Shown: positions 1-64,000 of the stretch, piece by piece
Numbering within the stretch: position 1 is the stretch's first letter
Layout of the letters: each line of letters opens with the position of its first letter
Assembly (NCBI GenBank): GCA_017634975.1
Contig: JAGBMJ010000015.1
Span: 1 to 64,000, forward strand
From: Lachnospiraceae bacterium
GTDB lineage: Bacteria; Bacillota; Clostridia; Lachnospirales; Lachnospiraceae
Reading direction: 5' to 3'
DNA: 64,000 nucleotides
Notes under the pieces: model-generated
What the model saw: only the letters and a program-made list of their open reading frames with translations
The model's database searches: none
What the model was told of the DNA's origin: nothing
Program-made: the position numbers and the translations under genes

Positions 1-1
1 A

Positions 2-163
2 AAAGCTCTGGCAGAGAAAGAAGCGGAGAAAAAGAAAGCTCTGGCCGAGAAAGAACAGTGTGCCAGAAGAATGCTTGGGCTGGGAGTACCGGACGAAACA
101 GTAGCTCTTGGAATGGGGTATACCATAGAGCAGGTGAGGGCACTGGCTGCTGTAAAAGCATAG
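2..163 (+). CDS. C-terminal tail of Rpn/PD-(D/E)XK nuclease-transposase family protein (partial)
   Basis: The reading frame is open from the window edge to a TAG at 161-163, giving 53 residues. It has a Lys/Glu/Ala-rich helical stretch with a repeated KALAEKE motif, followed by a short tail (LGLGVPDETVALGMGYTIEQV). Tails of this kind end many Lachnospiraceae proteins annotated as Rpn-family recombination-promoting nucleases or putative transposases. The catalytic domain lies outside the window, so the assignment rests only on the tail and is tentative. A hairpin terminator follows 40 bases downstream. Confidence 0.45.
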   Translation, partial: KALAEKEAEKKKALAEKEQCARRMLGLGVPDETVALGMGYTIEQVRALAAVKA

Positions 164-204
164 TTCTGGCAGAAAAGAAATAGCGGATACATATTGATGG
201 AATG

Positions 205-230
205 AAAGAGTCTCGAAAGAGGCTCTTTTT
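205..230 (+). terminator. Rho-independent terminator after the Rpn-like gene
   Basis: A ten-pair stem (205-214 with 219-228, one G-T pair) closes a GAAA loop, and its 3' arm runs into a T tract. It sits 40 bases after the stop of the partial gene at the window start. Confidence 0.75.
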
Positions 231-262
231 GTGTGGGAAACGCAAAGAAGTGGAATGTGTAG

Positions 263-478
263 ATTACGGATGATGTTATAAAAGGCAATACGCAGATCAT
301 CGCTTTGGCTCAAAGTGGTTTGATGATTTCTGCGGGAACAGACGCGAATAGATCTGTCGAAGATCAAGACTATGCCGTGACAAGCTTTGGAATCATGGTA
401 GATCGGTATGCGCTGAGTCTGGATGATGAAGAACGTTGGGCGTATTGGAAAAGCAGAGAAGGACGCAGAACGGCTTGA
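263..478 (+). pseudogene. Open-frame remnant without a credible start
   Basis: This 71-codon frame is open from just after an in-frame TAG (260-262) to TGA at 476-478. It has protein-like composition (DVIKGNTQIIALAQSG, later SLDDEERWAYWKSREG) but no start codon with a ribosome-binding site. The only internal ATGs are late. I do not recognise the family. It is best read as the end of a decayed gene left between the Rpn-like gene and the protease module; a short real gene using an internal ATG cannot be excluded. Confidence 0.3.
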
Positions 479-530
479 ATTTCAAGACAAATTCAGCCGA
501 GGTTGACGGTAGCACTCTCATACTACATTG

Positions 531-645
531 AGATGTGGGTAAGCAATCATGAACTTTGTTGACCACAGTGTGTTCTTAAGCTCTGGCGGGACCTGAGGTT
601 TGATAAGTTACCAAGGAGTGCGAGCCTCCGGCTCGTTGACCACAT
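531..645 (+). ncRNA. Candidate structured leader RNA, copy A (upstream of protease)
   Basis: The first 19 bases are identical to those of copy B at 1521-1627, and the similarity continues in blocks. Helix 1: TGTGG 534-538 with CCACA 563-567. Helix 2: 572-578 with 604-611, with a small internal loop. Helix 3: CGAGCC 621-626 with GGCTCG 630-635. Helix 2 uses different base pairs in the two copies (A-T against T-A and T-A against A-T at two positions) yet still pairs. That is what selection on RNA structure looks like. The element ends about 25 bases before the protease start. I know no named riboswitch with this sequence, so function is open. Confidence 0.45.
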
Positions 646-668
646 GAAAAATATAGGAGAGCTGAAAG

Positions 669-1520
669 ATGGCAATTATACCGGAGTTTTATAAGGATGC
701 AGTTGTGGCGCTTGGTATAGACGGATCGGATGGTAAAAGACATTGGGTCGGAACTGGCTTTATGGTCGGTAGACTAGAAGAGGGATCTACGGATCGCTAT
801 ACTATCTATATTTTGACGAACAAACATGTGGTCGAAGGGTTCAGTTCGCTTCTCGTTAGATTCAATAATGCAGAATCTGTCGGAGTCAAAGATCTGGAAA
901 TGCCGCTTATTGAGAACGGAAAGAAGCTTTACGCTGAACACCCAAAAGAGGAATCGGATATAGTTGCGATTCAAATTCTTCCTGGAGTTATCATTACAAA
1001 TCGTCTCAAGCTAAGCTTTTTGAAGCTAGAAGAACATGCTTTGACGTTGGAAAAGATGCAGAGGACAGGTGTGGATGAGGGAACGTTGGTTTATACTTTA
1101 GGCTTTCCAATGAATCTGATGAATGAAAAGATCAAAGCACCGATATGTAGACTAGGTTGTATATCACGAATTGCAGATGCATTTGTTGAGCCGGATAAGG
1201 CAAACGACTTCCTTGTTGATGCAGAGGTTTTTTCTGGAAATTCAGGAGGCCCTGTTTTCAATAGACCAGAAGTCGTGTCGATTGAAGGAACTTCTTGCAA
1301 TGGCAGTTGCAACCTTATAGGCATTTTGAGCGCATATGTTCCTTACCGGGAGTTGCTTTACAGCAAACAGACAGATAGTGTACGAATGATTCAGGAAGAG
1401 AATAGTGGCTTGACTATTGTTCATCCGGTGGATCGAATCAAGGAAGTTGTTGAGTTGGAATGGCGGCGACATCAGATCAAGCAAGATAATGTGCAGGACA
1501 GGGAAAAGGCAGAAGTGTGA
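669..1520 (+). CDS. Trypsin-like serine peptidase (S1 fold)
   Basis: The 283-residue protein has a complete trypsin-type triad by motif: His53 in LTNKHVVEG, Asp97 in ESDIVAIQI, and Ser192 in SGNSGGPVF, with VYTLGFPM between the last two. There is no signal peptide or membrane segment, so it should act in the cytoplasm. An AGGAGAG ribosome-binding site precedes the ATG. It lies between two copies of a similar leader RNA and directly upstream of a KAP-type NTPase gene. Stand-alone trypsin domains next to large P-loop NTPases occur in several anti-phage systems, where the NTPase senses and the protease acts. A defence role here is inference from that pattern; a housekeeping protease is possible. 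Confidence 0.85.
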   Translation: MAIIPEFYKDAVVALGIDGSDGKRHWVGTGFMVGRLEEGSTDRYTIYILTNKHVVEGFSSLLVRFNNAESVGVKDLEMPLIENGKKLYAEHPKEESDIVAIQILPGVIITNRLKLSFLKLEEHALTLEKMQRTGVDEGTLVYTLGFPMNLMNEKIKAPICRLGCISRIADAFVEPDKANDFLVDAEVFSGNSGGPVFNRPEVVSIEGTSCNGSCNLIGILSAYVPYRELLYSKQTDSVRMIQEENSGLTIVHPVDRIKEVVELEWRRHQIKQDNVQDREKAEV

Positions 1521-1627
1521 AGATGTGGGTAAGCAATCACGACCTTGATGACCACAGGGTGTAGATAAGTACATTAGCTCTGAAGCTGACGGATTGATAA
1601 ATGTACCATGAGTGTGAATGAGCACAG
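1521..1627 (+). ncRNA. Candidate structured leader RNA, copy B (upstream of KAP NTPase)
   Basis: This is the second copy of the element at 531-645. It starts one base after the protease stop codon and ends about 50 bases before the NTPase start. Helix 1: TGTGG 1524-1528 with CCACA 1552-1556. Helix 2: a perfect seven-pair stem, GTACATT 1569-1575 with AATGTAC 1600-1606. Helix 3: GTGT 1612-1615 with GCAC 1622-1625. The unpaired blocks AGCTCTG and TTGATAA are shared with copy A. A copy inside the operon suggests each gene has its own RNA control. Confidence 0.45.
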
Positions 1628-1680
1628 AGGATAAATAAAAGAAATATAGTTTTTGAAATTCCTTATAGGAGAAATGACTT

Positions 1681-3897
1681 ATGGAAGCAATGACAGATTA
1701 TTACAAAAAACAGATTATTGGCTATATTTCTGATGAGAGATATAAACAGGCACTGCTTATAGATGGAGATTGGGGATCTGGCAAGACCTATTTTGTTGAC
1801 AATACATTAATTCCTGAATTGGAAAAACTTGAATTTGTAGTTTTTAAGCTTTCGCTTTATGGTAAAACTTCTATTTCAGACATTCAAAGCGAACTATACA
1901 CACAAATGATTCAATATAAATTAAGTAAGAATGAGGACTCTAAGGCTATAAAAGTGTTGAGTACTTTTAGGTCTAATAGACTTGTGAGCTTGTTAGGAAC
2001 TCCACTTATAAAAACATTGGAGAATAAGCTTGGAGTCAATGAAGGTTTTGGCGATGGAATAAAGGAATGGCTTGCGAGCCTTAGCGATACAAAAATAGTA
2101 TTAATTTTTGATGATGTCGAAAGGTGCAAGATTGACATTATAGAACTGATGGGGTTCTTAAACAATCTTTCTGAGAATAACGGGTACAAAATAATACTTG
2201 TAGCCTTCGAAAAAGAAATTGAGAAGAGAATTGATAGAACGGCATTGGCTATGCAGTATGGGGTCGCTTTATATGCATATATGCAAGGCGAACATACACC
2301 ATCGACTACAAAAGATATTAGAACAAATAGTCAAAATGCAACAGGAAATAATTGCTCAGATAGTGGTAGGAAAGGACACCTCAAGGAGAAAATTGCTGAG
2401 TATAAAGAAATGCTCTTTGCGGAGGGTAATCTTTATGAGAGAACAAAGGAGAAACTTGTTGGAAGCACTGTGAAGTTTAATCCTAATATTGATGAGGTTT
2501 ATGATATCCTTGCCAAGAATTATGTTACAAGTGAGGAAAGGCAGAAACACGTTATAACTCATAAGGATATAGTTTTGTCACGGTTTAATCGTAACTCACA
2601 CACAAATCTTCGAACTCTTATCAATATCTTCATATGCATAGATAGGATTTTTGATGTTGTAGATAGGGTTGTAGTTGATTTTGAATGCGTAAGTGATGTT
2701 AAAGCTGATATTTCACAATTTATCGATGATGAAAGATTAATAATACTGGAATATGTGGCTTACGAGTACATTCGGTCTGTAAAAGGTGAATCCTTGCGTG
2801 AATGGAATGGTAAGAGATATGGATTTGGAAAATCTAAATATGGCTCTTTGTTTGTAGATGATGCACCGTTTGGATATGCATTTGTGGATGAATATATCAA
2901 TAATATGTATCTGAATGAGAACACCATAAGGGAAGACATTTCCGAAAGAATAAAAAACCTTATAGATGTTCATAAGTCGAAACTAGAAAGTGAAGAATAC
3001 AAAAAATTATCCGTCTTTAAGCTTAAAGAATGGTACTATCTGAAAGACGAAGACGTAATAAGGCTTATCAAGGTTCTCGAAGAAGAATTATCTGAGAATA
3101 AATATTATCCTCAAGACTACAAAGAAATAATACTTCTGTTGATGGGAATCAATAATCCTGAATTTGGTATGCATCCAACTAAAGAGAGAATCAGAACTGA
3201 AAGTGGCTATTTATTGGAACCCGCAGCTGTTGATTTTGACGAAAAAGCTCAGGAGTGGACTATTTCACATGATGAAAAAGTTAAGGATGACGGTTCCAGT
3301 AAAACTCAAGATAATGTCCCATATTCTGGTTATGAGTATATAGATATAAAGAAATATGTTGAAATAATGACAAGGCAGGAAGCATCGAAAGATCTCACAA
3401 GACAGATGCTTAATATTTTTACAGATGATATTTCATTTGCAGAGTCGTACAGAAGACTTATTGAGCCTTTACTTGCAATGGTTGATGAAAAAGAAAAATC
3501 TGCATTAAAAAGTTCAGGGTTAGAAAATGAAGAGACTTTTAACAATTGGGATGAGAAATTATACAATTTCTGCAACAAGAATAAAAATGAATATTTGATG
3601 AAGGGACAATTTCTTTCATTATACGATGAAGGAACGATTCTAAGAAAATTAGAAAATGCAGACGCTGAAGAGATAACGTATTTGCGAGATACATTAAATA
3701 ATATTTACTCGTTCAGCAATCTGAATGATGCTTATTCCAAAGATTATAGTTTGATAGAAGAAATATGCAAGTTGATTATGAGAGATAGGGAAAATAACAG
3801 GAAGAAATACAATTCGGGTAATTCACGAACTAAGGAGATTGCTTTGCGAATGTTAGAAACAGATCTGCAGGACATATTACAGAGATTAAGTCCATAA
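1681..3897 (+). CDS. KAP-family P-loop NTPase
   Basis: The 738-residue protein has Walker A GDWGSGKT at 29-36 and Walker B LIFDDVER at 141-148. The pattern (WGSGKT near the N-terminus, hydrophobic-DDxxR) is that of KAP P-loop NTPases of the STAND-like group, which includes phage-exclusion proteins such as PifA. No transmembrane helices are evident, unlike many KAP proteins. The long helical C-terminal part (about 250-738) is unrecognised and may be a sensor or partner-binding region. An AGGAGA site precedes the ATG. It probably works with the upstream trypsin-like peptidase. The gene is AT-rich relative to the core genes in the window. Confidence 0.8.
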   Translation: MEAMTDYYKKQIIGYISDERYKQALLIDGDWGSGKTYFVDNTLIPELEKLEFVVFKLSLYGKTSISDIQSELYTQMIQYKLSKNEDSKAIKVLSTFRSNRLVSLLGTPLIKTLENKLGVNEGFGDGIKEWLASLSDTKIVLIFDDVERCKIDIIELMGFLNNLSENNGYKIILVAFEKEIEKRIDRTALAMQYGVALYAYMQGEHTPSTTKDIRTNSQNATGNNCSDSGRKGHLKEKIAEYKEMLFAEGNLYERTKEKLVGSTVKFNPNIDEVYDILAKNYVTSEERQKHVITHKDIVLSRFNRNSHTNLRTLINIFICIDRIFDVVDRVVVDFECVSDVKADISQFIDDERLIILEYVAYEYIRSVKGESLREWNGKRYGFGKSKYGSLFVDDAPFGYAFVDEYINNMYLNENTIREDISERIKNLIDVHKSKLESEEYKKLSVFKLKEWYYLKDEDVIRLIKVLEEELSENKYYPQDYKEIILLLMGINNPEFGMHPTKERIRTESGYLLEPAAVDFDEKAQEWTISHDEKVKDDGSSKTQDNVPYSGYEYIDIKKYVEIMTRQEASKDLTRQMLNIFTDDISFAESYRRLIEPLLAMVDEKEKSALKSSGLENEETFNNWDEKLYNFCNKNKNEYLMKGQFLSLYDEGTILRKLENADAEEITYLRDTLNNIYSFSNLNDAYSKDYSLIEEICKLIMRDRENNRKKYNSGNSRTKEIALRMLETDLQDILQRLSP

Positions 3898-4047
3898 ACA
3901 ATTATATGAATGGTAATGTGAAGTGTTCTATTGATGGTCAGTAATCTGGATATTGATGGCAACATGGTGGTTGAGAAATATTCCCGGAACAGAGGGGGTG
4001 ATTGCTTGCCAGGTTCTGCGCCCTACGGGTGTTAATCGCACTAAAAA

Positions 4048-4102
4048 AATCAGCCATGACAACATAACGGTGGCCTTAAGTCATGTCGCCTGATGGCTGA
4101 TT
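4048..4102. repeat. Long-stem palindrome downstream of the KAP gene
   Basis: AATCAGCCAT (4048-4057) pairs perfectly with ATGGCTGATT (4093-4102). An alternative inner pairing, CATGAC 4055-4060 with GTCATG 4080-4085, is also available. With flanking A and T tracts it could terminate transcription in either direction, or be a REP-like element. Confidence 0.6.
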
Positions 4103-4110
4103 CAAAAAAG

Positions 4111-4150
4111 GTGCCTGTCACTGTGAACTTTTCTTCACAGTGACAGGCAC
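4111..4150. repeat. 17-bp perfect inverted repeat (REP-like or terminator)
   Basis: GTGCCTGTCACTGTGAA at 4111-4127 is the exact reverse complement of 4134-4150, around a six-base loop. I recall similar GTGCCTGTCAC palindromes scattered in intergenic regions of Clostridia. Here it separates the accessory module from the polysaccharide locus. No transposase of the REP type is in the window. Confidence 0.65.
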
Positions 4151-4227
4151 TTAAATCCAAGAGAGACTAACACACGGTAGAAGAAAAAAGTGTTGTCCTT
4201 TTAGGAATAGCAATAAGGAACATCAAG

Positions 4228-5358
4228 ATGGAGCGTGCATATAAAATGTATGATTTTTTGATTATCGGAGCAGGATTATATGGAGCGGTGTGTGCCAGGG
4301 AACTGACGGATGCCGGGAAGAAAGTACTCGTTATAGATAAACGATCACATATCGCAGGAAATGTTTATACGGAGAAGATCGAAGGAATAAATGTACATAA
4401 GTACGGAGCACATATCTTCCATACAAACAATAAAAAAGTCTGGGATTATGTTCAGCGTTTTGCAACATTCAATCGTTTCACCAATAGTCCGGTAGCTAAC
4501 TATAAGGGAGAGTTATACAGCCTCCCTTTTAATATGTATACATTCAATAAGATGTGGGGAGTGGTAACTCCGGAAGAAGCTGCTGCAAAGATCGAAGAAC
4601 AGAGGAGAGAAGCAGAGATCACAGAACCGAAGAATCTGGAAGAACAGGCAATCAGCCTGGTTGGAACGGATATCTATGAAAAACTGATAAAAGGATATAC
4701 GCAGAAACAATGGGGAAGACCCTGTGATCAGCTGCCGAGCTTTATCATCAAAAGATTACCGGTAAGATTAACTTTCGACAATAATTACTTCAATGCACTT
4801 TATCAGGGTATTCCGATTGGCGGATATACAAAGATGGTCGAGAATATGCTGTCCGGGATCGAAGTAAGAACCGGTGTGGATTTCTTTGAGCATAAAGAAG
4901 AATTAATAGCAGATGCTAAATCGGTGATCTACACTGGTCCTATAGATGCATATTTCAATTATAGTCTCGGAAATCTCGAATACCGTTCCGTACGTTTTGA
5001 AAATGAAATATTGGATAAACCAAACTTCCAAGGAAATGCAGCTGTAAATTACACAGATGCTGAAACACCGTGGACGAGGATCATTGAACATAAGTGGTTT
5101 GAGTTTGGCAAGGATGAGGATGGTAATGATCTGCCAAAGACTGTGATCAGTCGAGAGTACAGTTCCGAATGGAAACCGGGAGATGAACCGTATTATCCGG
5201 TGAATGATGAGAAGAATAGCAAATTGTATGCTGACTATAAGGCCCTTGCTGAAAAAGAAAATGATGTGATCTTTGGCGGAAGACTTGGTGAATATAAGTA
5301 CTACGACATGGATCAGGTTATAGCAGTTGCTTTAGAGATAAGCGTAAGTTTGAAATGA
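4228..5358 (+). CDS. glf: UDP-galactopyranose mutase
   Basis: The enzyme converts UDP-galactopyranose to UDP-galactofuranose using reduced FAD. The N-terminus has the Rossmann FAD motif IIGAGLYGAV. Family hallmarks follow: KYGAHIFHTN, YTQKQWGRPCDQLP and VNYTDAETPWTRIIEHK, with FGGRLGEYKYYDMDQV near the end. At 376 residues it is full length. AAGGA upstream suits the ATG at 4228, but the ATG at 4246 (MYDFLIIG) matches the usual family start. It opens the polysaccharide locus, is followed by its own terminator, and supplies UDP-Galf for the glycosyltransferases downstream. Confidence 0.95.
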   Translation: MERAYKMYDFLIIGAGLYGAVCARELTDAGKKVLVIDKRSHIAGNVYTEKIEGINVHKYGAHIFHTNNKKVWDYVQRFATFNRFTNSPVANYKGELYSLPFNMYTFNKMWGVVTPEEAAAKIEEQRREAEITEPKNLEEQAISLVGTDIYEKLIKGYTQKQWGRPCDQLPSFIIKRLPVRLTFDNNYFNALYQGIPIGGYTKMVENMLSGIEVRTGVDFFEHKEELIADAKSVIYTGPIDAYFNYSLGNLEYRSVRFENEILDKPNFQGNAAVNYTDAETPWTRIIEHKWFEFGKDEDGNDLPKTVISREYSSEWKPGDEPYYPVNDEKNSKLYADYKALAEKENDVIFGGRLGEYKYYDMDQVIAVALEISVSLK

Positions 5359-5391
5359 GCACAACAATAAATGAAATTTTATTAAATATGG

Positions 5392-5414
5392 AGAGCAGCT
5401 GTAGCTGCTCTTTT
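5392..5414 (+). terminator. Terminator after glf
   Basis: AGAGCAGCT (5392-5400) pairs with AGCTGCTCT (5403-5411) and runs into a T tract. It separates glf from the next gene at 5474, so downstream genes probably have another promoter or depend on read-through. Confidence 0.75.
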
Positions 5415-5473
5415 GTTATAGGTTTTGATTCGGGATGGAGATTAGATTTTTTAACCGAAGGAGTGAGTTATAG

Positions 5474-6559
5474 ATGAAGAAAATTTTAATGGTGTGTGAA
5501 GCCTTCGGTGGGGGTGTATTCACTTATGTATCACAGCTGTGTAATGATATGGTGGATGATTTTAAGATTTATCTTGCTTATTCGCTGAGATCTCAAACGC
5601 CAAAGAATTATAGGGATTTTTTGGATCCGAGAGTTAAGTTGATTCAAGTAAAGTCCTGGGATGGAAAACCTATTACGAATGTAATAAATGATATTAAAGT
5701 CATAAGAGAACTTAGGTACATTGAGAATAGAGTTAAGCCAGACATAATTCATCTCCATTCATCAATCGCAGGTGGTATAGGTAGATTGGCTTTTAAGGGA
5801 AAAGATAATACAGTTTTATATACCCCTCATGGATATGCGCATATTCTGATGGGACCCGGACGGAAGAGTAAGATGTATGGATTGATAGAAAAGATACTTG
5901 GAAGGAAGAACTGTATTACATTGACCTGTTGTGAATCAGAAGATGAAGTAGCTAAGAAGTTATGTAAAAAGACAGCTTATATTGAAACCGGGGTAAATCT
6001 TAAAGATCTTGGAGAAGCGCTTGATGGTATTGAACCGGTTAAAAATGAGAAATTTACAGTATTCACACTTGGGCGAGTATGTATTCAGAAACAGCCGGCA
6101 TTGTTTAATCGGATAGCGCAGTTGGTTCCTGAAGCGAGATTTGTGTGGATTGGTAACGGTGAACTTGAACATGAACTGACAGACGTTGAAGTGACAGGCT
6201 GGAAGGATAGAAAAGAAGCACTTGCAATGGCGAAGGGGGCAGATGCTTATATTCTGTGCTCATATGGTGAAGCGATTGCAATGAGTCTTATAGAGAATAT
6301 GTTTATCAAGAAACTGGTTCTTGTGTCTAATACGATGGGAAATAAGAGCGTTATAAAAGATGGTGTAAATGGATATATATGCGAGACTGCAGAAGATTAT
6401 GCTAAGCGGATTAAGGAAGCTATGAAGAATTTTCCATTAGAACTACCGGAGAGAGCATATCAAGATGTGCTAGATATATACAACACAGATGTGATGAAGA
6501 AGAAGTATGTGGAGTATTATACAGACCTTCTTGAAAATAGAGATACGATGGATTTATAA
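5474..6559 (+). CDS. Glycosyltransferase, GT4-like
   Basis: The 361-residue cytosolic protein has a GT-B layout. The N-terminal acceptor domain begins ILMVCEAFGGGVFTY and contains IIHLHSS and YTPHGYAH. The C-terminal donor domain has TLGRVCIQKQP, FVWIGNGEL and the E-x7-E-type segment GEAIAMSLIE that binds the nucleotide sugar in family GT4. It transfers a sugar from an NDP donor to the growing lipid-linked repeat unit; which sugar cannot be read from the sequence. AGGAG precedes the ATG. The gene is clearly AT-richer than glf upstream. Confidence 0.85.
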   Translation: MKKILMVCEAFGGGVFTYVSQLCNDMVDDFKIYLAYSLRSQTPKNYRDFLDPRVKLIQVKSWDGKPITNVINDIKVIRELRYIENRVKPDIIHLHSSIAGGIGRLAFKGKDNTVLYTPHGYAHILMGPGRKSKMYGLIEKILGRKNCITLTCCESEDEVAKKLCKKTAYIETGVNLKDLGEALDGIEPVKNEKFTVFTLGRVCIQKQPALFNRIAQLVPEARFVWIGNGELEHELTDVEVTGWKDRKEALAMAKGADAYILCSYGEAIAMSLIENMFIKKLVLVSNTMGNKSVIKDGVNGYICETAEDYAKRIKEAMKNFPLELPERAYQDVLDIYNTDVMKKKYVEYYTDLLENRDTMDL

Positions 6560-6665
6560 ATATATCACAGGTTAATAAAAAAAATAAATTATGATGAGGC
6601 CATCTGGTTAAAGAGTGGTGGTGGAAAAATAATAGATTCCCCAAATAGATACAGGAGAGAATTTA

Positions 6666-8597
6666 ATGTCTAGTGTGATTAAAAAGAGAATAAAATCAGT
6701 GATTAATTCATATCCTGTATATAATGCAAAAGAACTAATAAAAAAGATTGAACCATATAAAATTATTTCATTTGATGTGTTTGATACATTGATTAATCGT
6801 AATGTATTTGATCCTAAAGATATATTTACGATAGTTGGGCAAAGTTTATTTCAGAATACCGAAAAAGCTAGAAAATTTAGAAATGATCGCATTAGAGCGG
6901 AAGAAATCGCTAGACAGAAGGACGATATTAAGGAAGATATAGGTATTGCGGCAATCTATGATTTTCTAAAAGAAAAATATCCTGATACATATAAAAAGCT
7001 GATGGAAAAAGAAATCAGCATTGAAACAGAGGTTGCTTATGCAAATCCTGTAATAAAACAAGTTTATGATTGGTGTTTGGAACATAAAAGACAGATAGTG
7101 CTTATATCAGATATGTATTTAAGCAAAGAAGTATTAGAAGATATTTTATCTAAAAATGACTATCAAGGTTACTGTGCCTTGTATGTATCATCAGATATTG
7201 GTTTAACCAAAGCCTCTGGCAATTTATTTAAGCACGTTTTAAGCGAACTAAATATTAATGCAGGTGAAATAGTTCATATAGGTGATAGCATTAAGGGAGA
7301 TTATTTAGGGGCCAAAAAAAATAGCATCAAAGCTATACATATCTCAACAAATCCGAGTAGAACAAAATTTCTTAGGGGGTTTAAGAAAGATGTTTTTTGG
7401 AAAAAGGTTGATAGAGCATTTAGTGGCTATCTAACCGGTACAGAATCTGATTATTATCGCTATGGATTTGAAGTACTGGCTCCGCTTTTATATGGTTTTT
7501 CTGTATGGCTGCAGAACAAAGCATCTGAACGGAATATTAAAAAACTGTATTTTCTTGCAAGAGATGGATATTTGTTACAAAAAGCATTTGAAATTGTATA
7601 TGAAAACTCTACGATAAATAGTAAATATTTGTATGTATCAAGGCGTGCGCTAAGAATTCCAATTTTTTATACTTGTAAAGATCTAAAAGAATTCATTTCT
7701 TTCATCCCCAAAAACAAATACTTATCTAGAAAAGAGATATTTGATTTGCTTGGTTTAGATGATTCCAACATTACTACTTGGCAAGAAGCTGGCTTTACTG
7801 ACACTGATTTAGTATTCACCAATGCTCTCCTTGATAATAGAAATTTTAATCGTTTTTATCAGCTAATAGAACATGAGAGTAAAGAAAGAGCTAGAGGGAG
7901 TTTTACTGTTTTTATCGACTACCTTAAGGAAAATGGCTTTAATGGAAAGGTTGGAATAGTAGATATTGGATGGGCTGGGACCATACAAAGGTGCATGAAT
8001 AGATTGATTGATGCCATGGAGGAAGATGTCGAAGTCAACGGATTCTATGTTGGTTTGACTAAAGAGGCAGAGAGTGATTTGAATGGGATAGGATTTATCT
8101 CTTCAAAATACATGCCGCAAGTGGCTACTGCTGGACTATTTGAATATCCATTCTTGGCTCATGAGGGATCATTGAAAAAAATGACAAGAATCAATGGAAA
8201 GATAGAGCCATGTGTGGGCGTATATGAATATGAGAATGATAAAGAGAATTTTAATTATATCAACGAGATGCAGAATGGTGCACTTGAAGGTGTAAAAGTA
8301 CTAAAGAATTACCTGTCTTTAGATGATAGTTATCCTCTAGATGTGTATTATAAGGCGCTATATAGATTAACAAAATTGCCAACTTTAAAAGAAGCTAATT
8401 GTTTTGGCGAGATGATGTTTTATGATGGGAGTTCATATCCATTGGCAAAGCCTGGTGCATTGGTATGGTATGTAACTAACCCCAAAAAGTTTATTAAGGA
8501 CTTTTCGGATAGCGGATGGAAAGTGGGATTTCTAAAAAGACTTTTCAAGATATCTTTTCCATATGCAAGAATGTTAGAAAAAGCAAAAAATAGTTAA
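6666..8597 (+). CDS. COG5610-like HAD hydrolase of polysaccharide loci
   Basis: The 643-residue protein has an N-terminal HAD domain: motif I SFDVFDTLI around residues 35-43, motif II in VLISDMYLSK, and motif III/IV as IHIGDSIKGDYLGA. A second domain (about 260-640) includes LYFLARDGYLL and VGIVDIGWAGTIQ. This two-part arrangement matches the predicted HAD hydrolases of COG5610, which are found in O-antigen and capsule clusters. The catalytic Asp of motif I is present, so phosphatase activity is plausible. The substrate and the role of the second domain are unknown. Confidence 0.7.
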   Translation: MSSVIKKRIKSVINSYPVYNAKELIKKIEPYKIISFDVFDTLINRNVFDPKDIFTIVGQSLFQNTEKARKFRNDRIRAEEIARQKDDIKEDIGIAAIYDFLKEKYPDTYKKLMEKEISIETEVAYANPVIKQVYDWCLEHKRQIVLISDMYLSKEVLEDILSKNDYQGYCALYVSSDIGLTKASGNLFKHVLSELNINAGEIVHIGDSIKGDYLGAKKNSIKAIHISTNPSRTKFLRGFKKDVFWKKVDRAFSGYLTGTESDYYRYGFEVLAPLLYGFSVWLQNKASERNIKKLYFLARDGYLLQKAFEIVYENSTINSKYLYVSRRALRIPIFYTCKDLKEFISFIPKNKYLSRKEIFDLLGLDDSNITTWQEAGFTDTDLVFTNALLDNRNFNRFYQLIEHESKERARGSFTVFIDYLKENGFNGKVGIVDIGWAGTIQRCMNRLIDAMEEDVEVNGFYVGLTKEAESDLNGIGFISSKYMPQVATAGLFEYPFLAHEGSLKKMTRINGKIEPCVGVYEYENDKENFNYINEMQNGALEGVKVLKNYLSLDDSYPLDVYYKALYRLTKLPTLKEANCFGEMMFYDGSSYPLAKPGALVWYVTNPKKFIKDFSDSGWKVGFLKRLFKISFPYARMLEKAKNS

Positions 8598-8611
8598 AGG
8601 AATGAGATTAA

Positions 8612-9529
8612 ATGAAAGTAGCAGTAGTTTTAGTTACATATAATAGAATAGAGTGTTTAAAAATAGCGCTTTCAAAATATGAGAATCAAAAAAAAATTCC
8701 ATCTATCATAATAGTAGTTGATAATGCCAGTAATGATGGAACTTATGAGTATTTAGAGGGATGGAAAACGCACGATGCTGGAATTGAAAAGGTTGTTGTG
8801 CATAACGAGAAAAACATTGGAGGATCAGGTGGATTCTATACCGGGTTAAAAAAGAGCTTGGACTACGAATATGAGTATGCGTTTCTAGCAGATGATGACG
8901 CATATCCTGAATCGGATATGTTTGAAAAACTGTTGGATAATAAGAGAATTGCCGAAGCAGAATCAACAGCAGCACTTTGTACTTCAGTTATAAATCACGA
9001 AAAATTAGACATTTCCCATCGATGCCGTATAAAAAAAGGAGTTATAAATATTGGATTAAAATGGGTTCCTGAAGAAGAGTATAATAAACAGTTTTTTAAA
9101 TTGGACATAGTGACATTTGTGGGCGCCGCAATAAAAAGAAGTGTAATAGATAAGATAGGATTACCTATTAAAGAATATTTTATTTATTATGATGATACTG
9201 AATATTTTATGAGAGTCAGGAAATATGGTAATGTTTACTGCTTGCCTCAAAGTCGAATGATTCACAATACTGATGCTAAGCAATCAATTGATTCATGGAA
9301 AGGATATTATGATACAAGAAATTGGATTGATACAATCAAACGACATTATGGAAAAAGGTATTTGTCTTATGTCATTATAACGAGCTATTTGAGGAGATGT
9401 ACTTTTTTGGCAACACTATTTAGAAAACGAAGTAAACAATTTATGAACATGTGTAAGATAGCCATAAAAGACGGAATGAATGGTGTGCTTGGAATAAGTG
9501 ATATTTATTATCCTGGTGCAAAGCTGTAA
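8612..9529 (+). CDS. Glycosyltransferase GT2, galactofuranosyl/rhamnosyl-transferase-like
   Basis: The 305-residue GT-A enzyme starts VAVVLVTYNRIECL and has the nucleotide-binding segment IIVVDNASNDGTYEYL. The segment NIGGSGGFYTGL is typical of the GlfT-like and rhamnosyltransferase branch of GT2. The metal-binding DxD appears as LADDDAYPE, and the base region as YYDDTEYFMRVRKYG. With glf in the same locus, galactofuranose is the most likely donor sugar; this is inference. It follows the HAD gene by 14 bases and precedes the polymerase gene by 12. Confidence 0.8.
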   Translation: MKVAVVLVTYNRIECLKIALSKYENQKKIPSIIIVVDNASNDGTYEYLEGWKTHDAGIEKVVVHNEKNIGGSGGFYTGLKKSLDYEYEYAFLADDDAYPESDMFEKLLDNKRIAEAESTAALCTSVINHEKLDISHRCRIKKGVINIGLKWVPEEEYNKQFFKLDIVTFVGAAIKRSVIDKIGLPIKEYFIYYDDTEYFMRVRKYGNVYCLPQSRMIHNTDAKQSIDSWKGYYDTRNWIDTIKRHYGKRYLSYVIITSYLRRCTFLATLFRKRSKQFMNMCKIAIKDGMNGVLGISDIYYPGAKL

Positions 9530-9541
9530 GAGGTTAAAATA

Positions 9542-10840
9542 GTGGCTCAACTAATAGTATTATTAATCGTTTCGATGATTTTATTGTTGATTGCAACAGT
9601 AACTTCTAAGAACCCGATAACTAGTCCGCAGTTTGGATTTATATTTTGTTTTATACCTGGAATAGTATATGCGTTTGCTTTTATAAAAAAGTGGGACCTA
9701 GATATTAAGGGTACGACAATGGCTGTCATGATTATAGGAATGACCATATACTTGATAGTATCTTTACTGGTTGGTTTGTTTTATAAAAATAGTCGAAGAA
9801 CAGCTATTCAAGAAGTTGCTCCTAGGAATATAGCTACTTGGAAGATAAATGTTTTCATTGTTATGGAACTAATCACATTCATACTAACGTTATTCTTCTT
9901 GATAAAGAATTTTGATTCGAACTTATCTGCAGCTATGTTTGCTTTTAGGAGTGAGGCGGGTTCCACATCGAAAGACATTATTGAACTACCTACTATAATT
10001 AAACTCCTTAGGAGATTTAGTTTATCACTTGGTTTTGTTGTAATCTATCTTTTGTTGAAGGGATATGTATACTCTTACAAGAATAATCGAAAAGGATTGT
10101 TATGTTGTTTTATTCTTTCAATGCTTAATAGCATTAGTCTTGGAGCTAGGGGTGAAGCTATACAACTAATAGTTGCAGGTGTGATACAATATCTGCTCTT
10201 GTATAAGGCAAAAAAAGGAAACAAATCTATTCAAGCAAAAAGTATTGTGAGAATTTTGGGCTTGTTAGTTATCTTATTATTATCATTTTCTTCGGTTGGA
10301 GAATTAATGGGACGAAATATGTCCTTTTTAAAATTTAGTGACTATATTGGTGTGTATCTATCAGCAGAGATAAAGAATTTGGATATTTTTGTACGACAGG
10401 GAAAAGTAGGCACATCATTGAATAATAACCAAACGCTAATATACTTAATCAACTTGCTTGGAAAGATTACAGGAGATGCTAGTATTGTCCATGGCTTGTA
10501 TACACCTTTTAGATATGTGAATGGCTATGCACTTGGAAATGTTTCGACAACTTTTTATCCGTTTTATTATGATGGAGGAATATTTGGAGTTGTAATTTAT
10601 ACTATGGTGATGGCATGGCTGACACAGATATCATATCAGAATGCTATTAAGTGTAAAATTAATAATAGAGTCGAGTTTCCTGTATTGTTATATTCATATG
10701 TTTGGTATGCTGTTGTGTTTTCGTTTTTTTCTGCAAAGTTTTATGAAATGCTTTTAAATACGGTATTCCTTTGGACGATTTTGTTCTGGGTGATTATATC
10801 AAAATTTTTGTTTTCTAGAATAAAAATGAAAAGTGTGTAA
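9542..10840 (+). CDS. Oligosaccharide repeat-unit polymerase (Wzy-like)
   Basis: The 432-residue protein is almost wholly hydrophobic, with roughly ten to twelve membrane segments and one larger external loop before residue 330. Low-sequence-identity Wzy polymerases look like this and join lipid-linked repeat units on the outer face of the membrane. The segment LNSISLGARGEAIQLI resembles the conserved Arg-containing region of these polymerases. The start is GTG with AGAGG eight bases upstream. The flippase at 14337 is its expected partner. Confidence 0.7.
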   Translation: MAQLIVLLIVSMILLLIATVTSKNPITSPQFGFIFCFIPGIVYAFAFIKKWDLDIKGTTMAVMIIGMTIYLIVSLLVGLFYKNSRRTAIQEVAPRNIATWKINVFIVMELITFILTLFFLIKNFDSNLSAAMFAFRSEAGSTSKDIIELPTIIKLLRRFSLSLGFVVIYLLLKGYVYSYKNNRKGLLCCFILSMLNSISLGARGEAIQLIVAGVIQYLLLYKAKKGNKSIQAKSIVRILGLLVILLLSFSSVGELMGRNMSFLKFSDYIGVYLSAEIKNLDIFVRQGKVGTSLNNNQTLIYLINLLGKITGDASIVHGLYTPFRYVNGYALGNVSTTFYPFYYDGGIFGVVIYTMVMAWLTQISYQNAIKCKINNRVEFPVLLYSYVWYAVVFSFFSAKFYEMLLNTVFLWTILFWVIISKFLFSRIKMKSV

Positions 10841-10857
10841 TGGGACGAGGTTTTAGA

Positions 10858-11790
10858 ATGAATAATGGGAAAGCTTCTTTGTGTATTTTCACATATAATC
10901 AGAAAGAGTATATAAAGGATGCAGTTTATGCTGCGCTACAGCAAGACTATAGTCCATTGGAGATAATTATTTCTGATGACGGATCTACGGATGGAACGTA
11001 TGAAATTGTAAAGGATTTAGTAAAAGAATATAACGGTTCACATGAAGTAATTTGCAGACAAAACAACCCAAACCTAGGCATACGAGAACATATTAATAAA
11101 GTCTTGTATGAAGTGGCAACAGGAGAATATATTTTTATGGCAGCAGGAGACGACATCTCTCGTTTTGATAGAGTATCTAAATGCGTTGATATATTTGAGA
11201 AGTTTCCCCATGTTATGTCCATTTCGTGTTTGTCGGAGGAAGTTGATGCTAAGTTGAATGTTTTGAATCCTGATGAATTATGGGATGGAAAATATACTAT
11301 CTATAATTTGAGTGATTATATATATGTAACAAGTTTTGTAATGCAGTCTGGGGATTCGCGCGCAATTAGAAGAAAGGTTATAGACTCTTTTGAGAGACTG
11401 AAGTGGACTCGAGATGAGGATATTTTTTTATTCATCAGAAGCATTTTAGTAGGCTCCATATGCTATTTAAGAGAGCCTATTGTGAAAAGGAGGCATCATG
11501 ATACAAATGTTAGCGCTAATAGAAGTGACAAATCGTTGCTGAATGGGATGAGTAAACAGTTATATGAAGATTTAGATTATGCGTATAAGAGGAAGTATAT
11601 TAACGAAAAAGAATATAAAAAAATGAGAGTAAAAATTGGTTATGTAATGGATGTTTTTAATATATATAGTACTTCTCCATTTAAGAATCCATATGTATTT
11701 ATGATCAGATGCCTTAAGAAGATTAGGCTGGTTAGATTTTATCCACCTATAAAACTAGAAGGAAACAAATTACCCACAAATCTATTTTAA
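10858..11790 (+). CDS. Glycosyltransferase GT2
   Basis: This GT-A glycosyltransferase begins ASLCIFTYNQKEYI. It has IIISDDGSTDGTYEIV for nucleotide binding and FMAAGDDISRFDR for the metal-binding Asp pair. An upstream in-frame ATG at 10840 overlaps the polymerase stop, but the ATG at 10858 has a GAGG site seven bases before it and starts closer to the domain, so it is preferred. The C-terminal third is basic and may sit against the membrane. The acceptor and sugar are unknown. Confidence 0.8.
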   Translation: MNNGKASLCIFTYNQKEYIKDAVYAALQQDYSPLEIIISDDGSTDGTYEIVKDLVKEYNGSHEVICRQNNPNLGIREHINKVLYEVATGEYIFMAAGDDISRFDRVSKCVDIFEKFPHVMSISCLSEEVDAKLNVLNPDELWDGKYTIYNLSDYIYVTSFVMQSGDSRAIRRKVIDSFERLKWTRDEDIFLFIRSILVGSICYLREPIVKRRHHDTNVSANRSDKSLLNGMSKQLYEDLDYAYKRKYINEKEYKKMRVKIGYVMDVFNIYSTSPFKNPYVFMIRCLKKIRLVRFYPPIKLEGNKLPTNLF

Positions 11791-11821
11791 TATAAATACA
11801 GTATAAAGAAAGGGGTTTAAT

Positions 11822-12247
11822 ATGCAAGTTATAAAATATGTATTTCAACCGCACGGAGATGATAGAGGACAACTTGTTGCGTTAGAGGAGTTCAAGGATA
11901 TTCCTTTTCGTATAAAAAGAGTATATTACATGTATGATACGGGAGAAGGTGTTACTAGAGGCTTTCATGCTCATAAGAGTCTTCAGCAAATTTTGGTTTG
12001 CATACATGGAAGTTGTAAAATAAAACTCGATAACGGAAAGGAAAAAAAGATAATTCCATTGGAAAAACCATATGAAGGGGTATATGTTTCTAATGCGATG
12101 TGGAGGGAAATGTATGATTTCAGTCCTGATGCAGTATTGATGGTACTTGCTTCTGAATTATATGATGAAGCTGACTATATTAGGGATTATGATGAATTCT
12201 TAAATTATGTTAAAAACTGTGGTGATACCATAATGGCTGATGAATAA
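11822..12247 (+). CDS. dTDP-sugar 3,4-ketoisomerase (FdtA/WxcM-like cupin)
   Basis: The 141-residue cupin has DDRGQLVALE near the N-terminus, RVYYMYDT, and the active-site RGFHAHKSLQQI, as in dTDP-4-oxo-6-deoxyglucose 3,4-isomerases (FdtA, QdtA). These convert the 4-keto to the 3-keto sugar before transamination. The aminotransferase at 13218 would take the next step towards a 3-amino-3,6-dideoxyhexose such as Fuc3N or Qui3N. Which epimer forms cannot be told from sequence. A GAAAGGGG site precedes the ATG. Confidence 0.85.
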   Translation: MQVIKYVFQPHGDDRGQLVALEEFKDIPFRIKRVYYMYDTGEGVTRGFHAHKSLQQILVCIHGSCKIKLDNGKEKKIIPLEKPYEGVYVSNAMWREMYDFSPDAVLMVLASELYDEADYIRDYDEFLNYVKNCGDTIMADE

Positions 12248-12271
12248 TAGTATTATTGGGTTGGAAAGAAA

Positions 12272-13216
12272 ATGATAAGTATTATTGTGGTTTCGTATAA
12301 TGAAAAAGAGTATTTGAGAAGGTGTATTGAAAGCTGCATTTCTCAGAGTTACAATGATATTGAAATTATAGTAGGTGATGATGGATCGGATGATGGAAGT
12401 ATTGAAGAATTGCGGAACATAGGTTCTGAATTAGGGGGGGTGTTGAGATACTTCGTAAACGATAGACCAGAGGATACCTCAAATATTATTCCTAGCATAA
12501 GAGTATCGAATACAATAAAAAAGGCATTGAGTTTATCAAAAGGTGAGTACATTCAGATTATATCTGCAGATGATTATTTCTGTGATAATGATAAGTTTAA
12601 AAAGGCTATAGGCTATCTTGATGAAAATCCTTCTTATGTTGCATATGCTACAGGATACAAGAATTCAGATGATTCCAAAGAACATTGTTTTTTAGAGAAA
12701 AGCAGAGCTTTATATTGGAGCGGTGATTATATACATATATCTTGTTTTATTTTTAGAAGAGCTGTAGAGGATTATTTGTTGGATCGTATATGTGATGATA
12801 GTGGGTTGGTCTATTCTCTAGCTTGTTATGGTAAATGGTATATATCTAATGATATATCATTTGTATATTTTCAAAGACCGGGCAGTATCATGCACAAAGC
12901 TGATTTAAACATTCTTCACTTATTAGAAATAATCTTATATCAAGATATACTAAATTACAAAAAAGGGAATACCAGATTATTAATAGCATCGTATTCAAGA
13001 TTTTATTATGCATATAAACAATTGGCAAAGAATTATTTAGATTTGAAGGACAATGATATTTATCAAAGATACATTTCTTGTTCAGCAGAGAAAAATAATG
13101 ATATGATATCAAAGATTATTGAATATGAAAAAAATCGTACTTATGTTTTTTTTGAAATCTCAAAAATGTGTGTAGTTAATCATCTTTTAAAGATTTTTAG
13201 GAAAAGAGAGGTGTAA
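12272..13216 (+). CDS. Glycosyltransferase GT2
   Basis: A 314-residue GT-A enzyme that begins [17 protein letters not shown] and contains [16 protein letters not shown] and [14 protein letters not shown]. It sits between the FdtA-like and FdtB-like genes, so it may transfer the 3-amino sugar they make; this is inference from order. Stop and next start are separated by one base, which suggests coupled translation with the aminotransferase gene. Confidence 0.8.
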
Positions 13217-13217
13217 T

Positions 13218-14312
13218 ATGAAGATACCGTTTGTTAGTTTCCTTCCGATGGAAAGAGAACTTGATAAAGAGTTAAGAGAAGCGTTTAATAGAGTGTTTGA
13301 ATCATCTTGGTATATCGAAGGAAAGGAAGATGAGACTTTTGAGAAGGCATTTGCTGAGTATTGTGGTATAAAGTATTGCATCGGTGTTGGCAACGGATTG
13401 GATGCGCTGATGCTTGCGTTGAAAGCTCTTGGTATTGGTGAGGGAGATGAGGTAATTGTTCCTTCAAATACCTACATAGCCACAGCACTTGCGGTTACTT
13501 ACGTTGGAGCTACTCCTGTGTTTTCCGAGCCGAGAATTGAAACATTTAATATCAATCCAGAGTTGATTGAAGCAGTGATCACAGAGCGGACGAAAGCAAT
13601 CATGCCAGTTCATCTATATGGTCAAGCTTGTGAGATGGATTCAATCATGGAGATTGCTAGGAAGCATAATCTTAAGGTTGTGGAAGATTGTGCGCAGGCA
13701 CATGGAGCCACTTATAAAGGACAGAAAGTCGGAACCTTTGGAGACGCTGCTGGATTCAGTTTTTATCCGGGGAAGAATCTTGGGGCACTTGGGGACGCTG
13801 GTGCTACCGTGACAAATGATGAGGAATTAGCAAAGAAGATTAGAGCATTGGGTAATTATGGCTCTGATTATAAATATCATCATATCTATAAGGGAAACAA
13901 CAGCCGTTTAGATGAAATGCAGGCAGCTTTTCTTTCAGCAAAACTACCACTTCTTGACAAAATGAATGAGGAAAGAAGAAGGATTGCAGATAGATATCTG
14001 AATGGGATCAAAAATAAAAAGGTGATCCTTCCGTTTGTTTCATCCGATTGTGTTCCGGTATGGCATATATTTGGAATAAGATGTGAGGATAGGGAAGCTC
14101 TTGAGAAGCATCTAAATGATGCCGGGATTGGAACTAATAAGCATTATCCTATTCCGATGCATTTGCAGGAATGCTATAAAGATTTGGAATTTAAACAGGG
14201 AGATTTCTCTATCGCTGAAGAAATCAGCAAGAGTGAATTGAGCCTTCCGATGTATTACGGAATGACTGACGAAGAGATAGGATATGTTGTGGAAAGTATC
14301 AATTTATTTTGA
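13218..14312 (+). CDS. DegT/DnrJ/EryC1/StrS sugar aminotransferase (FdtB-like)
   Basis: The 364-residue PLP enzyme starts with [14 protein letters not shown] and [13 protein letters not shown]. It has [14 protein letters not shown], and the PLP-binding lysine in [30 protein letters not shown] and the C-terminal [10 protein letters not shown] also fit FdtB/QdtB-type transaminases acting on dTDP-3-keto-6-deoxyhexoses. The gene has visibly higher GC than its neighbours, as glf does, suggesting that the locus was assembled from parts of different origin. Confidence 0.9.
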
Positions 14313-14336
14313 TGCAGAAATTAACTGGATTCGGCG

Positions 14337-15770
14337 ATGCAAACAAAAAGTAGATTTAGATTATTTATAGATAATATTCTTGTTTATGGGCTGGGTGGAG
14401 TTATTAGTAAAATAATTCCTTTTATCATGCTACCAATATTGGTGAGATTATATCCAAGTTCAGATTATTTGGGATTGAATGATTTAGTAACGACACTTTG
14501 TTCGTTTGGTGGTGCTATAGCGATATGTGGAATGTATGATGCTCTTTTTAGGCTATATTTTGATAATTCAGATGATGTATATCATAAAAGAATATGCTCT
14601 AGTGCATTATTGTTTACATTACTGCTGTCAATATTGGTAAGTACTGTATTGATTGTCTTTCAAAAAAAGTTTTCATTATTGTTTTTTAAGAGCGAGGGAT
14701 ATACTAATCTTGTTGTTGTTTCGTGTATAACAATACTAGTTTCCACAGTAGGACAAATGCTACAAGCCCCTACTAGGATTAATAATAATCGGAAAATTTT
14801 CATTCTTACTAATTCAATTGCTCCAATACTATCATATTTATTAGCGATTCCACTTATTATTCGAGGTGAATACATTATGGCAATGCCAATTGCGGCATTG
14901 ATAAGTGCGACCGTAATTGCGATAATATACTTTATACTTAATCATAACTATTTTTCAGTTAAACTATATAATTACAAACTGATTGGTGATTTGCTAAAAA
15001 TCGGTTTGCCATTGTTACCAAATTTCTTAATATATTGGATATATAATTCGGCAGATAAGGTTATGATTACACAGTACTTGGATGTTAATGCTACAGGAGT
15101 ATACTCTGTTGCAAGTAGGATAGGTCATATTAGTAACTTGATTTATACTGCATTTTCAGGTGGATGGTTGTTCTTTTCATATTCGACTATGAAGGATGAT
15201 GATCATATAAGATTAAAGTCAAATGTGTTTGAGTACTTGTCGGTTATATCACTTATGGGTACAGTGATGCTGACAATGTGTAGTAAAATAGGTTTTGAAT
15301 TATTGTTCACTCCCGAATATTATTCAGGATATTTGATTGCACCATATTTATTTATTGGACCACTGCTTTTGATGCTTTATCAAGTAGCGGCTAATCAATT
15401 TACAATAATAAAAAAAACATACATCAATACTTTGTCGCTGTCTGTAGGTGCAATTATTAATGTAATATTAAATGCAGTTTTGATACCTAATGTTGGAATA
15501 GAAGGTGCTGCATTGGCTACAGTATTGGGATATACAACAACAATCGTTTTTACGGTATACTTGCTTATAAGAAAGTCATTATTCTTGATATCGAATAGGT
15601 TAATTGGAATTTTTGCAATTTTTATTGGGTATATAATTGCATGGAGATTAATGTATAGTGAAAATCTTATAATATCAATAAGTTTAGGACTCATAGTCAT
15701 AATGTGCTATTTATTTCTTTATAGAAATGATGCAAAAAAACTACTACATAAAAATGGAGAAACGAAATGA
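14337..15770 (+). CDS. Lipid-linked repeat-unit flippase (Wzx-like, MOP superfamily)
   Basis: The 477-residue integral membrane protein has about 12 to 14 hydrophobic helices arranged as in the polysaccharide transporter family (N-terminal LVYGLGGVISKIIPFIMLP, later NSADKVMITQYLD). It should move the undecaprenyl-linked oligosaccharide across the membrane for the Wzy-like enzyme at 9542. Its last four bases overlap the start of the ATP-grasp gene (ATGA), so the two are translationally coupled. Confidence 0.85.
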   Translation: MQTKSRFRLFIDNILVYGLGGVISKIIPFIMLPILVRLYPSSDYLGLNDLVTTLCSFGGAIAICGMYDALFRLYFDNSDDVYHKRICSSALLFTLLLSILVSTVLIVFQKKFSLLFFKSEGYTNLVVVSCITILVSTVGQMLQAPTRINNNRKIFILTNSIAPILSYLLAIPLIIRGEYIMAMPIAALISATVIAIIYFILNHNYFSVKLYNYKLIGDLLKIGLPLLPNFLIYWIYNSADKVMITQYLDVNATGVYSVASRIGHISNLIYTAFSGGWLFFSYSTMKDDDHIRLKSNVFEYLSVISLMGTVMLTMCSKIGFELLFTPEYYSGYLIAPYLFIGPLLLMLYQVAANQFTIIKKTYINTLSLSVGAIINVILNAVLIPNVGIEGAALATVLGYTTTIVFTVYLLIRKSLFLISNRLIGIFAIFIGYIIAWRLMYSENLIISISLGLIVIMCYLFLYRNDAKKLLHKNGETK

Positions 15771-16690
15771 ATGTTTTGATAACTTCTGTAGGAACGGCAA
15801 CAAGTGTAAATCTAATTAAAGAATTGAAAAAGAGAAATCATTATATAGTTGGAGTAGATATAAATGATTATGGATATACAGCTGGCTCATTAATGGTTGA
15901 TAACTATATTAAAGTACCTTTGGCTATTAGCGAGAATTTTTCGGCAATTATAAAAAAAATAATTGTTGATAATAATATAGAGTTATTAATACCGATTAAT
16001 GATGTAGAGGTTGAGATTCTTTCAAAGGAAAAGGAATTTATAGGATGTAAATGTATTCTTCCAGATATAAATACAATATCTATTTTTCGCAACAAGTTGA
16101 TTAGTGCTTTAAAAATGGATGAGATAGGGATAGATGTTCCTGCTATTTTAGAGGCTGATGATATAACAAAAAAAAGAATATTAAAGAAAAAGGTTAGTGT
16201 TGGTAGTAAAGGAATAACCATTTATGAAAAAGGAATATCATGCAAGATTGATAAAGATGAAGTTTTACAAGAGTTTGTAGATGGAGTCGAATACACGGTT
16301 GATGTTTTAAGCGGATTAGATGGAAGCCCTTATTATATTATTCCGAGAGAAAGACTTGAAACAAAAAGTGGGGTTGCAACAAAAGTAAGAATACGTGAGG
16401 ATAAGAATATAATTCAGTTAGTAAAGAAAATATTGAAGAATTATCCTATTCCTGGGTTCTGTAATGTTCAGTTTATAAAAAATGAAGATCATATTTGGTT
16501 TGTTGAAGTAAATACAAGATTTTCAGGATGTGGTATTGCTTCCGTTATTACTGCACCAGAGATGATAGACACATTTTTAGATATCTCAAGAAATATAACA
16601 ATAAACAGAAGTCTTAACGAAGGTGTTAAATGGAATGGTGTTGTAACAAGGTACTATGAGGAAAAAGTGTTTTATGAAAACATTTCTTGA
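15767..16690 (+). CDS. ATP-grasp ligase of the carbamoyl-phosphate-synthetase-like type
   Basis: The 307-residue protein starts with a Rossmann-like pre-ATP-grasp domain (NVLITSVGTATSVNLIKEL). It then shows ATP-grasp features: KKKVSVGSKGI in place of the usual nucleotide loop, LQEFVDGVEYTVDVL, and the metal-binding end WFVEVNTRFSG. Such enzymes join a carboxylate to an amine through an acyl phosphate. In this locus it could acylate an amino sugar with an amino or hydroxy acid. The following HAD and pyruvyltransferase-like genes overlap it or each other, so the three form one module. Confidence 0.75.
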   Translation: MNVLITSVGTATSVNLIKELKKRNHYIVGVDINDYGYTAGSLMVDNYIKVPLAISENFSAIIKKIIVDNNIELLIPINDVEVEILSKEKEFIGCKCILPDINTISIFRNKLISALKMDEIGIDVPAILEADDITKKRILKKKVSVGSKGITIYEKGISCKIDKDEVLQEFVDGVEYTVDVLSGLDGSPYYIIPRERLETKSGVATKVRIREDKNIIQLVKKILKNYPIPGFCNVQFIKNEDHIWFVEVNTRFSGCGIASVITAPEMIDTFLDISRNITINRSLNEGVKWNGVVTRYYEEKVFYENIS

Positions 16691-17327
16691 TTTGGACGGA
16701 ACTATTGTCGATAGCACCCAAAGGCATGTTTTAGCATTAAAAGATATTTTACTTGAAGAAGGAATTGAGGTTAACATAGATAACTATCTTTCTTATAAGC
16801 GAGATGGTTTTTCGACAAAGCAGTATCTTGAAAATATGCTTGGCCTGAGTACGCTACAGAGTGTATCTATTTCAAATAAATGGGTAAAAGTAATTGAAGA
16901 CCAGAAATACTTACTATTAGATTCATTATATGATGATTCAAATGTTTTTTTGGACTGGCTAAGTATGCAAGGCTCTTGTATATATATTCTTACTGCTAGA
17001 AAGAATGAAAGATTAACATATGAGTTCTTAAAGAATAGTGGTATCCAAAAAAAGATAAATCAATTATATGTTGTTTCGCCTAGTAATGCTACTGAAGAAA
17101 AAAAACACATTCTTTCCAAGCATGTTGCTAATGAATTCTTTTATATTGGAGATACAGAAGCCGATTTCGATGCGTGTAAGGGTATTGATATACAGATGTT
17201 TGTTCTTAATAGGGGATTTAGATCAAAGAAATATTGGGATAATAGAGGAGTTGAGACATATTCTAATCTCCATGAAATAAAACGTATAATGTCTAGAATG
17301 ATATGTTCTGGAGGTGAGCATAATTGA
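16674..17327 (+). CDS. HAD-family hydrolase
   Basis: HAD motif I FLDLDGTIVDS lies at the extreme N-terminus, motif II in YILTARKNE, and motif IV in FYIGDTEADFDACKG. A cap domain lies between them, as in subfamily I phosphatases of the phosphoglycolate phosphatase type. The ATG at 16674 places motif I directly after the start; a longer reading from 16656 is possible. It overlaps the end of the ATP-grasp gene and its stop overlaps the next start, so it belongs to a three-gene coupled unit. The substrate is unknown. Confidence 0.75.
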   Translation: MKTFLDLDGTIVDSTQRHVLALKDILLEEGIEVNIDNYLSYKRDGFSTKQYLENMLGLSTLQSVSISNKWVKVIEDQKYLLLDSLYDDSNVFLDWLSMQGSCIYILTARKNERLTYEFLKNSGIQKKINQLYVVSPSNATEEKKHILSKHVANEFFYIGDTEADFDACKGIDIQMFVLNRGFRSKKYWDNRGVETYSNLHEIKRIMSRMICSGGEHN

Positions 17328-18559
17328 ATATAGGTTTATTTGGGGCTACTGGAAGTTATGATTTTGGCGATTTTGCTATGATGATTAGAAATATTGAGGA
17401 TCTTTATAATGTAAATAAAGATAATTCTTTCTATGTATTTTCAATCAATCCCAGAATAACAGAAGTATGCCTTAAAGAAAATATTTCAAACAAAAAATTA
17501 ATTGATAGAATTGAAATAGTTGATGATAATTTGATTAATATGAATATTTTTAAGAAGGGCATTAGAAAAATACTAACTCCCGATAAATTTTATTCAAAAG
17601 TGTATTCAGAATTATATGAACAATCTAAAGATGGGAAATTTGCTAATTTTCCTGCTGATTTCATAAAAAAAATCAAGGAACTGGATATATGTGTTTTTAA
17701 TGGGGGCGGATATTTTCAAAGAGGATGGAAATACTATAATATAAAATTTTGCGCTGAAATACAGATAATAAATAGATATCATATTCCAATTTACTTTTTG
17801 TCTTGTTCAATAGGACCTATGTATGAGTACGATAAATATACACGAGAGTCTTTGCAATATGTAAAGAGCATTATGATACGTGACGGAAAAAACTACACAT
17901 ATAAATTATTACATTCATATGGGATAGATAGAATCATTAATGGACCGGATGACTTGTTTACCTTGTGTGATATTAAATTCGAAAGTGAATCCGATGATTA
18001 TGTTGTAATTGAAATAATGAAATGGATGGATAAGCATGAAAAAGGTGTTGACTATATAATTGCTGAATTAACTAAGTTTATAAGATTTATTATAAAAGAT
18101 GAGAAATTTGATGTATATCTTGTTAATTTGGATGTTGAGGATTATGATGGCATCAGTTATATGGAGCATTTGTTTGAAAAAATAGATGACAGAAAACATG
18201 TTCGCATGATCAAAACTGTAAATATTGAAGAAATAAAGAGAATTTATTCAGCAGCAAAATATTCTCTTTCATTTAAGTATCATCCAATTATTTTTTCGCT
18301 TGGAGCAGGAATCCCAAGTAGTGCAATTGTTACAGACGATGATGGTTACTATCATAGTAAAATGTACGGGGCATATGAAAATTGTGATATGGATCCCAAT
18401 AATCACGTAATAGAATTAAACGAGTTTAGTTTTGATGTCCTTGTATCGCTATATAAGAAATCTAATGAAAGATGTAGTGATGAAGTAAAATGTAAATTTT
18501 TAAATATTCGGAATAGTTACTTGGATAGCATAGTTAATAATGTCAACTTTGCAAAATAG
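17324..18559 (+). CDS. Polysaccharide pyruvyl transferase family protein
   Basis: The 411-residue protein begins NIGLFGATGSYDFGD, has the FNGGGYFQRGWKYYN segment, YFLSCSIGP, IMIRDGKN, and the C-terminal SFKYHPIIFSLGAGIPS. This is the layout of the CsaB/WcaK pyruvyltransferase family, which adds a pyruvyl ketal to sugars or lipid-linked glycans from phosphoenolpyruvate. The start is TTG overlapping the previous TGA, with GGAGG eight bases upstream. It ends the AT-rich locus; no terminator is obvious after it. Confidence 0.75.
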   Translation: MNIGLFGATGSYDFGDFAMMIRNIEDLYNVNKDNSFYVFSINPRITEVCLKENISNKKLIDRIEIVDDNLINMNIFKKGIRKILTPDKFYSKVYSELYEQSKDGKFANFPADFIKKIKELDICVFNGGGYFQRGWKYYNIKFCAEIQIINRYHIPIYFLSCSIGPMYEYDKYTRESLQYVKSIMIRDGKNYTYKLLHSYGIDRIINGPDDLFTLCDIKFESESDDYVVIEIMKWMDKHEKGVDYIIAELTKFIRFIIKDEKFDVYLVNLDVEDYDGISYMEHLFEKIDDRKHVRMIKTVNIEEIKRIYSAAKYSLSFKYHPIIFSLGAGIPSSAIVTDDDGYYHSKMYGAYENCDMDPNNHVIELNEFSFDVLVSLYKKSNERCSDEVKCKFLNIRNSYLDSIVNNVNFAK

Positions 18560-18595
18560 TTACACTAAACACCCTGCTAACTTCCATGATCAAGC

Positions 18596-18782
18596 CTAAA
18601 CATCCAAAAACGTCATCAATTCCTGCAGGCTCTTACCACTTTTATGGAAGGCTTCCAATACCTGCTTAGCCTCGTACTCATGTTTTAGTTTCTGTAGCTC
18701 AAGCAGCTTTGCTTACAAAAGCATCGCATTTCTGCTGCGCCTTTGTCAACTCCGCCTCTACTGTTTTAATCTCAGACTCAAT
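18596..18782 (-). pseudogene. Frameshifted coiled-coil fragment (DUF4315-like)
   Basis: Read on the minus strand, one frame gives a coiled coil (IKTVEAELTKAQQKCDAF). After a frameshift another frame continues with KLKHEYEAKQVLEAFHK and ends SLQELMTFLDV. The heptad pattern and ending recall short DUF4315 proteins carried by integrative elements. No frame is intact. It lies beside the decayed transposase, so the region is a graveyard of mobile DNA. Confidence 0.35.
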
Positions 18783-19242
18783 CGAAGAGATCGAACGTAC
18801 CCGTGCCATCCTCATAGTCCTCCGTATCATCATCTTCCTGTGTTTCATACAACAGCGACTGATTCATTAAGAGCTTCTTTCCTATGTCTTCAGCCGCTCC
18901 TTTGATATCGGCCTCCGACAATCCAAAGGAACTCAGTATGACTTTTTGCTTTTTGGTTACGGCGTGATCCAGTTTATACTGCTCTTTATTTCGCTGCACC
19001 ATTTCAATCTTTTCAAGTTCTCGCAGTGCAGCTGGAACGGTCATATAGTTATATTTCGCTTCCATCCGGAGCATAGTCTCTTAGGAAACATAAGGCCTGC
19101 GTCTGTAGGGTGCCTTTTTCCAATGACGGTACGCAACGGGATCGTGTAGCGCTTTTCCGAATTATATGTCTGTCCATATTGGAACAGAATATAATGTATA
19201 TATCCCCTTGCCCATATTGAGGCAGGTCTTTTCGGCATTCAT
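18778..19242 (-). pseudogene. Decayed IS transposase, C-terminal part (IS1634-like)
   Basis: A single minus-strand frame spans 155 codons with two in-frame stops. The last 98 codons are intact and read TVPAALRELEKIEMVQ and KLDHAVTKKQKVILSSFG. I recall this as the C-terminal tail of IS1634-type transposases, which suggests but does not prove the family. The catalytic domain is missing. No terminal inverted repeats were found around it. Confidence 0.5.
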
Positions 19243-19437
19243 CGAAACATAACGCTTCTCCCTGGTCGCCACATTTCCGAACGTTTGTTCTTGACAGATT
19301 CGAGATTGCCTGCTAATATATGAAAACAAACAGGATAACAAGATAACAGGTGGGATATCCGGGTATTTGTGTATCCATTCGAATTATGTTACAATATCCA
19401 TTATTTATGCTACATTCGCAGGAAGGAGACATCCCCA

Positions 19438-21051
19438 ATGGGAACATATATCAACCCCGGAAATCTGGCTTTTCAAAGAATCTCGGGTGCCAATTATGTA
19501 GATAAAACTGATCTGATCCGACTGATGAATGCCCGTGTCGGTGGCGATGCATCTCTGGTATGCGTCAGCCGGCCTCGCCGTTTCGGCAAATCCTATGCCG
19601 CAAAAATGCTGACAGCATACTATGACTGTTCCTGTGATTCACATGCACTTTTTGATAGCAAGAGAATTACGAAATCTCCCGACTATGAAGATCACCTTAA
19701 TAAGTACAATGTCATCTGTCTGGATATTTCAAGTTTTATCTCTGAGGCGCAGGCTACGCAGAAACCGCTTGTCGAAGTGCCTCAGATGATTCTGGATGCG
19801 CTGCGTGACGATCTGCACAGTGTGTATCCGGAATTGCCCAAGCGCATAACTGTTAACGAAGAATTACTCTCCTGTGCAGAGTTGCCGGAGGGCAGGCCTT
19901 TTATCTTTGTCATTGATGAATGGGATGCTGTGATCCGGGAAGCAAAAGATGATGAAAACGCCCAGAAAGCATACTTGAATCTGTTACGCGGGTGGTTTAA
20001 GAATACCAATTTTACCCCGAGAGTAGTTGCTGCTGCATATATGACCGGCATACTGCCGATCAAAAAAGATGGTTCCCAGTCTGCCATTTCAGAATTTGAT
20101 GAATTCTCCATGCTGGAGCCGGCGGAATTTGCCGGATTTGTAGGATTTACTGAAGATGAGGTCCGGCTGCGCTGTGCCGGGACAGACATCCCGTTTGAAG
20201 AAATCAAGACCTGGTACGACGGTTATGATCTGTCTCCGGTTGGTTCGGTATATAATCCGTATTCCGTGATAAAAGCGCTGCGATCCGGCATATGCAAATC
20301 ATACTGGCGAAAGACCTCTGCCGCAGAATCTTTGAAAAACTATATTAACATGGATTTTGAGGGTTTGCAGGAAACGATTGCCCGGCTGATTGCCGGAGAT
20401 AAGATTTGCCTGAATACAGAGAATTTTCAGAATGATTTTGAATCCTTTGAAAGCGCAGATGATATACTGACATTGCTGATCCATCTGGGATATCTGACCT
20501 ATCATGAAAAAGATCAGACCGTGCAGATTCCGAATGAAGAAGTACGGATAGAATTCCGCCAGTTTTTAACCCAGAAGAAAATAAACACCGGTTGGATGAA
20601 ACTGATCAAAAGATCGCAAAAGTTACTGGATGATACCCTGGCCTGCCGAAGTACAGAAGTTGCCGCTGCTTTGGATGAAATCCGTCAGGAACAGTATGCG
20701 CCGCAGTTTTACAATAATGAGCAATCCCTGCGCGCAATCATCAAGTATGCCTATATCGTAGCCATCGGACAATATGTGAAGATTGAAGAAATGCCAAGCG
20801 GCAAAGGTCTGGCTGATGTCGTTTTTCTTCCTATGCCACTGTCAAACCTTCCGGCTCTGGTGATCGAACTGAAATGGAATAAAACCGCCGGCGGTGCCAT
20901 CACGCAGATCAAAAAGAACGGCTACACCGCTAATCTGAAAGCTTATAAGGACAATCTCCTTCTTGTCGGGATCAATTATGATGAAAAAACAGGCTCACAC
21001 TCTTGCTCCATAGAGAAACGGAAGAAAGCGATGGTAGAAAAACATGGCTGA
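19438..21051 (+). CDS. AAA-ATPase-like protein with C-terminal PD-(D/E)XK nuclease domain (DUF1703 type)
   Basis: The 537-residue protein has NLAFQRISGANYVDKT at the N-terminus, Walker A-like RPRRFGKS at 45-52 and Walker B FVIDEWD at 157-163. The C-terminal nuclease motif ALVIELKWNK follows LADVVFLP. Proteins of this layout are abundant and multicopy in Lachnospiraceae and gut Bacteroidetes; their function is unproven. AAGGAG precedes the ATG at 19438, which starts the conserved MGTYINPGN, so an earlier in-frame ATG at 19369 is rejected. A second protein of the same general plan follows at 21521. Confidence 0.85.
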   Translation: MGTYINPGNLAFQRISGANYVDKTDLIRLMNARVGGDASLVCVSRPRRFGKSYAAKMLTAYYDCSCDSHALFDSKRITKSPDYEDHLNKYNVICLDISSFISEAQATQKPLVEVPQMILDALRDDLHSVYPELPKRITVNEELLSCAELPEGRPFIFVIDEWDAVIREAKDDENAQKAYLNLLRGWFKNTNFTPRVVAAAYMTGILPIKKDGSQSAISEFDEFSMLEPAEFAGFVGFTEDEVRLRCAGTDIPFEEIKTWYDGYDLSPVGSVYNPYSVIKALRSGICKSYWRKTSAAESLKNYINMDFEGLQETIARLIAGDKICLNTENFQNDFESFESADDILTLLIHLGYLTYHEKDQTVQIPNEEVRIEFRQFLTQKKINTGWMKLIKRSQKLLDDTLACRSTEVAAALDEIRQEQYAPQFYNNEQSLRAIIKYAYIVAIGQYVKIEEMPSGKGLADVVFLPMPLSNLPALVIELKWNKTAGGAITQIKKNGYTANLKAYKDNLLLVGINYDEKTGSHSCSIEKRKKAMVEKHG

Positions 21052-21351
21052 TTCCGGGAAGGTATGGATATCACGTGGCTCGTAATGCGGCTATTCTCGT
21101 GTATTGCTAGTATTGCGTCCGATGGCGTATGCATACCTGAATAAGGTTGTAGCAAAGCTGAATAAGGTGAGTTAGTTATATGCTTGGGGAAAAGTTAAGG
21201 GTCACAGCACTTTTTGGCTTTTTTGCTATAAATTGACATCTATTCGGATTGGCAGTACGATATATAGGACTATGTGTAAGAGCAGTTAGCAGGATCATGG
21301 CAGAGATTTGCATGTCGCCCGGAGCGCAGCGAAAACAGCTATGTGAAATAG

Positions 21352-21576
21352 GTAGGAAATAGGGCGTGCCTGATCTGTGGATACGTATATGATGGCGAAG
21401 AACTGCAGGATGACTATATTGCTGATGCGATGATAAAGGCGGGAAGTCAGCCGCAAGATAGTCTCGAAGAAGAAGTTGAAAAAACAGAAATCATCAGACT
21501 TAGGAAAGGAGAGATGAGTCATGAAGCAATTCAATACTACCGCGGTTTGTGTGCCTTCAAAACACTATATGGTTGA
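21352..21576 (+). pseudogene. Fragment with a rubredoxin-like CxxC knuckle
   Basis: An open frame without a credible start reads ACLICGYVYDGEEL near its beginning. This resembles the first zinc/iron knuckle of rubredoxin or rubrerythrin domains; the second CxxC is absent. It then continues through an acidic stretch and overlaps the start of the next AAA gene in another frame. It is probably debris, possibly a decayed domain that once lay upstream. Confidence 0.25.
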
Positions 21577-23110
21577 TCTCTCCGAGAGAGTAAAAGAGAT
21601 CAAAAAGCTGGTTGATGCCGGGAAATATTTCACGATCAACCGTGCAAGACAATTTGGGAAGACGACTACTCTGACAGCGTTAAAACGAGTCATACAAGAA
21701 GGATATATAGTTGTATCATTGGATTTTCAGAGTATTGATAATGATGTGTTTGAAAGTGGTGCTACATTTTCACAGGCATTAGCTCGTATTATAATTGATG
21801 CTCACGAATTTGAAGATATAGAACTTCCGGATAATACTGTTTTAGCATTGGAAGAATTTGCGATTTCAGATCCCAATAAGGTAAAAATGGATGGTTTGTT
21901 TAGAATTCTTAAAAGATGGATCAAGAAGTCTGATGAGCCGATAGTATTGATAATAGATGAAGTAGACAGTGCAACCAATAACCAGGTTTTCCTTGATTTT
22001 TTGGCACAGTTAAGAGATGGTTATATAGGGCGTGATACAGATGGAACCCCGGCGTTTCAATCCGTCATCCTTGCGGGTGTAACTGACGTTAAGCATTTAA
22101 AGAGCAGGATCAGATCAGAAGAGAACAGCAAGGAAAACAGCCCTTGGAATATAGCGGCAGACTTTACAATTGACATGAGCTTGTCCGAAAACGGCATCAA
22201 AGGCATGCTAGATGAGTATGAGGCAGATCATCATACCGGGATGGATACAGAGTTCATCGCTAAGACTATCAGAGCTTATACAAATGGATATCCTTTCCTT
22301 GTAAGCAGGATCTGCCAGCTGCTGGATGAGCAGGTCAGTAAGACGATGAGCCTGTCTGAAGCGTGGACAGAGAGTGGATTAGATGAAGCGGTTAAGCTTC
22401 TGCTTGCAGAAAATAATACGTTATTCCAGTCATTGACAAAAAATCTTAGCAACTATCCCGAGTTGAAATCTTCCATTAGAAGCATACTGATGGAAGGAAC
22501 CAGGCTTACATGGAATGGTCAGCAGGATGCCATTGTGCAGATGCAGATGTATGGACTTGTCAGAAATGAACATAATACCGTAAGAGTAGCGAATCGGATC
22601 TTTGAAACCATGTTATACAACCTGTTTCTTTCGGATGAAGAACTGAAAAGCAATGTATTCTCACGGGAGGGCGAACTTGCTAAGAATCAGTTCATAACAG
22701 ATGGTAAACTGAACATGCGGCTGATACTGGAGAGATTTATAGAAACGTACACGCAGGTTTGCGGTCCTTTGGTTGAGCGCTTCAAAGAGAAGGATGGCAG
22801 AGAACAGTTCCTGTTGTATCTGAAGCCGATCATCAATGGTACAGGCAACTATTATATAGAAGCACAGACCAGAGACCAGACGCGCACAGATGTGATAGTC
22901 GATTATCTGGGACAGCAATACATCATAGAGCTGAAGATCTGGCGTGGCGAAAGATACAACGCTGCCGGAGAGAAGCAGATCAGTGAATATCTGGATTACT
23001 GGAACCTGAATACCGGGTATATGCTGAGTTTTAACTTTAACAAAAATAAACAACAGGGCGTTAAGAGAGTGCAGATCGGAGATAAGGTTCTGTTCGAAGG
23101 GACGGTATGA
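21521..23110 (+). CDS. AAA-like-domain ATPase with C-terminal PD-(D/E)XK domain
   Basis: The 529-residue protein has Walker A RARQFGKT at 41-48 and Walker B LIIDEVD at 143-149. Its C-terminal nuclease-like motif is RTDVIVDY followed by YIIELKIWRGE. It is a distant relative in plan, not a duplicate, of the protein at 19438. An AAGGAGAG site lies before the ATG. Its function is unknown; members are often near mobile DNA, which fits the transposase remnant nearby. Confidence 0.8.
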   Translation: MKQFNTTAVCVPSKHYMVDLSERVKEIKKLVDAGKYFTINRARQFGKTTTLTALKRVIQEGYIVVSLDFQSIDNDVFESGATFSQALARIIIDAHEFEDIELPDNTVLALEEFAISDPNKVKMDGLFRILKRWIKKSDEPIVLIIDEVDSATNNQVFLDFLAQLRDGYIGRDTDGTPAFQSVILAGVTDVKHLKSRIRSEENSKENSPWNIAADFTIDMSLSENGIKGMLDEYEADHHTGMDTEFIAKTIRAYTNGYPFLVSRICQLLDEQVSKTMSLSEAWTESGLDEAVKLLLAENNTLFQSLTKNLSNYPELKSSIRSILMEGTRLTWNGQQDAIVQMQMYGLVRNEHNTVRVANRIFETMLYNLFLSDEELKSNVFSREGELAKNQFITDGKLNMRLILERFIETYTQVCGPLVERFKEKDGREQFLLYLKPIINGTGNYYIEAQTRDQTRTDVIVDYLGQQYIIELKIWRGERYNAAGEKQISEYLDYWNLNTGYMLSFNFNKNKQQGVKRVQIGDKVLFEGTV

Positions 23111-23237
23111 TTGAGCAAATATATTCCATGGGCTTGAAGATTTTGAGAATAAGTTAAGGTAACATTCTATTTTTGTTATGATAATATTCGTATAAATGAA
23201 ATAATTGCAACAACAGTAATGTGAATAATAGAAATGT

Positions 23238-23267
23238 TAATTACAGAAGTGCTAATTACAGAAGTGC
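23238..23267. repeat. 15-bp exact tandem duplication
   Basis: TAATTACAGAAGTGC occurs twice head to tail (23238-23252 and 23253-23267) in an AT-rich gene-free stretch between the AAA gene and the TPR gene. Confidence 0.9.
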
Positions 23268-23322
23268 TACAACGACAATAGAATTTATTAAGAAATGCGA
23301 TTTACATAATTCCGCCTTTACA

Positions 23323-23367
23323 TCCAATATTCCGTATGGTAAAATACTACAGAATATTGGATTTTTT
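23323..23367 (+). terminator. Terminator-like hairpin
   Basis: TCCAATATTC (23323-23332) pairs perfectly with GAATATTGGA (23352-23361), with a 19-base loop, followed by six T. It lies 210 bases after the AAA gene stop. The long loop makes an efficient terminator less certain. Confidence 0.45.
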
Positions 23368-23478
23368 AGATGTTAGTCTTTGATAACTGACAGTTATGGA
23401 AACTTATATAAAAGAGGGAAGCTTCACCATACGATGAAGCCTTGAAGTCCCTCAAAGAACCAAACCCACGAAGCGGGT

Positions 23479-23556
23479 GCGACATTCCAAGCTCCGCCAG
23501 GAGCGCGACATTCCAAGCTCCGCCAGGAGCGCGACATTCCAAGCTCCGCCAGGAGC
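23479..23556. repeat. 26-bp minisatellite, three perfect copies
   Basis: A 26-base unit beginning GCGACATTCC and ending CCAGGAGC is repeated three times without mismatch (23479-23504, 23505-23530, 23531-23556). It lies just upstream of the TPR gene, before a second minisatellite. Confidence 0.95.
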
Positions 23557-23564
23557 GCGACAAG

Positions 23565-23630
23565 GATTTCGAAGAAATCCCGATTGGATTTCGAAGAAAT
23601 CCCGATTGGAATTCGAAGAATTCCCGATGA
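23565..23630. repeat. 22-bp palindromic minisatellite, three copies
   Basis: The unit GATTTCGAAGAAATC plus CCGATTG is present at 23565-23586 and 23587-23608, with a diverged third copy at 23609-23630. In the third copy, paired changes (GAATTC...GAATTC) preserve the palindrome. Preservation of the hairpin while sequence changes is notable. Confidence 0.9.
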
Positions 23631-23642
23631 CCGGGATGGGCT

Positions 23643-23663
23643 CCCCCAGGCTCTGCTTGGGGG
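23643..23663. repeat. C/G-rich hairpin element
   Basis: CCCCCA 23643-23648 pairs with TGGGGG 23658-23663. A related sequence in reverse orientation lies inside the coding region at 25290-25313, suggesting a small dispersed element. This copy is 19 bases upstream of the TPR gene start and could hinder initiation. Confidence 0.55.
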
Positions 23664-23681
23664 CAGAGGAGGTAGAAAAAA

Positions 23682-26600
23682 GTGGACAGACAGGAATACA
23701 GGATTTTGTCGGAAGAGATCACAAGGCTGAGCGCAAATGAGCAGTTTGCGGAAGCGGCAGAGATCGCGGATCAGATCGACTGGCGGAAGGTGCGCAGTTT
23801 CAGCACCCTGATGAGCATCAGTGAGATCTATCAGCTCAACCGCCGTTACGAGGATGCGCTGGAGCTGATGCTGATGGCTTATGACAGAAATCCGAAGAAC
23901 CGCAGCATCGTATATGCGCTGTGTGAATTGTATATTCTGCTGAACGATCATATCAAAGCGCTGGAATTTTTCAGTCTGTACAAGCGTATCGCGCCGAAGG
24001 ATACCAGCGGTCATTATATCCTGCAGTACAAGATCCAGGAAATGCAGGGGGCGTCTCTGGACGACCAGATCGCATTGCTGGAAATGTTTACACGAAAAGA
24101 ATATCGTGAAGAGTGGGTATACCAGCTGGCATACCTGTATCACCGCATCGGTCTGGGAACGAAGTGCGTGGAGACCTGCAACGGTCTGATCGCGACTTTC
24201 GGGGAAGGGCCTTTTGTGATCAAAGCGCTGGAACTCAAGCGTCTTCATGCGCATCTGCGCCCGGAGGAGCAGCGGCTGTATGACCAGAGGGATCGTGTGG
24301 CGGACGAGCTGCAGGCCTTTGAGAGTGATGAGTATACCACGGAGCGTCCGGAACCGGGGCTGTATCCCGAGATGGGGGATGCGGACTGGCATGTCAAGAC
24401 GATCGATATGAGCAATTTCAATACCGTGAACCTGCAGAAGGAGCTCGCCAAGAGCATGCGCGAGCTGGTGGAGGGAAATCTCGGATCGGAGAACAGCAAA
24501 GCCGCAGATGATTATATGAGCACCGGAGAGATGGAAAAACGGCAGTGGACGCAGGAAACGGAGCCGCTGGCAGACGGGCCGGATGACGAAGGTTTTTACG
24601 GGGATGAGGAGGAATACCCCGACGACCATACCATGTTTATCCCGCAGGGAGACTATGCGCAGAGCGGTGAATACGACGAAAACGGCGGATATTATAATGA
24701 AGACGGCGAATACGTCGAGGGAGAATACGCCGAAGAAGACGGAAACTACGAAGAAGATGGTGAGTACTACGCCGAAGAGGGTGAGTATACCGAAGATGGA
24801 GAATACACCGAAGAGGGCGAGTACGCCGAAGAAGACGGATACTACGGAGAAGACGGTGAGTACTACGCCGAAGAGGGTGAGTATAGCGAAGACGGAGAAT
24901 ACGCGGAAGAAGGCGGATACACCGAAGACGGAGAATATGCCGAAGAAGGCGGATACACCGAAGACGGAGAATACGCAGAAGAAGGCGGATACAGCGAAGA
25001 GGGTGAATACGTAGAAGAAGACGGATACACTGAAGAAGCGGAACAGCCGGAAGACGGGTATGCCGACGAAAGCCTGCATACAGAGGAAGCGGTTCCGGCC
25101 GTGGAAGAGCCTCAGGCCGCTGCAGAGAGTGCAGCTTCCGAAACTGTAAAAGAAACTGCTGCACCCGTACCGCAGGACAGCATCGTGCTGGGTACGGGAG
25201 ACCTGAGTGAGATCCGCATCGCCGGCATTTCGGCAGAACCGCAGATGCCTGTAACTGCGGAACAGACGGAAATCAAAGCCGGAGCAGCTTCCCCTAAGCA
25301 AGGTCTGGGGGCGGAAGAAGTATTTTTTGAGGACAGTACCTCGGATATCGTGATCGACAGCCTCCCGTCCGGAACCAATCCGGAATATCTGTCCATGCAG
25401 CGCGTGGCCGAAAACGTGCGCATCGAGGAACAGATCGAAAAAGAGGAAAAGGCCAAAGAAGTGCCGGCCGATGTGGAAGTGCGCCGGAAGAAAAAAGAAT
25501 CGAATTCCGAGATCGAAAACATGCTGTATACAGCGCCGGATGGTCAGATGGGACTGGCTGTTCCGCAATCGAAGGTGGTGGAAAAACAGATTACCGGACA
25601 GATCGAGATCAGCGATTATCTGGCGGACTGGGAAGATAAGAAGCGCAGACAGAGTGAAGCGCAGAAGCAGGCGCTGGAGAAGAGGATCAACGACAGTACC
25701 GGTCCGATCTTTGCCGGCTATGATGAGCGTGTGCGCAACAATATGATCGACGATCTGGAACGCGAGCAGAAGATCTTTGCAGACAAGTATCGTGCGGATG
25801 ATATACAGTTCCGCAGCATCGATGAAGTGATCGAGAAAAAGCCGGAACCGAAAACAACCCTGCAGAAGGTGACTCCGCTCCCGGAGATCAAGGAAGCAGC
25901 AGATCCGGCCGATGCAGACGGCGAAGAACACCGTTCCATCTGGGATGAAGTGCACGAAGCGATCGAAGCGGACCACGAAAAACAGCAGGGTGTGCCGCAG
26001 ACGACCGGCCTGATCGACGCTGCCGTTGAGCAGGCCAGCCGGCTGGTAGAGACGGCGGCGGAGGCGGCTCCGGAAAAAGCAGAGGAAGTAAAAGACACCG
26101 AAGAAGCAGCCGGCGAAGAAGAGAGCGAAAAAGAAGAGATCGGAAAAGAAGAGAGCAGCAAAGAAGAAACTGCGGAAGAAAAAGACCTTGAAGAAAAGAG
26201 CCTTGAGGATACCGGAAAGCTCGGTGGCTATGAGGAAGGCTTCTTTGACGGCGAGGTAGATGAAGATATGGATACCGCTCCGATGGAGGAAGTGTCGGAG
26301 GAGCTTTCGGAGGACGATGCGGAAGCTTCCGCGGAAGATGCCGATGCAGAGGAAGAGGCCGTAGAAGAGGAAGAGATCGCTTACGAAGGCGATGAGGGAT
26401 CCGAAGAGGCTTATGAGGATACCGACGGGGAATACTACGAGGACGGCGAATACGAAGACGAGTATTACGAGGACGGTGACTATATTGAGGACGAAGCCGA
26501 CGAAGAATACGAAGACGGGTATGCCGAAGAAGACGGAGAATATGAAGATGAGTATGATCCGGATGAAGATGATGTGGATGGTGAATATGTAAGAGAGATC

Positions 26601-27500
26601 CTGAAGGGAGACAGTAAAGAAACGTTTGCCGAGGAACCGAATACGGCGCAGCTTCAGGAGATCGCAAGCGTGTTGGAAGCGGATGCGGATCGTGTCGGCG
26701 CCGAAGCGGTGGAAGAGATCAATGACGAGTACATTGCGGAGGAAGACGATCAGGAGCTGTCCCCGGAAGAGCAGGAACTGTTCCGCGAGTATCTGTATTC
26801 CAAGAAGATGTATGCCCAGATCCTTGAAGCGGTGGATCAGATCAGTCTGGCACCTTATGTCGGCAATGCGATCGTAACAGGAGATGCGGATTCCGGTCTG
26901 GAAAAAATGGGCAAATGCCTGATCAAAGAGATCCAGATGATCGATGGGAATTTCCTGTCTAACCGGATCGCGCGCATCAGCGGAAACAAGATGAACCGGA
27001 AGAATATCCCGGCAATGTTTGCGCAGCTGGGGAACGGTGCCCTGCTGGTGGAAAAGGCATCGGATATGACCAGGGAAACTCTGGAAAATATCGCCAAGAC
27101 ACTCGATGATCTGCAGGAAGGTCTGTTTGTGATCCTGATGGATACCAGAAAAGATATGGACCGGCTGCTGGAGAAATACGAGCTGATCACCGGTTATTTC
27201 AATGCGCGTGTGGATATCCTGCCGATGAACAACAATGCGCTGGTGGAATATGCCAAGAAATACGCGTATTCGAGAGAGTATAAGATTGATGAAGAACGTG
27301 GTGTGCTGGCCCTGCATCAGCGGATCAGCGAGCGCCAGATCGGTGAGCACAATGTGTCGACGAAGGAGATCGAGGAGATCATCAATGCGGCGATCGAACA
27401 TTCCTCGAAACCGCATCTTTCCACGTTTTTCCAGATTCTGAGCGGGAAACGCTATGATTATGAAGATATGATCATTTTGCGGGAGAAAGATTTCCTATAA
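23682..27500 (+). CDS. Large acidic TPR protein with degenerate AAA-like C-terminal domain
   Basis: The 1272-residue protein starts at GTG with AGGAGG nine bases upstream. Residues 1 to about 215 are TPR-like helices (DALELMLMAYDRNPKN, HIKALEFFSLYKRIAP). About 326-460 is a tandem array of 6- and 12-residue units of the type EDGEYAEEGGYT. A second acid-rich stretch covers about 870-970. The end (about 1016-1272) has the order of an AAA+ module (YVGNAIVTGDADSGLEKMG, then GALLVEKASDM and LFVILMDTRKDMDRLL), but lacks the Walker A GK[ST] lysine context. It is probably non-catalytic. No signal peptide is present. Its function is unknown; scaffold or regulator is inference. Confidence 0.8.
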   Translation: MDRQEYRILSEEITRLSANEQFAEAAEIADQIDWRKVRSFSTLMSISEIYQLNRRYEDALELMLMAYDRNPKNRSIVYALCELYILLNDHIKALEFFSLYKRIAPKDTSGHYILQYKIQEMQGASLDDQIALLEMFTRKEYREEWVYQLAYLYHRIGLGTKCVETCNGLIATFGEGPFVIKALELKRLHAHLRPEEQRLYDQRDRVADELQAFESDEYTTERPEPGLYPEMGDADWHVKTIDMSNFNTVNLQKELAKSMRELVEGNLGSENSKAADDYMSTGEMEKRQWTQETEPLADGPDDEGFYGDEEEYPDDHTMFIPQGDYAQSGEYDENGGYYNEDGEYVEGEYAEEDGNYEEDGEYYAEEGEYTEDGEYTEEGEYAEEDGYYGEDGEYYAEEGEYSEDGEYAEEGGYTEDGEYAEEGGYTEDGEYAEEGGYSEEGEYVEEDGYTEEAEQPEDGYADESLHTEEAVPAVEEPQAAAESAASETVKETAAPVPQDSIVLGTGDLSEIRIAGISAEPQMPVTAEQTEIKAGAASPKQGLGAEEVFFEDSTSDIVIDSLPSGTNPEYLSMQRVAENVRIEEQIEKEEKAKEVPADVEVRRKKKESNSEIENMLYTAPDGQMGLAVPQSKVVEKQITGQIEISDYLADWEDKKRRQSEAQKQALEKRINDSTGPIFAGYDERVRNNMIDDLEREQKIFADKYRADDIQFRSIDEVIEKKPEPKTTLQKVTPLPEIKEAADPADADGEEHRSIWDEVHEAIEADHEKQQGVPQTTGLIDAAVEQASRLVETAAEAAPEKAEEVKDTEEAAGEEESEKEEIGKEESSKEETAEEKDLEEKSLEDTGKLGGYEEGFFDGEVDEDMDTAPMEEVSEELSEDDAEASAEDADAEEEAVEEEEIAYEGDEGSEEAYEDTDGEYYEDGEYEDEYYEDGDYIEDEADEEYEDGYAEEDGEYEDEYDPDEDDVDGEYVREILKGDSKETFAEEPNTAQLQEIASVLEADADRVGAEAVEEINDEYIAEEDDQELSPEEQELFREYLYSKKMYAQILEAVDQISLAPYVGNAIVTGDADSGLEKMGKCLIKEIQMIDGNFLSNRIARISGNKMNRKNIPAMFAQLGNGALLVEKASDMTRETLENIAKTLDDLQEGLFVILMDTRKDMDRLLEKYELITGYFNARVDILPMNNNALVEYAKKYAYSREYKIDEERGVLALHQRISERQIGEHNVSTKEIEEIINAAIEHSSKPHLSTFFQILSGKRYDYEDMIILREKDFL

Positions 27501-27546
27501 AGGATTCCGAAAAATAGATAAATTGCACAAAAATTTCACGTGACAC

Positions 27547-27575
27547 TTCACATTTTTTGGAAAATATGGTAAAAT
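27547..27575 (+). promoter_or_regulatory. Sigma-A-type promoter for glgB
   Basis: TTCACA (27547-27552) and TAAAAT (27570-27575) are separated by 17 bases. The predicted transcript start falls inside the hairpin at 27577-27612, upstream of glgB. Confidence 0.5.
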
Positions 27576-27576
27576 T

Positions 27577-27612
27577 ATACCTCGGGGGTAATCCCGGGGT
27601 ATTTCTTTTTTC
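27577..27612 (+). terminator. Terminator-like hairpin ahead of glgB
   Basis: ATACCTCGGG (27577-27586) pairs with CCCGGGGTAT (27593-27602) in a ten-pair stem with one G-T pair, followed by a pyrimidine tract with six T. It can end the TPR-gene transcript. It also coincides with the predicted transcript start of glgB, so it may act there as a 5' hairpin. Confidence 0.6.
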
Positions 27613-27687
27613 AGACCAAAAAGAAATACGGAGGATGCGCATCTTTTGCGGGATCCTTTCTATTATTTCAAAACCGGAGGAGAAGGA

Positions 27688-29631
27688 ATGGCACCAAAAA
27701 AACAGGAGAAGACACCGAAGACGCTGCAGGAGGAAACGATCTTTATTTCCGATGCGGATCAGTATGTTTTCGGACAGGGCACACATTATGAGATCTACAA
27801 AAAGCTGGGCGCTCATCCCTGTATCAAGAACGGCAAGAAGGGCGTATTTTTTGCAGTATGGGCTCCACATGCACAGGCGGTGCATATCGTAGGCAATTTC
27901 AACGGCTGGGATGTGAATGCCACACCGATGAAGCGTCTGGGCGAAGGCGGGATCTATGCGGCTTTTGTACAGGGGGTTGCGGAAGGCGAATTGTACAAAT
28001 ACTACATTACGACGGCATCCGGGGAAGGGATCTACAAAGCCGATCCCTATGCGAATTATGCGGAACTGCGTCCGGGTACGGCCTCGATCGTCTATGATCT
28101 GCGGAAACTGACCTGGTCGGATGACAAGTGGCTGGCAGAGCGTGCACAGAAGAACTTTTTTCAGGAGCCGATGGCGATCTACGAGTGTCATATCGGTTCG
28201 TGGATGAAGCATCCGGACGGTACCGAGGACGGTTTTTACAATTATCGTGAGTTTGCAGACCGTATCTGCGAATATCTGAACGATCTGAAGTATACGCATG
28301 TCGAACTGATGGGCATTGCGGAGCATCCGTTTGACGGCTCCTGGGGCTATCAGGTGACGGGCTATTATGCACCGACGTCCCGCTATGGTACGCCGGAGGA
28401 CTTTGCTTATCTGGTCAATAAACTGCACAATGCGGGCATCGGTGTGATCCTCGACTGGGTACCGGCACACTTCCCGCGGGATGCCTTCGGTCTGGCGGAT
28501 TTTGACGGGGAGCCTTTGTATGAGCATCCGGACAGCCGTCTGGGCGAGCATCCGGATTGGGGAACCAAGATCTTTAACTATTCCAAGACGGAGGTACGGA
28601 ACTTCCTGATCGCCAATGCGCTGTACTGGATCCGCGAATTCCACGTGGATGGCCTGCGTGTGGATGCAGTAGCTTCCATGCTCTATCTGGACTACGGCAA
28701 GCAGGACGGACAGTGGGTGGCAAACAAGTACGGCGGCAACGAAAATCTGGATGCCATCGAATTTTTCAAGCATTTAAACAGCGTGATCCGTGGTCTGAAC
28801 AACGGCGCGATGACCATTGCGGAGGAATCCACGGCATGGCCGAAGGTGACAGCGCGTCCGGAAGATGACGGTCTGGGCTTTACATTCAAATGGAATATGG
28901 GCTGGATGCATGATTTCTGTGATTATATGAAACTGGATCCCTATTTCCGCAAGGACAACCACAACAAGATGACCTTTGCGATGAGTTACAACTGCGCAGA
29001 GAAATACATCATGCCGCTGTCGCACGATGAGGTGGTGCATCTGAAATGCTCGATGCTGAACAAGATGCCGGGATATGAGTGGGACAAATATGCGAACCTG
29101 CGCGTGGGCTATGCCTTTATGTTCGGGCATGCCGGCAAGAAACTGCTCTTTATGGGGCAGGAATTTGCGCAGGAGCGTGAGTGGAGCGAGGCGAGAGAGC
29201 TCGACTGGTTCCTGCTGGAGCGTGATCTGAACAAGGGCATGCTGGAATACGTGAAGGAACTGCTGAAGATCTACCGGGAGAACCGGTGCCTGTACGAACT
29301 GGATGATTCCTGGGACGGTTTTGAATGGATCAACGCGAATGATTCCTACCGCAGCACCTACAGCTTCATCCGCAAGTCTAAGGACGGCAAGAACAATATG
29401 ATCTTTGTGCTCAATATGACGCCGATGCAGCTGGATAAGTACTCCGTAGGTGTACCGAAGAAGGGCAAGTACAAGCTGGTGCTCAATTCTGACGAGAAAC
29501 GCTTTGCCGGCAACGGACACGAACTGCCGGAGGAGCTCAAGGCCAAGGAGTTTGAATGCGACGGCCGCCAGTACGCGATCACCTTTGATCTTCCGCCTTA
29601 TGGAGCCGTGGCGTATTCGTTCTCATACTGA
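27688..29631 (+). CDS. glgB: 1,4-alpha-glucan branching enzyme (GH13)
   Basis: The 647-residue enzyme moves alpha-1,4 chains to alpha-1,6 positions in glycogen. An N-terminal CBM48-like domain (FAVWAPHAQAVHIVGNFN) precedes the GH13 barrel. Barrel motifs are DWVPAHFP, the nucleophile Asp in GLRVDAVAS (about residue 326), the acid/base Glu in AEESTAWP (about 379) and LPLSHDEVVH. GGAGGAGAAGG before the ATG at 27688 fixes the start; the in-frame ATG at 27646 is disregarded. No other glycogen genes are adjacent, so it stands alone here. Confidence 0.95.
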   Translation: MAPKKQEKTPKTLQEETIFISDADQYVFGQGTHYEIYKKLGAHPCIKNGKKGVFFAVWAPHAQAVHIVGNFNGWDVNATPMKRLGEGGIYAAFVQGVAEGELYKYYITTASGEGIYKADPYANYAELRPGTASIVYDLRKLTWSDDKWLAERAQKNFFQEPMAIYECHIGSWMKHPDGTEDGFYNYREFADRICEYLNDLKYTHVELMGIAEHPFDGSWGYQVTGYYAPTSRYGTPEDFAYLVNKLHNAGIGVILDWVPAHFPRDAFGLADFDGEPLYEHPDSRLGEHPDWGTKIFNYSKTEVRNFLIANALYWIREFHVDGLRVDAVASMLYLDYGKQDGQWVANKYGGNENLDAIEFFKHLNSVIRGLNNGAMTIAEESTAWPKVTARPEDDGLGFTFKWNMGWMHDFCDYMKLDPYFRKDNHNKMTFAMSYNCAEKYIMPLSHDEVVHLKCSMLNKMPGYEWDKYANLRVGYAFMFGHAGKKLLFMGQEFAQEREWSEARELDWFLLERDLNKGMLEYVKELLKIYRENRCLYELDDSWDGFEWINANDSYRSTYSFIRKSKDGKNNMIFVLNMTPMQLDKYSVGVPKKGKYKLVLNSDEKRFAGNGHELPEELKAKEFECDGRQYAITFDLPPYGAVAYSFSY

Positions 29632-29665
29632 TATCACTATCTGCAGGGGGCATATATAAGTTAGA

Positions 29666-29694
29666 AAAACCACGGGGGTTATCTCCGTGGTTTT
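29666..29694. terminator. Bidirectional terminator between glgB and prepilin gene
   Basis: AAAACCACGG (29666-29675) pairs with CCGTGGTTTT (29685-29694). A and T tracts on both sides serve converging transcripts of glgB and the minus-strand prepilin gene. Confidence 0.85.
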
Positions 29695-29727
29695 CAGATG
29701 CATGTAATGAGGATAAACTGCGAGTTG

Positions 29728-30402
29728 TTACTTATAGATGTCTTCTTTTAGCCAGGTCCATATAGATCCGGTCACGCTTTTTCCGGTTTTGTTTGAAATG
29801 ACATAGTATTGCAGCCGTTTTCCTTTAAGAGGGCCTGATACCACGATGTTGTTGGAGTCAAAGATCTCCTTTATACCTTTTTGGCGTGGGTTGGTTATGG
29901 ACCATTCATTGTTATAGTAATATAGTGGCATTGTATCTTTGGTTTCCATATATACGCAGTAGAAAATGGTATACTTATCGTAAGCTGAGGTTGCAGTATA
30001 GGATCCCTTTGTAGCAGCGTTACTGCCAACAGCTACCATAAATAAGTAGGGCTGGTTATTACCTGTTACCCCCGCATATTTCAGAATACTCTCAGCAAAA
30101 GCAGTATTTGAAATATCCTGATCTTCGTTTCCGGAAGTGGATTTATCCCCGGCGCCGGAAACAACGGGAGTACCCACTGGAAGATCACCGTTAGTAGCAT
30201 ATTGCTCTACAAAAGCGGCTTGAGCTGCATCTTTGCATGCTTGAGCATTCGGTAGATATCTTTTAATCTTTGCCTCATTAATATATCCCATCAGTGTCGG
30301 TACCAGGATCGCAGCAAGAATCGCCAGAATTACAAGTACCACGATCAGTTCGACCAGAGTGAAACCTTTGTTTGTGAGGTTGTGTTTTTTATTTTTTGCC
30401 AT
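29728..30402 (-). CDS. Prepilin-type protein (type IV pilin or pseudopilin)
   Basis: The protein has a short basic leader ending in KG, then FTLVELIVVLVILAIL, the classic prepilin cleavage and methylation site with Glu5, followed by a membrane helix and a helical spine. About 224 residues is larger than most pseudopilins. The C-terminal part is polar and unrecognised. Of two starts, the ATG at 30402 has GAGGGG at six bases; the ATG at 30408 would leave no spacing. No prepilin peptidase or assembly ATPase is in the window. Confidence 0.85.
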   Translation of the reverse strand: MAKNKKHNLTNKGFTLVELIVVLVILAILAAILVPTLMGYINEAKIKRYLPNAQACKDAAQAAFVEQYATNGDLPVGTPVVSGAGDKSTSGNEDQDISNTAFAESILKYAGVTGNNQPYLFMVAVGSNAATKGSYTATSAYDKYTIFYCVYMETKDTMPLYYYNNEWSITNPRQKGIKEIFDSNNIVVSGPLKGKRLQYYVISNKTGKSVTGSIWTWLKEDIYK

Positions 30403-30482
30403 AGTCATCCCCTCATAGTATAGTACCTACTAAAATTTTATCGGCTCATAGCGGGGAATTCTTTAGTGGCTTGTCAAATTCA

Positions 30483-30578
30483 CGTTTATCGGTGAGCCAT
30501 GGGGACAGTTCTTGTGGCAACAAGATCGAAGATCTTTAGCCACAAGAACCGTCCCCGTGGCTCGCCGACTCGATAAAC
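30483..30578. repeat. REP/BIME-like long imperfect palindrome
   Basis: Arms 30491-30518 and 30539-30566 pair over 28 positions with few mismatches (GGGGACAGTTCTTGTGGC against GCCACAAGAACCGTCCCC). Pairing extends outward through TTTATC and GATAAA. The GGGACNGTTCTTGTGG core is one I recall from elements linked to REP-associated tyrosine transposases in Clostridia. No such transposase gene is visible here. It lies between the divergent prepilin and flagellar transcripts. Confidence 0.75.
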
Positions 30579-30593
30579 CGGAATTTGTACGCC

Positions 30594-30621
30594 TAAAGAA
30601 AAGTCCCGTGACATCCGAAAT
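30594..30621 (+). promoter_or_regulatory. Possible sigma-28 (flagellar) promoter
   Basis: TAAA at 30594-30597 and TCCGAAAT at 30614-30621, 16 bases apart, resemble the TAAA-N15-GCCGATAA flagellar sigma consensus. The position, 36 bases before the start of the next gene, fits. The match is partial. Confidence 0.4.
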
Positions 30622-30656
30622 AAAAAGTAGTGTATTGGGAAGGAAAGGAGTCTGCC

Positions 30657-33600
30657 ATGAATATCCATATCGGGGAGAAGGCATTACAGGAAAAATCGGC
30701 AGCCGCATATTTTCAGGGGGCACAGGGTGCGGGACACAGCGCGCCTTCGGCGCAGGCAGCAGGGACGGTAAGGAGCAGCGGGATGAGTGCCGGTTATGCT
30801 TTGGATCTCGGCGCCGGTGAGCGGGAAGGACAGATCTTTTCCGATCAGAAGAAAGGTGTGGCTGCGCTGCTGCAGGATGACCTTACGTCGAATGCAAAGG
30901 CGCAGAAAGCTTTTATGATACTGGCATCGAACACCATGTCACCGGAAGCATACGGAAAGCTGGCAGAGGATGGATATGATGTGCAGCAGATGGATCCCGA
31001 GGAAACCGTGACGGTCGTGGATGAGATCAAGGCAGAGATGGCAAAAGCCGGCGTGGTGGTCGCGGGATATAATGATGATCTGTCAAAAGATGAGCTGGAG
31101 GCGATCACGGGCAGTGCGGCATATGCAGCAGAACTGGACCGGGCGTTCCGGGAAAACGGTGTGCCGCTGACCGAACAGAATGTAAAAGATGTGGTGGCAG
31201 TGATCGGGCAGGCGCAGCAGATCCCGGCGCTGACGGATGGTGCAAAGAAATATCTGGTGGAAAACGAGATGGCGCCCACGATCCCAAATATGTATAGGGC
31301 GCTCCACAGCGGAGCCGGGGTGAATACTGCGCCGCAAGGGTATGTGCAGACCGGCGGATATCTGGGGATGACGGCGCAGACCGGACAGATCCCGGATGAA
31401 AGACTGACCGCCCAGATGCGGAAAGTGATCGGGCGAGCAGGGGAACAGGCGGGCGAAGAAAATCTGGCAGAGGCAAAAAGGATCCTGGATCTGGGACTGC
31501 CTTTGACGGAAGAGACGTTTCTGGCGATGTCGGAACTGGATGCGCTGCAGTTTCCGTTGAAGACAGGGGATGTGGCGGATGCTGCAGCAAGGGCGCTCAG
31601 TGACGGACAGAAAGCAGCAGAGGCGGATGTGACGGGAAAACAGAGTCTGTTGCAGGAAGCGGTCGAGCTGGCGGAGCAGGTGGCGCAGATCAGTGATGAA
31701 GCTGTGGATGCAGTGGCAGATGCGGAATTGCCGCTGACCATAAAGAATCTTGCTGCGGCGCAGGCGCAATTGACGGGATCTGCCGATCGCACCAAAGATC
31801 CGGTGCAACAGGCTTCCCGGATCGCGCAGGCAGCTTATGCGCAGCAAACGGAGTTGAAACTTCGCGTAGAGGTCTCCTATGAGGCAAGGCATCTGACTTC
31901 CAAACGGCAGATGGAGGAAATCCGCCTGTCGATGACCGTAGAAGTGAGCTATCGTATGCTGAAGAACGGAGTGCACGTGGATACCACGGAACTGTCGAAG
32001 CTGGTGGAGGATATGAAAGCGGCGGAGGCACAGCTGCAGGAGGCGAAATTTGGCTCGGATGCCTCGCAGAGTGCAGCGCAGAGATCCGCGATTTATAGCG
32101 ATACGATGGATATCGTGCGCAGCCTGCCCGGTATGCCGGTATCCCTGGTGGGGGATCTGCTGAAGCGGCAGGATAGCCTGACGGTCAGTACGGAATCCTC
32201 TCTGGATATCACTCTGTCGGAATATACGGAACTCGGAAATCGCAGGATACAGCAATACGCTGCGGCAAATGAACGCTATGAAACGATGATGACGGAGGTA
32301 AGAACGGATCTCGGGGATAATATCAAAGAAGCATTTGACAGGGCTGAGAGTCTGCTGACGGAACTGGGGATCGAGGCAACGGAGGAAAATCTCCGTGCGA
32401 CCAGGATCCTGGGTTACAACCGTATGGAACTGACGGAGGACAATATGACGGCGGTGAAAGCGGCTTACCGTAAGGTGCATAATATCACGCAGCGGATGAA
32501 TCCTGCGGCTACATTACAGATGATCCGTGACGGTGTGAATCCGATGCAGCTTTCGCTGGACGAGTTGGAGCGGCGACTGGCGGGAGCGCCCGAAAGCACG
32601 GAAAAATACAGTGAATTTCTTGTGCGGATGCAGCAGAAGGGTGAGGTGACGGAAACGGAACAGGCATCCTTCATCGGTATCTATCGCATGCTGCACCAGA
32701 TCGAAAAAAGGGATGGAGCGGCGATCGGCAGTGTGCTGGCACAGGGCGCGGAACTGAACTTCAATAATCTGCTGAGTGCGGTGCGCAGCTACCGGGATCG
32801 CGGTATGGATGTGAGTGTGGACGATACGTTTGCCGGTATGGACAGCAATGTTCGTAACGATATCGAAGAGCAGATCCGTGCGGCCTATTATCAGAATGCA
32901 AAAGAGGAGATGCTGGCAGCAGGAAATGCTCCGGCAGAGATCTATGAAGAGCTGATCGCAGAAGGGGTGAGTGCTTCTCCGGATAACGTGCTGGGATTGC
33001 TGGGACTGCGCAGGGAACGCGGGGCTCTGTTTGACAGTGCCCGGGCAGCCATAAACGGTATTGAAGAACGGCATGGTTCTACAACTGCGGATGGTGAGGT
33101 TGTGACCGATGGTGGTTCCGGCAGCGGTTCGTCCCCCTTTGCCGTGACGGAAGCCGTACTGGAAGCGGCGATGGAGAATACGCTGGAGCGGTTTACCTCC
33201 AAAGAGGATGCCGGAACAGCGTATGAGCATATGGCCGATGTGGCAGAACGCGTGATGGCAGATGCCGCGATGCGGGAAGGAGAAAGCATTGACATCCGGC
33301 AGATCACCTCGGCACTGAAGCAGGTGAATGTGGCCAGACAGCTGGCAAGAGAAGAAGCTTATGAACTGCCGATGATGATCGGCGGCGAGCAGAGCAGTGT
33401 GAGTGTGCGGATCCGTCATGATGCAGCGGAACAGGGAACGGTAGAGATCATGATGGAACATGACTCCTACGGAACGATGCGGGCACGGTTTGCAGCGGCA
33501 GGCAAAGCGGATGCGCAACGGCTGGAAGGTTATGTGGTATGTGACCGCGAGGAGGGTATGCGTGCGGCGGAAGCGCAAAAGGAGTCTCTGATGGAGCGCC

Positions 33601-33770
33601 TGGCACAGGAGCAGATCCCGATGGGTGAGATCCGTTTTGTATATTCCGAACATCTGTCGGTTAATTATTCCGTAAATTCATCCGATGATAATAGTAGCGG
33701 CAGTTTTGATACGAGCGTACTGTATCGTACCGCCAAAATATTTCTTCAGGTAATGGGCGGCGAAGTATAA
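30657..33770 (+). CDS. Large flagellar-locus protein (DUF6240-like, possible FliK-like tail)
   Basis: The 1037-residue protein is rich in Ala, Glu, Met and Gln, mostly helical, without signal peptide or membrane segments. It precedes flagellin, and I recall similar long proteins at flagellar loci of Lachnospiraceae under DUF6240. Internal segments with the pattern LTEENLxAxxxL recur (LGIEATEENLRATRIL, MELTEDNMTAVKAAY), suggesting repeated helical modules. The last 140 residues (LPMMIGGEQSSVSVRIRH, MRARFAAAGKADAQRLEG) resemble the FliK C-terminal domain in pattern. AAAGGAG lies six bases before the ATG at 30657. Hook-length or export control is inference. Confidence 0.6.
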   Translation: MNIHIGEKALQEKSAAAYFQGAQGAGHSAPSAQAAGTVRSSGMSAGYALDLGAGEREGQIFSDQKKGVAALLQDDLTSNAKAQKAFMILASNTMSPEAYGKLAEDGYDVQQMDPEETVTVVDEIKAEMAKAGVVVAGYNDDLSKDELEAITGSAAYAAELDRAFRENGVPLTEQNVKDVVAVIGQAQQIPALTDGAKKYLVENEMAPTIPNMYRALHSGAGVNTAPQGYVQTGGYLGMTAQTGQIPDERLTAQMRKVIGRAGEQAGEENLAEAKRILDLGLPLTEETFLAMSELDALQFPLKTGDVADAAARALSDGQKAAEADVTGKQSLLQEAVELAEQVAQISDEAVDAVADAELPLTIKNLAAAQAQLTGSADRTKDPVQQASRIAQAAYAQQTELKLRVEVSYEARHLTSKRQMEEIRLSMTVEVSYRMLKNGVHVDTTELSKLVEDMKAAEAQLQEAKFGSDASQSAAQRSAIYSDTMDIVRSLPGMPVSLVGDLLKRQDSLTVSTESSLDITLSEYTELGNRRIQQYAAANERYETMMTEVRTDLGDNIKEAFDRAESLLTELGIEATEENLRATRILGYNRMELTEDNMTAVKAAYRKVHNITQRMNPAATLQMIRDGVNPMQLSLDELERRLAGAPESTEKYSEFLVRMQQKGEVTETEQASFIGIYRMLHQIEKRDGAAIGSVLAQGAELNFNNLLSAVRSYRDRGMDVSVDDTFAGMDSNVRNDIEEQIRAAYYQNAKEEMLAAGNAPAEIYEELIAEGVSASPDNVLGLLGLRRERGALFDSARAAINGIEERHGSTTADGEVVTDGGSGSGSSPFAVTEAVLEAAMENTLERFTSKEDAGTAYEHMADVAERVMADAAMREGESIDIRQITSALKQVNVARQLAREEAYELPMMIGGEQSSVSVRIRHDAAEQGTVEIMMEHDSYGTMRARFAAAGKADAQRLEGYVVCDREEGMRAAEAQKESLMERLAQEQIPMGEIRFVYSEHLSVNYSVNSSDDNSSGSFDTSVLYRTAKIFLQVMGGEV

Positions 33771-33839
33771 GTGAACAAAAGCCACGGAGGGCGTAAAGAA
33801 AGAACAGAGGAATGGAATCGTCTGGGATAGGAGAGGTTT

Positions 33840-34979
33840 ATGAGGATCAATTATAACGCATCCGCGGTCATTTCCAATAAGGCGCTGAACAACAGTGACA
33901 GCGCATTGTCCAGATCTTTGCAGCGGCTTTCTTCCGGGCTGAAGATCAATGAGGCGCAGGATAATCCGGCAGGACTGGCGATCGCGCACCGTATGGATGC
34001 GCAGGTGCAGGGGCTTCGTGTCGGCAAAGCCAATTCCAACGACGGTATCTCCGTGATCGAAACGGCGGATGGCGCATTAGCGGAGATCTCTTCTCTGATG
34101 CAGCGTATGAGTGAGCTGACGGTGCAGGCGGCAACCGGCACCTATACGGATGATGACCGTGAAGCCATCGACCGCGAGATTCAGCAGCTGAAAGAGGAAG
34201 TTACCCGTGTGTCGAAGGATACCGAGTTTAACGGACAGAGGATCCTGGACGGGACCTTTGATCTGAAAGGGTATATGAATAACAATAACAGCAAGGTAGA
34301 GTATTATACCGGCGAAGTAGCAGTCGGAAAATATAATCTCAACATTCAGAGCATCCTCTCTGCGGCCGGCATCACGGAAGGAACTGCGACGGGTGTTAAG
34401 CCGATAAGCATGCAGTATCAGAAAGCGGATGGATCGTTGGAGGCGGTTGATGATCTGACGGCATCGGTGGATATGGATAACAATCTGATCACGATCCGTA
34501 AGGAGTATGGTGGTGAATATGAGATCCGCATTTCTTTTGATGATGCGAATCCTCCCGGAGCTACCGAGATGGAGATCACCGGGATCGGGGCGATGAAGCT
34601 GCAGATCGGAGCAAATGAGGGCCAGGAGCTGGCAGTTCAGATCCCGACGATCTCGCTTAAGAATATGGGGTTGCAGAATGCGAACGTACTCACGCAGGAA
34701 GCAGCGGAGAAAGCGATCGAAAGCACAAAGCAGGGGCTCAATTATATCAATAAGATCCGTTCGAAGCTGGGCGCATACCAGAACCGCCTGGAGCATAATA
34801 CGGAAAGTCTGGATGTATCCGATGAAAATCTGACAGCGGCTTATTCCCGTATCATGGACGTAGATATGGCGGAAGAAATGACAGCGTATACGACCAATAA
34901 TGTGCTGGTGCAGGCCGGGGTGTCTATGCTGAGTCAGGCGAATGAAAGACCGCAGGCAGTCCTGCAGCTGTTGCAGTAA
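33840..34979 (+). CDS. Flagellin
   Basis: The 379-residue protein has the conserved N-terminal D0/D1 helices (RINYNASAVISNKALN, LQRLSSGLKINEAQDN, AGLAIAHRMDAQVQGL) and the C-terminal D1/D0 helices (AYSRIMDVDMAEEMTAY, MLSQANERPQAVLQLLQ). The central variable region, about residues 140-270, forms the exposed surface. AGGAG precedes the ATG. It is followed by a FliS-like chaperone gene and preceded by the large DUF6240-like gene. Confidence 0.95.
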   Translation: MRINYNASAVISNKALNNSDSALSRSLQRLSSGLKINEAQDNPAGLAIAHRMDAQVQGLRVGKANSNDGISVIETADGALAEISSLMQRMSELTVQAATGTYTDDDREAIDREIQQLKEEVTRVSKDTEFNGQRILDGTFDLKGYMNNNNSKVEYYTGEVAVGKYNLNIQSILSAAGITEGTATGVKPISMQYQKADGSLEAVDDLTASVDMDNNLITIRKEYGGEYEIRISFDDANPPGATEMEITGIGAMKLQIGANEGQELAVQIPTISLKNMGLQNANVLTQEAAEKAIESTKQGLNYINKIRSKLGAYQNRLEHNTESLDVSDENLTAAYSRIMDVDMAEEMTAYTTNNVLVQAGVSMLSQANERPQAVLQLLQ

Positions 34980-35024
34980 AGAGCAGGAAGCCGATCATAA
35001 AAACGGCGTCAGGGGGTATGACCG

Positions 35025-35495
35025 ATGACAGATGAGCAGAAACAGGATTTTACATTACGGATCTCACAGGCAAACAAAAGTGCCCTGGTAGTGATCCTGT
35101 ATGATATTTTTCTGACATACGCCGGAGAGGCGGAGGCGGCATCGCCGGCTGACGGCACCTTTCATATCGCGATCTCTAAAGCGCGCGGGGCACTCAGCGA
35201 GCTGATCGGTTCGCTGCATATGGATTATGAGATCGCGCAGAGCACATATCAGTTGTATCGTTTTGTGGAACGGGAACTGATCCGTGCAGATGTTAAAAGA
35301 AGTACGGAACCGATCCCGCCTGTGATCCGGATCATGCAGTGTCTGCGGGATGCGTACGCGGAGGCGGCGAAGACGGATACATCCGGGCCTTTGATGAAAA
35401 ATACGGATGTGGTATATGCCGGGATGACCTACGGGAAACATGACGTGATGACCGGCAGCAGCGCTGCGGGAACGAACCGTGGGTATCTGGTGTAA
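35025..35495 (+). CDS. fliS: FliS-family flagellin export chaperone
   Basis: The 156-residue helical protein has ANKSALVVILYDIFLTY and an ISKARGALSELIGSLHM segment, followed by STYQLYRFVERELIRA. This matches the FliS fold that caps the flagellin C-terminus before export. The C-terminal 40 residues are polar and probably disordered. It lies 45 bases after the flagellin stop, in the usual order. Confidence 0.75.
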   Translation: MTDEQKQDFTLRISQANKSALVVILYDIFLTYAGEAEAASPADGTFHIAISKARGALSELIGSLHMDYEIAQSTYQLYRFVERELIRADVKRSTEPIPPVIRIMQCLRDAYAEAAKTDTSGPLMKNTDVVYAGMTYGKHDVMTGSSAAGTNRGYLV

Positions 35496-35587
35496 GATGC
35501 GCCTGTGATTTTGGTTTTTTCGTTTTTATTTTTGGAAACGACCGAGATGGCGGAGCGCAGCCTTACGGCCGGGTAGAATCCGGAAGA

Positions 35588-36442
35588 TCAGAGGGCAGAT
35601 AGTATATAGGCGATATAATCATCTACCACATCGATATCCGTATAGCTGTAGAGCATCCGTGAACCTACGACATCTTCCAGCTCGTTGAAGATGAGATGGT
35701 CCTGATGAAACAGAAAATCAATACCACAATGTCCGATCGAAAGACCGGACATTGTTTTTTTGACAATGGTCTCTTCTGCCGGGGAGAGCGTATAGACGGA
35801 TGCCTGTCCGCCCAGACAGAAGTTGCTGCGAAAATCCGAGTCGGAACTGCGAAGCATCGCAGCTGTGATACGGTTGCCGGTAATATAAACCCGCAGGTCT
35901 TTGCCGGGGGTATCGGACATTTCCTGGTAGATCCAGCTGATACCGGTAGTTTTTGCAGCTATAGGCATATCTGTCGGCCCGTTCGTGAGACCGGCTCTGG
36001 CGCGAAGAGCTTTCTGTTGATATACGGCGGCTTCTTCCGGCGAGTGTAGCAGAAACACTTCTGTACCACCGTGGCCATCCCGGCTTTTCATAATGATGGG
36101 ATAACGGTCAAAATCCTCCGGATTTTCGGAAGTCTTCAGGATCGGCAGTCCGGCTTCTTCCATATAACGAAGCGCGGCGAGTTTATCGTTTCCGAGCAGC
36201 GTGATCCTGCTGTTATTGAATACAGGGAGACCGTTGGCTTCCAGTTTTTTCGATAAGGAAAGATCCCGCGTGCGGTTGATGACGAAGCCGTGCTGTGGCA
36301 GCGGGGCGATGCCGGCATCGATATCTTCCTTATATAACAGTAAAAAATCGACTCCCCGGCGTGAACAGGCACGCCGGTAAAAGTCGATGTAATTTTGATT
36401 TGGTCCCGCTTCCGGACGGTTATAGATCAGATTACAGAGCAT
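35588..36442 (-). CDS. RimK-like ATP-grasp ligase
   Basis: The 284-residue ATP-grasp protein has LLGNDKLAALRYMEEAGLP, IIMKSRDGHGGTEVFL as the nucleotide loop, WIYQEM, DLRVYITGNRI and the metal site FNELEDVVGSRM. The order matches RimK/LysX-type ligases, which add amino acids to a protein or peptide carboxylate. Its ATG directly follows the stop of the prepilin gene with no gap, so translation is coupled and both are controlled by the c-di-GMP riboswitch at 37194-37280. A role in modifying the prepilin or another surface protein is inference. Confidence 0.75.
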   Translation of the reverse strand: MLCNLIYNRPEAGPNQNYIDFYRRACSRRGVDFLLLYKEDIDAGIAPLPQHGFVINRTRDLSLSKKLEANGLPVFNNSRITLLGNDKLAALRYMEEAGLPILKTSENPEDFDRYPIIMKSRDGHGGTEVFLLHSPEEAAVYQQKALRARAGLTNGPTDMPIAAKTTGISWIYQEMSDTPGKDLRVYITGNRITAAMLRSSDSDFRSNFCLGGQASVYTLSPAEETIVKKTMSGLSIGHCGIDFLFHQDHLIFNELEDVVGSRMLYSYTDIDVVDDYIAYILSAL

Positions 36443-37132
36443 TTAGTATACGTTATCAAAGGTTCTTCCATTCTGGTGGTTGGGACCGTGGGCATTGGTG
36501 GCTACCGGAGGATTGGTCTTCCAGTCTGCCAGATATCTCGGGTCTGCCTCCGGCCATAAGCGGAGATATACCCATCCATTGCTTCTGCCTTCTCCGTCGG
36601 TTCCTGCGGGTACCGGGCAAACCCATACTTCCGGACGGCCGGTTTCCAGATTCATTGCAATACGGAATTCGTTGATGCCGTATTTTCGGTAGGAGATGTA
36701 CAGGTTGTTCTGGGCAAGCTCCTCGATGATCGCAGCGGTACACTTGTTCAGATCACTGGAATTGTGGGCATTTCGGATGATGCCGTAGCGGCTGTTGCGC
36801 AGACCCGTATCCATTGTGAATTCATACATATTACCAATCTCGTAAGTATGTCCGTCGGGATCCGTTACCGTATAATATACGGTGCGTGCCTTGCCGTTCA
36901 CCAGATACGCATACCATTGGTCGTAGGCATCTTCGTTTGTCAGGATCACACGTTCAAATGCGGTACCGAGTACCCGGGCGCATTCGATATCCTTGACCTT
37001 TTTTGCACGGTCGACATATTGCAGCAGATGCGGGGTGATCAGTCCGACCAGGATCGCCATAACGGCAACCACTACGATCAGCTCCACCAGTGAAAAACCT
37101 TTGTTGTCCTTTCTTATCACATGCTTTTTCAT
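36443..37132 (-). CDS. Prepilin-type protein (type IV pilin or pseudopilin)
   Basis: After a short basic leader ending in KG comes FSLVELIVVVAVMAIL with Glu5, a prepilin peptidase site and N-terminal membrane helix. The first spine is HLLQYVDRAKKVKDIECARVLGTA. The globular part is rich in Tyr and Trp, and the end (about 190-229) is rich in Asn, Gly and Pro. At 229 residues it is large for the class. An AGGAGGAG site precedes the start. It shares the leader, helix and general plan with the protein at 29728 but not its C-terminal part. Confidence 0.9.
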   Translation of the reverse strand: MKKHVIRKDNKGFSLVELIVVVAVMAILVGLITPHLLQYVDRAKKVKDIECARVLGTAFERVILTNEDAYDQWYAYLVNGKARTVYYTVTDPDGHTYEIGNMYEFTMDTGLRNSRYGIIRNAHNSSDLNKCTAAIIEELAQNNLYISYRKYGINEFRIAMNLETGRPEVWVCPVPAGTDGEGRSNGWVYLRLWPEADPRYLADWKTNPPVATNAHGPNHQNGRTFDNVY

Positions 37133-37161
37133 AGTTTACTCCTCCTGTCCCTTTATATCAA

Positions 37162-37193
37162 GTAAAAAACCACCTTGCACCGACAAAGTGGTT
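37162..37193 (-). terminator. Riboswitch expression-platform terminator
   Basis: On the minus strand AACCAC pairs with GTGGTT around a 14-base loop and runs into six T, right after the c-di-GMP aptamer. It precedes the prepilin gene by about 30 bases. This shows control at transcription elongation. Whether ligand binding opens or closes the terminator is not decided here. Confidence 0.75.
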
Positions 37194-37280
37194 AAAATCA
37201 TGAAGTGCAGCTGGCTGCCATTTAACAGGCCCTATAGCTTTGCGTCACAGAATTTCTACTGCTTTGCCTTTTGAATTTTG
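37194..37280 (-). promoter_or_regulatory. Cyclic-di-GMP-I (GEMM-I) riboswitch aptamer
   Basis: Read on the minus strand, the element contains GGCAAAGCAG, a GAAA tetraloop hairpin, GACGCAAAGCTA, TAGGGCC, TTAAATGGCAGCCAG and CTGC in the exact order of class I c-di-GMP riboswitches. AAAATTCA and TGATTTT at the ends can form P1. It lies upstream of the prepilin/ATP-grasp operon and is followed directly by a terminator. Confidence 0.9.
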
Positions 37281-37452
37281 TATACAATATATATTTCATA
37301 TCAATATACTAACATATATATCGGAAAATATCCATAAATATTAAGATAATTTATAGAAAATTAATAATATAATTTATATAATTCATAAAATTACCACATC
37401 TTGTGGATGGGTGAACCAGGATGCACAATTTTTCGAAAAAAGAAAAATCTGC

Positions 37453-37481
37453 TTGCAAAACACACGGGGGCGTGTTAAGAT
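37453..37481 (+). promoter_or_regulatory. Sigma-A promoter of rpsF operon
   Basis: TTGCAA (37453-37458) and TAAGAT (37476-37481) with a 17-base spacer that itself contains a CACAC/GTGTG-like short palindrome. Confidence 0.65.
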
Positions 37482-37487
37482 AAAACT

Positions 37488-37570
37488 CCGTGAATATCCT
37501 TGCTCCTCGTAAGGGAGGGGCCATTCGGCAGGTGCATAAAACATCGGGCCAGACCAAAAGGAGGTAAAGA
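37488..37570 (+). promoter_or_regulatory. rpsF leader: Possible ribosomal protein S6 leader
   Basis: The 90-base leader between the promoter and rpsF contains CTCCTCGTAAGGGAGGGG and a CGG...CCG-type element (CATTCGGCAGGTGC, CATCGGGCC). This recalls the S6:S18-binding leader through which the S6-S18 pair represses its own operon in many bacteria. Pairing was not worked out fully. Confidence 0.4.
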
Positions 37571-37575
37571 GTAGC

Positions 37576-37866
37576 ATGAACAAATACGAATTAGCCGTTG
37601 TTGTCAGCGCTAAACTCGAAGAGGAACAGAGAAATGCTACCGTCGACAAATGTAAGGGGTACATCGAGAGATTCGGTGGTACGATTACAGATGTTGAAGA
37701 CGGCGGCAAGAAGAAGCTTGCTTATGAGATCCAGAACAATAAAGAAGCTTACTACTACTTCATCCACTTCGATGCGGACAGCACTACTCCGTTCGAAGTT
37801 GAAAATCATGTTCGACTGATGGAGAATGTAATCCGTTATTTATGCGTTCGACAGGACGAGGCATAA
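37576..37866 (+). CDS. rpsF: 30S ribosomal protein S6
   Basis: The 96-residue protein has NKYELAVVVSAKLEEEQR at the N-terminus, YIERFGGTITDVEDGGKK, and LAYEIQNNKEAYYYFIHF, the S6 pattern. It binds S18 on the small subunit; rpsR lies in the same operon. AAAGGAGG precedes the ATG. The acidic C-terminal tail common in proteobacterial S6 is absent, as usual in Firmicutes. Confidence 0.97.
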   Translation: MNKYELAVVVSAKLEEEQRNATVDKCKGYIERFGGTITDVEDGGKKKLAYEIQNNKEAYYYFIHFDADSTTPFEVENHVRLMENVIRYLCVRQDEA

Positions 37867-37885
37867 AGAAAGAAGGATTGAGTAA

Positions 37886-38341
37886 ATGAATAAAGTTATA
37901 TTGATGGGACGTCTTACAAGAGACCCGGAAGTCAGATATTCACAAGGCGCAAATGGTTCTATGGCGATCGCGAAGTACACCCTGGCAGTTGACCGGCGTA
38001 ACAGCCGATCCAATGTCGGCGGAGATCAGCAGACGGCGGATTTTATCAATTGTACTGCATTTGGTAAAGCCGGAGAGTTTGCGGAGAAGTATTTCCACAA
38101 GGGGATTAAGATCGCGGTATCCGGAAGGATTCAGACCGGCAGCTATACCAATAAGGAAGGTCAGAAGGTCTATACTACGGATGTGATCGTTGATGATCAG
38201 GAATTTGCAGAGAGCAAGAATGCAAACGGCGGACAGGGCGGCGGAGATTATTCCAGACCGTCAGCAGCACCGTCAGGCGCAGACGAAGGGTTTATGAACA
38301 TTCCGGACGGCATTGATGATGAGATCCCGTTCGGTAATTAA
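37886..38341 (+). CDS. ssb: Single-stranded DNA-binding protein
   Basis: The 151-residue protein has an OB fold starting NKVILMGRLTRDPEVRYS, with DFINCTAFGKAGEFAEKYF and VSGRIQTGSYTNKEGQKVY. A Gly-rich linker leads to the acidic tip DDEIPFGN, a short variant of the partner-binding DDDIPF tail. It coats single-stranded DNA in replication and repair. The position between rpsF and rpsR is the ancestral bacterial order. Confidence 0.97.
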   Translation: MNKVILMGRLTRDPEVRYSQGANGSMAIAKYTLAVDRRNSRSNVGGDQQTADFINCTAFGKAGEFAEKYFHKGIKIAVSGRIQTGSYTNKEGQKVYTTDVIVDDQEFAESKNANGGQGGGDYSRPSAAPSGADEGFMNIPDGIDDEIPFGN

Positions 38342-38383
38342 GATTTTTTGTAAGGCTGTGCATGAATAGGAAAGGATAAGATC

Positions 38384-38653
38384 ATGGCATTCAATAAAGA
38401 GTCTGATAGAGGCGAAGCGCCGAAGAGACGTAATACCACAGGTATCCGCAGACGCAAAAAGGTTTGTGTGTTCTGTGGCAAGGATAATGAGATCAGCTAC
38501 AAGGATACCGCGAAGCTGAAGAAGTATGTATCCGAGCGCGGCAAGATCCTGCCGAGAAGAGTGACCGGCTGCTGTGCAAAGCATCAGCGTGCTCTTACAT
38601 TGGCGATCAAGCGCGCACGTCACGTAGCACTGATGCCGTATGTAGCAGAATAA
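38384..38653 (+). CDS. rpsR: 30S ribosomal protein S18
   Basis: The 89-residue basic protein has [20 protein letters not shown] and [20 protein letters not shown] followed by [22 protein letters not shown]. The cysteines (C-x2-C plus CC) are the zinc-binding variant. It forms a heterodimer with S6 on the 30S platform. A strong terminator follows. Confidence 0.97.
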
Positions 38654-38674
38654 ATCTGAGTAAGGCACTGATTG

Positions 38675-38702
38675 ACCGCACCCTCACGGGTGCGGTTTTT
38701 TA
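38675..38702 (+). terminator. Terminator of the rpsF-ssb-rpsR operon
   Basis: ACCGCACCC (38675-38683) pairs with GGGTGCGGT (38688-38696) around TCAC and continues as a T tract. Confidence 0.9.
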
Positions 38703-38753
38703 CATTTTACTCCGGATATTTTGCGACCGTTATTCTGGTGATGGGGGATTTTA

Positions 38754-38898
38754 GTTACCATTCACAGTCGAATCGCGCACTTGCTGCGCGATTACGACTC
38801 AAAAAACTTTGCGTGAGATGGGTTTTGCCCATCGCCGCAGGCGATTTTTATTGGCAAAACCCGTTACTATCACAGCGCGAAGGGCTGTGAATAGTAAC
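38754..38898. repeat. 145-bp multi-hairpin element with terminal inverted repeats (MITE-like)
   Basis: Fourteen-base ends GTTACCATTCACAG and CTGTGAATAGTAAC are inverted repeats with one mismatch. Internal hairpins are GATGGG/CCCATC, TCGCC/GGCGA and a right-end hairpin (CCGTTACTAT against ATAGTAACGG). No coding capacity is visible. It separates the ribosomal-protein operon from the ATP synthase promoter. Confidence 0.7.
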
Positions 38899-38916
38899 GG
38901 ATTTTAATATCTGCTA

Positions 38917-38945
38917 TAGACAATTTCGCAATTAAACGATATAAT
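38917..38945 (+). promoter_or_regulatory. Promoter of the ATP synthase operon
   Basis: TAGACA (38917-38922) and a perfect TATAAT (38940-38945) are spaced by 17 bases, about 50 bases upstream of the TTG start of the first gene. Confidence 0.7.
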
Positions 38946-38994
38946 ATCATATTGTGGGTTCTGTATACCCAAAACGAGGTGGAGAGGACAGCAC

Positions 38995-39321
38995 TTGTAC
39001 GTCTCAGAAGAGAGAAAAGCCAAAAAGCAGGAGGAAAAGCGACAGACGGTCCGACTGCTGAGCATGATCTCCCAGTTTGGGATCAATATGCTAGTGCCGA
39101 TTTTCCTGTGTTTTTTTGCCGGACGGTGGGCTGATCGGCACTTCGGAACAGCATACTGGACGATCGTGTTGTTCTTTATTGGTGCGATCGCCGGATTCCG
39201 CAATGTATATATATTTGCAAAACGGTATTTTGCCAATCCGCATAAGGATGCGGACAAAGATGAGATAAAGGGAGGCGACGGGCCGGATAGCGATCCGAAG
39301 CCGCCTGAAGATATCGGATGA
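38995..39321 (+). CDS. atpZ: AtpZ-like F-ATPase-associated membrane protein
   Basis: The 108-residue protein has a basic N-terminus, SMISQFGINMLVPIFLCFFAG as first membrane segment, the AtpZ-type W-x2-R-x2-G (WADRHFGT), and a second segment YWTIVLFFIGAIAGFRNVY. AtpZ/AtpI pairs help assemble the F0 ring and import Mg2+ or Ca2+ in Firmicutes. The start is TTG with GGAGAGG upstream. It overlaps atpI by four bases (ATGA). The acidic tail DGPDSDPKPPED is disordered. Confidence 0.75.
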   Translation: MYVSEERKAKKQEEKRQTVRLLSMISQFGINMLVPIFLCFFAGRWADRHFGTAYWTIVLFFIGAIAGFRNVYIFAKRYFANPHKDADKDEIKGGDGPDSDPKPPEDIG

Positions 39322-39812
39322 AAGAAAAGTGGATCGAACATTATACACTGATCGAGTTGTGGATTGGAGTTCTGATCTTCGGCATGCTGATCGAAGCTGT
39401 ACTGCTGACGGCGTTTGATGAAAAAATGTACCACAGCGCGGGATTGCTGATCGGTCTGGCCGGCGCGATCCTGATGGCGGCACATATGGAGTACACGATC
39501 GGCCGGGCACTTTCTGCCGGGGAAGCCGGCGCGGAAAAAACCATGCGTCTGGGATACCTGTTGCGGTATTTTACGGCGGCTCTGCTTATGATCGTTGCCG
39601 CGGTGAGCGGATGGGCAAACCCGATCACGATCTTTGCGGGATTGATGACGCTGAAGCTGTCTGCGTACATCGAACCGTATACCCATAAGATCTCGGAGAA
39701 GGTCTGTGGAAAGGAAGTGTTTTTCCGGGAGATGGTCTCCGCGGAAGAGCAGGATCGCCTGTACGGGAAACGGAAGGAAACGGAGGATCCGGCAGACGGA
39801 TCACAAACATAA
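39318..39812 (+). CDS. atpI: ATP synthase subunit I (AtpI)
   Basis: The 164-residue protein has four hydrophobic segments (for example LIELWIGVLIFGMLIEAVLL and AGLLIGLAGAILMAAHM) and a charged C-terminal tail. Position between atpZ and atpB and the four-helix pattern identify it as AtpI, a c-ring assembly factor. Sequence conservation in this family is low. Confidence 0.7.
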   Translation: MKEKWIEHYTLIELWIGVLIFGMLIEAVLLTAFDEKMYHSAGLLIGLAGAILMAAHMEYTIGRALSAGEAGAEKTMRLGYLLRYFTAALLMIVAAVSGWANPITIFAGLMTLKLSAYIEPYTHKISEKVCGKEVFFREMVSAEEQDRLYGKRKETEDPADGSQT

Positions 39813-39838
39813 AAACTTTTTAGGAAGGTTCTGATAAT

Positions 39839-40564
39839 ATGGGGACTGGTATGTTATTATCGGCAGATGATCTGGGGTTTATGATCGAGGGCGTCTTCTC
39901 GTTTGAACTGGGAGGACAGACTCTTTGGATCACGACATCGCATATCTGTACACTGATCGTTCTGCTTACATTGATCATTTTTTCCTTTTTTGCGAAACAT
40001 GCTGTTACGAAAGGCACGGAAGTGCCCGGTGTCTTCCAGAACATCGTGGAACTCATCGTGGAACTTCTGGATAAACTGGTCAGCTCCACGATGGGATGGA
40101 GCGCATACAAGTTCCGCAATTATATCGGGACCATCTTTATCTTTATTCTGTTCAGTAATATTTCCGGCCTGTTCGGGCTGCGTCCGCCGACGGCAGATTA
40201 CGGTGTGACATTCCCGCTTGGTGTGCTCACGTTTACGTTGATCACCGTATGCAAATTTAAATATCAGAAGCCGATCGGCGTGCTGAAGGGGTTGTGCGAT
40301 CCCTGGCCGTTCTGGCTGCCGATCAACCTGATCGGTGATTTCGCGGTACCCATTTCACTGTCCCTGCGTCTTTTCGCAAATGTACTGTCCGGTACCGTTA
40401 TGATGGCACTGGTTTACGGACTGCTGAAGGTGATCGCTTATGCATGGCCGGCAGTATTGCATGTCTACTTTGATATGTTCTCCGGTGCGATCCAGACGTA
40501 TGTATTCTGTATGCTGACCATGACGTATATCTCCGATGCTGTCGGGGAAGAAGTCAAGGCATAA
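39839..40564 (+). CDS. atpB: ATP synthase F0 subunit a
   Basis: The 241-residue membrane protein has five or six helices. The conserved helix with the essential Arg is present (SLSLRLFANVLSGTVMMAL). It forms the ion half-channels against the c-ring. The NLIGDFAVPIS motif also fits subunit a. The preceding gap from atpI is 26 bases. Confidence 0.95.
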   Translation: MGTGMLLSADDLGFMIEGVFSFELGGQTLWITTSHICTLIVLLTLIIFSFFAKHAVTKGTEVPGVFQNIVELIVELLDKLVSSTMGWSAYKFRNYIGTIFIFILFSNISGLFGLRPPTADYGVTFPLGVLTFTLITVCKFKYQKPIGVLKGLCDPWPFWLPINLIGDFAVPISLSLRLFANVLSGTVMMALVYGLLKVIAYAWPAVLHVYFDMFSGAIQTYVFCMLTMTYISDAVGEEVKA

Positions 40565-40600
40565 ATAAATTATCCAAAGAAAACAAACCCATCAAAATAA

Positions 40601-40876
<276 letters not shown>

Positions 40877-40898
40877 GGAGTCAAAGGAGAATTCAAGT

Positions 40899-41437
40899 AT
40901 GGAACTGTACATGTTGCTTAACGCACAAGAAGGATATACGCGTCTGTTCGACCTGGATCTTCAGCTTTTGTTTGATTCCGGTCTGACACTTCTTGCGGTA
41001 TTCGTACTTTTCCTGATACTTTCCTACAACCTGTTCAATCCGGCCAGGAAATTGCTGGAGGATCGGCGCAATCGTATCCAGAACGATATCGCCGTGGCGC
41101 AGAACGATAAGGATGCAGCGCTGAAACTGAAGGAAGAGTATGAGGCAAAGCTTCGTGATGTCGATGTGGAAGTGGAACAGATCATGAGCGATGCGCGTAA
41201 ACGTGCTCTTGCCAACGAGAACAAGATCATCTCCGAGGCAAAGAAAGAGGCGGAAGCCATCATCGCGCGTGCCCAGAAAGAGGCGCAGCTGGAGAAGCAG
41301 CGTGTGGGTGAAGAGGTGAAGCAGGAAATGATCAACATTGCATCACTGATGGCACAGAAGGTGGTAGCAGGACGGATCGATACGACAGTACAGAAAAGTC
41401 TTGTTGAGGAAACACTGAAAGAAATAGGTAACGATAC

Positions 41438-41450
<13 letters not shown>
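40899..41450 (+). CDS. atpF: ATP synthase F0 subunit b
   Basis: The 183-residue protein has an N-terminal membrane helix (TLLAVFVLFLILSYNLF) followed by a long charged coiled coil (LLEDRRNRIQNDIAVAQ to the end). It forms the peripheral stalk linking F0 with the delta subunit. Its last 13 bases overlap the start of atpH, indicating coupled translation. Confidence 0.93.
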
Positions 41451-43524
<2,074 letters not shown>

Positions 43525-43548
43525 TCATTCCTATGAGGTAATGCAGTT

Positions 43549-45848
<2,300 letters not shown>

Positions 45849-45900
45849 TGTAACGAAAAACAGTTACAGTTAAATCTGGAATTAATTAAGGTGAAGTCGA

Positions 45901-46302
45901 ATGGCAGACACAACATTTCACTTAAAAGTCATCACTCCGGAGCGGATTTTTTTTGAGGCACCGGTAGAGATGGTCGAATTTAATACAACGGAAGGTGAGC
46001 TGGGTATCTATGCGAACCATGTTCCGCTGACCGTGATCATCAGTCCGGGAGTGCTTACGATCACCACATCGGAGGGTGAGAAAAAGGCGGCATTGCATGC
46101 GGGCTTTGCAGAGATCCTGCAGGATAAGGTAACGATCCTGGCGGAGCTGATCGAGTGGCCCGGAGAGATCGATGAAAACCGCGCAACCGCGGCAGAGCAG
46201 AGAGCCCGGGAGCGTATCGCAGCCAGAGATGACGGCGTGGATCTGGATCGCGCCGAGGTGGCGCTCAAACGAGCGATCGCCCGGATTCAGGCATTAAAGT
46301 AA
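45901..46302 (+). CDS. atpC: ATP synthase F1 subunit epsilon
   Basis: The 133-residue protein has the beta-sandwich N-terminal domain (FHLKVITPERIFFEAPVEMV; GELGIYANHVPLTVIISPG) and a C-terminal helical hairpin (AALKRAIARIQALK). It connects gamma to the c-ring and can inhibit ATP hydrolysis. It ends the operon, with a terminator 30 bases on. Confidence 0.95.
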   Translation: MADTTFHLKVITPERIFFEAPVEMVEFNTTEGELGIYANHVPLTVIISPGVLTITTSEGEKKAALHAGFAEILQDKVTILAELIEWPGEIDENRATAAEQRARERIAARDDGVDLDRAEVALKRAIARIQALK

Positions 46303-46331
46303 GAACGAAAGCGCCTTCAAGCTGTAAAATA

Positions 46332-46364
46332 TTCCCCCTTTGGGAAACCGAAGGGGGAAATCTT
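46332..46364 (+). terminator. Terminator of the ATP synthase operon
   Basis: TTCCCCCTT (46332-46340) pairs with AAGGGGGAA (46351-46359), with a ten-base loop and a short T-containing tail. Confidence 0.75.
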
Positions 46365-46416
46365 TCATTACAGGCGGTTGTAAATGGAGGAACCTGCAAG
46401 GTTCTGAATTTTTTTT

Positions 46417-49029
46417 ATGAGAAGCAAAGGGTACCACATCAGCAAGGGAATATTACGGATCATTTATTGTGGGGGGGTATTTATCCTCTCTCTTTTCGTG
46501 TTAAGCTCTTTTATGAACCGGGGCAACACGGATATGACGACAGAGATGCCGGATGCGACCTTTCCATTGGTGCGCTTTCTGTGTGACGGTATGAGTTTCA
46601 ACAGGATGCACGGATATGCGCAGGAAATGGATGTATCCAAAGTACGGGAACATATCACGCCGCTTCCGGAAAACCGGAAACTGGAATTTGTGGTGGATAC
46701 GTACGGTACGGAGATGGAGCGTATCTCGTTTAAGCTGCGTTCTCTCCGGGACGGGCGGCTGATCGAAGAGACGCAGATCTTTGATTATGCGCGAGATGAA
46801 GAGATCATCCGCGGCAGCCTTTCGCTGAAGGATCTTATGCGGAAGGATGCGGAATACTCGCTTTGCCTGATCCTGGAGACGAAAGCGGGAGCAAAACTAT
46901 ACTATTATACGCAGTTGTTATGCAGCTATGATTGTGCTTTAGCGAATAAGCTGGAATTTGCCTATCACTTCAGCGAGCTTACCTTTGACCGCGGGCGGGG
47001 GGCTACGGAGCTGCCGACCTATCTGGAAAGCAATGCGCAGGGTGATAATTCGACCTTTCATAAAGTGGATATCCATTCCGGTTCGGGACAGGTGTTTTGG
47101 GGAAATCTGCCGGTGGAGCGGCTGACGGAACCGATGGCGTCCGTAAAGGACATAGATAGGGAAACCGCGCAGATCTGTCTGGATTACATCGTACAGATCC
47201 CGGAAGAGACGAGAGTGCGCAGTTACTTTGTGGAAGAATATTTCCGGCTGCGTCTGGGTACGGAGCGGATGTTTCTGCTGGATTACGAGCGTACGATGGA
47301 CCAGATCTTTACGCTCGGGGAACAGGAGAAAAAAGAAGGCGTGCCGGATATGGCATCCATTATCGCCGGAAACAAGATCGTTCTGGGTATCACGGATACC
47401 GATGTGCAGAAAATGGAAAGCGTGGACGGCAATACGCTGGCCTTTGTAAATTGCGGCCGGCTGTTTGCCTATGATGTTGCCGATAACCGGTTTGCCGAGG
47501 TGTTCAGTTTTTATGGAGATGACCTGACCGACCGCCGGGAGACGGCCCGGATGCATGACATACGGATCTGTCAGGTACAGGAGACCGGAAATATCATATT
47601 CCTGGTGTATGGTTATATGAACTGCGGCGGCCGCGAAGGCCGGATGGGGGTATCGGTCTACGAGTATGACAGTACAGTTAATTCTGTAGAGGAGAAAGTA
47701 TTTGTACCGTATGACGGCTCCTATGAATTGTTAAAATATGATGTGGACCGGCTGGCCTTTGTGGGCGAGCAGGGTATGCATGTCCTGTTTGGAAACAGTA
47801 TCTACGAAGTGTCCCTGGAAGGGGCGGGATGCTATGAACTGGCGCAGGATCTGCCCATCGGAGGAGTGGTCTCCTCGGACGACGGGATGATGGCGGCGTG
47901 GAGCTGCAGTACGGATCTGTACGATGCGAAAGAGCTGATGCTCAAAAACCTGATGACGGATGTGGAGAGTACGGTCCGGGCGGGGGAAGGAGAACGGGTG
48001 ATCCCGATTACTTTTTTCGGGAACGATCTTGTATACGGGGTCGCAAGAGCCACAGATATCCGGGAGGATATCAGCGGACATACGTTGTTTGCGATGCACA
48101 GCGTATGCATCCGTGATGAGGAAGGGGCGATACTGAAAGAGTATTCCCAGGACGGAGTATTTATCACCGGAGTGGATGTGAGCGACGGCATGATCACGCT
48201 GCATCGTGCGACGTTGGGTGAAAACGGCGAATTGCAGGCATATGCGGACGATCAGATCTTAAACAACAGCAGGAACGGGAGTACGAAGAATACGATCGAG
48301 ACTGCTGTCACAGAGCGTTTTGAAACGATCGTTCAGCTTGCGGTGCGGACCGAGATCAAGACCTCATCCATGCAGATATTGGATCCCCGCTTCGTGATCT
48401 TTGAAGGGGAGCGTATCGCGGAACCGGAAAAATCGGAAGGGTGTTCATATTATTATCTGTATCAGAGAGGACATCTGCAGGGGATCTATGACAATGCATA
48501 TGAGCCCGTGACCGAGGTCGCTCTCGGCAGCGGCGTGGTACGCGACGCAAAGGGAAGCGTAATATATCGGAGAGTGACAATGCCGGCCAAAAACCAGATT
48601 ATGGCGATCAGCGGATCCGTAACACCGGTATCCCCGGGAGACATTCCTTTGGCGGTGCAGGCGGCAAGTGTAGATACCATGCTGGCTTATCTGGGAGTGC
48701 ATACGCAGACGCTGGTGCAGATGGAGGATGGCGCCTCTGCACGACAGATCCTTCAGGATTCGCTGCAGACGGCCGAGATCCTGGATCTGTCCGGAGTATC
48801 TCCGGATGCGGTGCTGTACTATACCGCGCAGGATATCCCGGTATTGATGCAGTATAAGGACGGCAGCGGTATGCTGCTGATCGGATATAACGAACTGAAC
48901 ATCGTGGTGCTGAATCCGCCCGGGCGCGAGAATGGGGATCAGGTGTATAAGATCGGGCGCGGAGATGCGGCGAAAATGCTGGAAGAAAACGGAAATCGTT
49001 TCCTCGTATGCTTGCGGCTGGAAGACTGA
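46417..49029 (+). CDS. Membrane-anchored protein of unknown function
   Basis: The 870-residue protein has a short basic N-terminus, one membrane helix at about 14-33 (LRIIYCGGVFILSLFVLSSF) and a long external part. The middle (about 330-620) looks like a beta-propeller-like run of short strands (IVLGITDTDVQKMESV, LAFVNCGRLFAYD, KYDVDRLAFVGE). The last 140 residues (DIPVLMQYKDGSGMLLIGYN, IVVLNPPG) resemble a C39-like peptidase fold, but without a clear catalytic Cys-His pair. No known family was recognised. The next two genes are cell-wall enzymes, suggesting an envelope role. Confidence 0.6.
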   Translation: MRSKGYHISKGILRIIYCGGVFILSLFVLSSFMNRGNTDMTTEMPDATFPLVRFLCDGMSFNRMHGYAQEMDVSKVREHITPLPENRKLEFVVDTYGTEMERISFKLRSLRDGRLIEETQIFDYARDEEIIRGSLSLKDLMRKDAEYSLCLILETKAGAKLYYYTQLLCSYDCALANKLEFAYHFSELTFDRGRGATELPTYLESNAQGDNSTFHKVDIHSGSGQVFWGNLPVERLTEPMASVKDIDRETAQICLDYIVQIPEETRVRSYFVEEYFRLRLGTERMFLLDYERTMDQIFTLGEQEKKEGVPDMASIIAGNKIVLGITDTDVQKMESVDGNTLAFVNCGRLFAYDVADNRFAEVFSFYGDDLTDRRETARMHDIRICQVQETGNIIFLVYGYMNCGGREGRMGVSVYEYDSTVNSVEEKVFVPYDGSYELLKYDVDRLAFVGEQGMHVLFGNSIYEVSLEGAGCYELAQDLPIGGVVSSDDGMMAAWSCSTDLYDAKELMLKNLMTDVESTVRAGEGERVIPITFFGNDLVYGVARATDIREDISGHTLFAMHSVCIRDEEGAILKEYSQDGVFITGVDVSDGMITLHRATLGENGELQAYADDQILNNSRNGSTKNTIETAVTERFETIVQLAVRTEIKTSSMQILDPRFVIFEGERIAEPEKSEGCSYYYLYQRGHLQGIYDNAYEPVTEVALGSGVVRDAKGSVIYRRVTMPAKNQIMAISGSVTPVSPGDIPLAVQAASVDTMLAYLGVHTQTLVQMEDGASARQILQDSLQTAEILDLSGVSPDAVLYYTAQDIPVLMQYKDGSGMLLIGYNELNIVVLNPPGRENGDQVYKIGRGDAAKMLEENGNRFLVCLRLED

Positions 49030-49041
49030 TATGTTATTATT

Positions 49042-50502
49042 ATGTTAACTATGGCAAAAAAAGATAAGATCCGAAAACTGATAATCGCAGGGTGTACCTC
49101 TCTGGTATTGCTGAACGGTACGATGACCGTATATGCCGATCCGGACATCGATGATGTGAAAGACGAGCGGGATGAAACGCAGGCAGAGCTGGATGAAGTA
49201 AATGCTACCCTGGAAGAGCTGGCTGCGGAGCAGGAAGACGTGGAGGCACAGATTTCCGAGGTGAGCGAGGCTCTGACACAGGTAATGGCCGAGATCGAAG
49301 TACTGGAAGGCCAGATCGACGATAAAGAGATCGAGATCGCGGCATCTCAGATCCTGCTCGAGGAAGCGGAGCAGAGGGCGCTTGATCAGTATGAGGCGAT
49401 GAAGATCCGTATCCGTTATATGTATGAGGAAGGCGAGAGCAATTATGCCGCAATGCTCATGCAGGCGGAAAGTTATGCGGATATGCTGACGAAGGCGGAT
49501 TATATCGAAAAGCTGTATGAGTATGACCGGGATATGCTGGCACAGTATCAGGAAACGGTACAGGAAGTGGCGGACCGGAAAGCGGTGCTGGAAGAAGAAC
49601 GGGAGGAGCTGCTGGGGCTGGAGAAGGATCACGAAGAAGAGCAGCAGTATATGGAAGGCGTGATCGCCGAACTGAAAGAAGTATCGGATGATTTTGCCGC
49701 AGAGATCCGTACGGCACAGGCACAGGCTGCGGAATATGCCAAACAGATCCGGGCGCAGAATGCCGAGATCAAACGGCTGGAGGAAGAAGCTCGCAGAAAG
49801 GCAGAAGAAGAAGCTCGCAGAAAGGCAGAAGAGGAAGCCCGCAGAAAGGCAGAGGAAGAAGCAAAGAGGCTCGCGGAAGAACTGGCCAGAAAACAGGCAG
49901 AAGAAGAAGCAAGAAGGCTTGCGGAGGAGCAGGCCAGAATACAGGCAGAAGAACAGGCAAGGAAGCAGGCAGAAGAGGACAGAAAACAGATCGAGGAAGA
50001 AGCCAGACGACAGGTAGAGGAGGATGAAAAAAAGGCATCCGAAGCTGCCAGAGAATCGGCGGAAAGCTCCGTGGCGGAGAGCCGGGAGACTGGAACGATC
50101 ACGACGACCGGATCTGCAACGTATGATATTTCTTCTATTTATGCGGCAAACGGAGGGGATACCGGAAAATCCATCGCGGCATTTGCCTGCAAGTTTATCG
50201 GAAACCCTTATGTGGCAGGAGGAACCAGTCTGACAAACGGTGCGGATTGTTCGGGATTTGTATTTTCGGTATATAAGGAATTCGGTTATAAGGTGCCTCG
50301 TACTTCTTATGCCCTGCGCAGTGCGGGAAAGGAAGTATCCGGGATCGATTCGGCCCAGCCGGGGGATGTAATCTGCTACCCGGGACACGTGGGGATCTAT
50401 ATCGGGAACGGTATGATCGTGCACGCCAGTACGGAGCGCAGCGGTATCAAGGTTTCCAGAGCAAATTACCGGGAATACGTTGCAATCCGGAGAATAATAT
50501 AG
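49042..50502 (+). CDS. Secreted coiled-coil NlpC/P60 peptidoglycan hydrolase
   Basis: A signal peptide (about residues 4-31, ending TVYADPD) is followed by a long coiled coil with Glu/Arg/Lys/Ala heptads, including a tandem ARRKAEEE repeat. A flexible Ser/Thr linker precedes a C-terminal NlpC/P60 domain with catalytic Cys in NGADCSGFVFS (about residue 403) and His in PGDVICYPGHVGIYIG. The plan matches PcsB/CwlO-type endopeptidases, whose coiled coil is controlled by FtsEX-like complexes. An alternative start is at 49051; no clear ribosome-binding site precedes either. Confidence 0.88.
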   Translation: MLTMAKKDKIRKLIIAGCTSLVLLNGTMTVYADPDIDDVKDERDETQAELDEVNATLEELAAEQEDVEAQISEVSEALTQVMAEIEVLEGQIDDKEIEIAASQILLEEAEQRALDQYEAMKIRIRYMYEEGESNYAAMLMQAESYADMLTKADYIEKLYEYDRDMLAQYQETVQEVADRKAVLEEEREELLGLEKDHEEEQQYMEGVIAELKEVSDDFAAEIRTAQAQAAEYAKQIRAQNAEIKRLEEEARRKAEEEARRKAEEEARRKAEEEAKRLAEELARKQAEEEARRLAEEQARIQAEEQARKQAEEDRKQIEEEARRQVEEDEKKASEAARESAESSVAESRETGTITTTGSATYDISSIYAANGGDTGKSIAAFACKFIGNPYVAGGTSLTNGADCSGFVFSVYKEFGYKVPRTSYALRSAGKEVSGIDSAQPGDVICYPGHVGIYIGNGMIVHASTERSGIKVSRANYREYVAIRRII

Positions 50503-50504
50503 TA

Positions 50505-50533
50505 TTGTAATATATCCTGCAATAGTGTATAAT
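50505..50533 (+). promoter_or_regulatory. Promoter of the L,D-transpeptidase gene
   Basis: TTGTAA (50505-50510) and perfect TATAAT (50528-50533) are 17 bases apart. The predicted transcript start near 50540 lies after a TTG at 50536, which rules that codon out as a start. Confidence 0.6.
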
Positions 50534-50586
50534 ATTTGCTACAATTTTTAACCATTATATTGGTCGGTTATTTAGGGATGCAGATT

Positions 50587-52323
50587 ATGAAAAAGAAGAC
50601 AGGAGTGATCATCGGGATCGCCGTACTCGGAGTGCTGGCAGTTGTCTATTTTGGTGTGGCTTTTTATTACAGTTCACATCTGTTCTATAATACCCGCGTG
50701 GGCGGTGTTTCGTATGGCAATCTTTCCCCGGCGGAAGCAGAAAGCAGGCGCAGCAGCGAGGACATGCAATACAGCATAAAGATCCTGGGACGTGGTGGTG
50801 CAGAGGCGGTGCTTACCGCACAGGATATTGGTTTTCAGTGTATTTACACAAAAACCATGGGACAGATCAAGCAGGAACAGAACCCGTTTTTGTGGCCGAT
50901 GAGTTTCTTTGCAGTGGAAGACCATACTTCCGATCGTACGGTTGATTTTGACAGGACCCTTCTGGCACAGAAACTGGGTGCGATCAGTTTCCTGCAGACG
51001 GAAAATATGATACAGCCCAAGGATGCACATTTGGGTGGTTTTGACAAGCAGGAACACCGCTATGTGATCGTCCCGGAAGAAGAGGGCACGGTGATCATAC
51101 CGGAGCGTATGCAGCAGAGCGTGCAGAATGCTGTACTGCAGCATCTGGAACAGGTGGATCTGGATGAGAACGGATGCTATCGTGAACCGGCGGTACGTTC
51201 GGACGATGCGACGCTCACTGCGGAGCTGGATGCGCTGAACTCCTTTACCGAAGCGGAAGTGACCTATACCATCGGTGACGAAAAGGAAGTGGTGGATTTC
51301 TCTGTTTTCGGAGACTGGGTCGATGAAATCGGCGGCAGTGTTTCCCTGAACGAAGCAAAAGTTGCCGAGTATGTGGAAAAGGTCGATGAGAAATACAGCA
51401 CCTATCGGAAGGATGAAGAGTTTACCACGGTAGACGGTTATCTGTTAAAACTGCCGAAGGGTGATTTTGGATGGAAGATCAATGTAGAAGAAGAATCGGA
51501 GCAGCTGAAGACCGAACTGCTGGCGGGAACGAAGACCGAGCGTGAGCCGGTATGGTATTCCAAAGGGGCGGCTTTTGGCGAGAATGATATCGGTGATTTC
51601 TATGTGGAAGTGGATATCACCAACCAGACGGTTTATGTGGTAGACAAAGGCGAAGTGACGTTTACTACGCAGTGTGTGACCGGCAGTGTCGCAAAGCACT
51701 GTGATACGCCTGCAGGCATTCATGCGGTGTTTTATATGGCACGTAATGCCGTATTGCGCGGGCCGGATTATGCGACTCCGGTGAAGTACTGGATGCCGTT
51801 CAACAAGGGGATCGGTCTGCATGATGCATCGTGGAGATCCCGTTTCGGCGGAAACATCTATCAATACAGCGGCTCCCATGGCTGTGTGAATCTGCCGACC
51901 GCTGCCGCAAAGAAGATCTATGACCTGGTGTATGTCGGATGTCCGGTCATCTGTTATTATCTGGATGAACGCTACATCGTATCGGAGCCGGAACCGGAAG
52001 AACCGGAACCGACGGAAGAGGGACCGAGTGAGACACCTACGCCTACGCCGACCCCGGGACCTACGATCATTGAGGAAGAGCCGACACTGGCACCGACGCA
52101 GACCGAAGTACCGGTATTCCCGGAGGGAACGGTTTACCTGCCGGATGGTACGTTCCTGTTACCGAATGGTATTATCCTGTATCCGGACGGCACCGCGATC
52201 TACCCGGGCGGCGTGATCGTATATCCGGACGGAACGGTAGTGGATCCGAATGCACCTGCCGCCACGCCGGCGCCGGTGCCCGCAGAGAATGCAAATGCGG
52301 AAAATGCGGGAACGGAAGGATGA
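50587..52323 (+). CDS. Membrane-anchored L,D-transpeptidase (YkuD)
   Basis: One membrane helix (about residues 7-27) is followed by a PG4-like region and a YkuD domain. The active site is HDASWRSRF and, 14 residues on, SHGCVNLP with the nucleophile Cys at about 433. It makes 3-3 peptidoglycan cross-links or anchors wall proteins. The C-terminus is Pro/Glu/Thr-rich, then has four PDGT-type repeats (LPDGTF, LPNGII, YPDGTA, YPDGTV), perhaps a wall-binding or spacer module. The start at 50587 fits the promoter and a TTTAGGGA site; 50578 is an alternative. Confidence 0.9.
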   Translation: MKKKTGVIIGIAVLGVLAVVYFGVAFYYSSHLFYNTRVGGVSYGNLSPAEAESRRSSEDMQYSIKILGRGGAEAVLTAQDIGFQCIYTKTMGQIKQEQNPFLWPMSFFAVEDHTSDRTVDFDRTLLAQKLGAISFLQTENMIQPKDAHLGGFDKQEHRYVIVPEEEGTVIIPERMQQSVQNAVLQHLEQVDLDENGCYREPAVRSDDATLTAELDALNSFTEAEVTYTIGDEKEVVDFSVFGDWVDEIGGSVSLNEAKVAEYVEKVDEKYSTYRKDEEFTTVDGYLLKLPKGDFGWKINVEEESEQLKTELLAGTKTEREPVWYSKGAAFGENDIGDFYVEVDITNQTVYVVDKGEVTFTTQCVTGSVAKHCDTPAGIHAVFYMARNAVLRGPDYATPVKYWMPFNKGIGLHDASWRSRFGGNIYQYSGSHGCVNLPTAAAKKIYDLVYVGCPVICYYLDERYIVSEPEPEEPEPTEEGPSETPTPTPTPGPTIIEEEPTLAPTQTEVPVFPEGTVYLPDGTFLLPNGIILYPDGTAIYPGGVIVYPDGTVVDPNAPAATPAPVPAENANAENAGTEG

Positions 52324-52373
52324 GGGTATCTGTCAGAACCGGCGGGACCTGAACAGTTACGGATGAGGACGTA

Positions 52374-53846
52374 TTGGGAACATTACTGGAACAGATAGAA
52401 GAATACAGCAAAAAGGGAGCGTATCCTTTTCACATGCCGGGGCATAAACGGCAGGGGAAGGGGATGCCCCCTTTTTTTGCGCAGTGGTTTGAGAGGGATC
52501 TGACCGAGATCCCGGGGCTGGATGATCTGCACGCCCCGGAAGGGATCCTTCGGGAGGCACAGGAGAGAGCTGCTGCATTATATGGTTCGCGGCAGAGTTT
52601 CTTTCTGGTAAACGGCAGTACGGCAGGTGTGCTGGCGGCAGTTTCGGCATCGGTAAAAAAGGGCGGTACGATCCTGATGCAGAGGGCGTCGCATCGCTCG
52701 GCTTATCATGCAGTACAGCTCCGGGATCTGAAAGTACGCTATCTCTATGGCAGACAGGTAGTGTGCGGAGCGGCCGGCCGGATCGGTACGGGTGTGGATG
52801 CGGAAGAAGTACGGGAAGCCGTGGAGCGTGACCCGCAGATCGAAGCGGTATTTCTGACCTCACCGTCGTATGACGGTTTTTCATCGGATCTGTCGGGGAT
52901 CGCTGCTTATCTTCACAGCAGGAACATTCCGTTGATCGTGGATGCGGCCCATGGTGCGCATCTGGGATTTTCGGAGTATTTTCCGAAAAGTGCGTTGCAG
53001 GAAGGCGCGGATGTGGTTGTGATGAGTGTGCATAAAACACTTCCGGCGCCAACGCAGACAGCTCTGCTGCACCTGGGAAGCGGAAGGGTATCGGCAGAAC
53101 GGATACAGAAGTTTTTAAGCATCTATCAGACATCGTCCCCGTCCTATCTGCTGATGGCGGCGATCGATGACTGCGTAAAACAGGTGTCGGAATGGGATAC
53201 TTCTGTATGGAAGGATTTTTATGAGCGCCGCAGACGGTTGAGCGAGCGGCTGTACCGCCTGGAGCGGATCGGGATCTGGGACTGTTTCGGAAGACATAAT
53301 ATACCGGATGCTGATGCTTCCGGGCAGAATCCTGAGGCAGGAAAGCTCCTGGTATTTCCGCCGGATGGAAAAAGCGGTGTAGTGCTGGGGGAATGGCTGA
53401 CAGGGGAAGGAGTACAGTGTGAGATGGCACTCCCGGCGTATGTGCTTTTGATCTGCTCCGTATGCGATACCGAAGAGGGCTATGAGAAACTGGCAGAAGC
53501 GTTGGAGAAGCTGGATCGTAAGCCGGAGATCCTGTCTGACCGCCGGAGTGTATATGAAGGAAGCAGTGCAGAACGATCCGGAGGAGCGGCAGTGTCTGTG
53601 ATCCGGGAGGATAGTCTGCAAAGCCGGGCAACAGAGGATCTGTCACTTTTGATCGGGGAAGCGGCGGAAGCACCGGCGGAAAAGCTCCTTTTGTCGGGGG
53701 CGGTCGGCCGTTTCAGTGCGGGATTTGTTTCGGTGTATCCGCCGGGACAGCCGATCCTGGTACCGGGGGAGAGGATCACAGAAGGGAAGGCAGAGGAACT
53801 GATGGGATTGCTGCAGCAGGGGGCAGCCGTGCAGGGATTGTATTAG
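52374..53846 (+). CDS. Orn/Lys/Arg decarboxylase-family PLP enzyme
   Basis: The 490-residue protein has FHMPGHKRQGKG, EIPGLDDLHAPEGIL and FLVNGSTAGVLAAV. The PLP lysine is in MSVHKTLPAPTQTALLH at about residue 221. This is the short Firmicutes branch (YaaO-like, no N-terminal wing domain) of aminotransferase-fold decarboxylases acting on basic amino acids. The C-terminal domain is present. The start is TTG with a GAGGA site. Substrate (Arg, Lys or Orn) is not decided by sequence. Confidence 0.85.
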   Translation: MGTLLEQIEEYSKKGAYPFHMPGHKRQGKGMPPFFAQWFERDLTEIPGLDDLHAPEGILREAQERAAALYGSRQSFFLVNGSTAGVLAAVSASVKKGGTILMQRASHRSAYHAVQLRDLKVRYLYGRQVVCGAAGRIGTGVDAEEVREAVERDPQIEAVFLTSPSYDGFSSDLSGIAAYLHSRNIPLIVDAAHGAHLGFSEYFPKSALQEGADVVVMSVHKTLPAPTQTALLHLGSGRVSAERIQKFLSIYQTSSPSYLLMAAIDDCVKQVSEWDTSVWKDFYERRRRLSERLYRLERIGIWDCFGRHNIPDADASGQNPEAGKLLVFPPDGKSGVVLGEWLTGEGVQCEMALPAYVLLICSVCDTEEGYEKLAEALEKLDRKPEILSDRRSVYEGSSAERSGGAAVSVIREDSLQSRATEDLSLLIGEAAEAPAEKLLLSGAVGRFSAGFVSVYPPGQPILVPGERITEGKAEELMGLLQQGAAVQGLY

Positions 53847-53909
53847 CGGGCTTTCCGGAGAGAAAACGCGGGAAAGGACCTATTTAAGTAAGAAACGGGG
53901 GATTATAAA

Positions 53910-55016
53910 ATGGAATTAAAAACGATCAGCTTGACCGATACCGAAAACTATCGCGTGCAGGGACGTACCACGGAAGAACGGGATCCGCTGACACTTCTCT
54001 GGTCAGGATCTTCCCTGGATCTGTGCGTACAGTGCAGTGAACTGTGGGTGGAGATGGAAGGACCGTTTGAAACGCTGGAAAACTGGGTGGCGTTTGAAGT
54101 GAATGGTGCGGTTCTGGCGCGTCAGATGGTAAACCCGGAGCGAAGCTGGGTGTGCGTATTCCGGGCGAGAAATGCGGCAAAGCCTACCGATGTACGTATC
54201 ATCAAGGAAGTACAGGCAATGAACGCCGATCCGAAGCATTGTATAAAGATCCATCGTCTTCGTCTGGACGGGGAACTATTGCCGGTAGCGCTGAAAAAGC
54301 ATAAGATCGAGTTCATCGGAGACAGCGTGACCTCGGCAGAGGGCGCGATCGGGGATACAAAGGAAGAAGACTGGATCGCGATGTTCTTCAGTCATGTGCG
54401 CTCGTATCCGTACATGGTTTCGAAAGAACTGGATGCGGAGTATCGTATCGTATCCCAGAGCGGCTGGGGGACGTATGTATCGTGGGATAACCGGAAGGAG
54501 TACGTGATCCCGCGGTATTATGAACAGATCTGCGGGCTGGTACCGGCGGAGAATTTTGCTCCGGCGGGCTTTCATGAAAAGAATGATTTTTCCAAATGGC
54601 AGCCGGATGTGATCTGCGTGAACCTCGGAACCAACGATGACGGGGCATTCCAGAATCCTGCATTTACCGATCCGGTGACCGGGGAAACAACGGGGATGCG
54701 TATGGACGGGGATGTCTATAATGAAGAGGATCGGCAGAATATCCGGCAGGCGATGCAGGATTTTCTGGTGATGCTGCGCAAAGATAATCCGAAGGCACGG
54801 ATCCTGTGGTGCTTCGGCATTTTGGGAGACCGGATGGGAGCTACGATCCGGGAGGCGATCGCGGAGTATACGAAGGCAAGCGGGGATACACATGTGGAGT
54901 ATCTGGCGATCCCGGAGACGACACCGGAAACCGTAGGCGCCCGCTGGCATCCCGGGTATGCTGCGCACCGTGCGGCAGCGGATGTGATCGTGAAGCGTAT
55001 CCGGCAGGTCCTATAG
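53910..55016 (+). CDS. SGNH/GDSL esterase, CE2-like
   Basis: The 368-residue protein has an N-terminal jelly-roll-like domain (about 1-125) and a SGNH domain. Motifs are FIGDSVTSAEG with Ser about 138, LGTNDDGAF, and the catalytic His in ARWHPGYAAH. This two-domain plan is that of CE2 acetyl-esterases, which remove O-acetyl groups from xylan or glucomannan. No signal peptide is evident, so it should act on internalised oligosaccharides. The mannose genes next to it make mannan-derived substrates plausible. Confidence 0.8.
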   Translation: MELKTISLTDTENYRVQGRTTEERDPLTLLWSGSSLDLCVQCSELWVEMEGPFETLENWVAFEVNGAVLARQMVNPERSWVCVFRARNAAKPTDVRIIKEVQAMNADPKHCIKIHRLRLDGELLPVALKKHKIEFIGDSVTSAEGAIGDTKEEDWIAMFFSHVRSYPYMVSKELDAEYRIVSQSGWGTYVSWDNRKEYVIPRYYEQICGLVPAENFAPAGFHEKNDFSKWQPDVICVNLGTNDDGAFQNPAFTDPVTGETTGMRMDGDVYNEEDRQNIRQAMQDFLVMLRKDNPKARILWCFGILGDRMGATIREAIAEYTKASGDTHVEYLAIPETTPETVGARWHPGYAAHRAAADVIVKRIRQVL

Positions 55017-55023
55017 CCCTTAT

Positions 55024-55052
55024 TTGACAATCCCATAGGGCTGCCCTATAAT
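55024..55052 (+). promoter_or_regulatory. Consensus sigma-A promoter for manC-manA
   Basis: A perfect TTGACA (55024-55029) and a perfect TATAAT (55047-55052) are separated by 17 bases, so strong constitutive transcription is predicted. Confidence 0.85.
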
Positions 55053-55113
55053 CTGTTATGGTAAACCAAACTATCGGTACATTTTTGTATATTAAGAAGG
55101 AGACAATAGAAAC

Positions 55114-56418
55114 ATGAATATCATATTATTATCCGGCGGATCCGGAAAGCGCCTTTGGCCGTTATCCAATGACATCCGTTCCAAGCAGTTCATCAAGATC
55201 TTTAAAACGGAGAGCGGTTATCAGTCTATGGTGCAGCGTATCTATGGACAGATCAAGCAGACCGATCCGGATGCGACCGTGACCATTGCCACATCCAAGT
55301 CCCAGGTATCGGAGATCCATAACCAGCTGGGGAATAATGTTGGTATTTCCGTGGAGCCCTGTCGGAGAGATACTTTTGCGGCGATCGCACTGGCAACGGC
55401 GTATCTGCATGATGTGAAAGGAGTGCCGGAGGAGGAAGCCGTAGCGGTTTGCCCGGTGGATCCCTATGTGGATGCGGAATATTTCCGCTGCGTGAATGAA
55501 TTGTACAAAGCCGCAGCAAAGGGGGAGAAGAATCTGGTGCTGATGGGCATCGAGCCTACCTATCCTTCCGAAAAATACGGCTATATCAAGCCTGCGGCAG
55601 ACGGTTCATGGGGCTTTACGGAAAAACCGACCGAGGAGAAGGCAAAAGAGTATATCGCAGCCGGAGCTCTTTGGAACGGCGGTGTGTTTGCCTATAAGCT
55701 GTCATACGTCCTGAATAAGGCAAAAGAGCTGCTGGGCACCTCCGACTATTCCGAGCTGTTTAACGGCTACGATCAGTTAAAGAAAATTTCGTTTGACTAT
55801 GCGGTCGTAGAGCAGGAGACCTCGATCGATGTGCTCAAGTATGCCGGACAGTGGAAGGATCTGGGAACCTGGAATACACTGACTGAGGCGATGGAAGAAA
55901 ACATCGTTGGCGAAGGTATCTTAAACGAGACCTGTGAAAATGTGCATGTGGTAAACGAGCTGGGAGTTCCGGTATTGGCAATGGGTCTGAAGGATGTGGT
56001 GATCTCCGCGTCTCCGGAAGGTATCCTGGTATCGGATAAAGAGCAGAGCAGCCGCATCAAGCCTTTTGTGGATGCGATCAATCAGCAGATCATGTTTGCG
56101 GAGAAAAGCTGGGGATCCTACCGTGTACTGGATGTGGAAGCAGGTTCCATGACGGTAAAGGTAACGTTGAATCCGGGACATAAGATGAATTACCACAGCC
56201 ATGATAAACGTGATGAGATCTGGAACGTGATCAGCGGATCCGGTAAAACGATCGTGGACGGAATGGAGCAGCTGATCACGCCGGGGGATGTGATTACGAT
56301 GGCAGCAGGCTGCAAGCATACCGTGATCGCGGGAGACCAGGGACTGCAGCTGATCGAAGTGCAGCTTGGGAAAGATATTTCCTCTGCGGATAAACATAAA
56401 TACGAAATGCCGGTATAA
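55114..56418 (+). CDS. manC: Mannose-1-phosphate guanylyltransferase with cupin domain (ManC-like)
   Basis: The 434-residue protein has the nucleotidyltransferase signature LLSGGSGKRLWPLSND at the N-terminus, VCPVDPYVDAEYF and the GYIKPAADG and FTEKPTEEKA segments. A C-terminal cupin (KMNYHSHDKRDEIWNVISG; ITPGDVITMAAGCKHTV) is typical of type II phosphomannose isomerase/GMP fusions. It makes GDP-mannose from mannose-1-P, and possibly isomerises as well. The next gene starts three bases after its stop. Confidence 0.9.
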   Translation: MNIILLSGGSGKRLWPLSNDIRSKQFIKIFKTESGYQSMVQRIYGQIKQTDPDATVTIATSKSQVSEIHNQLGNNVGISVEPCRRDTFAAIALATAYLHDVKGVPEEEAVAVCPVDPYVDAEYFRCVNELYKAAAKGEKNLVLMGIEPTYPSEKYGYIKPAADGSWGFTEKPTEEKAKEYIAAGALWNGGVFAYKLSYVLNKAKELLGTSDYSELFNGYDQLKKISFDYAVVEQETSIDVLKYAGQWKDLGTWNTLTEAMEENIVGEGILNETCENVHVVNELGVPVLAMGLKDVVISASPEGILVSDKEQSSRIKPFVDAINQQIMFAEKSWGSYRVLDVEAGSMTVKVTLNPGHKMNYHSHDKRDEIWNVISGSGKTIVDGMEQLITPGDVITMAAGCKHTVIAGDQGLQLIEVQLGKDISSADKHKYEMPV

Positions 56419-56420
56419 CT

Positions 56421-57410
56421 ATGACAGAACAAAGACAACCATTCCTGTTAAAACCTGCGGCAAAAGATTATCTGTGGGGTGGTTCGAGACTCAACGATGA
56501 TTTTGCAAAAGACATTCCACTATCGCCCTTGGCGGAGACGTGGGAGTGCAGTACGCATCCGGACGGAGAGTCCTTGATCGCATCCACCGGTCAGACACTT
56601 ACGGCAGTGCTTGCGGAGCATCCGGACTGGCTGGGAACGCATCCGCTTTCCGTTACGGGAGGTAAGCCGGAACTGCCGATCCTGGTCAAACTGATCGATG
56701 CCAAAAAGGATCTGAGTGTACAGGTACATCCCGATGATGAATATGCCCTGCGGGTAGAAAACTCACTGGGCAAGACCGAGATGTGGTATGTTCTGGATGC
56801 GCGGAAGAATTCGAAACTGATCTATGGTTTTAACCGTGATGTCACCGCGGAAGTGGTAAAACGTGCGCTGGAGGAAGGAACGATCGAAAAGATCCTAAAC
56901 CATGTGCCGATCCGTAAGGACGATCTGTTCTTTATTGAGGCAGGAACCGTGCATGCCATCGGAGCGGGGGCGCTGATCGCCGAGATCCAGGAGAGCAGCA
57001 ATATCACTTATCGTCTGTATGACTACAACCGGAAGGACAAGAACGGCAACACGAGAGAGCTGCATATCGAAAAAGCTCTGGAGGTCGCAGATCTGCGTTC
57101 CTCTCTGGAACCGCGTCAGCCCATGCGTGTTTTAAAATACCGCAACGGGTATGCCAGTGAGCTGCTGACCCGCTGCAAATATTTTCAGGTAGAGCGGGTA
57201 TTGCTCAATACCGAGATCCAAAGGCGCCTGGTGGACTTCAAAACCGATGCCGGCAGCTTTCACACACTGCTTTGCGTGGACGGCTGCGGCAGTATGAGCG
57301 GCGACGGTTTTATGCTCAATTTCTTTAAAGGTGACTGTATCTTTGTTCCGGCCGAAAGTATGGTGGTCCATATGCATGGCCGGGCACAGCTGCTGAACAT
57401 AAGCTGCTGA
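56421..57410 (+). CDS. manA: Mannose-6-phosphate isomerase, class I
   Basis: The 329-residue zinc cupin has LKPAAKDYLWGGSRLN at the start, AETWECSTHPDGES, SVQVHPDDEYALRVE with Zn-binding His, KTEMWYVLDA and FFIEAGTVHAIGAG. It interconverts fructose-6-P and mannose-6-P, feeding GDP-mannose synthesis or mannose catabolism. It sits directly after manC, so both steps are co-expressed. The short Bacillus-type form is used. Confidence 0.92.
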   Translation: MTEQRQPFLLKPAAKDYLWGGSRLNDDFAKDIPLSPLAETWECSTHPDGESLIASTGQTLTAVLAEHPDWLGTHPLSVTGGKPELPILVKLIDAKKDLSVQVHPDDEYALRVENSLGKTEMWYVLDARKNSKLIYGFNRDVTAEVVKRALEEGTIEKILNHVPIRKDDLFFIEAGTVHAIGAGALIAEIQESSNITYRLYDYNRKDKNGNTRELHIEKALEVADLRSSLEPRQPMRVLKYRNGYASELLTRCKYFQVERVLLNTEIQRRLVDFKTDAGSFHTLLCVDGCGSMSGDGFMLNFFKGDCIFVPAESMVVHMHGRAQLLNISC

Positions 57411-57488
57411 CGTTAAAAAACGGAATAAAAACAGAATAAAAATAGAAAGGATATGTACTGGTATACTGCAGTATAGACGGACAAAACG

Positions 57489-58175
57489 ATGCCGGTAATG
57501 GATGAATTTAAGGAGGAGCGGGAAAAGATCAAAACCGCATCTCCCGAAAAAAAATGGAAATATTTTAAGGACTACTATCTGAAATGGATGATCGCCGGCG
57601 GGATCGGAGTGGCGCTCGTCATTTCCTTCATTGTATCGATCGTGACCAAAAAAGACGATGTGCTGACAGTGCTGCTCATCAACTTTACGCCGTTGGAAAC
57701 CGCGGAAGCACAGGTAGAGCAATCGTTCACGGAGCAATATGTGGAAGATCCCAAAAAACAGCAGATACAGCTGGATACTACTTCGCGTATCGCGGTAGGA
57801 GAGGTATCGGGAAATGACCTCTCCACTTCAATGACCTATAGCTATGCGGATGAGGAAAGAGTTATGGCACTGGCCTATACCGGCAGCATCGATCTGATGA
57901 TCTCCGGAGAGGATGTGATCCGCAGGTATATGGAGGCGGAATGGTTTGTGCCGCTGGATACGGTATTGGATGCAGACACTCTGGCCGGTTTTGAAGCAGA
58001 AGGCAGGGTGATCTATTACGCCGATCAGCCGGCGGCGATCTGTATGGATACGGCCAAAGTACTGAATGAGAATTACTATTATGCCGGAGAAGGAGAACCG
58101 TCCCTGTATGCAGCATTCGGCGGCGGCAGTAAGCATGCGGATCTTGCAGTTCAATTTTTAAAATTTATCCAATAA
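57489..58175 (+). CDS. Membrane-anchored protein of unknown function
   Basis: The 228-residue protein has a charged N-terminus, one membrane helix (about 35-57: MIAGGIGVALVISFIVSIV) and an external domain. Its later part (SGEDVIRRYMEAEWFVPLD, VIYYADQPAAICMDTAKVL, KHADLAVQFLKFIQ) recalls extracellular solute-binding protein folds. No family was recognised. It is separated from manA by 78 bases and followed by a terminator. Confidence 0.55.
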   Translation: MPVMDEFKEEREKIKTASPEKKWKYFKDYYLKWMIAGGIGVALVISFIVSIVTKKDDVLTVLLINFTPLETAEAQVEQSFTEQYVEDPKKQQIQLDTTSRIAVGEVSGNDLSTSMTYSYADEERVMALAYTGSIDLMISGEDVIRRYMEAEWFVPLDTVLDADTLAGFEAEGRVIYYADQPAAICMDTAKVLNENYYYAGEGEPSLYAAFGGGSKHADLAVQFLKFIQ

Positions 58176-58184
58176 AACAAAGGT

Positions 58185-58212
58185 GCCGAAACCCGAATGT
58201 TTCGGCTTTTTT
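58185..58212 (+). terminator. Terminator
   Basis: GCCGAAAC (58185-58192) pairs with GTTTCGGC (58199-58206) and runs into six T. Confidence 0.9.
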
Positions 58213-58291
58213 CACCTTATGTTGCTATCGCAACCGCGCTCGGCGCGAGCATTCTGCAAGCAGAACACTTTCTTAAAAGAGGAGAAAAAAT

Positions 58292-59077
58292 ATGCAGTAC
58301 ACATTATCAGAATCGGATCGAATTTATACGGGAGAACACTATAGCGGAGATATCGGCGCGAGGGCGATCCATCCGGACGGAACACCATATCGTACCTTCC
58401 GTACCCAGACGGTGCTGGTGGATGGGGACCGCGTGCGTTTTGAAAACTGTACATTTGAGAATACGGCAGGTTCCGGTAAGGTGGCGGGGCAGGCAATCGC
58501 TCTGTACCTGGACGGGGATGACATTCATCTGGAAAACTGTATTCTGAAAGGGCATCAGGATACGCTGTTTCTGGCACCGCTTCCGCCCAAGGAGGTGGAG
58601 CCGGGAGGTTTCACCGGACCGAAGCAGCTGACCCCGCGTAAGGATCATACCGTATATTTCAAAAACTGCCGGATCGAGGGTGGCGTAGATTTTATCTTCG
58701 GCGGAGCCACAGCCTATTTTGAAGACTGTGAGTTTGTGAGTAACGAAGCAGGCTATGTGTTTGCACCTTCCACGCCGGAACATGTAGAGGTTGGATTTGT
58801 GGCGAAGAACTGCAGGTTTCTGCGGGCAGAAGGGATTCCGGACGGGAGCTGTTATATCGCGAGACCCTGGCGGATCTATGCGAAGCTTCGTCTGGAGGAC
58901 TGCTGGATGGATGCACACATCTGTCCGGCGGGATATCACGACTGGAATAAACCGGAAGCGCATGGGACAACGGTTTTTGAAGAATATCGGTCGAAAGGAC
59001 CCGGAGCAGAACAGGCAGACCGCCCGGACTGGGTAAGATTTGAATCCGGGGGGGAAGAAATTACAAAAACATCTTGA
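58292..59077 (+). CDS. Cytoplasmic pectin methylesterase (CE8)
   Basis: The 261-residue beta-helix enzyme removes methyl esters from galacturonate units. Family residues are present: Gln89 and Asp90 in GHQDTLF, Asp133 in GGVDFIFGG, Arg191 and Trp193 in ARPWR. It lacks a signal peptide and is shorter than the secreted enzymes, so it should act on imported oligogalacturonides. AAGAGGAG precedes the ATG. The next gene encodes an EIIC-type sugar permease, a plausible uptake partner. Confidence 0.92.
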   Translation: MQYTLSESDRIYTGEHYSGDIGARAIHPDGTPYRTFRTQTVLVDGDRVRFENCTFENTAGSGKVAGQAIALYLDGDDIHLENCILKGHQDTLFLAPLPPKEVEPGGFTGPKQLTPRKDHTVYFKNCRIEGGVDFIFGGATAYFEDCEFVSNEAGYVFAPSTPEHVEVGFVAKNCRFLRAEGIPDGSCYIARPWRIYAKLRLEDCWMDAHICPAGYHDWNKPEAHGTTVFEEYRSKGPGAEQADRPDWVRFESGGEEITKTS

Positions 59078-59112
59078 ATAAGAGGGTATTTTGTGATTAC
59101 ATATCAGGTATT

Positions 59113-60213
59113 ATGGAAAATGCTAAACAGAAGAATAAAGTTTATAAAAGCGTCATCGACCAGATCACGGGGATTTTTCTGCCGATCATTAATTACCTGA
59201 CGGCGGCCAGCATATTAAAAAGTGTAGTGATCCTGCTGGCCAACTTTGGCGTGCTTTCGAAAGAGAGTGGCGCATATATCCTTTTTTATGCAGTATCGGA
59301 CGGCTTCTTTTACTTTCTGCCGATGTTATTGGCGATCACGGCTTCGAAGCAGTGGAAGACAGACCTGTTCATCTCGATCCTTATTCCGATCGCCATGCTC
59401 TATCCGGATGTGTCGGCGATTCTGGAGAACGGAAAAACATTAGATTTTTTTGGTTTCACGGTACAGCCTGCAATTTACCATTCTTCCGTCATACCGGTAT
59501 TACTGGCAGTTGGTTTTCTGCATTTTGTGGAAAAGCCCTGCGATAAGTTTCTGCCGGAATCCCTGAAGGGATTTTTAAAGCCGATCCTCTGCTGTCTGAT
59601 CGTTCTGCCGGTGACATTTCTGCTGTTTGGTCCGATCGGTGGTTGGATCGGAAATGCACTTACGGCAGTCTTTTATTCCCTGTATGGTCTGAGTCCGGTT
59701 GTGGCAGGTGCATTTATGGGCTTTTTCATTCAACCTATGGTAGTGGTGGGGGCGCATTGGAGCATAGTTCCCGTAAGTATCACGGCAATCGCAACCACCG
59801 GCTCCGATTCGATCATGCCATTGCTTGGCGGAGCGGTATACGGACAGTGTGGTGCCAGTCTGGCAATGGCTGTCATTACGCATGAAAAGAAACAGAGAAA
59901 TATATCACTGCAGGCAGCGCTTTCATGTGCTTTGGGTGTTACGGAACCGGCACTCTTTGGGGTGACACTGACCAGACCGGGAGCAATGCTGGCTGCCTGC
60001 GGAGCAGGTGCTGTGGGAGGCGCGCTCGCCGGCTATGCAGGCACACAGTGCAATTCTTTTGCCTTTCCCAGTTTTATCACCAGTGTTGCTTTTGTGGGAA
60101 AGGGCTTTGGATTGTTTCTGCTTTCTATGGTTCTCGGTTTTGTGCTTGGATTTGTTTTGACACTCCTGCAGAAGAAATGGCTTGGAAATAATAACGGCAA
60201 GCCTTCATCATGA
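59113..60213 (+). CDS. Stand-alone PTS EIIC domain (beta-glucoside-like)
   Basis: The 366-residue membrane protein has about ten helices. It carries EIIC landmarks of the glucose/beta-glucoside superfamily (VGAHWSIVPVSITAIATTG; GVTEPALFGVTL). The EIIB and EIIA domains usually fused or adjacent are missing, so it must borrow them from elsewhere or act without phosphorylation. An upstream TTG at 59074 overlaps the esterase stop and would add 13 residues. The ATG at 59113 has only a weak AGG site. Coupling to the pectin methylesterase suggests a pectin-derived substrate. Confidence 0.75.
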   Translation: MENAKQKNKVYKSVIDQITGIFLPIINYLTAASILKSVVILLANFGVLSKESGAYILFYAVSDGFFYFLPMLLAITASKQWKTDLFISILIPIAMLYPDVSAILENGKTLDFFGFTVQPAIYHSSVIPVLLAVGFLHFVEKPCDKFLPESLKGFLKPILCCLIVLPVTFLLFGPIGGWIGNALTAVFYSLYGLSPVVAGAFMGFFIQPMVVVGAHWSIVPVSITAIATTGSDSIMPLLGGAVYGQCGASLAMAVITHEKKQRNISLQAALSCALGVTEPALFGVTLTRPGAMLAACGAGAVGGALAGYAGTQCNSFAFPSFITSVAFVGKGFGLFLLSMVLGFVLGFVLTLLQKKWLGNNNGKPSS

Positions 60214-60229
60214 GCCCAGAAGTCGAAAA

Positions 60230-61306
60230 TTACCTGATCAGGCAGTGCAGGTATTCCGTCGTGGAATCGCCTGCGATCTTGCGGTTTGTATCTTTGTCTG
60301 CTTTGAACCGTTTGTATTCCCTTGTGAAGTATTTATATTCCCCGTACTTCGACATGATCTCTGCGATCGTATCCAGAGACATCAGACCCTCGTTATTGTA
60401 GCTTAAGAAGATATATTTGAAATCCGCATTTTTGATGAGATCCTCAAAAACTTCCGCTACCGTGCGCTTGGAACAGAACCGGCTCTTCTGATCGTCCTCT
60501 TTCCGAAGGCCTGTTACACCGGTCAGTTCCGGGTCGTCGTATCTGGCAATGGTTTCCAATACGTGATAATTGGAACTGTACTGTCTTGCGTTGTACGGAG
60601 GATCCAGATACAGCACATCACCGTGGATATGCCGCACCAGCATATTGATATCTTCGTTAAATACCTTCCCGATCTTTCCGGGGATCACGGGGAAGAGTTC
60701 CAGTGTAAACTGCTTCTGTGCGGATTTTTTGACATGCTTTAAAAATGCCCCGTATACCGAAGCGGTGTTGGCATATTTGTCGATGGAATTGATCAGGCTC
60801 GCCAGATAAAAGTAGTAGATATTCTCGCTGATCTCACCGGAACGATATAGCCGCTCCAGTTCCATGCGGATCGCGTCACATCGTTTGCCGTTGTCGTCCG
60901 TGAAATAGTTTCTGCCGGAACCGGAACCGTCGCAGTAGTTCTGATAGATAAAACCTTCCGCAAGCGGCAGATCATTGAGTCTGGTCAGCAGCTCCGTATT
61001 GGCCTTCACCGTCCGCTGCTGCAGGGTGACTTCTGCACTCTGTTCTCCGGATGCCGCATACTGGTCGGAGGTGAACAGCAGTTCCGGGATGTTTTCGATC
61101 AGATGTTTGTTCAGTACATAGCTGAAATACTGGATATCATTTGCGATCACGGTACAGCCCTTTGCTTTGTAGGTCTGTCCGACGATGCCGGTCCCGGCAA
61201 ACAGATCCGCAAAGACATAGGAATCTCCGTCTTTGTAACCGGTGACCTCTGCGATTGTATCCTGTAAAAAATCCAATAGAGAATATTTCGAACCAATATA
61301 ATTCAT
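60230..61306 (-). CDS. D12-class DNA N6-adenine methyltransferase
   Basis: The 358-residue protein has NYIGSKYSLLDFL at the N-terminus, SAM-binding DLFAGTGIVG (FAGTG 36-40) and the catalytic DPPYN at 235-239. This is the alpha-group order of D12 (Dam/DpnM-like) methylases. No restriction endonuclease gene is adjacent, so it appears solitary. It converges with the EIIC gene with only 16 bases between stops and no visible terminator. The recognition sequence cannot be predicted. Confidence 0.88.
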   Translation of the reverse strand: MNYIGSKYSLLDFLQDTIAEVTGYKDGDSYVFADLFAGTGIVGQTYKAKGCTVIANDIQYFSYVLNKHLIENIPELLFTSDQYAASGEQSAEVTLQQRTVKANTELLTRLNDLPLAEGFIYQNYCDGSGSGRNYFTDDNGKRCDAIRMELERLYRSGEISENIYYFYLASLINSIDKYANTASVYGAFLKHVKKSAQKQFTLELFPVIPGKIGKVFNEDINMLVRHIHGDVLYLDPPYNARQYSSNYHVLETIARYDDPELTGVTGLRKEDDQKSRFCSKRTVAEVFEDLIKNADFKYIFLSYNNEGLMSLDTIAEIMSKYGEYKYFTREYKRFKADKDTNRKIAGDSTTEYLHCLIR

Positions 61307-61410
61307 ATGATACCTGCTTATCTTTCGGAACGTTACATAAAATATGCATTTTGACCTGCATAGGGAATTTTATTATTTTTTGCTGTTTTCGTCAATATAT
61401 CCGGCATACA

Positions 61411-61440
61411 TTGCGAAACGGATATCGGCTGTGCTATGAT
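61411..61440 (+). promoter_or_regulatory. Promoter of the AraC-type regulator gene
   Basis: TTGCGA (61411-61416) and TATGAT (61435-61440) with an 18-base spacer, about 40 bases before the start codon. Confidence 0.5.
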
Positions 61441-61482
61441 CATAGGAAATGTGATGTTTCTTATGGAAAGGAGGGACAGGAT

Positions 61483-62337
61483 ATGCCGATCCGTATGCCG
61501 AAAGGAAAAATGATCACGATACAGAAACGCGATCTGCCGGCGGATTATTGTATGCCGCAGATGGAGATGGCGGAAGAACATTACAGTCTGGGATATCTGA
61601 TCTCGGGAGACCGGCACGTGATCACGCCCAAGCAGCAGTTTGATTACCATCCGGGAGATGTTTCCCTGATGCCGCCGCTTTTGTACCACCGGACCGTATC
61701 TCACAGTTCGGAACCCTATATCAGTTTTCTGGTCAAAATAGCAGCGGAATGTAAAGAAGACTTCTGCGAACGCGTAGACCGCAAGATCTGGGACGTACTG
61801 TACGAACAGAAAGTATGCAGCTTTACGAGAGAACAGCAGGAATGGATCGAGGGATATCTGGAGGATATGCTGACAGTATATTCCTCGGAGGCGTCATATG
61901 CAGATGCGATCCTGCAGGGAATGTTCTACCGTCTGCTGATCTATATTTATGAGAAGCGTCAGGAAGGCGGCGCTTTTAATTTCGGTAACGAACTGTCTTC
62001 GGAGATCCTCGAGGCACTTTATCATATTGAAAAATCGTATGGTGAGGAACTGACGCTGGAGGCGATGGCTGCGGAGGCGGGGTTTTCCACAGCGTATTTT
62101 TCGCGGCAGTTCAAGGCACAGCTCGGAGTGCCTTTTTCGGAATATCTGACCAATGTGCGTGTGCGCCATGTGCAGGAACTGCTGACACAGACGGACCGGT
62201 CCATCTCGGAGATCGCGCTGGAGACCGGCTTCTGTAACGGGGACTATCTGGCGGCACGTTTCCGGCAGCGCGTAGGGATGACACCTACGGCCTATCGGAA
62301 AAATCTCAGGAAGAGAAAAACTCCGAAACAAAAGTGA
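61483..62337 (+). CDS. AraC-family transcription regulator with cupin sensor
   Basis: The 284-residue protein has an N-terminal cupin-like domain (LGYLISGDRHVITPKQQF; YHPGDVSLMPPLLYH) and a C-terminal pair of helix-turn-helix units (LTLEAMAAEAGFSTAYFSRQF; ISEIALETGFCNGDYLAARF). This plan regulates sugar uptake and breakdown genes in response to a ligand. A strong AAAGGAGGG site fixes the ATG at 61483; an upstream in-frame ATG is ignored. Targets could be the pectin genes nearby, but this is inference from position. Confidence 0.85.
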   Translation: MPIRMPKGKMITIQKRDLPADYCMPQMEMAEEHYSLGYLISGDRHVITPKQQFDYHPGDVSLMPPLLYHRTVSHSSEPYISFLVKIAAECKEDFCERVDRKIWDVLYEQKVCSFTREQQEWIEGYLEDMLTVYSSEASYADAILQGMFYRLLIYIYEKRQEGGAFNFGNELSSEILEALYHIEKSYGEELTLEAMAAEAGFSTAYFSRQFKAQLGVPFSEYLTNVRVRHVQELLTQTDRSISEIALETGFCNGDYLAARFRQRVGMTPTAYRKNLRKRKTPKQK

Positions 62338-62481
62338 AAAAAGTATAATTTTTCAAAAATCCCGGCCTGCGCTTGCACTTTGCTTGCACTTTGTGTGTTA
62401 TGATCGGTCTTGTCGAACAGAGAAAAAGGAAAAAATAAAGAAACGACAACAGGTAAAGGTAAGAAAAGGAGGAAAGGGAAT

Positions 62482-63507
62482 ATGAAAAAGAGAATTTTGT
62501 TGTTGGCAGTAATGGGAGTGATGAGTGCAGCGATGCTTGCCGGGTGTGGCGAGAAAGCGGCTCCGGCGGAGAACTCTGCCGTACAGACGAACCCGGAGGT
62601 AACGGAGGCACCCGAGACAACAGAAGCGCCAAAGGGCGAAGGAGCAGAAAATCCGGGAGAGGTTGGCATGGCAAATCCCTGGAGAGACAGTACAGAGGAA
62701 GAAGCAAAAGAGCTGATCCCGCGGATGTTTGCCGTACCGGATGGTGCAGAAGTGATTTCCTGGATGGTGCTGGATGATCCGACGGAGGCAAACGGGAAGT
62801 CGGATCCGCTGGTGGATCTGCAGTTTACTATGGATGGCAGGATCTTTGATGCCAGAGCGCAGATAACAGGAGATGATTATCTGGATCTGTCCGGGCTTTA
62901 TTATGACTGGACGGTGGAAGATGATGTGACCCTGGCAAAATGGGGTTTTGGTAATATGCAGGGCAAGACGTTCCGCAGTATCAACGAAAACGGCATGGTG
63001 GATCTGCTCACCTGGTACGATACGGAGATCGGCATCTCCTATGCTCTGTCGGTTGCCGCAGAGGATCTGGACGGATTTGACATTCAGGCGGTTGCAGAGC
63101 AGATGTACAATGCGGACAATGAGCCGCTTTCCGGCTATACCTTAAAGGATGATACGGAGTATTGTACGGAACAGATTCAGATCGCTATGGCGCAGGCGCT
63201 TATGGATGCTTACGAAGAGTCGGGAGCCGAAGCGGAATCGATCACCGTTATCGTGGATAAGATCTACGACAGCGAGACGGAAGCGGAGTGCGAGCCGGTA
63301 GCGGAGATGAATCTGGGCAAGGATGCGGCGGCTTTTGAATGCCATTGCGAGGTCGTTCCGGCAGAAGGCGCGGATGTCAATATTCTGATGGGCGCTAACG
63401 GAGTGCAGGATGAGGAGACCGGGGTGATCACCGTATATCTTCTGGGTGTGCTTGTTACAAAGGAAGACGGCAGCTATGCTGTAGAAAATCTGGGTACCGG
63501 CTGGTAA
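62482..63507 (+). CDS. Lipoprotein of unknown function
   Basis: A type II signal peptide with lipobox LAGC (about residues 19-22) leads to a Pro/Thr/Glu-rich linker and a 290-residue acidic external domain. An AAAGGAGG site fixes the ATG at 62482; an in-frame ATG at 62410 is rejected. No family was recognised. Two copies of GCTTGCACTTT lie about 100 bases upstream (near 62372 and 62383), one of which may be part of the promoter. A terminator follows. Confidence 0.7.
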   Translation: MKKRILLLAVMGVMSAAMLAGCGEKAAPAENSAVQTNPEVTEAPETTEAPKGEGAENPGEVGMANPWRDSTEEEAKELIPRMFAVPDGAEVISWMVLDDPTEANGKSDPLVDLQFTMDGRIFDARAQITGDDYLDLSGLYYDWTVEDDVTLAKWGFGNMQGKTFRSINENGMVDLLTWYDTEIGISYALSVAAEDLDGFDIQAVAEQMYNADNEPLSGYTLKDDTEYCTEQIQIAMAQALMDAYEESGAEAESITVIVDKIYDSETEAECEPVAEMNLGKDAAAFECHCEVVPAEGADVNILMGANGVQDEETGVITVYLLGVLVTKEDGSYAVENLGTGW

Positions 63508-63537
63508 ATAACGATCGGGTGTTGGGGGATACAGACG

Positions 63538-63563
63538 GCCCTGCCTTGCGGCAGGGCTGTTTT
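63538..63563 (+). terminator. Terminator after the lipoprotein gene
   Basis: GCCCTGCC (63538-63545) pairs with GGCAGGGC (63550-63557) around TTGC, followed by a T tract. Confidence 0.9.
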
Positions 63564-63613
63564 TGTGCTATTATTTTAGATTGAAATTTTATCGATACAA
63601 GAAGGTTAATGCT

Positions 63614-63913
63614 ATGTTGCTGTATATCGATCCCAGTGCCGTGACTTATATGATCCAGGCGGTGGCGGCGGTCGCGATCGCGGCCGGGGCTGCGCTGACG
63701 GTATTCCGCCACAAGATCGCGGCATTGTTCCGCAAAAACAGAGGTATCGAAAAACACCGGGAGATCCATCTGAAAAACGGCTGGGAGAATCTTTTTGAAG
63801 TTTCGGAGAAACAGAGTACGGATCCGGGCACCAATAAAAAGAAGACATCCGATAAAAAGAATACGGTGACGAAACAGAAGATGTATTCGGTTACGGAGGA
63901 TCTGTACCAATGA
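63614..63913 (+). CDS. Small membrane protein
   Basis: The 99-residue protein has one N-terminal membrane helix (AVTYMIQAVAAVAIAAGAAL) and a Lys-rich cytoplasmic tail. The ATG at 63614 gives the helix directly; an earlier ATG at 63563 lies inside the terminator region. Its stop overlaps the next start (ATGA), so it is coupled to the YidC-like gene. The function is not known. Confidence 0.6.
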   Translation: MLLYIDPSAVTYMIQAVAAVAIAAGAALTVFRHKIAALFRKNRGIEKHREIHLKNGWENLFEVSEKQSTDPGTNKKKTSDKKNTVTKQKMYSVTEDLYQ

Positions 63914-64000
63914 TGGCGCTGATCGGAAAATTCTTCGGTTTCTTTATGTACCATGGTTATCGCCTGCTGCATAACTATGGGCTTTCTATCATATTGTTCA
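63910..64000 (+). CDS. YidC/Oxa1-like membrane insertase, N-terminus (partial)
   Basis: Thirty codons run to the window edge. The segment GKFFGFFMYHGYRLLHNYG followed by LSIILF resembles the first membrane helix of Firmicutes YidC/Oxa1 insertases. The hydrophilic groove and remaining helices are outside the window, so the call is tentative. Two in-frame ATGs (63910, 63913) are possible starts. Confidence 0.5.
   Translation, partial: MMALIGKFFGFFMYHGYRLLHNYGLSIILF

Follow-up and report, generated by a model that had tools for sequence, protein, structure and literature searches.

The first 64,000 nucleotides of contig C123 of a Lachnospiraceae genome (G000), called the window here, carry near their start a gene for a trypsin-like protease followed by a gene for a P-loop NTPase. 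A preliminary description of this DNA reported that an apparently structured sequence stands ahead of each of the two genes and took it for a possibly new leader RNA. The question raised by the locus is what this element is, how far it is shared by other genes and other genomes, and whether it may act as RNA on each gene separately.

Copies of the element in the window and in related genomes

The element is about 105–120 nt long, and alignment together with model searches places three copies of it on the forward strand of the window: c1 (531–648, +) upstream of the protease gene; c2 (1521–1630, +) upstream of the NTPase gene, its first base being the one directly after the protease stop codon; and a diverged copy, c3 (3925–4045, +), between the NTPase gene and glf. 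The repeat first described is real, but the count of two has to be raised to three. The first 19 bases are identical between 531–645 and 1521–1627, and the blocks AGCTCTG, TTGATAA and GAGTG each occur in both stretches, as had been read from the sequence. Local alignment of c1 with positions 1401–1900 gives a score of 234, against 115 for the highest-scoring of 200 Markov shuffles; c1 and c3 score 145 (best of 200 shuffles, 108), and c2 and c3 score 122 (best of 200 shuffles, 114). A model built from c1 and c2 only (R1), in whose training c3 had no part, gives c3 13.0 bits with an E-value of 0.49 for 206,603 bases. The likeness might have come from duplication of a longer coding or mobile sequence, as the preliminary description itself had considered, but the aligned similarity is confined to the element; since it stops where the element stops, c1 and c2 are not remnants of a longer duplicated stretch. 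A shared coding frame is argued against by length differences of 1 and 5 bases among the copies.

Searching related genomes with a model built from both copies, a check proposed at the outset, led to relatives in two further genomes, G624 and G756. A search of 392 genomes from the order with R1 gave matches at E <= 1 in 11 of them, and G624 stood out besides the window's own genome with copy g1 (locus L062:10040–10163, forward; 30.4 bits, per-genome E-value 4.7e-4). As this value holds per genome and 392 genomes were searched, g1 by itself is not significant; it is made so by further copies within 5 kb and by the alignments of c1 and c2 to L062. Against L062:9001–14050, c1 scores 207, at g1 (best of 200 shuffles, 130), and c2 scores 160, a thin margin over the best of 200 shuffles at 152. 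A second model (R2) was built from six copies (c1–c3 and g1–g3), whose own R2 scores are inflated by construction; it matches g1 as well as g3 (L062:9085–9190, forward), g2 (L062:13820–13930, forward) and a weak fourth copy, g4 (L062:11076–11197, reverse; 18.3 bits). Two sets were searched with R2, 392 genomes from the family and 47 from the genus of G624, and the second search yielded t1 in G756 (L140:9566–9669; 34.1 bits, per-genome E-value 2.9e-5), a copy outside the training set of the model. Among the 392 family genomes, 63 had matches at E <= 1, and the convincing copies were the window's own; the best of the others had an E-value of 0.0056 per genome, which is roughly chance level for 392 genomes and hence not convincing. 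The three genome sets overlap partly, and filtering in these large runs was strict, at the cost of weak matches.

Weaker candidates were examined and set aside. Five of the nine genomes outside G000 and G624 that matched in the order search were searched again in larger loci and rejected by eye. The genus search gave matches at E <= 0.5 in 10 of the 47 genomes, and G624 and G756 were accepted; eight regions from it were searched again, of which t1 was kept and the other seven overlap reading frames, as do the remaining matches (L135 being left out of this judgement). Of the 30 loci stored from the family run, one is the window's own, and the other 29 (L092–L120) were screened for conserved blocks: L099 alone had two, beside a reading frame, and was rejected. 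Alignment found no further copy in ten stretches taken from polysaccharide and LoaP-like regions. Viral contigs were covered by five pattern scans; R2 scored no higher than 16.0 bits (E 0.19) on L121–L125 and L153–L215, and loci L049 (by eye only), L199 and L213 there resemble coding sequence.

In total, model searches and alignment count eight copies in three genomes, all of one bacterial family. Most pairings of copies score above their shuffle controls. Some margins over the best shuffle are thin (114 versus 106 for t1 and c1; 117 versus 113 for c1 and g3), and the family is weakened by two pairs whose scores were reached by shuffles, g1 with g2 by 8 of 200 and t1 with c3 by 1 of 200. The nearest relative of c1 is c2 (234), and c1 is nearer to g1 of another genus (207) than to c3 of its own locus (145). 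On these sequence comparisons, the homology of the copies is well supported.

Genes beside the copies

Downstream of c1, an AGGAG that by eye resembles a ribosome-binding site (655–659, +) precedes the ATG at 669 of the protease gene (669–1520, +), which is PDC-S45-like (Pfam PF13365, 4.3e-10; PADLOC PDC-S45, 1.2e-25). The next gene (1681–3897, +) encodes a KAP-family P-loop NTPase and is PDC-S49-like (Pfam PF07693, 6.6e-10; PADLOC PDC-S49, 2.5e-40); in PADLOC, PDC-S45 and PDC-S49 are candidate systems. The placement of one copy ahead of each gene of the pair is as first noted. Following c3 is glf (4228–5358, +), for UDP-galactopyranose mutase (Pfam PF03275, 1e-81; TIGR00031, 5.3e-124), which stands at the head of polysaccharide genes. 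The interval between c3 and glf also holds a 17-bp perfect inverted repeat (4111–4150) that is terminator-like on the minus strand.

The genes in the other two genomes are different. In G624, g2 lies upstream of a gene for UDP-glucose dehydrogenase, and g3 lies upstream of a UPF0489-domain gene if the ATG at L062:9207 is its start. The longest frame of that gene (L062:9051–10040) encloses g3 and is open from 9051 through it, so that g3 could be coding, and this position inside the frame counts against a leader. Downstream of g1 there is only a 32-codon frame that starts with TTG, the frames listed after it being on the opposite strand, which likewise counts against a leader. The stretch between g1 and g4 looks non-coding and contains three repeats of about 93 nt (L062:10750–11036), with the palindrome AACCACAACATCTTGTGGT in two of them and a variant in the third. 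In G756, t1 lies upstream of a Thoeris locus that PADLOC reads as ThsB, ThsB, ThsA and ThsB. Overall, six of the eight copies (c1, c2, c3, g2, g3 and t1) are followed on their own strand by a gene of some size, g3 with the internal start codon just described, and the distance from element to start codon is shortest for g3 (about 16 nt) and longest for c3 (182 nt). Two further points count against a leader: g4, to which no gene is assigned, and two tail-like fragments lie on the opposite strand, and mechanically called minus-strand frames of 127, 105 and 81 aa run across c2, g2 and t1, respectively. The reverse-strand tail matches are at L062:13701 (−) and L140:9502 (−), a short way past the stop codons upstream of g2 and t1; we estimate that chance alone would give a few matches of this kind in every 20 kb.

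The element had been presented as a companion of the protease/NTPase pair, and this tie does not hold, as copies also stand ahead of glf and of the UDP-glucose dehydrogenase, UPF0489 and Thoeris genes. To judge from the genes that follow the copies, the element goes with a kind of locus, in which defence genes lie beside polysaccharide genes, and not with one gene family. At 13 loci around relatives of the NTPase, in 12 other genomes, R2 had no match up to E 5, and two R1 matches (11.3 and 8.6 bits) were at chance level. The same 13 loci, two of them cut by contig ends, gave no relative of the protease (blastp at E 0.01, frames of at least 70 aa). Other searches for relatives of the proteins gave one plasmid match, at 24% identity.

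Possible RNA structure of the element

Alignments of the copies bring out four conserved blocks (a 5' GGU, UGACCA, GAUAA and the tail), from some of which c3, g3 and t1 deviate. The GGU is kept in all six copies that have a comparable 5' half; in c1 it is part of a GGTAA block (538–542, +) that could be the 5' strand of a long-range helix, P1, with TTACC at 608–612 as its partner. UGACCA falls in the presumed loop of hairpin P2 in five of the six copies compared. This possible hairpin would span 553–571 (+) in c1, with the heptaloop TTGACCA at 559–565, and 1542–1560 (+) in c2, as ACCTTG-ATGACCA-CAGGGT. The block GATAAGTTACC of c1 (602–612, +) is conserved, in varied form in c2, c3 and t1, and so is the c1 tail, TTGACCACA (636–644, +). 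Directly before the tail, in a fixed place, c1 has hairpin P4, CGAGCC-TCC-GGCTCG (621–635, +).

P4 has a three-base loop and stands directly before the tail, (A/U)UGACCACA or its equivalent, in c1, c3 (4018–4032, +; loop TAC), g1 and g4, with stems that differ among these copies. In c2, g2 and t1 the hairpin is lacking, and in g3 it is broken, which counts against a leader. Its presence at this place in four of eight copies compares with a chance of about 0.8% per copy (binomial 3e-7), and in a hand alignment of five copies 26 of 30 cells are paired (shuffle mean 17.6; none of 5000 shuffles reaches 26) and five pairs are changed on both sides, a number reached by 38 of 5000 shuffles; all of these figures are optimistic, because the rule was fixed after the sequences had been viewed, the copies share ancestry and the alignment was adjusted by eye. 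In hand alignments of the other helices, pairing found no support beyond conservation: 31 of 43 cells are paired in P1a (shuffle mean 31.2), 17 of 18 in P1b (17.0) and 30 of 36 in P2 (28.7).

Three matching helices in both copies, with two swapped pairs in the second helix, had been claimed at first, and neither was reproduced. The minimum-energy folds of c1 and c2 differ from each other and are no stabler than those of shuffled sequences (z of −0.51 and −0.23, respectively; −0.33 and −0.92 with longer 3' ends). RNAalifold predicts 11 pairs for c1 and c2 together, none of them with both sides changed, and zero pairs for six copies. The strongest helix of c1 and c2, UGUGG/CCACA, was rejected as the core of a fold: it is identical in the two copies, missing among the helices listed for c3, g2 and g3, and present in g1 in a four-pair version only, at a different place. 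An intrinsic terminator within the element was also rejected, with no T run after P4 in c1 and no terminator-like site in scans of c1–c3 and g1–g3. A leader peptide noticed by eye (MWVSNHEL.. in c1, MWVSNHDL.. in c2) was discarded as well, as no ribosome site was seen upstream and g1 has no ATG there. Taken together, the alignments support an RNA structure of the element in part.

The expectation that no named RNA family would cover the element was borne out by comparison with Rfam 15: the whole window, searched at gathering score, had no match over c1, c2 or c3, and a search of positions 480–1700 up to E 10 gave two matches far below their gathering scores, neither of them over c1 or c2. The sole Rfam match in the window at gathering score is a c-di-GMP-I riboswitch (37203–37278, −). 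The EAR element of Bacillus eps operons (Rfam epsC) is a structured RNA in a polysaccharide operon. The present element shares this polysaccharide setting with EAR but is repeated and also stands before defence genes, and the window copies match no Rfam family, EAR included, at gathering score. Literature searches, whose scope did not extend to the candidate lists of structured-RNA surveys (e.g. PMC8040213), found no description of the element. As far as nucleotide sequences allow, it is a probable new family of structured leader RNA.

Possible roles of the element

The element can tentatively be read as a cis-acting 5' leader RNA of a new family that would control each gene separately, a possibility we hold with somewhat less than even confidence. 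The retention of P4 with a changing stem, the recurrence in three genomes and the placement before genes all point to a leader RNA. The copies stand one per gene before successive genes on the same strand, and no terminator signature follows the hairpin, which suggests separate control of each gene after transcription has started: within a shared transcript, each copy would act on the next gene through translation or mRNA stability. In c1, g1 and g2, the GGU can by eye be paired with several ACC blocks, and the 5' GGU block may pair in turn with the ACC blocks in the P2 loop, after GAUAAG and in the tail. Through such alternative pairing, the leader might switch folds on binding of a protein or ligand. 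Of the original proposal of an RNA element controlling each gene separately, the per-gene placement, the recurrence and the novelty with respect to Rfam have stood, but the three-helix fold has not. That convincing copies were found in three genomes only counts against a leader.

The best specific rival is antitermination of the LoaP type, in which P4 in the nascent RNA would load a LoaP-like NusG paralogue and the polymerase would then read through the island into the polysaccharide genes; we consider it unlikely. LoaP of B. velezensis binds a UNCG-type hairpin, and the dfn and mln hairpins to which it binds resemble the present element in being RNA hairpins in the leaders of long operons under the control of a NusG paralogue (PMC12691694). 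UNCG-like loops can be read in some copies of the element as well: three of the four P4 loops, taken with the next base, read UCCG, UACG and UUCG, in c1, c3 and g4 but not in g1. By eye, however, this reading holds for c1 and c3 only if a base is bulged out, and it breaks down for g4, in which a triloop pairs better. The dfn element is one small hairpin, whereas the present element is about 110 nt long and repeated, with P4 in half of its copies; the lack of P4 in the other half counts against LoaP loading, and a processive factor should need one site only.

The surroundings of the copies are divided on the same question. A LoaP-like gene ends 255 nt upstream of g3 in G624 (NF033641, 5.9e-29; 101.3 bits, below the cut-off of 125), and in the window's genome a similar gene (E 1.2e-47 to that of G624) stops 59 nt short of a contig end, on C121, while the window forms the start of C123. 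However, C121 and C123 are joined by no overlap, and a position at a contig end is not special, because two of the five LoaP-like loci of G000 end at contig ends. No LoaP-like gene was found within about 30 kb on either side of t1. Conversely, the LoaP-like loci of G112, G168, G036 and G113 have no copy in the 1.5–16 kb viewed downstream, and R1 found no convincing copy at the five such loci of the window's genome. Contigs C6, C121, C116, C17 and C67 of that genome hold nine matches to the LoaP model, all below the family cut-off and some presumably ordinary NusG; on C116, pieces matching the model stand in a row just upstream of a second glf-like gene. More doubtful still is the further idea that a LoaP-like NusG paralogue recognizes a novel class of RNA signal, whose repetition along islands of mixed content would bring anti-phage defence genes and surface-polysaccharide genes under one antitermination switch.

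Alternatively, the copies could be a decaying, low-copy intergenic repeat without function. Their strong divergence, the weak inverted copy and the fragments agree with decay, as do folds that are no better than those of shuffles, but P4 is retained while its stems change, blocks are conserved between genera, and the accepted copies lie in one locus per genome instead of being dispersed (in searches with strict filters), all of which makes this an improbable explanation.

DNA recombination or cassette-boundary sites that delimit exchangeable genes are another alternative, and a quite improbable one. The attC sites of integrons are variable elements with conserved short blocks between successive genes. 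The present element is likewise variable, has short conserved blocks and sits between successive genes, in the window in the order element–gene–element–gene–element; copies occur in both orientations, reverse tail-like fragments precede g2 and t1, and the cargo genes differ among the three loci. In G756, a gene of the phage integrase family is located some 12 kb away from t1 (L149:1382–2434, −; PF00589, 9.3e-40), and an IS110-family transposase gene lies about 15 kb from g2 in G624, near a contig end (L090:9549–10727, +; PF01548, 5.4e-43). Neither gene adjoins a copy, however, and such genes are common in islands; with no integrase noted beside a copy and one 12 kb away, the element would differ from attC, whose core consensus was compared by eye. 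In plasmid and phage collections, c1, g1 and t1 had no match with an E-value below 0.3, nor had g2 in the plasmids, and a boundary site does not require a hairpin kept before the tail near the next start codon.

The suggestion that the element is a trans-acting RNA belonging to the protease/NTPase system is unlikely, because copies also precede unrelated cargo genes and no convincing copy was found at the 13 loci of NTPase relatives. Should the element be a regulatory RNA, such as the leader tentatively preferred here, unrelated defence systems and surface-polysaccharide genes would share a leader and possibly respond to a common signal, and the element would provide a handle on how defence islands stay silent or get switched on.
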